This document shows positions 1-21,719 of a stretch of DNA of 21,719 nucleotides, piece after piece. The notes under the pieces are model-generated. The model did not search any database, was not told the DNA's origin, and saw nothing but the letters and a program-made list of their open reading frames with translations. Source of the DNA: a virus; IMG/VR virus record IMGVR_UViG_3300035180_003485, positions 1 through 21,719 of that record. The stretch is one strand, 5' to 3'. A program made the position numbers and the translations under genes. Numbering within the stretch: position 1 is the first letter of the stretch; every line of letters starts with the position of its first letter.

Positions 1-359
1 TTGTCGGCTTAACATTTAAGTGGTCCTTCGGCGCAGGTAGCGCGACCGCTGCTGTTAAGACTGTCAAGGACAAAACAGAGCAGCTGTTTGCCCTAGGGCA
101 AAATGGCTATGTACAATCCTTTGATCGGCTTGTTAGTCAGATGACTGAGGCCATCAAAATTGACCAAGACAGAGATGTAATGCTGCAAGGTCAGTTACGT
201 GAGACTGATGCGCTGCTCATCTCATTTAGAGGGCTTGAGACAGCTCTTGCTCTCAATGCTAAGCGTACGCTCGAGTTGCAATCAGCTATGCAACAAGCGG
301 AGCTCGACGGCGTGCGCAAGCGCTTAGCCGAGTATCAGCTCTTCATGTCAAAGCTTTAA
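1..359 (+). CDS. C-terminal part of an unknown phage protein (5' end outside window)
   Basis: An open frame enters from the left edge (first full codon at base 3) and runs to TAA at 357-359, giving about 118 residues with no upstream stop, so the real start lies outside the window. A possible internal ATG at 141 exists, but the sequence before it reads like protein in the same frame. The C-terminal 70 residues are rich in Leu, Glu, Gln, Arg and Ala with heptad-like spacing, suggesting a long helix or coiled coil, as at the end of many structural or tail proteins. I do not recognise the family. It converges on the minus-strand block that ends near 384. Confidence 0.7.
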   Translation, partial: VGLTFKWSFGAGSATAAVKTVKDKTEQLFALGQNGYVQSFDRLVSQMTEAIKIDQDRDVMLQGQLRETDALLISFRGLETALALNAKRTLELQSAMQQAELDGVRKRLAEYQLFMSKL

Positions 360-383
360 TCAGAGCTGCCTGAGTCGCTTGAG

Positions 384-614
384 CTAGAACTGCTGCCAGA
401 ATTCGCTCAACGACGATGCCAATGAGAAGTCATCGGGTCGGCGGGCTTCCTCTTGCTGCGTTCTTGTTGAATACAGGGACGGCGCCGGCGTCACGTTTCT
501 GACGATAGGCTTCGAGGTTAGCAACTCCGGGCAAGGAGCCTTTGTCTTTGGCATCGGCCGATAGCGAGTCGGCTCGGGCAGCAGTTCGAGCTGCTTTGGC
601 CGCGGTTTCGGCAT
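384..614 (-). CDS. Possible small proline/charged protein overlapping the HNH gene tail
   Basis: A 76-codon frame from an ATG at 614 (an earlier in-frame ATG is at 674) runs past the end of the HNH gene and stops at 384. The product is proline- and lysine-rich at the N terminus and ends in a natural-looking acidic/aromatic segment (RPDDFSLASSLSEFWQQF). It lies almost entirely inside the +1-shifted Ala-rich C-terminal region of the HNH gene, so only one may be translated, or the two may be joined by a frameshift. No good Shine-Dalgarno is visible. Function unknown. Confidence 0.3.
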   Translation of the reverse strand: MPKPRPKQLELLPEPTRYRPMPKTKAPCPELLTSKPIVRNVTPAPSLYSTRTQQEEARRPDDFSLASSLSEFWQQF

Positions 615-1293
615 GTCTTCTTGGCGCTTCGGGATAAACAGAGTTGCCTGCAGCACGGACTGCTTTCGCGGCATCGGCTTCGGCTCGTCGCTTTCGAATA
701 ACCATGTCCAAAGCTATGTTACGCACCAGTTCGGTTTGTCCATGCTGTGTTTCCTCCGTATCAGTATGATTGCATATCTGCGAGACTATCTTGTAAACAC
801 TTGGTTTTATCACATCGACAAGCACAGGCAAAGCTTCATACAGGAGATGAGCCTTTTTTCCAACTATTAGGGCCTTGATGCAAGCAGGCTCATTTTTCAG
901 CGGCCCCAAGATGAGCATGTCATCATTGGCAATGACGTTGCCCCACTTGTCATAGTCAATGTAGGACTTGAAGCCAGGCGGCAGCACAGGCTTGCGAGCT
1001 GCAACCTTGTGCCGTAAAGTGTTCACGGTGAGGACTGTGATCTCGGCTAGCTTATGGTGCTTGTTGCAAAGAGCAACGCCGTTGCTCAGGTAGTACCCAT
1101 CATCAGGGTAGAGCCGTCGGTCAAGGATTTGGTGAGCTTCAGTCGCAAGCTCGTTGCAGCATGCACAGTAGCCTAGCGTGCGAAGCTTGACCTGTTTGAT
1201 GAAGGTGTCACGGTCGAGCAGCCGACTGTCGGGCGGCATCATGAGCCGCTTGGCTGTTTGGATGATAACTTTCGATGCCGCTCTTAGGTTCAT
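430..1293 (-). CDS. HNH-domain protein
   Basis: Contains a zinc-finger HNH nuclease-type core. A CACC knuckle is followed about 8 residues later by H-Q-I-L-D-R-R, then Y-L-S-N-G-V-A-L-C-N-K-H-H, which supplies the second Cys pair member, the Asn and the final His. After the domain comes a segment with the pattern VLPPGFKSYIDYDKWGN, then a long Ala/Arg/Lys-rich tail of about 90 residues that is probably disordered. Start choice is uncertain. ATG at 1293 has a GGAAG four bases upstream; ATG codons at 1242 and 1239 give a shorter protein with less overlap with the preceding gene. It may be a phage DNA-processing nuclease or a homing-type HNH; no insertion signature is seen here. The tail is covered by a second open frame. 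Confidence 0.75.
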   Translation of the reverse strand: MNLRAASKVIIQTAKRLMMPPDSRLLDRDTFIKQVKLRTLGYCACCNELATEAHQILDRRLYPDDGYYLSNGVALCNKHHKLAEITVLTVNTLRHKVAARKPVLPPGFKSYIDYDKWGNVIANDDMLILGPLKNEPACIKALIVGKKAHLLYEALPVLVDVIKPSVYKIVSQICNHTDTEETQHGQTELVRNIALDMVIRKRRAEADAAKAVRAAGNSVYPEAPRRHAETAAKAARTAARADSLSADAKDKGSLPGVANLEAYRQKRDAGAVPVFNKNAARGSPPTR

Positions 1294-1600
1294 TGCGCTT
1301 CCAAAAGTTATAGCGTAGAATATTGCCATCTTGTAGAATGGTGCATTCTACATTCTCGAGGTCTTTTAGCCGAGTAAAACCTTGCTTTTGATAGTACCGG
1401 TGAATTGCATGCTGTAATGCCCAACTACCGGAAGACACCACATAACGCACTCGATTGAGCGTGATTAGGAGCTTGCCTGAGCTATACGCTCGCTTAATTA
1501 TAAATCGAACCCGCGAATGACGGTCGATTCTTAAGATCGAGAATAAAATTACCTTAGGCTGCTTACGCTTAGGTTTGCTCTTTGGCAGGATGCTGTTCAT
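1208..1600 (-). CDS. Unknown basic protein, 130 aa
   Basis: ATG at 1600 overlaps the stop of the upstream gene by ATGA, a typical translational-coupling arrangement. The product is strongly basic at the N terminus (KSKPKRKQPK) and has a hydrophobic/basic core with alternating strands (VILFSILRI, VRFIIKRAY), suggesting a small beta-rich nucleic-acid-binding fold. The last 40 residues overlap the start region of the HNH gene in another frame. I recognise no family. Confidence 0.6.
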   Translation of the reverse strand: MNSILPKSKPKRKQPKVILFSILRIDRHSRVRFIIKRAYSSGKLLITLNRVRYVVSSGSWALQHAIHRYYQKQGFTRLKDLENVECTILQDGNILRYNFWKRNEPKSGIESYHPNSQAAHDAARQSAARP

Positions 1601-1794
1601 GATAGCTTCTTTGCACCATCTCTAATGGCGCTCTCGAAGCAGTCATCATGAACTCTTCGCTCATGCTCGTCTGCGAAGACCAACCTAAAATAGACGAGCC
1701 CTAAGCCCTTGCCAGGCGCACGTTGTAGCTGCTTACCGCAAACCCAGCAGTGAATTGACCCGCCGCTTCCTTGCATCATGCGCTTTTTGGGCAT
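1597..1794 (-). CDS. Small treble-clef/zinc-ribbon-like protein
   Basis: 65 residues from ATG at 1794, preceded by GGGAGG about six bases upstream, a strong ribosome binding site. A CWVCGK knuckle near residue 17 and an H-D-D-C pair near residue 50 form a plausible four-ligand zinc site of treble-clef type (C-x2-C ... H-x2-C). Its stop overlaps the ATG of the next gene. Small phage zinc proteins of this kind often bind nucleic acid or modify host enzymes; the specific role is unknown. Confidence 0.6.
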   Translation of the reverse strand: MPKKRMMQGSGGSIHCWVCGKQLQRAPGKGLGLVYFRLVFADEHERRVHDDCFESAIRDGAKKLS

Positions 1795-1862
1795 GAGGCC
1801 TCCCGAAATTCAATGAGCTCGTCAATGACCGCCTTCAGCTCGTTGCCGCGCAGGTCACCCAT
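1776..1862 (-). CDS. Very short frame, possible shifted tail of the upstream gene
   Basis: An ATG at 1862 opens 28 codons (MGDLRGNELKAVIDELIEF...) that look like protein and bridge the end of the gene at 1855-2094 and the start of the zinc protein at 1794. The same frame is open upstream back to a TAG inside the palindrome at 1880-1897 and reads DGLPRPGMGDLRG. It may therefore be the true C-terminal continuation of the upstream gene after a +1 shift rather than an independent gene. Confidence 0.3.
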   Translation of the reverse strand: MGDLRGNELKAVIDELIEFREASCPKSA

Positions 1863-2094
1863 GCCAGGTCGAGGAAGGCCATCTACCTAGGTAGATGCCG
1901 AGGTCATCGGTCGAAAGCTTGTTTCTGCAACCCATAGCTTCGAGCAGCTTTTGCATCTCACTCAAACGCTCATCAGTCACCGCCATGACGAAACCGCCAC
2001 CAGTTGCAAATCGCACGTAAGTTATGATGCCGAACAGCCCAGTCACAAGGCCTAGCGCCATAGCCGTATTTTTCATAGCAGGCCCACATGTCAC
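1855..2094 (-). CDS. Small single-pass membrane protein, unknown
   Basis: About 79 residues from a GTG at 2094, or 73 from ATG at 2076. An N-terminal hydrophobic helix (ALGLVTGLFGIITYVRF) is followed by a short soluble part with a helix (DERLSEMQKLLEAMG). The tail after IYLG changes to a Trp/Ser-rich stretch and stops at 1855, while another frame continues with more natural sequence. The GTG directly follows an in-frame TGA. Phage small membrane proteins of this type can act in lysis or superinfection exclusion, but nothing here decides that. Confidence 0.5.
   Translation of the reverse strand: MTCGPAMKNTAMALGLVTGLFGIITYVRFATGGGFVMAVTDERLSEMQKLLEAMGCRNKLSTDDLGIYLGRWPSSTWHG
1880..1897. repeat. 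18-bp perfect palindrome CATCTACCTAGGTAGATG
   Basis: Perfect inverted repeat with no spacer, lying inside the 3' part of the small membrane-protein gene where its coding quality drops and another frame takes over. It could be a protein-binding site or an RNA structure. Confidence 0.6.
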
Positions 2095-2154
2095 TCATGA
2101 AGCTGGTAGCAATGCCAAACATGTTAGGCATAGGAAGATCAGAGTTTTTGTCAT
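2095..2154 (-). CDS. Tiny signal-peptide-like ORF
   Basis: ATG at 2154 opens MTKTLIFLCLTCLALLPAS and stops with TGA at 2095-2097; the next codon, in frame, is the GTG start of the downstream membrane protein. The peptide has a Lys near the N terminus and an uninterrupted hydrophobic core, like a secretion signal. Either a 19-residue membrane peptide or the N terminus of a longer product separated by a stop codon. Confidence 0.35.
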   Translation of the reverse strand: MTKTLIFLCLTCLALLPAS

Positions 2155-2168
2155 ATAGGTACCTACGT

Positions 2169-2399
2169 CTACCAAGTGATTCGACCGTCCAACGCCGATC
2201 CAGTAGGCTTTGTGATGACATCATGCATAAACACCATGAAGTCTTTGTCTGTACGATGCCACTGCTTGTAGTATGCGAGCATGGTGCCCGACGGACAGTG
2301 TACGTCTCGCTTCACGTCATCGATGTCAACGCCGAACTGAATAGCTACCGGCTTGCTTTCAAGCGTCGCTCGTTGAGAGTCTGTGAGGGTGCGAATCAC
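2169..2399 (-). CDS. Unknown small protein, 76 aa
   Basis: GTG start at 2399, placed immediately after and in frame with the TAA of the upstream gene, with GGA about seven bases ahead of it. The product (residues 1-30 acidic and helical, then YYKQWHRTDKDFMVFMHD) is soluble and has no signal peptide. I recognise no domain. Translation probably depends on ribosomes finishing the upstream gene. Confidence 0.5.
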   Translation of the reverse strand: MIRTLTDSQRATLESKPVAIQFGVDIDDVKRDVHCPSGTMLAYYKQWHRTDKDFMVFMHDVITKPTGSALDGRITW

Positions 2400-2783
2400 T
2401 TAGAATCCAAAAGTTTGCTGTGACTTTGCAAGCGCGGCGTTCACTTGCGCTGCAACGTTCTTGATGTCAAACGCTAGGCTGCCATTGATCTGCTGCATGA
2501 AAGTATCCATTGCAGTGCTGCGGTACTTGCGAAGCTCTGCTCGTGCGGCTTCATAAGCGTGCGGCGCCTTTGTGGCTACGGCAGGATGCGCCGTCTTCTC
2601 CAACGCCCCAACCTTCGCTCGCTCTGCAGACGCTAAGGTGAAGAACGCCGAAGCACCAAGCAAGCGCTTGACACCTCGACAGTCGACCGCCCAAGTAAAC
2701 TTCTCGCACTGCACAATCTCGCATTCGATGACCAAGATCTGGCGCCACGGCCGCTTGAGGTTCACGTAGTAGATTGTTTTCAC
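2400..2783 (-). CDS. Unknown phage protein, 127 aa
   Basis: ATG at 2783 overlaps the phosphoesterase stop by ATGA, so the two are translationally coupled. The first 50 residues look like a small beta sheet (IYYVNLKRPW, ILVIECEIVQCEKFTWAVDC); residues 60-127 are Ala/Lys-rich helices. No known motif. Coupling to a phosphoesterase suggests a shared transcript, not necessarily a shared function. Confidence 0.6.
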   Translation of the reverse strand: MKTIYYVNLKRPWRQILVIECEIVQCEKFTWAVDCRGVKRLLGASAFFTLASAERAKVGALEKTAHPAVATKAPHAYEAARAELRKYRSTAMDTFMQQINGSLAFDIKNVAAQVNAALAKSQQTFGF

Positions 2784-3625
2784 AGCGAGTCAATCCTCAG
2801 CTGATGTTTCGGGTCATACAAGCCGTCGGTGCCTTCATATGCCTCATAACCTCTCGGGTTTGACAGCACTCGTACATTGTAAATCATGTAGTCAACTGGC
2901 CTATGAATATGCCCGTGAACCCACAGCTTCACATCAGCGCAATGAGTCGCGATGCTCTTTGACAGGTCTGTGAAGTAGGACGCGTTGAGCATCCTCTCGT
3001 GCGCATACTTGGGGTCAATGCTTTGCTCATGAGGAGCCATGTGCGTCATAATGATCACAGGCTGCCCAGGCACATCGGCAGCGCAGTTGTTGAAGATGAA
3101 CCGCGCAGTTTGACGGTGAATTTCAAACAAGTCCTCGGGCCGAATCTTGCGTCGAACCTTCGTGTCGCCGAACGTTGTGTACTTGAAGTCCATAATCGTG
3201 CTTCGACTGACTGACATCGCTACTTGATTGCGGCCGTAGTCAGTCCACAGCGTGCCGCCCACGAACTTGATGCCGCTGATCGTAGCGGTGCTCTGTTCTA
3301 AGAGCGTGACATTTGGCAGCAGCGCAGCAGCTTCACGTGCCTTGCGCACGGCAGACTGCAGGCTCAAGCCCCAATAGTCATGGTTGCCAAGCACAAGCAC
3401 AACATGCTCGAAGCGCTTGGCTATCCAGCTGATCCAGCTGTCACCGTCAAACATCACCTTGAAGGCAAGGTCGTTTCGCCATAAGTCACCCGCCAGCATG
3501 AGAATCGTGTCATGATCCTCAGGCAGCGGCGTAGGCGACCAAACCTGCTTCGGGTGCAAGTAGAACATGTTCCCGATGTCAAAGTCAAGGTGAACGTCGC
3601 TAAAGAGACGAAGATAGGTAGCCAT
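2780..3625 (-). CDS. Calcineurin-like metallophosphoesterase
   Basis: All signature motifs of the binuclear metallophosphoesterase fold are present in order: D-x-H (SDVHLD, Asp10 and His12), GD (AGDLW, Asp47), GNHD (80-83), a T-H pair (MTHMAPHE) and GHIH near the C terminus. At 281 residues it is the usual size. Such enzymes hydrolyse phosphomonoesters or diesters, including cyclic nucleotides and nucleic-acid ends; the substrate cannot be read from sequence. The start is ATG at 3625. A TAAAAT hexamer lies only six bases upstream (3632-3637) and there is no Shine-Dalgarno, so the mRNA may be leaderless. It heads a run of small overlapping genes. Confidence 0.9.
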   Translation of the reverse strand: MATYLRLFSDVHLDFDIGNMFYLHPKQVWSPTPLPEDHDTILMLAGDLWRNDLAFKVMFDGDSWISWIAKRFEHVVLVLGNHDYWGLSLQSAVRKAREAAALLPNVTLLEQSTATISGIKFVGGTLWTDYGRNQVAMSVSRSTIMDFKYTTFGDTKVRRKIRPEDLFEIHRQTARFIFNNCAADVPGQPVIIMTHMAPHEQSIDPKYAHERMLNASYFTDLSKSIATHCADVKLWVHGHIHRPVDYMIYNVRVLSNPRGYEAYEGTDGLYDPKHQLRIDSL

Positions 3626-3631
3626 AGTTTT

Positions 3632-3637
3632 ATTTTA
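3632..3637 (-). promoter_or_regulatory. -10-like TAAAAT six bases before the phosphoesterase ATG
   Basis: On the minus strand the context is CTTATGATAAAATAAAACT then ATG. Transcription starting about seven bases after this hexamer would begin at the start codon. No convincing -35 is visible. The same geometry occurs before the genes starting at 13661 and 19763. Confidence 0.4.
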
Positions 3638-3660
3638 TCATAAGCTGTCTAACGGTGATA

Positions 3661-4236
3661 CTAGCGCCGACGCTTTGAAAGGCAAAAGCTTAGCAGCGCT
3701 GCAAATACCAAGCCCAACGTTGACGGCTCGGGAACCTTGTGCCACCGAAGCCGCTTCTCCTCCTCTTCGAGAAGCTTGCGTTGCCGCTCTTCCTCTTCAG
3801 ACTTGAAGTTACGTTCGAGCTTGTCAATATGCTCAGGCACGTACAGAACCTTGGTGACTCGGCTGACATTACCGCAGACTGTAGGCACGATGATGCAGTG
3901 TTCAGCTTCACAGTACACGAGGCCACGTTCAGCTTTGCCGCCCCACTTTGCACGGCTAACATTTCCGCAGATTTGATTTCTGCCAAAGTGCATGTCCCGT
4001 AAGTTGTCATATGCAAATGCGCCGTTGATGTTATCAGCGGTGATCTCGGCTAAGTCATCATAGTCATGCTTAAGCATTCGAGCATGCAAGGCGTCCTGCA
4101 CAGGCTTGGGAATGTCTGTGTAGTTGTAGACAGCATCTGCAACGTTGCCTATGTAGCGGTTGGCTCCTGGTTGATCCCAGGAGCAAGCGGCGGTAGAGGC
4201 TATTGTTGATGCGATGAGAGCGGTAACGAGAGGCAA
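3661..4236 (-). CDS. MHFG-type PEP-CTERM domain protein
   Basis: The C terminus is a textbook PEP-CTERM sorting signal: V-P-E-P-S-T at residues 168-173, a hydrophobic helix (about 174-186) and terminal K-R-R-R. In bacteria this signal is recognised and cut by an exosortase in the inner membrane and directs export. The N terminus is hydrophobic (about residues 2-17) with Cys18, acting as a short signal or lipoprotein-like leader. The middle holds RDMHFG (81-85) and paired cysteines (90, 109, 114, 121); I recall MHFG-containing PEP-CTERM proteins as a named family in proteobacteria. A charged Glu/Lys/Arg helix (140-166) precedes the signal. The start is TTG at 4236, one base after the stop of the PurA-like gene, with GGAC ahead. 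Role in the phage unknown. Confidence 0.8.
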   Translation of the reverse strand: MPLVTALIASTIASTAACSWDQPGANRYIGNVADAVYNYTDIPKPVQDALHARMLKHDYDDLAEITADNINGAFAYDNLRDMHFGRNQICGNVSRAKWGGKAERGLVYCEAEHCIIVPTVCGNVSRVTKVLYVPEHIDKLERNFKSEEEERQRKLLEEEEKRLRWHKVPEPSTLGLVFAALLSFCLSKRRR

Positions 4237-4237
4237 T

Positions 4238-5521
4238 TTAAGTCCATGACTTGATATGTTGTGATGTCGGGCCGAAGCTACAGAAGGAGACCGAGATCTC
4301 TCGTCCTAGCTCGCGGGCCACAAACAGCGGCAGCTCAGCTGATGCAACGGTTGTCAAGACACCCGCAGCATTCACGACATTGACTTGAGCACCAAGCTGG
4401 TCAAGGCACGTGAGCATGAGCTGAGGACGCCGTACTACCGCGCCCTTATTTAGCACCGCGGGCGTGCTCAGCGCCCGGGTAGCATCTGCTGTGAGCAGGT
4501 CCTTCATCTGCTGAAGGTTGAGCGGCGCCTTGCGCAGTGCCCCCTGCCACATGTTTTCAATGTTTGTCAAGTCGTGCAGTGGCTTGTCGGTGATCGACTC
4601 ACCTTCTAGGTGCAACGGACCTGCGCCATGCCTTGTCAGGTAGCAACGGCTGATGTACAGCGGCTCGACTTCAAGAGCGCCGAGCTCAAAGGCCGCAACG
4701 GCGAGCGCCGAAGGCAAGCCGGTGATTGACCGGGTCACGTAAGGGAAGGTGCCCAGGAACTCGTCAAGAGCCAGACCTTGCGCGCCTTCAAACAACACAG
4801 CCTGGTCATGCTCGATTGACGCCTGCAGGGATTCAAGGCTATCCTTGTTGAGCATAATCAACGGCTCGACAAGCTCCTTCAACAGCTCGGCTTGCTTCAC
4901 AAAGTCAAGCTTGGTCGTGAGCACCGCTGAGTACAGCTGATGCTTGTTCAGGTCATCTTGGGTCAGACCAAGCGCTTCGAGGCGCTGAGGGACCCAACGT
5001 TCGACGATGAGCTTGAGGTCAGTCGCAAGCTGATCAGCTGTCCGAAGCACGACTTGCCAGAGCTTAAGCGGGTGACCTGCAAGGTTGCGCGTCACGGTCT
5101 CGTTGATGCCCATGCCGCACGAACCATGGCGCTCTTGCCCGCGTGACAGCTCGGCGATGGAGTTGAGCGCCATGTCATAGATCGTTGTTACGGGGCACAT
5201 CGGGTGCACCATGATGATCGGCGTCTCAGTCAACGTAGACTGGAGCTGAACCAGCTCTTTGCGAAGCGTGTACGGGTTGACGATGAACTGGCTCGACAAG
5301 TAGGTTCGAGCGTTGGGCGCAAACGAGCCTGCACCTACATGGCTAAAGACGTGACGGCGACCATCACCGGTCTGAACGGTGTGGCCGGCTTGAGAGCCAC
5401 CATTGAACCTGACGATGAGCGGTCGTTGGCCTTTTGCAGCCTGCTCACGCGCCAGGTAGTCAATGGTTAGGCCCTTGCCTTCATCGCCGTAGTTCGCGCC
5501 TATGATTGCTATAGCTCTCAT
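4238..5521 (-). CDS. Adenylosuccinate synthetase-like enzyme (PurA family)
   Basis: PurA joins IMP and aspartate using GTP to make adenylosuccinate. Visible landmarks: Y-G-D-E-G-K-G at residues 11-17 (catalytic Asp13), QAGHT with the catalytic-type His47, GMGI in place of the GRGIGP loop, FEGAQG...GTFPYVT matching the IMP-binding segment, GAGP, T-C-L-D in the position of the guanine-recognising T-K-L-D, and S-x-G-P near the end. The length of 427 is close to bacterial PurA (about 430), but the middle is strongly diverged. Phage PurZ, which makes the precursor of 2-aminoadenine, usually lacks this Asp, so this looks more PurA-like. Start ATG at 5521 has CAGGAG eight bases upstream. It could boost host purine supply or act in a base-modification route. 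Confidence 0.85.
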   Translation of the reverse strand: MRAIAIIGANYGDEGKGLTIDYLAREQAAKGQRPLIVRFNGGSQAGHTVQTGDGRRHVFSHVGAGSFAPNARTYLSSQFIVNPYTLRKELVQLQSTLTETPIIMVHPMCPVTTIYDMALNSIAELSRGQERHGSCGMGINETVTRNLAGHPLKLWQVVLRTADQLATDLKLIVERWVPQRLEALGLTQDDLNKHQLYSAVLTTKLDFVKQAELLKELVEPLIMLNKDSLESLQASIEHDQAVLFEGAQGLALDEFLGTFPYVTRSITGLPSALAVAAFELGALEVEPLYISRCYLTRHGAGPLHLEGESITDKPLHDLTNIENMWQGALRKAPLNLQQMKDLLTADATRALSTPAVLNKGAVVRRPQLMLTCLDQLGAQVNVVNAAGVLTTVASAELPLFVARELGREISVSFCSFGPTSQHIKSWT

Positions 5522-5539
5522 GTCACGCTCCTGTTCTTA

Positions 5540-5554
5540 GTATTGTATACTAGA
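5540..5554. promoter_or_regulatory. AT-rich inverted repeat and possible -10 upstream of the PurA-like gene
   Basis: TAGTATTGTATACTA has 6-bp arms (TAGTAT/ATACTA) around TGT. Read on the minus strand it contains TATACAAT, a reasonable -10 about 20 bases before the start codon of the PurA-like gene. No TTTACA-type -35 is found at 17 bp. Confidence 0.35.
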
Positions 5555-5567
5555 AAGCGCTCGAGGA

Positions 5568-6554
5568 TTACCCTTCAGACGCCTTAATGGCGTTCTGGAA
5601 AGCGTGACGCAGAGCGGCTGGGCGTGTCGATTCAGCGATGACCTCTTCCATGTCCCGGCCCTTGACGATCTTCATGGTTGCGAGAACCAGCTCGTCCAGG
5701 TCTTCGAAGTCCGACAGGAAGAGCACCGACGTGCCCATCAGCTTCGTCCAGGAGTCCTTCACTTGGCGCGGCCGCGAGCTGCAGTAGCTGCCCTGCTCGA
5801 TCACGATGTGGAAGACGTGGTAGTTCTTCTCAGCCAACTTCAGCGTTTGCGCCGGCGTCAGGTCGCTGTACTCGCCAGGGCCGAACGTGCGTTCTTGCTC
5901 GGCGATCGTCAAGGTCACGTACGGTGCCTGCTCATCGCCCATCGTGAAGAGGAAGCCCTTCTCGCCGCGCTTCTCGAAGCTGTCGGTGATCGTGCGCTTG
6001 GCAGCGAAGTACCAAGGCATGTCATATGCCTCGGAGTCATTGCCGCCGCCGTCACCCACGAGATAGATGCGGCGCAGCTGCTCGAGGATGCGGATGTCGG
6101 CCTCGAACTGTGACACCTGCAAGGGCGCGTGCGAGCTGTCACGCACGTCATCGACGCCCATGAACATTATGTGCGGGCTGGTCACCGGCTGCTCTTCGAG
6201 CACGCGCGTCATCAGCTTTGGCAAAGCCTTGGTCGCGATCAGGCCGGCGTACTTACCCATCGAGCCAGTCACATCGAGCGCGAGGATCACCGGCGTTGAC
6301 TTGGGGTTATCGGCTGAGTCGCAAGACTCACGAATCATGATGTTCCTCGGGTCGAATTCAGGCGGCATGCGGTTGCTGCTGAACACCTCTTGCAACGGCT
6401 TTTCGCGGTACGCCGTGCGGATTGCATACGACTCGTAGTCGTCATTTGTCCAAGATCCATGTCCCACATTATCTCCTTCGCCTAAGTAGGCATATGAATT
6501 ACAAATACACTGCTGGTGATCGTTCACCCTACTGAGATCATAACTAAACGTCAT
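5568..6554 (-). CDS. von Willebrand factor A (VWA) domain protein
   Basis: The central region begins with a hydrophobic strand followed by D-V-T-G-S-M (residues 94-99 from the ATG at 6554), a MIDAS metal-binding motif close to the D-x-S-x-S/D-x-T-G-S form. It continues with alternating strands and helices, including IMFMGVDDVRD, IYLVGDGGGNDSE, FLFTMGDE and VLFLSDFEDLDEL, typical of a VWA Rossmann-like fold with metal-coordinating Asp/Thr loops. The N-terminal 70 residues are polar, aromatic and family-specific. An in-frame ATG at 6620 would overlap the upstream gene stop; 6554 avoids this. VWA proteins usually act as metal-dependent interaction modules, often with AAA+ ATPases. Partner here unknown; neighbours carry HIRAN and Met-rich proteins. 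Confidence 0.8.
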   Translation of the reverse strand: MTFSYDLSRVNDHQQCICNSYAYLGEGDNVGHGSWTNDDYESYAIRTAYREKPLQEVFSSNRMPPEFDPRNIMIRESCDSADNPKSTPVILALDVTGSMGKYAGLIATKALPKLMTRVLEEQPVTSPHIMFMGVDDVRDSSHAPLQVSQFEADIRILEQLRRIYLVGDGGGNDSEAYDMPWYFAAKRTITDSFEKRGEKGFLFTMGDEQAPYVTLTIAEQERTFGPGEYSDLTPAQTLKLAEKNYHVFHIVIEQGSYCSSRPRQVKDSWTKLMGTSVLFLSDFEDLDELVLATMKIVKGRDMEEVIAESTRPAALRHAFQNAIKASEG

Positions 6555-6594
6555 TGTAAAACTTTTATGATCTTGGGTTTTGGTTTGAAAAGCT

Positions 6595-7047
6595 TTAAGG
6601 TTTGTTGATAGTCTGCGCATACTTGCGAGCTATTCGTTCATAGATCATGCCGATGCCTTGCACGTTGAATGACGTGCTCCACTTGAAGGCGTCCTTGCTG
6701 GCGATCGGCTGCATCGAAACGACAATCACATGATTTTGATTGCGCTCAATGCCAATTTCATCGAGAAACTTCTTGATGGCTGACGCTTCTGGCGCTGCCA
6801 CATGCCCAAGCTTCTTGACCCCGTCGTGCAGCATTACCGCATCTTTGTCGAATGGGTTGTTCACGTCTTGCACGAGAAACAGTAGCTGGTCAACAGTGCG
6901 CCGAGTAGACGCTTCGACTATCCTGTCAAATGCTTGGTTCCGCTCGTAGTACTTCATGCCTACGATTGTCACCTTTGCCAGCAGCAAGCTGACCGAGGAG
7001 GGAAGCTGCTCAACGCTGTCATAGTACCGGCGTTGAGCCTCATCCAT
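6595..7047 (-). CDS. HIRAN-domain protein
   Basis: Residues about 24-97 match the HIRAN pattern: a first strand V-T-I-V-G, a variable helix, L-L-F-L-V-Q-D, then N-P-F-D-K-D-A-V (64-71), a short strand and K-L-G-H-V (79-83) followed by a helix. HIRAN domains bind DNA ends, notably 3' single-stranded ends in HLTF/Rad5-type helicases, and occur as stand-alone proteins in bacteria and phages. The 50-residue C-terminal extension is unassigned. It lies 40 bases ahead of the VWA gene and 14 bases after the Met-rich gene, so the three probably share a transcript. Role inferred: recognising damaged or processed DNA. Confidence 0.7.
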   Translation of the reverse strand: MDEAQRRYYDSVEQLPSSVSLLLAKVTIVGMKYYERNQAFDRIVEASTRRTVDQLLFLVQDVNNPFDKDAVMLHDGVKKLGHVAAPEASAIKKFLDEIGIERNQNHVIVVSMQPIASKDAFKWSTSFNVQGIGMIYERIARKYAQTINKP

Positions 7048-7061
7048 CCAGCCGGTTTCAG

Positions 7062-7811
7062 TCAGCTCCGACCGAAAGGGGTCTTGGGTTTGTTGCTGGT
7101 GCTCGGGCCCTTCATCATGTTCATCATCATCATCATTTGCATCATCGAGCCCATGCTGCCGGCCGCAGCGTTGGGGTCAGCGCCGAGCATGCTGCCCGTG
7201 CCCATCTGCATCATCAGCATCATCGGGATCATCTTCTCGAGGTTCATGCCCGAACCGTCGCCATCTTCGGAGTCACCGCCCATCATGCCGCTCATCATCA
7301 TGGGCAGTAGCATGCCTTGCATCTGGCCCAGGCCCGAGGCGCCGCCAGGCAGCATGGTCATCAGCGAGCGCAGGACCATAACGCCAGACTCGAAGCCAAG
7401 CATTTGGACCTTCGGCGGACGCCAGGTGGTGGTGGTGCCGTCGGAGCGCATCAGACCAAAGGTGATCAACGGGACGCCAGGAACATCGACGCCGCTGGGA
7501 TCCTTGACGGTCGTCGGCTTCTCATTGCGCTTGGTTACCCAAGCCGGCTTGTCATTGGCCTGCAGGATCATGTCACCGACATTGACGGCAGCGAGCGGTG
7601 TGGATTGCGCGAAGGCCGGGATGCTGACGCCGAACTGATCGAACATATTGGTGGTAACCTGCGCGTCATCGCCGGCGCCCTCAAGGGTGGTGATGCCATC
7701 GGCCGTACGCACGCCGATCTTACCGGTCATCAAGTCCCAGACCACGTTGTCCGCCTTGCGGAACATTCGGTTGATGAACTTGTCGGCTGAAAGGAAATTG
7801 AGTCCGCTCAT
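7062..7811 (-). CDS. Met-rich C-tail protein, unknown function
   Basis: 249 residues from ATG at 7811, with AAGGAG eight bases upstream. The first 145 residues look like a compact beta-rich domain (DNVVWDLMTGKIGVRTADGI, PLITFGLMRSDGTTTTW). The last 100 are extremely Met/Gly-rich, with MMM and MMQMMMMMNMM runs broken by acidic Gly-Asp-Ser linkers, and end in a basic tail. Met-rich tails occur in metal-binding or membrane-interacting proteins, but neither is proven. It heads the HIRAN-VWA-PurA run. The leader carries a perfect TATAAATA, two hairpins and a tiny ORF, so expression is probably late and controlled after initiation. Confidence 0.75.
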   Translation of the reverse strand: MSGLNFLSADKFINRMFRKADNVVWDLMTGKIGVRTADGITTLEGAGDDAQVTTNMFDQFGVSIPAFAQSTPLAAVNVGDMILQANDKPAWVTKRNEKPTTVKDPSGVDVPGVPLITFGLMRSDGTTTTWRPPKVQMLGFESGVMVLRSLMTMLPGGASGLGQMQGMLLPMMMSGMMGGDSEDGDGSGMNLEKMIPMMLMMQMGTGSMLGADPNAAAGSMGSMMQMMMMMNMMKGPSTSNKPKTPFGRS

Positions 7812-7841
7812 GTGGGTTCTCCTTGAAAGCGGTTATTGAAC

Positions 7842-7861
7842 TGCTTGGTACGCCCCAAGCA
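7842..7861 (-). other. Hairpin in leader of the Met-rich gene
   Basis: Seven-base arms TGCTTGG/CCAAGCA around a six-base loop, located 31 bases upstream of the Met-rich protein start codon and downstream of the tiny leader ORF. Possibly paired with the hairpin at 7917-7937 in regulating translation. Confidence 0.4.
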
Positions 7862-7898
7862 AGCAAAGACAATTAGCTTGATGTGGGTAGAGAATGCG

Positions 7899-7919
7899 CT
7901 ACGGCGGGTGCTGCGGCAT
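7899..7919 (-). CDS. Putative leader ORF MPQHPP
   Basis: ATG at 7919 opens six codons ending Pro-Pro-TAG. AAGGAG (plus-strand CTCCTT, 7926-7931) sits six bases before the ATG, an excellent ribosome binding site for so short an ORF. The SD and ATG lie inside the hairpin at 7917-7937. Consecutive prolines just before a stop are a known cause of slow termination, so a regulatory leader peptide is plausible; this is inference. Confidence 0.35.
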   Translation of the reverse strand: MPQHPP

Positions 7920-7937
7920 TTGAAGCTCCTTCAAATG
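7917..7937 (-). other. Perfect 9-bp stem hairpin covering a Shine-Dalgarno
   Basis: CATTTGAAG and CTTCAAATG pair perfectly around a three-base loop. On the minus-strand transcript the loop and descending arm hold AAGGAG and the ATG of the MPQHPP ORF, so folding would hide this initiation site. Not followed by a U-run, so not a standard terminator. Confidence 0.5.
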
Positions 7938-7966
7938 TGATTGCCAATGTCTGTCATCGACAAGTG

Positions 7967-7974
7967 TATTTATA
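7967..7974 (-). promoter_or_regulatory. T4-late-type promoter box TATAAATA
   Basis: An exact match on the minus strand to the T4 late promoter consensus TATAAATA, in an otherwise non-coding 185-base stretch ahead of the Met-rich gene. A start about six bases downstream gives a leader of roughly 150 nt containing two hairpins and the leader ORF. Whether this phage has gp33/gp55-like late factors cannot be seen here. Confidence 0.5.
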
Positions 7975-7996
7975 GTATCATAAACCGAAAAAGTCG

Positions 7997-8218
7997 TTAC
8001 TTTATCATCGGAACGTAGCGGGTATTTTCAGTTTCAAAGACCTTTGTCGCTGGGTTATACATGACCACATATGACGTGAGCACGTAAGAGCTGCACGTCA
8101 CGTTCTCTTTGTCAGGGTGGGTGATCGGCCACACCATTGCTCGTCCTCCCACCTCAATGTTCTCGAATGGGCTAAGCCCAACTCGGCCGGCGTCATAGTA
8201 GGCAACAGGCTTGATCAT
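7997..8218 (-). CDS. Unknown small protein, 73 aa
   Basis: ATG at 8218 overlaps by ATGA the stop of the 38-residue membrane protein upstream, which fixes the start. The earlier open stretch in this frame belongs to other genes. The product is soluble, with Tyr/Val-rich strands (SSYVLTSYVVMYNPATKVFETENTRYVPMI as one sheet-like segment). No recognised domain. It is the last gene of the run that begins with DNA ligase; the late-type box and hairpins follow it. Confidence 0.65.
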   Translation of the reverse strand: MIKPVAYYDAGRVGLSPFENIEVGGRAMVWPITHPDKENVTCSSYVLTSYVVMYNPATKVFETENTRYVPMIK

Positions 8219-8331
8219 TGGAAGAGCTTTCCAATGAGGAATGCATAGAACCAAGTGCCGCAAGTAACTGCGATGGCTGAAGCCACCACGCCGAGCACGA
8301 AGCGTTTGGTGTTGATGAGCCGAATGTTCAT
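8215..8331 (-). CDS. 38-aa single-pass membrane protein
   Basis: ATG at 8331 overlaps by ATGA the stop of the preceding 52-residue gene, and its own TGA overlaps the next ATG, a three-gene coupled chain. AGGAG lies eight bases upstream. The peptide has a basic N terminus (NIRLINTKR) and one hydrophobic helix from about residue 12 to 35, predicting N-in topology with a short exposed C terminus. Function unknown; too short for most gene callers. Confidence 0.65.
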   Translation of the reverse strand: MNIRLINTKRFVLGVVASAIAVTCGTWFYAFLIGKLFQ

Positions 8332-8486
8332 GTCCGAGTCTCCTCGATCTTGCCACAGATAGCGCACTTATGCTGCGTTACTTTTACGCTGCGATAAGTG
8401 AATGGTTTCCCTAGCGGCTTCCAAGAATGAAAGCCGAACCAGCAGAAGCTGCGAGTGAACCACTTGGTTGTGTAGATCAGTCGCAT
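8328..8486 (-). CDS. 52-aa Trp/Phe-rich CxxC protein
   Basis: ATG at 8486 follows the ligase stop by five bases and the TGA overlaps the next ATG. The product has an aromatic basic N-terminal half (KWFTRSFCWFGFHSW) and ends with H-K-C-A-I-C-G-K, a single zinc-knuckle-like pair that would need two more ligands (His20 and His39 are candidates). I know of similar short CxxC proteins in large myoviruses but cannot assign a role. Confidence 0.6.
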   Translation of the reverse strand: MRLIYTTKWFTRSFCWFGFHSWKPLGKPFTYRSVKVTQHKCAICGKIEETRT

Positions 8487-8491
8487 GATGC

Positions 8492-9919
8492 TTACTTGTC
8501 GTCACGAATGCGCACGAACTGCGGGAAGCGAACAGCGTAGGCGGTTTCACCCTCAGCCAGGCTGAGCTCTTGGCCTTCGAGCATCGCTGTCTTGTTCACG
8601 AACTCGCCTTGATGGTTCCACACGTACGCACGGAACCACTGATCACGGTTGAGCGTGTTCAAGTCAAGGCCTTCGGCTTTTGCCTTCTCGTCGATGAAGG
8701 CCTTCAGCTCAGGACCGCTGACCTTGAAGCCGCCGCAGTTTGTGCGGATGAACTTGCCGTTTTCGTCAAAACCTTCCAGCTTGATACCGCCCAGCTTGTC
8801 TTCGTTCTTGGTGCCTGGGTCGCCGGCGTAGAACCCGGTGATTTTCAGGTCAACGTCAAGGATCGGCTTCCACTTGAACCAGAAGTTCGAGCGGTCCCAT
8901 TCATACACGCCGTGCATGTTCTTGATGATCAGCCCTTCGCCCAAGCCATTGAGCGTGCCGTCGGCGTTGATGCCGTCTTTCAGGACCTCGGCGTAGAAGG
9001 CGCGCAGTTCAGCGATGCTGTAACAGATCTTGGACTTCGACTTGATGATCTTTTGCAGGTCACAAGCTTCGATGATGCTGAGGACGCCGTCCGACCGACG
9101 ATGCTGCGGGTCGGTTTTCAGGCGAAGCTTCCAGGTAGACAGCAGCATCCAGTCAAAGGCGTAGAAGCGGAGGTTTGCCTTGGCTTCGTCATTGCCCGAC
9201 CCCTTGGCGCGAGCGGTCTCGTAGAAGGACTTGCCCAGGACCTCGCCGTCAAGCACGAACGGTTGGCCGATGTACTTTTCAGCCTTGACGAGCTCGTCAT
9301 CGAAGAGGCCGTCGCACCAATCAGCTTTCTTGCCAGAGCGCGTGAGGTATGTAACCTTGCCGTTCTCCACGAGAGCGAGCAAGCGCTTGCCGTCATACTT
9401 GGACTCGGCGATCACGGGGAAGCGAAGGCCGTACTTCTTCTCAAGGATTGCGGGAGTCAGGACGATGTCGTGCTTGCGGACGGCTTCGGGCTTCTCGTCA
9501 ATCTTGGCAGCGAGCATTAGCTCGAAGCTGGGAAAGTCCACGGTAGGGTAGAGCTTCGAGAACACCGTTTCGCCCGCGCCGCACTTGAGGTCCTTAAGGA
9601 GGACACGTTGCAGCGCCTTGGCCGTGTGGACGGTGTACTGGCCGAGCACAGCGGTCACTGCGATGCGTGCGGCGTTGCCGGTGAGCGTGCGATCCGTCAG
9701 CTGGTTGAGCAGCTCGAAGAACTGGTCATAGCTCGGATCAGTCGAGGCAAACGCCTTCGGCTGGTCAAACTTCTTGATGTTGAAGACGCGGTAGGGGTTC
9801 AGCGCTTCCTGTACAAGCTTGAGCTCGTCGCCTTGGAGGCCGCTCAGCGCAGCAAACTTTGGCTCTTGCTTTGAGTGCTTTTCAGCTTCGAACACTGCTT
9901 CGGCAAAAGTCTTAGCCAT
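8492..9919 (-). CDS. ATP-dependent DNA ligase
   Basis: Seals 3'-OH/5'-phosphate nicks using ATP, joining Okazaki fragments during phage replication. Nucleotidyltransferase motifs are in order: motif I E-S-K-Y-D-G-K-R with Lys174 as the adenylated residue, motif III V-L-D-G-E-V-L-G, an R-F-Y-A-F-D strand (IIIa), motif IV G-E-G-L-I-I-K and motif V F-W-F-K-W-K-P. About 170 residues of N-terminal DNA-binding helices precede motif I and an OB-fold-sized C-terminal domain follows. 475 residues is close to T4 gp30 (487). Start ATG at 9919 has TAGGAA upstream and a TTTACA-N17-TACAAT promoter. It leads a chain of three small genes. Confidence 0.95.
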   Translation of the reverse strand: MAKTFAEAVFEAEKHSKQEPKFAALSGLQGDELKLVQEALNPYRVFNIKKFDQPKAFASTDPSYDQFFELLNQLTDRTLTGNAARIAVTAVLGQYTVHTAKALQRVLLKDLKCGAGETVFSKLYPTVDFPSFELMLAAKIDEKPEAVRKHDIVLTPAILEKKYGLRFPVIAESKYDGKRLLALVENGKVTYLTRSGKKADWCDGLFDDELVKAEKYIGQPFVLDGEVLGKSFYETARAKGSGNDEAKANLRFYAFDWMLLSTWKLRLKTDPQHRRSDGVLSIIEACDLQKIIKSKSKICYSIAELRAFYAEVLKDGINADGTLNGLGEGLIIKNMHGVYEWDRSNFWFKWKPILDVDLKITGFYAGDPGTKNEDKLGGIKLEGFDENGKFIRTNCGGFKVSGPELKAFIDEKAKAEGLDLNTLNRDQWFRAYVWNHQGEFVNKTAMLEGQELSLAEGETAYAVRFPQFVRIRDDK

Positions 9920-9951
9920 TTTGTTGTTTCCTACCGGTTATTGATAGTATG

Positions 9952-9980
9952 ATTGTACAACAACATGCTTACCTTGTAAA
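9952..9980 (-). promoter_or_regulatory. Promoter of the DNA ligase: TTTACA-N17-TACAAT
   Basis: -35 at 9975-9980 and -10 at 9952-9957 on the minus strand with exactly 17 bp spacing. Downstream bases CATACTATC are shared with the promoter at 17294-17322 (17 of 18 bases from TGTACA onward identical except one). Sigma-70-like, so probably read by host polymerase early in infection. Confidence 0.7.
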
Positions 9981-9987
9981 CAAGAAC

Positions 9988-10812
9988 TTACAAAAATTCA
10001 TCAAAGCCCATAGCGATCAGCACGTCTTGCGCCTTGAGGTACCGACGCTTAGGAGACTCAAGCTCCTCGATGACCTCATTGAGAGCCTCGATAATTTTCT
10101 TACCAGACGTTGCGTCTCCGTCACGGACGCCAATTAAGACCACCCTTTCTAGGCCAGGAGTTCTAAGCAAGTTAGGAAGGCCTTTGCAAATTGGCGTTCG
10201 AATGATTGCCGCTTGAATCGGAAACTCGGTAATCTCATCTAAGTTCACGGGTAAAATGATAGTATCTGTGCTTACTTTGGACAAGCCGTCTGTATTTTTA
10301 ACTGACCGGCAGATTAGTTGAAGCAATTCATATGAACCTTCTATTCCTACTAAGCTTGGTAGCTCACTCGAGTGAATGTGCATGAACGTGCATTTCTTAG
10401 GAATGCCAACAAGCGATTTAAGATTGTGTGCCACGATGAAGCAATTGAAGGGAAGCTCTTCAGGCGCGCCTTCGAGTGTGTGCAGGTACTCTGAATCAAC
10501 AGATAATGTTGAAGCATTTAATAGCTTACGTGGACAACCCTTCAATGAAAATAAATTGTCAAGCGTTAATTTCCCACTGTGTAAGTTCATCTCTCCGAAC
10601 TGGACAAGAAGGCGGTTATGCTTGATAAACGGAGCTATTTCAAAGCTGCCAGTTTTAGAATCAATGTCAACAGAGCCGTCATCATGCACTTTATAAGTAA
10701 ACTGCCTGCTAAAGGGCATAGCTGCTATCTTAGCGCACAGCTTTGAAGCAGCATTCATACCGAGCTTGTCATTGACTATTGAGATTTCGGATAACTTCAC
10801 AGCAGTAAACAT
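9988..10812 (-). CDS. Leucine-rich-repeat-like protein, copy A
   Basis: Contains repeated (S/T)-L-x-G-x-P units spaced 20-25 residues (SLKGCP, TLEGAP, SLVGIP, SLVGIE) with alternating hydrophobic strands, typical of the irregular leucine-rich solenoids seen in several copies in jumbo phages. ATG at 10812 is preferred over the TTG at 10866, because from there the N terminus aligns with that of the next gene (MFTAVKLSEISIVN versus MLLTQLRETITVKN). The C terminus Q-D-V-L-I-A-M-G-F-D-E also matches the neighbour. These features show a tandem duplication. Such proteins likely mediate protein binding; target unknown. Confidence 0.65.
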   Translation of the reverse strand: MFTAVKLSEISIVNDKLGMNAASKLCAKIAAMPFSRQFTYKVHDDGSVDIDSKTGSFEIAPFIKHNRLLVQFGEMNLHSGKLTLDNLFSLKGCPRKLLNASTLSVDSEYLHTLEGAPEELPFNCFIVAHNLKSLVGIPKKCTFMHIHSSELPSLVGIEGSYELLQLICRSVKNTDGLSKVSTDTIILPVNLDEITEFPIQAAIIRTPICKGLPNLLRTPGLERVVLIGVRDGDATSGKKIIEALNEVIEELESPKRRYLKAQDVLIAMGFDEFL

Positions 10813-10843
10813 CCATGAATTGTACCATATGAGCTGGCTTGGC

Positions 10844-11653
10844 TCATATTTCAGCAAGCTCGTCAAAGCCGGCTTCGATCAGGTCCTGCTGAATCTCAAA
10901 CATGTTAGCTCTTGTGCCGCCTGCTTTTTGCATCGCGATGAGCTTTCTTTCTAGCTCTTCAGGTAGCACCATGCGTGACACTCCAATGTGATTATTGTAA
11001 AGCTCGACGTCAACGTGCTTAGGAATCAGTACGTACCATGGCAAGCCTGTGCTAAACACAAATGATGTGAGGTCAAGCTTTGTCACAGTTTGTGGGAGCT
11101 TATGGCTAAAGCGTAAAGCTTGCTGCAACCCTATAAGCTTAATGCTTTTAACAGCTGCGTGCTCTAACATTGTTAGCTTGCTGTTAGCAACGAGATGAAT
11201 TTCAAGCTTAGCGTCAACGTCAGCATTTAACCCTTCAAGCGATGTAAGCAGTGGAGTTGTGAGCACTAAGTGTTTCTGAACGTGCGGCATCCCTTTGAGG
11301 GTGGTTAACTTAGAGGGAATGACACGAGCTACGGTTTTATAAATGGTTGCTTGCCCAATGATCAAGGTCCCAATATCAAGCTTTTCAAGCCCCTTTAGAG
11401 AGCGTAGTGTAGGAATTGATACGGTCATTGAGATGTTTGAACCGTCTTGGTCGCCCTGCTCAACTGTAAATGGCAAGGTGCCTGGCGTGATGATATTAGC
11501 TAGATTGACAAGAGATGATGTAATCTTGGCTACCTTGGGTGAAACAGCTTCAATGCCATATGTACTACCTGTTGCATCCAGCATCTTCTGTAGGTCTTCG
11601 GTAGTCTTTGCGTTTTTGACTGTGATGGTTTCGCGCAATTGTGTAAGAAGCAT
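10844..11653 (-). CDS. Leucine-rich-repeat-like protein, copy B
   Basis: 269 residues from ATG at 11653. It shares with copy A the (S/T)-L-x-G units (SLKGLE, TLKGMP, SLEGLN), a related N terminus and the C-terminal Q-Q-D-L-I-E-A-G-F-D-E-L. Sequence outside the repeats has diverged, so the duplication is old. No Shine-Dalgarno is visible: the bases before ATG belong to a 12-bp stem, so initiation may depend on opening that structure. Function unknown; a protein-interaction scaffold is the family expectation. Confidence 0.65.
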   Translation of the reverse strand: MLLTQLRETITVKNAKTTEDLQKMLDATGSTYGIEAVSPKVAKITSSLVNLANIITPGTLPFTVEQGDQDGSNISMTVSIPTLRSLKGLEKLDIGTLIIGQATIYKTVARVIPSKLTTLKGMPHVQKHLVLTTPLLTSLEGLNADVDAKLEIHLVANSKLTMLEHAAVKSIKLIGLQQALRFSHKLPQTVTKLDLTSFVFSTGLPWYVLIPKHVDVELYNNHIGVSRMVLPEELERKLIAMQKAGGTRANMFEIQQDLIEAGFDELAEI

Positions 11654-11656
11654 GTG

Positions 11657-11691
11657 AAATAGCCCAAGAGGTTGAATCGCTTGGGCTATTT
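11657..11691 (-). terminator. 12-bp perfect stem-loop at the start of copy B
   Basis: AAATAGCCCAAG and CTTGGGCTATTT pair perfectly around an 11-base loop. The GC core with a short U-tract (ATTT) looks like a weak intrinsic terminator for minus-strand transcripts from the lipoprotein gene. But it ends three bases before the ATG at 11653, so it could equally block translation of that gene when read through. No long U-run, so termination is uncertain. Confidence 0.45.
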
Positions 11692-11733
11692 ATGTGGAGC
11701 ATGAGCTCCAGATGTTAAAGCAGGTCTATTGGA

Positions 11734-11916
11734 ATGTCCATGCTGTGTTCAAATTTTGCTGCAACTAAGCATCGAATCACAGCAATTTGCAATGTAGGCC
11801 CAACTTGGCTTGCACGGTTCCTAAGCGAAGCGCCTACCCATAAGATACTGAAAGACAAGCTCAAGCTGATGCCTTCTTGGAAAAGAAGCGGAACCGCACT
11901 TATTCCAATTGTTTGA
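11734..11916 (+). CDS. Possible small protein in a 260-base gap, strand uncertain
   Basis: Between the LRR-like gene and the lipoprotein gene the only start-bearing frame is this 60-codon plus-strand one (ATG 11734, TGA two bases before the lipoprotein stop). The protein is basic with a helix (KILKDKLKLMPSWKR). The opposite strand also has a long open frame from within the lipoprotein gene to about 11718, without an ATG or GTG start. No clear Shine-Dalgarno on either strand, so it may be non-coding. Confidence 0.3.
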   Translation: MSMLCSNFAATKHRITAICNVGPTWLARFLSEAPTHKILKDKLKLMPSWKRSGTALIPIV

Positions 11917-11917
11917 C

Positions 11918-12517
11918 TTACTTCTTGCTTGGACGCGAAGGAGTCATCGACTGAGGAGCAGGTGCTGGCACAGGTATGGACTTGGGGACTGCCGCAGCTT
12001 GCTGTGTCGGGCGAGTCGGCGCGATGTTCGAGATCACGTTCATCTTCTGCTGTGGGATAGGAGCTGGCGCTGCGGCAGGAGTCGGCGCAGAGTGGATGAT
12101 CGTCGTGTTGTTGATGGTCTTGTTCGTGACCGTGCGGTCGCTGTTGTAGACGTTCGGCGCACGGTTATAACCGCCGTTGTTGCTCGAGCCCGAGTTCGAA
12201 AGCATATTGCCGATGACCAAGCCAGCAACCCCGGCTGCAACCGCCGTGCCTACGCCGACGCCGCTGTCATGGTTCTGTACGACAACTGGCTGTTGCGCAT
12301 ATGCGGGCTGCTGCACAATGACCGGCGCCGGCTGGGCGTACTGCTGCTGCTGCTGAACTTGCTGCTGTGCCTGCGATTGAGCGTACTGTTGTGGGTCTTG
12401 CGGCTGGACCACTTGCGCTTGACCGAGCGGGACGCCGGGTTGCACGGTGACAGGAGCAGGGTTGGGGCCGCAAGCAGCAAGCATTGCGACGGCGACGGCT
12501 ATGATGGTGTAGCGCAT
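11918..12517 (-). CDS. Lipoprotein with Gln-rich and glycine-zipper segments
   Basis: ATG at 12517 starts MRYTIIAVAVAMLAAC: a basic residue, hydrophobic core and the lipobox L-A-A-C at residues 13-16, so signal peptidase II cleavage before Cys16 and membrane anchoring are expected. GAGAG lies upstream. A Gln-rich low-complexity region follows (residues 45-75), then a Gly/Ala/Val stretch resembling a glycine-zipper helix (GVGVGTAVAAGVAGLVIGNM), an Asn/Thr-rich part and a Pro/Ala-rich basic tail. Phage lipoproteins can block superinfection or alter the envelope; no specific function can be assigned. It follows the nucleotidyltransferase gene by ten bases. Confidence 0.7.
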   Translation of the reverse strand: MRYTIIAVAVAMLAACGPNPAPVTVQPGVPLGQAQVVQPQDPQQYAQSQAQQQVQQQQQYAQPAPVIVQQPAYAQQPVVVQNHDSGVGVGTAVAAGVAGLVIGNMLSNSGSSNNGGYNRAPNVYNSDRTVTNKTINNTTIIHSAPTPAAAPAPIPQQKMNVISNIAPTRPTQQAAAVPKSIPVPAPAPQSMTPSRPSKK

Positions 12518-12527
12518 AAGGGTTCTC

Positions 12528-13661
12528 TCAGAGTGCGTAGAAGCGACGAAGGTGAGCAAGCGTGAATTTTTCCAGCTCTTGCTTGAAGTCTGGGTCAGAG
12601 GATGAAGGAAGCCCGCAGGTGGCTGAAACATTCTTGAGGAGCTCGAGCTTAGTCACAAGCTCCTCCTTCAATGGCTCAAGCGGCAGCTCACCCTGCTTGA
12701 TTTGGAGCAGCCTTGCCACATCAGCAGGTGGGCGAGGCAGCGTGATCTTCTTGTGTTGAAGCAGCTCAAGACCTTCATCAACGATGCGTACAGCATGCAT
12801 CATGGCTTTCCAGTCTACGTTTTGCTCAGACGCTTGATTTGCACGTGAGCCGTACTTGTTGATCAAAGTGTCGGCGACGATGAGCGAGTGATTAAGCGTG
12901 TTGGTCCACGGGAAGGTCTTCTCGAGCACCATGAAGCAAGGACGCATACGGCCTGCGTCAAACTTTCCGCCAATGTCATACTCGTCAATGCGGAAGTACT
13001 TGGGGTACTTCGCTGCAAGCTTGGCAAATTCGTCCTTGAAGATGATGCCGTTGAGCCAGGTACCGCCGTCGGCCATCTCAATCGGCTTATCCAAGTCTAC
13101 AAAGTCCTGCAGCTGGTCATCGCCTGCATCCGTGTCGGTGAAGCCTTTAAGCAGCAGCTCACGAAACTCACGAGCGCAGTTCAGCCGTTCGCCCTTAAAC
13201 GAGTAGATGTTAGCCTGGTTGAACACGTAGCCCATCATCGCCTTGACATTCGAGGTCAAGAAGCGAGTACGAAGCTTGTGCACTAGCACCGAGAACATGT
13301 AGTTCGGCTCTCCGGAGCTCCAATGCTCGTGCCCCTCATTGCCGTTGCCAACTGGGAAAATTTGCTGGCGTGCGTGGGTCCCGTCAATGCTGAAGGCAAG
13401 CTCGATTGCGTAGGTTTGTCCTTCGACAAAGTCGCGGATGAAGACCTGCAGCGGGATGTCCTCTTGGTCAATGTCATCTACAGAGTTCTTCGTGTTCTTC
13501 GCTGTGTTGGTCTTCTCAACCTTGTTCTCGATGCGCCTGCAAAGCAGCAGGTCATCGAGCGGCGGCAGCACGACCTGCTTGATGTCAAGGTCGGATGTCG
13601 GCGTATTGGTGCCGTACAGGTGCGAGCCGTACAGCGTTTGAAAGAGGACGGTAGGTTCCAT
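12528..13661 (-). CDS. DNA-polymerase-beta-type nucleotidyltransferase
   Basis: The N terminus G-S-H-L-Y-G-T...S-D-L-D-I-K (residues 12-28) is the GS-x(9-12)-D-x-D signature of minimal nucleotidyltransferases, with Asp24 and Asp26 as metal ligands. A third acidic strand is likely around I-E-L-A-F-S-I-D. The C-terminal half is helical (NHSLIVADTLINKYG and the following helices) and resembles the HEPN-like domain fused or paired with such enzymes. Large phages commonly carry a homologue of about 350-400 residues; substrates are unknown, with nucleotide transfer to protein, RNA or small molecules possible. The start codon lies six bases after a TATAGT box and has no Shine-Dalgarno. Confidence 0.8.
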   Translation of the reverse strand: MEPTVLFQTLYGSHLYGTNTPTSDLDIKQVVLPPLDDLLLCRRIENKVEKTNTAKNTKNSVDDIDQEDIPLQVFIRDFVEGQTYAIELAFSIDGTHARQQIFPVGNGNEGHEHWSSGEPNYMFSVLVHKLRTRFLTSNVKAMMGYVFNQANIYSFKGERLNCAREFRELLLKGFTDTDAGDDQLQDFVDLDKPIEMADGGTWLNGIIFKDEFAKLAAKYPKYFRIDEYDIGGKFDAGRMRPCFMVLEKTFPWTNTLNHSLIVADTLINKYGSRANQASEQNVDWKAMMHAVRIVDEGLELLQHKKITLPRPPADVARLLQIKQGELPLEPLKEELVTKLELLKNVSATCGLPSSSDPDFKQELEKFTLAHLRRFYAL

Positions 13662-13667
13662 ATGATG

Positions 13668-13696
13668 ACTATATCATCTATGAACGGCTCTGTAAA
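13668..13696 (-). promoter_or_regulatory. Promoter of the nucleotidyltransferase: TTTACA-N17-TATAGT
   Basis: -35 at 13691-13696 and -10 at 13668-13673 on the minus strand, spacing 17. Only six bases separate the -10 from ATG, so the transcript is predicted to start at or beside the start codon. GATGA/TCATC arms (13664-13668 and 13674-13678) flank the -10 symmetrically and could be an operator. Confidence 0.65.
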
Positions 13697-13710
13697 CTAT
13701 TTTAGCGACT

Positions 13711-13718
13711 GGTAAATA
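13711..13718 (+). promoter_or_regulatory. Late-promoter-like GGTAAATA
   Basis: Related to TATAAATA (six of eight). A start six bases downstream would fall on the ATG at 13724. Part of a set with 15285-15292, 19788-19795 and 20593-20600. Confidence 0.3.
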
Positions 13719-14008
13719 TGACCATGGATTATTTGGTCTACAAAACGATACGCATACCTAGTCAAAGATTCTACATAAAAGAACATAGAGATAAAAATAG
13801 TCAATCGAATTTAGGTAAGCCTGCTACAAAGGGGTTCACTGGCAGTAAACATATAAATGAGACATTAATCAAAATGAGAAATAAACATAGTAAGCCTAAA
13901 ACGCCTATAACAGATGAGCATAGATTAAGCTTAAGTGAAGCTATAAAAAAGTCATGGGCTCCAGGTGGCACACACCGTCTTGAATACGAAAGGACTCATA
14001 ATGTCTAA
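13718..14008 (+). pseudogene. Degenerate GIY-YIG homing endonuclease with NUMOD3 tail
   Basis: The first 20 residues after the second Met (D-Y-L-V-Y-K-T-I...R-F-Y-I) match the two opening strands of a GIY-YIG nuclease, where Y-L-V-Y and F-Y-I-G are expected. Sequence then jumps to N-L-G-K-P-A and NUMOD3-like DNA-binding repeats (H-I-N-E-T-L-I-K-M, T-D-E-H-R-L-S-L-S-E-A). The catalytic Arg and Glu of a full domain (about 90 residues) are missing, so an internal deletion has probably inactivated it. The DNA is AT-rich compared with flanking genes. It sits between divergent genes and its tail overlaps the next ATG. TAAATA lies at the start. Confidence 0.6.
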
Positions 14009-14417
14009 GACGCCCCCTTTAGTCTTCGAAGACCTCGAAGATGAGATGAACCACCTGTTCTTGGCTCTCATCGAGTACAAGCGCATCAAGTACCTGACGG
14101 TAGTTGAGAATGTCGTGAATGATGAGATTCACGCTTACGTGCTTGACAACCTTGCTGCGGAGGGCCTGGATCAACAGTGGTTCATGTCTGTAGCCACACG
14201 GTGGTTCTACAGCGCGTCTGAACGGTATCCGCTAAGCTTCGAGTTCACAAAGCTAGGCGAAGGCGACGTGATCAAGAAGGTGCTCAAGACTTTCAACATC
14301 AACTCAACGTCACGCGTAATCGGCAAGCTCTTTGTCTATGACATGAGCACAAAGCCGAAGGTCAAGCGCCGGAAGGTTCAACAGCACGTTGAGCGGGAGT
14401 CCGTCAAGTTCAAGTAA
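14001..14417 (+). CDS. Unknown phage protein, 138 aa
   Basis: ATG at 14001 with AAAGGAC ten bases upstream; an ATG at 13965 in the same frame would read through the endonuclease tail and is less likely. The product starts acidic (FEDLEDEMNHLF), has mixed alpha/beta character and ends strongly basic (KPKVKRRKVQQHVERESVKFK), consistent with nucleic-acid contact. No known family. Codon use is like the core genes and unlike the AT-rich endonuclease just before it, so this is probably a resident gene beside which the endonuclease inserted. It converges with the membrane protein, overlapping by eight bases. Confidence 0.65.
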   Translation: MSKTPPLVFEDLEDEMNHLFLALIEYKRIKYLTVVENVVNDEIHAYVLDNLAAEGLDQQWFMSVATRWFYSASERYPLSFEFTKLGEGDVIKKVLKTFNINSTSRVIGKLFVYDMSTKPKVKRRKVQQHVERESVKFK

Positions 14418-14631
14418 AGAGCAAGCTGTAAGCGATGCCAAAGATGCCCATGAAGAGGTTGATCGGGATCATGACGAGCTCTTCCAAAAAGACGCCGATG
14501 AAGCCAATCTTGAGGAGAATGAGAAGGCCAACGACACTGACGATGAACCCCACAATCTTCAAGAACTTCATGAAGGCAGGATGCTTCACCGCATAGTAAG
14601 CGATGATGGCGACAACAATCCAATATGTCAT
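14410..14631 (-). CDS. Small multi-pass membrane protein
   Basis: 73 residues from ATG at 14631, almost entirely hydrophobic, with probable helices at about 3-15, 24-48 and 51-72 separated by short charged turns (VKHPAFMKF, LEEL). Size and topology fit a small inner-membrane protein such as a holin-like or exclusion protein, but no lysis neighbour is seen. A TAAAAT hexamer lies upstream. It converges with the 138-residue gene. Confidence 0.6.
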   Translation of the reverse strand: MTYWIVVAIIAYYAVKHPAFMKFLKIVGFIVSVVGLLILLKIGFIGVFLEELVMIPINLFMGIFGIAYSLLFT

Positions 14632-14670
14632 GATCAGCTTCTAGTTATTTTACCGCATGGATGCTTTTTC

Positions 14671-15313
14671 TTAAAAAGAATAATTTTTCTGGAAAATGCG
14701 GATCTTGCACTGCCAGCCACGGTTTGAGTCATGCTTGAAGCAAGCCTCGAGCGGTGCGTCCGGCTTCTTGAGGACCAGGCCTTCATCTTCAGCCTGCAAA
14801 CCATCAAACAGCTTATCGAAGCCGCTTTTGAAGTTCTTAGCGAGCGATATGTACTTGTGAATGCGGATCTGATCACGCTCGGGGGCGAAGCCGTCTTTCA
14901 GATGTGCCCAACGATCACGAAGCATCGCTTGACGCTTGGTGAATGGGACACCAACGAGCTGCACGCCGTTATGCACGATCTGGTCAAAGATGTACAGCTG
15001 ATCCTTGATGTGCGGCGTTTTGCTGTGAATCAGCTCGGCGACAAAAACATTCCAACCTGGGCCAAGGTTGCTGAAGAAGTCAATGTGCTCTTGCTTCGGC
15101 GTCCACAGCTTGTGGTCATCGCCGCTGGGTTGATGCTCAGCATGACGGGTCTTGAAGATGACCTGGTTGCCTTTGGCGAAGATGACAGTGCACGTCCCAT
15201 TTTTTTTTTGTTTGCGCCAGCCAGTGCTGTCGTTCAAAATGGCTCAACATTGCCCGAGGGCACTTAGCTTCAGGTCGAGGTGGAAATAAATATGAGTAGG
15301 CGTTGTATTCCAT
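14671..15313 (-). CDS. ATP-dependent ligase-like nucleotidyltransferase, frame broken at an A10 run
   Basis: ATG at 15313 with AAGGAG upstream and a TTTACA-N17-TATAAT promoter begins MEYNAYSYLFPPRPE and reaches H-W-L-A-Q-T-K. A run of ten A (plus-strand T at 15200-15209) then puts the rest one base out of phase. One A fewer would join it to K-K-N-G-T, completing ligase motif I (W-x-A-x-x-K-x-N-G). The second frame carries motif III (F-V-A-E-L), a Y-I-F-D strand, motif IV (D-E-G-L-V-L-K-K) and motif V (W-Q-C-K-I-R), and stops at 14671. Without the shift only a TTG-started fragment (from 15237) is made. About 213 residues when joined: a lone adenylation domain without an OB fold. Could be sequencing error, slippage-controlled, or decaying. 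Confidence 0.75.
15285..15292 (+). promoter_or_regulatory. Late-promoter-like AATAAATA ahead of the HNH homing gene
   Basis: Seven of eight bases of TATAAATA, about 75 bases upstream of the ATG at 15367, inside the divergent ligase-like gene. T4 homing endonucleases are often late-expressed, which fits, but a single motif is weak evidence. Confidence 0.3.
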
Positions 15314-15336
15314 GTATCTTCTCCTTGATTAAGATG

Positions 15337-15365
15337 ATTATAATCCTAAATCAATCAAATGTAAA
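15337..15365 (-). promoter_or_regulatory. Promoter of the ligase-like gene: TTTACA-N17-TATAAT
   Basis: -35 at 15360-15365, -10 at 15337-15342 on the minus strand with 17 bp spacing; about 23 bases to the ATG at 15313 with AAGGAG between. The -10 is within the palindrome GATTATAATC. Supports 15313 as the true start of the ligase-like gene despite the frame break. Confidence 0.7.
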
Positions 15366-15366
15366 C

Positions 15367-16065
15367 ATGCTTCCTGAACCTAAATCACATCTAAATTTAC
15401 AACGATACCTTAAATTGATTGCACACGCCAAGAAGCAATGTGCTTCAGGCTATCTTGAGAAGCATCATGTACTGCCTAAAGCAATGGGAGGTTCAAACGA
15501 TGAATCAAACATTGCTGTGTTAACAGCAAGACAACATTACATTGCTCATAAGCTTCTTTGGAAGGCGTATAAGACACGAGAAACTGCAAGAGCATTCTTC
15601 TTCATGTCCCATAGAACAAACTCTAAGTCTAAACTTAGCTCTAAGAGCTATGAAGCTCTTAAAGAAGGTATGTCGGTATCTGACATTACTAAACAAAAGC
15701 TTTCAAATGCATTCAAAGGGAAAAAACGACCGCCGTTTACAGCAGAAACTAAAGCAAAAATGTCCGCTGTAAGAATTGGAATCGAGTTTAGCAATGAAAC
15801 AAAAGCTAAAATGTCAGAAAGCGCTAAACGGCGAGTAAGATGCTTGCATAGCTTAGAAAGCAAAGAGAAGATGAAAATTGCTGCAAAGGCACGCGAACTT
15901 GCAAAGAAAGCTGCTGGCTACATTGTCTCAGAAGAGACAAGACAAAAGCTTTCAATCGCAAGTAAAAGAGCTCACAAAAATAAAGCCGACCTTCTCGTTA
16001 CTCTCCGAAACAATAAGCCCGCATTGCAGCCTTGTCAGAAACCGAGTACAGTTTCGTTGTCTTGA
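15367..16065 (+). CDS. HNH homing endonuclease with NUMOD3 repeats
   Basis: The N-terminal domain has E-K-H-H-V-L-P-K...G-G-S-N-D-x-S-N-I-A-V-L-T-A-R-x-H-Y-I-A-H, the HNH form common in T-even-type homing genes (His33/34, Asn48, His57). About five NUMOD3 repeats with the core E-T-K-x-K-M-S follow and bind target DNA. ATG at 15367 is chosen; earlier GTG/ATG codons overlap the divergent ligase-like start. The gene is AT-rich, unlike its neighbours. Its last 23 codons are the antisense of the winged-helix gene end, so the natural C terminus may have been replaced at insertion. Probably a mobile gene cutting near this site in related genomes. Confidence 0.85.
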   Translation: MLPEPKSHLNLQRYLKLIAHAKKQCASGYLEKHHVLPKAMGGSNDESNIAVLTARQHYIAHKLLWKAYKTRETARAFFFMSHRTNSKSKLSSKSYEALKEGMSVSDITKQKLSNAFKGKKRPPFTAETKAKMSAVRIGIEFSNETKAKMSESAKRRVRCLHSLESKEKMKIAAKARELAKKAAGYIVSEETRQKLSIASKRAHKNKADLLVTLRNNKPALQPCQKPSTVSLS

Positions 16066-16270
16066 ACTCAGGGTCATGGCCCTTCTGCGTGTCAATGAAC
16101 CCGAGTCGGCGCAGCGTTGCCAGCTCAGCGGTAACGTGAATTTGCTGTGTCTTATCCAACCCTCCATTCATGGCAATGCGCGCAGATGAGATCGGCTTGT
16201 TAGCCGCAAGCAACTGAATGCGCACGACAGAAGAGACGTTGTGGGCCTTGAGCGCGGGTTTCGTAGCCAT
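15998..16270 (-). CDS. Winged-helix-like DNA-binding protein
   Basis: 90 residues. A helix (SSVVRIQLLAANKPI), a helix-turn-helix-like section (SSARIAMNGGLDKTQQIHVTAELATLRRLGFI) and a beta wing (DPEFKTTKLYSVS) follow in the order of small MarR/ArsR-type winged-helix proteins. The phrase A-T-L-R-R-L-G-F-I is typical of the recognition-helix end. Likely a transcription factor for phage or host genes. Its ATG at 16270 touches the stop of the upstream gene. The 3' end is overlapped by the HNH homing gene, which suggests insertion just downstream. Confidence 0.55.
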   Translation of the reverse strand: MATKPALKAHNVSSVVRIQLLAANKPISSARIAMNGGLDKTQQIHVTAELATLRRLGFIDTQKGHDPEFKTTKLYSVSDKAAMRAYCFGE

Positions 16271-16506
16271 TATTCGGACTCCTTGATGGTGAAGGTGAAA
16301 GCGGACTTGGCGACCAGCTCGGCGGGAATGACATGCACCATCTCGCCGTCGACGAGCTGCATGACGCCGATGCCAGCGCCTTCGATGATGGCCGTAGCGT
16401 AGACCTCACGTTGCGCTGCGGCGCTTTCGTAGGACTCGTGACCGTTGATGCCTCCGTAGAAGCTGCCGACCGGCGTGTGCGCCTTGACGCAGAGGATGAA
16501 TGCCAT
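16270..16506 (-). CDS. Unknown small protein, 78 aa
   Basis: ATG at 16506 is preferred over TTG at 16524, as CAGGA sits eight bases before it. Alternating strands (AFILCVKAHTPVGSF, VYATAIIEGAGIGVMQLVDGEMVHVI, AFTFTI) suggest an all-beta fold of about 75 residues. No recognised family. Its stop shares a base with the ATG of the winged-helix gene, so the two are probably coupled. Confidence 0.6.
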   Translation of the reverse strand: MAFILCVKAHTPVGSFYGGINGHESYESAAAQREVYATAIIEGAGIGVMQLVDGEMVHVIPAELVAKSAFTFTIKESE

Positions 16507-16576
16507 TTGTTGTTCCTGTGTCAAGCTCTTTACGCAGAGCCAAGCGATTCACAAAAGATGAATGAGTTGATGTTGC

Positions 16577-17251
16577 TTAGGCTTCTTCGACCGCCGATTC
16601 ATCCTTCTTCAGGAGCTTGGCGATTTCGGCCATGACATTGTCGAAGTTGATCTGTGTGAGCTTCGCCTTGACCGCCTGTGTGGTCACGACCTTGACTAGC
16701 GATTCGAACACATCCTTGTTCAGCGAAGTCTTGGCAGCGAAGACCTCGTTGACGTTCTCGTCGGTCACCACCATCTTGCTGATCTCGTCTTGCTTGACGA
16801 TAAAGTCCTCGGGCACCACGTCGGCGAGCGCCTGCTCGACCTTGCCCAACAGCTCGGCGTCAGCGGCGTACTTCGGGTTGATGGCGAACAGCTCGCGGCA
16901 GGTAATTTCCTTGAGCGGGTTGATCTTGTGCTGTTGCAGCAGGATGACCTCGTCGGCCTTCAGCGCGCTGTTGGTGCCGCGCTTGCGCAGCTCCATGGAG
17001 GCGGTGGCGGATTCTTCGACGCCGGTGAAGCTCTCGGGCTTGACGCCGCCTTCCATGGCCATGAAGGCTTTGAATGCGTTGCCCTTGACTTGCGGTTCGA
17101 AGGACGCCTTGAGGCCTTCGAGCGCCTTGATGGCGGCGTCGATGTTGGCGTAGGCGAACAGGCCTTCGATCGGGATTTCCTTCTTTGCGGGCTTCGCCGA
17201 CTTGCCAGTCTTGGCGGGGGCGATGGAAGCAGCGGTGCTGAAGAGTGCCAT
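16577..17251 (-). CDS. Unknown phage protein, 224 aa, probably abundant
   Basis: ATG at 17251 has AGGAG eight bases upstream; codons before it in frame overlap the promoter. After a basic Ala/Lys-rich N terminus (residues 8-26) the chain is helical and acidic, with L-F-A-Y-A-N-I-D-A-A-I-K-A-L-E, K-A-D-E-V-I-L-L-Q-Q and a Glu/Lys-rich end. No known domain. Very consistent GC-ending codons, a strong ribosome binding site and a full TTTACA-N17-TACAAT promoter suggest high expression, as for an early host-takeover or DNA-associated protein; inference. Confidence 0.7.
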   Translation of the reverse strand: MALFSTAASIAPAKTGKSAKPAKKEIPIEGLFAYANIDAAIKALEGLKASFEPQVKGNAFKAFMAMEGGVKPESFTGVEESATASMELRKRGTNSALKADEVILLQQHKINPLKEITCRELFAINPKYAADAELLGKVEQALADVVPEDFIVKQDEISKMVVTDENVNEVFAAKTSLNKDVFESLVKVVTTQAVKAKLTQINFDNVMAEIAKLLKKDESAVEEA

Positions 17252-17293
17252 GATGTTCGCTCCTAAAGTATCTGAATGATTGCCGATAGAATG

Positions 17294-17322
17294 ATTGTAC
17301 ATCAAACTGCTGCTGATGTAAA
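17294..17322 (-). promoter_or_regulatory. Promoter of the 224-aa protein: TTTACA-N17-TACAAT
   Basis: -35 at 17317-17322 and -10 at 17294-17299, minus strand, 17 bp apart. The -10 and following bases TGTACAATCATTCTATC match the DNA ligase promoter except for one base. Confidence 0.7.
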
Positions 17323-17697
17323 CTAGCTAAAGTAGCCTATTTTCATTAAGGGAGGCATTGAACTTTCAACTTTCGATTCAAGCCAGCATTCCATCGCGAT
17401 CTTGCTCTTCATTCTCGCAAGGGCTTCATCTACCGTAGGCACAGGCTTTATCTCCCACGCTGGTGCAGGCTTTGCTTTCTTGGGTTTAGGAGGTGCTTTT
17501 GCTTTTACGGTCTTAATATGCGGATCAGCTTTAGGCCGAACCGGCTTTGTTCTAAGCACATGAGCACGTGTTGTAGGCGGAAGCAAGTTATCACCGCTTA
17601 GTACATGCACTCGTGTAGGAAGCTTAGCTATAGGAGAATGCAACTGACCGCTAAGCTGTGCTACGATGACTTTAAAGCTTTGATCTTTCTTCTTCAC
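17323..17697 (-). CDS. Unknown basic Pro/Lys-rich protein, 124 aa
   Basis: Start ATG at 17697 overlaps the stop of the DnaE-like gene by ATGA. Residues 48-80 are a low-complexity Lys/Pro/Ala segment (KPVRPKADPHIKTVKAKAPP region), flanked by a short beta-type N terminus and a helical C terminus (VDEALARMKSKIAMECWLESK). Probably disordered and nucleic-acid- or partner-binding; coupling to the DnaE-like protein suggests they may work together. Confidence 0.55.
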   Translation of the reverse strand: MKKKDQSFKVIVAQLSGQLHSPIAKLPTRVHVLSGDNLLPPTTRAHVLRTKPVRPKADPHIKTVKAKAPPKPKKAKPAPAWEIKPVPTVDEALARMKSKIAMECWLESKVESSMPPLMKIGYFS

Positions 17698-18275
17698 AGG
17701 GAGGGGCCTTTATTAATGAGGTGGAGTTGGAGCATGATCACGAGAGCATAAGCATACGAGTGTGCCTTTTTGAACCCATATGACTCACCGGTCTCGCGTG
17801 TGTATAGAAGCTTTCGGCAAGACGTACGGTCCTTGCCATAGTAGTCGAGGAGGTACCGCTTCTGCGGTCGGATTAAAGCCAAGCAGTCAGCAAGCTCATC
17901 GATAGAGGTAGGCTTGACGGCTGAGAGCAGGTCTGCGTGCTTTGACAGCTGGAAGAGGCCTTGCACCACAGAGGGAATGAGCAGCAGCTTCCAGTCGGGT
18001 TCTTCCGCGATGAGCCGTTTGATGTCGGCTCGATCCTTGAAAACGTCGTAGACGCTTAGATGTAAGAAGTCAAGCTTAAAGCAGCCAAGCTCTTCAGCGA
18101 GCTCATATGGAGCTGCGGCTAAGCCAGTAAGCGGATCCTTGGGCACGTTCTCAAGGTAGACGCCACAAGGATGCGGCGCAAGCTCACCGTCACGCACAAC
18201 TGAAGCACGCACTGCAGTCTTGAAGATTGTGAGCGGATCGAAATCCGAGCGGGTGTCTAGGTCAATGTCAAACAT
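17694..18275 (-). CDS. Miniature DnaE-like (C-family polymerase palm-like) protein
   Basis: 193 residues that line up with separate conserved blocks of the bacterial Pol III alpha subunit. The N terminus F-D-I-D-L-D (2-7) corresponds to the PDFDVDF block with two catalytic Asp. K-D-P-L-T-G-L and L-G-C-F-K-L-D-F-L-H-L (63-73) correspond to the KFDFLGL block with the third Asp (Asp69). G-L-F-Q-L...V-K-P-T-S-I-D-E-L-A-D-C-L-A-L-I-R-P corresponds to the FQLES...LKPT...ALYRPG block, and K-K-A-H-S-Y-A-Y-A-L to the SHSxAY block. PHP, fingers, beta-binding and OB parts are absent. Similar short proteins in large myoviruses are annotated as Pol III alpha. Polymerase activity is uncertain. Leaderless-type promoter. 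Confidence 0.75.
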   Translation of the reverse strand: MFDIDLDTRSDFDPLTIFKTAVRASVVRDGELAPHPCGVYLENVPKDPLTGLAAAPYELAEELGCFKLDFLHLSVYDVFKDRADIKRLIAEEPDWKLLLIPSVVQGLFQLSKHADLLSAVKPTSIDELADCLALIRPQKRYLLDYYGKDRTSCRKLLYTRETGESYGFKKAHSYAYALVIMLQLHLINKGPSL

Positions 18276-18297
18276 CTGATGACAATTATATCATCAG
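18276..18297 (-). promoter_or_regulatory. TATAAT box within inverted repeat before the DnaE-like gene
   Basis: CTGATGA and TCATCAG arms (18276-18282, 18291-18297) flank ATTATA on the plus strand, i.e. TATAAT (18285-18290) on the coding strand, nine bases before the ATG. The arms resemble those at 13664-13678, suggesting one operator-binding protein. No Shine-Dalgarno is present. Confidence 0.5.
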
Positions 18298-18311
18298 CTT
18301 GACAAAGTGTG

Positions 18312-18500
18312 TTAGCTATTTTCTTTAGGTTGTAGCTCAGCAGCCATGGCTTGGTCTTGCTGATGCGCGCCTTCACAATGAGCGCACTTAGCACCGTCAG
18401 GGTTTTCACCTGAGTCACCATTGCAGCAATTGTTACCGCAGGCTCCGCAAATCACGGTCTCGCGTTCGCAGTGCTCACAGTAAACGGCTTTGTGTTCCAT
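18312..18500 (-). CDS. Cys-rich zinc-binding small protein
   Basis: 62 residues with C-E-H-C, C-G-A-C, N-C-C-N and C-A-H-C knuckles in the first 43 residues, enough for two zinc sites; the tail is acidic and Gln-rich. ATG at 18500 overlaps the stop of the upstream gene by one base. Function unknown. Confidence 0.6.
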   Translation of the reverse strand: MEHKAVYCEHCERETVICGACGNNCCNGDSGENPDGAKCAHCEGAHQQDQAMAAELQPKENS

Positions 18501-18736
18501 CAGCGATTTCTCTTTAAGATGGCTTGTCTACCAACTCGAATCGCGTGGAGAAACTTGCTGAATTGCAATAACTCAGCGTTTGACTCCATCTCATAAATGT
18601 ATGCCGGAAAGAGCCCTGCTTCTACCACAGAAACATTTAAATAGCAGATGTCAACTACCGATTGAACGGCCTCTTTGGCCCACTGAAGTGATGCGTCATG
18701 CGGGTCGGTATGTGACCGGTTTAGGTTGTTGCTCAT
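18500..18736 (-). CDS. Unknown small protein, 78 aa
   Basis: ATG at 18736, with AAGG just upstream, inside the end of the preceding 51-codon gene. Predicted mostly helical (SLQWAKEAVQSVVDICYLNV, ELLQFSKFLHAIRVGRQAIL) with a basic C terminus. No known family. Part of a tight chain 18851 to 18312. Confidence 0.55.
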   Translation of the reverse strand: MSNNLNRSHTDPHDASLQWAKEAVQSVVDICYLNVSVVEAGLFPAYIYEMESNAELLQFSKFLHAIRVGRQAILKRNR

Positions 18737-18851
18737 AGACCTTGGATAAGGTCCCTTTTAGCTCATGGACTTCGCGCACCAGCTCATTAATGACTTGCTC
18801 CGCTGCCGATAACTTGCGTTGTAGGACGTGGACTTGCTTAGCTGCGCTCAT
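18696..18851 (-). CDS. 51-aa coiled-coil protein
   Basis: ATG at 18851 opens a frame with clear heptads (LQRKLSAAEQVINELVREVHEL has hydrophobics every 3-4 residues) and a polar Pro-containing tail, ending at TGA 18696, 41 bases inside the next gene. It fills an otherwise gene-free gap between the 62- and 78-residue genes. A small dimeric coiled coil; role unknown. Confidence 0.5.
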   Translation of the reverse strand: MSAAKQVHVLQRKLSAAEQVINELVREVHELKGTLSKVYEQQPKPVTYRPA

Positions 18852-18894
18852 GACTACTACCCCAGTGCTAAAAAGGTGTCGAGACTATTTAACC

Positions 18895-19083
18895 CTAATT
18901 TTCACGTGCAACGATCTGCGGCACCAAGCCCTGCTTGATCAATATCCTGACCCGCTCCCAATAGTGGGCGTCTTGAATGTACCCGTTACAAGCGTGCAGC
19001 GGATAGCCATGCTCATTGTAGCCAGGTGTGTCAGCCTCGACAAGCACACCTGGTGGTTTGTACTTTGCGCCTGTGAAGCTCAT
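18895..19083 (-). CDS. Unknown small protein, 62 aa
   Basis: ATG at 19083 overlaps the stop of the zinc-finger gene by ATGA. The N-terminal half is Gly/Pro/Tyr-rich (FTGAKYKPPGV, TPGYNEHGYPLHACNGYI) and the C-terminal half a helix (WERVRILIKQGLV). No recognised domain. Coupled to the 227-residue protein. Confidence 0.55.
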   Translation of the reverse strand: MSFTGAKYKPPGVLVEADTPGYNEHGYPLHACNGYIQDAHYWERVRILIKQGLVPQIVAREN

Positions 19084-19763
19084 ATGCCAAGTCCCATAGC
19101 GATCTCTTGCATGTCTTTAACAACAGCCGGCTGCTTCTCGAGAGCGTCACGCCAGTAGTGCCAGCCCATGTGCAGCATCAGCATCTCTTGATCGGTCTTG
19201 TCAAGCTCCTTGACCCATGTGCGAAAGCTGTTCGAGCAGAGCAAGAGCCAAGGCGACAGATGCTTCTTGCTGATCAAGCTAAGCACCTCACCGAAGCGAA
19301 GGGTGCTGAAAACCTGTGACACATCAATGGACTTTTGCAGAGCGATATCGTCCAAGACCTTGATAGTAGCCTCTGCTTGCTTGTACGGATCGAGCTTCTT
19401 GTCGATGTACTCAATGTAGATCCGATATGCTTCATCACCTCGCCAAAGAGTAGGCGAGAGGCCTTCCTTGACCATCAGGTCGACATAAAGCTCAGGATCG
19501 TTGATTCCTGTAGCTCGCGTAAACTGAGCGAACTTATAGAACCCTGTGTAGAAGGTCGAGCCGATGAAAGTCTCAGGCGGTGGTGATTTGCGGCGTTGCT
19601 TCTCAAGCCAGACTTTGTAGAGCGCATATGCCTGCTGACCAACCGCAGTTTGTACCTCGCGCGACCTGAGCATCTGCTGGCACTCGTGCTTCATAAATGG
19701 CTGCTCTTTCATGAACTTGCGGCCGCAATGCTTACAGCTGTAGAGGTATTTTGTATCAAGCAT
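19080..19763 (-). CDS. Zinc-finger phage protein, 227 aa
   Basis: Residues 8-29 (Y-S-C-K-H-C-G-R-K-F...F-M-K-H-E-C) form a C2HC zinc finger close to the C2H2 pattern. The remaining 190 residues are helical with conserved-looking aromatic blocks (TFIGSTFYTGFYKFAQFTRAT, DEAYRIYIEYIDKKLDPYKQ). I believe homologues of this architecture are widespread in jumbo and T4-like phages, without known function. DNA or RNA binding is likely. The ATG at 19763 is six bases after a TATAAT and has no Shine-Dalgarno. The gene heads a minus-strand chain of small genes. Confidence 0.7.
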   Translation of the reverse strand: MLDTKYLYSCKHCGRKFMKEQPFMKHECQQMLRSREVQTAVGQQAYALYKVWLEKQRRKSPPPETFIGSTFYTGFYKFAQFTRATGINDPELYVDLMVKEGLSPTLWRGDEAYRIYIEYIDKKLDPYKQAEATIKVLDDIALQKSIDVSQVFSTLRFGEVLSLISKKHLSPWLLLCSNSFRTWVKELDKTDQEMLMLHMGWHYWRDALEKQPAVVKDMQEIAMGLGI

Positions 19764-19769
19764 AGCGTG

Positions 19770-19775
19770 ATTATA
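19770..19775 (-). promoter_or_regulatory. TATAAT box six bases before the zinc-finger gene ATG
   Basis: Context CTTGTAATATAATCACGCT then ATG. Predicts a transcript starting at or next to the start codon. No clear -35 hexamer is seen 16-18 bp upstream. Confidence 0.45.
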
Positions 19776-19787
19776 TTACAAGCTGTG

Positions 19788-19795
19788 GATAAATA
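19788..19795 (+). promoter_or_regulatory. Late-promoter-like GATAAATA
   Basis: Seven of eight bases of TATAAATA. A start about six bases downstream would give a leader near 19 nt that includes GAGG before the ATG at 19820, a sensible arrangement for the plus-strand gene. Confidence 0.45.
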
Positions 19796-19819
19796 TGATC
19801 AACTTTTGAGGTTCCTCAC

Positions 19820-20137
19820 ATGTTCTATCGATTATTTGTAACAAAGCGTCCATCCCAACAGGTGTCATTCTTTTCGCAAACTTCTGAGGGCGCTACGCTG
19901 CTTGCTGCAATTCCTACAGCAACATCAGATGATGGCTGCTTAGGCATCAAGCGCGTATCAGACGGGGTTACGGTCATCAACATTGCAAAATGGACAGATC
20001 AAGCTTCACATGACGCCTTTACAGCTGCAAATCAAGCAGCGGTAGACGCAGCTGAAGCAGCACGCGTTAGCTATAATACCGGCGCTAGCATTACACATGT
20101 GCTAACAACGTTCGAGTCTGCGGACGTGCTCTTTTAA
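19820..20137 (+). CDS. Unknown plus-strand protein, 105 aa
   Basis: ATG at 19820 with TTGAGG upstream. The protein begins with a strand (FYRLFVTKRPS), has a second strand V-T-V-I-N-I-A-K-W followed by a long Ala-rich helix (DAFTAANQAAVDAAEAARVSY) and a final strand. This order is loosely like half of a ferredoxin-like dimeric barrel, but no active site is visible. It stands alone on the plus strand between minus-strand operons, with a divergent start region of 56 bases, and overlaps the end of the clamp-loader small subunit by four bases. Confidence 0.65.
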   Translation: MFYRLFVTKRPSQQVSFFSQTSEGATLLAAIPTATSDDGCLGIKRVSDGVTVINIAKWTDQASHDAFTAANQAAVDAAEAARVSYNTGASITHVLTTFESADVLF

Positions 20138-20595
20138 GCTAGCTCTTTCTTAAGCTCGGCTAACTCATCTTTTTGCCAACCTTGAGCTTCAGCGAGAGCT
20201 GTAACCTCGGCGTTGGTAAAAAGCGGCCTCACGTCAATAGCGTGCCTTAGCGGCATCTTGTACGTGTCAGCAATCAGCTGTAGGGCTTTTGAGCTACTCT
20301 TCACGGCGCCCTTAGGCGCCGTCCACTTGTATCTTTTGGAACCGCTAGCCGTGCACGCTGTCAGGACCTTCAACATCAGATCTTTCTTGTTGCCGAACTC
20401 AAAGAGGCACGCATTGGCTACCTCACCAAGCATGACAAGCTGCTCAGGGTCATTGCAACCTGCGAGCCAGCGAAGGATCATGTACGGCGAAACTTCCTTA
20501 CGCTGCTCTTCGGTGAGCTGGTCCCAGAGGTCAAAGTTCTTGGCATCGAGTTGACCTAGAAGCCAGAACAGGTCAACTTTTCTATCTACCGACAT
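20134..20595 (-). CDS. Probable clamp-loader small subunit (T4 gp62-like)
   Basis: In T4, gp62 joins four gp44 subunits to load the gp45 sliding clamp. This 153-residue protein follows the gp44-like gene in the T4 order. Its helical pattern fits gp62 proteins: a short N-terminal helix (VDLFWLLGQLDAKN), V-S-P-Y-M-I-L-R-W-L-A-G (like the P-F-M-V-N-R segment), a run of helices and a conserved-type K-R-Y-K-W near residue 87-91. It is shorter than T4 gp62 (187). Sequence identity is low, so position weighs heavily in this call. Confidence 0.6.
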   Translation of the reverse strand: MSVDRKVDLFWLLGQLDAKNFDLWDQLTEEQRKEVSPYMILRWLAGCNDPEQLVMLGEVANACLFEFGNKKDLMLKVLTACTASGSKRYKWTAPKGAVKSSSKALQLIADTYKMPLRHAIDVRPLFTNAEVTALAEAQGWQKDELAELKKELA

Positions 20596-20600
20596 AAATA
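20593..20600 (+). promoter_or_regulatory. Late-promoter-like CATAAATA
   Basis: Seven of eight bases of TATAAATA on the plus strand, at the beginning of the 139-base gap between the two clamp-loader genes. Downstream on the same strand are only a ten-codon ORF (ATG at 20607) and two hairpins. Confidence 0.3.
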
Positions 20601-20636
20601 CTCGCCATGAAATTACTATTAAAAAGCTGCCAAAGA

Positions 20637-20656
20637 TAATCCAAAGGTTTGGATTA
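20637..20656. repeat. Inverted repeat TAATCCAAAGGTTTGGATTA
   Basis: Nine-base perfect arms around GG. Together with the stem-loop at 20693-20720 it structures the gap between the clamp-loader genes. No gene is supported in the 139-base gap. Confidence 0.55.
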
Positions 20657-20692
20657 CAAACGGTGTCGAAAATAGACTGATTATTAGCCCGT

Positions 20693-20720
20693 CCTCGATA
20701 CCCGACAATTGGTACCGAGG
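20693..20720. other. GC-rich stem-loop between clamp-loader genes
   Basis: CCTCGATACC and GGTACCGAGG form a ten-base stem with one wobble-type pair and an eight-base loop; it lies 15 bases past the stop of the gp44-like gene. No U-run follows on either strand, so it is more likely an mRNA processing or attenuation structure than a complete terminator. Confidence 0.5.
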
Positions 20721-20734
20721 GCGAACGTTAAAGC

Positions 20735-21670
20735 TTAGCTGTTCAGCACCATGATGAGCCTGATGCACACTGCTTGAAAGGTGATGTGCGGGAACGCAGC
20801 GACCGCGTGAGCTCGAATGCCGTCTGCAATGATCAGCACGGCTTTCTGGTAGATAGCCTTGTCCTTGCAAGCAGGGATCAGCTTGAGGTTCTGCCACACG
20901 TACTCGTAGAGGCCTTCAACCTCCTCCTGCGGCACCTGCTTGAGCGCCAGGTCATAGAGGGCTTCGAAGTCGCTCTGACCGATCAGTTCGAGGATCTTAA
21001 ACTTGTAGTCAGCGTCAGCGCCCGACTCCTTTGGCGAGAGTAGCTTGCCATCAAGCGTGTTGAGCTCGAGGTTGTTGATGATCTTGCGCAGGTCAGGGTA
21101 GGCTTGCCGAATGTAGGTGAAGATGACATCTGGGTCAAACTCAATATTTTCAGCTTGCAAGATAGTAGCGAGCTGAATGAACACCTCATCCTCATTCGGC
21201 GCCTTGAACCGAAGCACCTGCAGCCGGCTCTTGATAGCCGGGATGATCTTGTTCTCGTAGTTGCATGTGCAGATGAAGCGGCAGGTGTCTGATGACTCTT
21301 CGATGATCACGCGAAGAGCGCCTTGAGCAGCCTGTGACATGCGGTCAAACTCTTCGAGGTGCACGATCTTTAAGCGCCCCATCGGCATGGTCTCTGCGAA
21401 AGACGTGATGAGCTCGCGCACATCATCGACGCCGGTCTTGTCTGAGGCATTCACCGTCAACAAGTCCATCTCGTCAACTTCGAGTGCTGAGATCAAGATG
21501 CGTGCGAGCGCCGTCTTGCCTGAGCCTTGCACGCCGCTAAACAGCAGATGCGGGATTGACCCTTGAGCTAACCACTGCTTGACGGTGGTGCGCTGCTGCT
21601 CGTCTTGGAAGACGTACTGGTCAACCGCACGAGGTCTGTATTTTTCAACCCAAAGCTGTTTAATTGCCAC
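20735..21670 (-). CDS. Clamp-loader AAA+ ATPase (T4 gp44-like)
   Basis: Large subunit of the replication clamp loader, which uses ATP to open the sliding clamp on primed DNA. The N terminus has the clamp-loader phrase W-V-E-K-Y-R-P (residues 7-13). Walker A is G-V-Q-G-S-G-K-T (46-53), Walker B is V-H-L-E-E-F-D-R (103-110), sensor 1 is T-C-N-Y with Asn137, and the arginine-finger block is K-S-R-L-Q-V (147-152). The usual Walker B Asp is Glu here, and the SRC motif reads SRL. 311 residues compares with 319 for T4. GTG at 21670 with GGAG six bases before is preferred over TTG at 21697. Confidence 0.9.
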   Translation of the reverse strand: MAIKQLWVEKYRPRAVDQYVFQDEQQRTTVKQWLAQGSIPHLLFSGVQGSGKTALARILISALEVDEMDLLTVNASDKTGVDDVRELITSFAETMPMGRLKIVHLEEFDRMSQAAQGALRVIIEESSDTCRFICTCNYENKIIPAIKSRLQVLRFKAPNEDEVFIQLATILQAENIEFDPDVIFTYIRQAYPDLRKIINNLELNTLDGKLLSPKESGADADYKFKILELIGQSDFEALYDLALKQVPQEEVEGLYEYVWQNLKLIPACKDKAIYQKAVLIIADGIRAHAVAAFPHITFQAVCIRLIMVLNS

Positions 21671-21719
21671 AGCTGGCTCCAGTCTTCTTTGCCACAAAGC
21701 TCTCCGTAGAATGTACTAC
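21660..21719 (-). CDS. 3' end of the gene upstream of the clamp loader
   Basis: A frame open from the right edge reads VVHSTESFVAKKTGASCGN and stops with TAA at 21660, overlapping the GTG of the clamp loader by 11 bases, as in coupled phage genes. Another frame (STFYGELCGKEDW...) is also open from the edge but runs deep into the ATPase gene. In T4 the sliding clamp precedes gp44; 19 residues are too few to test this. Confidence 0.4.
   Translation of the reverse strand, partial: VVHSTESFVAKKTGASCGN

Follow-up and report, generated by a model that had tools for sequence, protein, structure and literature searches.

Exosortase sorting is a bacterial envelope system, and the functions of its cargo are mostly unknown. 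Here we ask what a protein with the sorting tag of this system is doing in a phage genome. The window, by which we mean the whole stretch of DNA that was analysed, is a 21.7-kb virus record from IMG/VR, a metagenomic fragment, and it encodes a PEP-CTERM protein of the MHFG family. We consider it reasonably probable that a large, apparently lytic phage of exosortase-bearing Burkholderiales acquired the gene from a host and keeps it as an accessory (moron-type) gene, and that the product is an exosortase substrate.

The gene and its product

The initial annotation placed the gene at positions 3661-4236 and gave no strand. These coordinates are right, and the gene is on the minus strand, running from 4236 to 3661 (Table 1); the plus strand over the same positions is interrupted by stops. 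The TTG start follows one base after the purA stop. This choice of start is backed by similar N-terminal lengths across the family, as the cellular members measured have 17-20 residues before the first cysteine, near the distance seen in the window copy. In the divergent relative L077, described below, the MHFG gene begins with an ATG that overlaps the purA stop, at a position equivalent to the TTG of the window. Based on these comparisons a TTG start appears plausible.

Table 1. Features of the MHFG locus and its neighbours, in window coordinates
Feature	Position	Strand	Description
Metallophosphoesterase	2780..3625	-	PF00149, phrog_1649; directly downstream of the MHFG gene, same direction
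MHFG family PEP-CTERM gene, phage-encoded	3661..4236	-	191 aa, TTG start, profile matches
PEP-CTERM signal, residues 168-191	3664..3735	-	VPEPST, hydrophobic helix, KRRR; TIGR02595 and PF07589 above cut-off
Linker, residues about 132-167	3736..3843	-	Charged, helical, poor in Pro/Gly/Ser/Thr
MHFG domain, residues 18-131	3844..4185	-	Two helices followed by a beta-rich core; retains five cysteines
Hydrophobic N-terminal leader, residues 1-17	4186..4236	-	No Lys/Arg; like the leaders of cellular members
PurA/PurZ-like adenylosuccinate synthetase	4238..5521	-	phrog_1211 (E=3.3e-63), PF00709; directly upstream of the MHFG gene, same direction
VWA-type protein of the VWA-purA pair	5568..6620	-	phrog_2971; syntenic in other phages

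The protein matches the MHFG profile NF038119 with 191.5 bits (E=3.4e-56, cut-off 100), and residues 16-151 align with positions 2-139 of the 260 in the profile. The linker half of the profile is left unmatched, and the tail is caught by separate models, TIGR02595 (26.2 bits, cut-off 16) and PF07589 (22.8 bits, cut-off 20.7). Matches restricted to the N-terminal half of NF038119 are also common among cellular members. The parts that the initial annotation had described are all present, namely the RDMHFG motif, the cysteines (C18, C90, C109, C114 and C121), the hydrophobic N-terminal leader (MPLVTALIASTIASTAA) and a tripartite tail of VPEPST, hydrophobic stretch and KRRR; its assignment to PEP-CTERM and MHFG families is borne out by the profile searches.

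The MHFG domain (residues 18-131) is modelled by AlphaFold2 with a pLDDT of 93.3 and a pTM of 0.87. Across 59 sequences C90, C109 and C114 are invariant and C18 nearly so, and these conserved cysteines suggest that the domain resides in an oxidising compartment. Fold searches against the PDB, using the domain and the whole model, and against BFVD, using the whole model, returned nothing at E<=0.001; for this reason the galectin-like and FABP-like labels that appear in the fold lists were set aside. A phmmer search of the window protein against the PDB gave chance-level matches only. The modelled fold is thus without a close PDB match and carries no functional hint.

In eight genomes (L052-L059) the MHFG domain is found at the N terminus of proteins of about 700 aa, behind a leader of the same kind. 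We compared three of these with Pfam and read five sequences; the three compared are S8 subtilases with Big_7 (Ig) domains. Most of the eight genomes hold an ordinary MHFG gene too. The subtilases share the domain and the leader type with the window protein, but differ from it in the fusion to subtilase and Big_7 domains, in that a PEP-CTERM tail was not seen, and in the loss of C121. Since these leader-bearing fusions are of a secreted type, they support the view of MHFG as an extracytoplasmic module.

Phage context of the locus

The phage context claimed for the gene stands. The stretch is a virus record, the VWA-purA pair is syntenic with that of Vibrio, Rhizobium and Mycobacterium phages of about 150-207 kb, and the window also encodes a phage clamp loader (phrog_168) and a fragment of a phage DNA polymerase (phrog_11778). 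The MHFG gene sits in a run of minus-strand phage genes, inside the purA operon. PEP-CTERM genes usually, though not obligatorily, stand alone in an operon of their own behind a long intergenic stretch (PMC1569441); the window gene, packed against purA within a run of phage genes, departs from this layout.

In the Vibrio and Rhizobium phages, which are cultured relatives, purA is followed by other genes, and there is no MHFG gene at the locus. Using the nearby VWA protein as query, we recovered L077, a divergent relative with the same gene order as the window: VWA, purA, MHFG PEP-CTERM and metallophosphoesterase. Identity between the two is 61% for purA, 59% for VWA and 54% for the metallophosphoesterase, and the genes that they have in common besides MHFG are mostly only 40-65% identical.

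Some further genes of the window should be mentioned. The best PHROG of the PurA-like synthetase is labelled '2-aminooxy adenylosuccinate synthetase', and the NCBI PurZ model gives it a score of 54.9 against a cut-off of 300. An HNH/NUMOD3 homing-endonuclease-like gene is encoded on the plus strand at 15280-16065, with a GC of 0.39 against 0.52 for the phage. Two different ligase-like genes, encoding a DNA ligase and a shorter ligase/capping-enzyme-like protein, are located at 8492-9919 and 14671-15237.

MHFG genes in other viral records

Besides L077, alignment-based searches found relatives of the MHFG gene in 15 IMG/VR records, L064-L076, L088 (238 kb) and L092 (369 kb), which makes 16 virus records other than the window. 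The same stretch is present twice, as L074 and L076, and the pairs L065/L069 and L064/L068 are closely related; there are thus fewer independent phages than records, about ten by our reading of shared genes. Among the phage hallmarks that we found in these records are genes for primase, DNA polymerase, helicase, tape measure, terminase, endolysin and tRNA nucleotidyltransferase; a terminase model was matched in four viral records, and the 369-kb record has T4-type genes for capsid (gp23-type) and terminase.

NF038119 was matched by all 15 proteins of alignment A2, and TIGR02595 by 13 of them. The proteins of L088 and L092 match NF038119, that of L092 also TIGR02595. No PEP-CTERM model detected the tails of L070 and L088. 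The phage copies are under purifying selection, with dN/dS values of 0.27-0.41 among them. Across the phages we searched for genes that are conserved next to MHFG, and found none.

No MHFG gene turned up among 50,697 reference phages or in PHROGs, and tblastn searches gave zero matches, both with two different phage copies against the reference phages and with the window copy against plasmids. A single-protein search of IMG/VR also returned nothing, because the patterns were too specific.

The 369-kb phage (IMG/VR 3300045971_000577) encodes a second, unrelated PEP-CTERM protein (L093:4249-5025, minus strand), whose signal peptide, MIKKLLTSLALAVATLSASA, looks classical and whose gene lies about 111 kb from the MHFG gene. 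The second PEP-CTERM match of a 95-kb record, at 81312-81383, was not counted; a long ORF runs over it on the opposite strand.

Cellular carriers and exosortase

By direct search the nearest cellular matches come from Burkholderiales/Rubrivivax MAGs, with 54-57% identity over the domain. Sampling the taxonomic family of one such MAG (Burkholderiales) gave MHFG genes in 51 of 401 genomes; a genus sample gave them in 13 of 60 genomes, and a class sample in one of 369, this one being the centre genome itself. Cellular MHFG genes are concentrated in one Burkholderiales family.

The initial annotation predicted an exosortase-bearing host and suggested that the enzyme be looked for in both host and phage. 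The prediction agrees with what we found in the MHFG-bearing clade: 57 of 63 genomes with an MHFG gene encode an exosortase (TIGR02602 above cut-off), mostly two each, as against 17 of 61 genomes of the same family without one (Fisher p=3.6e-13, relatedness ignored). The other six carriers have no exosortase above the cut-off, the completeness of these genomes not being given. The initial annotation had named two findings that would refute it, a lack of matches to PEP-CTERM HMMs and a host clade devoid of exosortase; we checked for both, and neither came out against it. None of the 17 viral records, most of which are fragments, encodes an exosortase, and the phages would thus depend on the enzyme of the host. 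In one cellular genome, G796, two MHFG genes lie in tandem (L051:1453-3134), and an exosortase was not matched at E<=1e-5.

Probable export of the phage protein

In the PEP-CTERM route, a signal peptide is thought to take the protein across the inner membrane, after which the C-terminal helix anchors it and exosortase handles it (PMC1569441). With relatives of the MHFG gene in sixteen other virus records, it is probable that viruses make use of this export pathway of their hosts, and what the phage most likely does, as read from the sequences, is to supply a substrate to the host exosortase. In brief, the protein would be produced from the purA operon during infection, and the short leader would take it across the inner membrane. 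Disulphides would then form, the C-terminal helix would hold the protein, and the host exosortase would cut it and pass the product to the cell surface or the exopolysaccharide (EPS). Taken as one route, we judge this sequence of steps to be probable.

The leader of the window protein is 17 aa long, with a best 8-residue mean hydropathy of 2.45 and zero Lys/Arg; those of cellular members are 17-20 aa long and free of Lys/Arg in nine of nine measured. Being short and uncharged, the window leader would count as a weak Sec signal by textbook standards. A lipobox at C18 was considered and discarded, as PQC or PSC stands at that site in many members.

Three phage proteins (L067:1897-2547, L070:9995-10633 and L073:9992-10678) have no such leader. 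Their N terminus reads M-x-x-(A/D)-C, with the start four residues before the first cysteine, and a search of every upstream frame gave no hydrophobic leader. These proteins would either do without export or be exported by other means. In the tree the window copy groups closest to one of them, L067 (97/92). Leaderless copies would fit a role of the phage MHFG domain at the inner membrane or its cytoplasmic face, with the C-terminal helix as a tether and exosortase incidental. We regard this as improbable, as the hydrophobic leader is retained in most phage copies, the conserved cysteines suggest an oxidising compartment, exosortase is almost always present in the cellular carriers, and the subtilase fusions imply secretion.

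Another way to read the tail is as a decoy, a small substrate that floods the host exosortase, blocks the maturation of 30 or more PEP-CTERM surface proteins of the host and so stops remodelling of the surface or EPS. The three closest carrier genomes would offer such targets, with 34-39 family-model matches of which nearly all are C-terminal PEP-CTERM ones. The linker could be read in the same direction. That of the window protein (41 residues as measured) is predicted helical, with 7% Pro/Gly/Ser/Thr and 54% charged residues, and it differs from all of the 24 other proteins measured, where Pro/Gly/Ser/Thr make up 31-62%; the window copy has thus kept the signal and lost the long Pro/Ser-rich linker. 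In other respects it resembles the bacterial NF038119 proteins, sharing the domain, the cysteines, the MHFG and VPTVC motifs, the short uncharged leader and the PEP-CTERM tail, but it is phage-encoded in a purA operon, and its linker is short, charged and helical where theirs is long and rich in Pro/Gly/Ser/Thr. The decoy is likewise improbable in our view. A tail alone would suffice for it, whereas the MHFG domain is intact, with all cysteines and constrained evolution, and L070 and L088 retain the domain despite degraded tails.

Origin of the phage copies

In the tree L077 stands beside two cellular proteins (92/85). The phage labels require seven changes on this tree (bootstrap 5-7), in which long branches are present, and topology tests rejected neither a single viral clade (p-AU 0.31) nor a grouping of the window copy with L077 (p-AU 0.31). 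Several acquisitions, or exchange between phage and host, seem the likelier history behind the phage copies.

Repeated acquisition, together with the absence of the gene from the locus in cultured relatives, would also be expected of a passenger, a host gene that was captured recently and has no function in the phage. We find this very unlikely, since the window and L077 share the locus despite mostly 40-65% identity elsewhere, and the gene recurs in many phages with its copies under purifying selection. The composition of the gene (GC 0.525, GC3 0.58; window GC 0.518) is phage-like, unlike that of GC-rich hosts. That a host gene was misjoined to a phage contig in assembly or binning, as could happen with a metagenomic fragment, is scarcely credible. 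The gene is positioned inside the purA operon one base off the purA stop, MHFG genes are also present inside the 238-kb and 369-kb records, and the identical arrangement on the independent contig L077 all but refutes such a misjoin.

Possible roles at the cell surface

We return to the reading of the protein as cargo for the host exosortase. Roles reported for PEP-CTERM proteins are EPS binding at the cell surface, flocculation and biofilm formation (PMC9850573, PMC12188702). PepA (NF033554), associated with flocculation in Zoogloea and Aquincola (PMC9850573), resembles the window protein in its PEP-CTERM tail and a possible EPS-linked role. The match between the two is restricted to the C-terminal 27 residues (16.4 bits against a cut-off of 80), and their domains are unrelated.

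Once at the surface, the phage protein might alter the interface between EPS and outer surface, and this could lead to poorer adsorption of further phages or changed aggregation of the infected cell. We hold this particular outcome to be rather unlikely, and the leading guesses for a surface role are that it excludes other phages or that it changes the EPS. Envelope proteins for superinfection exclusion, such as SieA of P22 (PMC10883804), are phage-encoded and made in infection or lysogeny. The window protein, also phage-encoded, is likened to them by description and not by sequence, and we found no exosortase-routed superinfection-exclusion protein described in the literature searched.

The bacterial MHFG PEP-CTERM family is already known. 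Its occurrence as phage cargo appears to be new to the literature searched, where we found no description of phage-borne PEP-CTERM cargo; the search covered terms in titles and abstracts and left most subscription journals uncovered, which makes this weak evidence.

Implications

It is possible, and we say so tentatively, that the host exosortase pathway serves phages as a general delivery route for dedicated sorting-tagged cargo with which they reshape the infected cell's surface or EPS. The candidates for such cargo are the MHFG protein and the second PEP-CTERM protein of the 369-kb phage. That one cargo family recurs across many phages suggests that it matters in encounters between phage and host. 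As the MHFG protein is small and well-folding, its processing by exosortase, its role at the surface and its effect on phage adsorption could be studied side by side. As a marker, the gene may help to link metagenomic phages with exosortase-bearing Burkholderiales.
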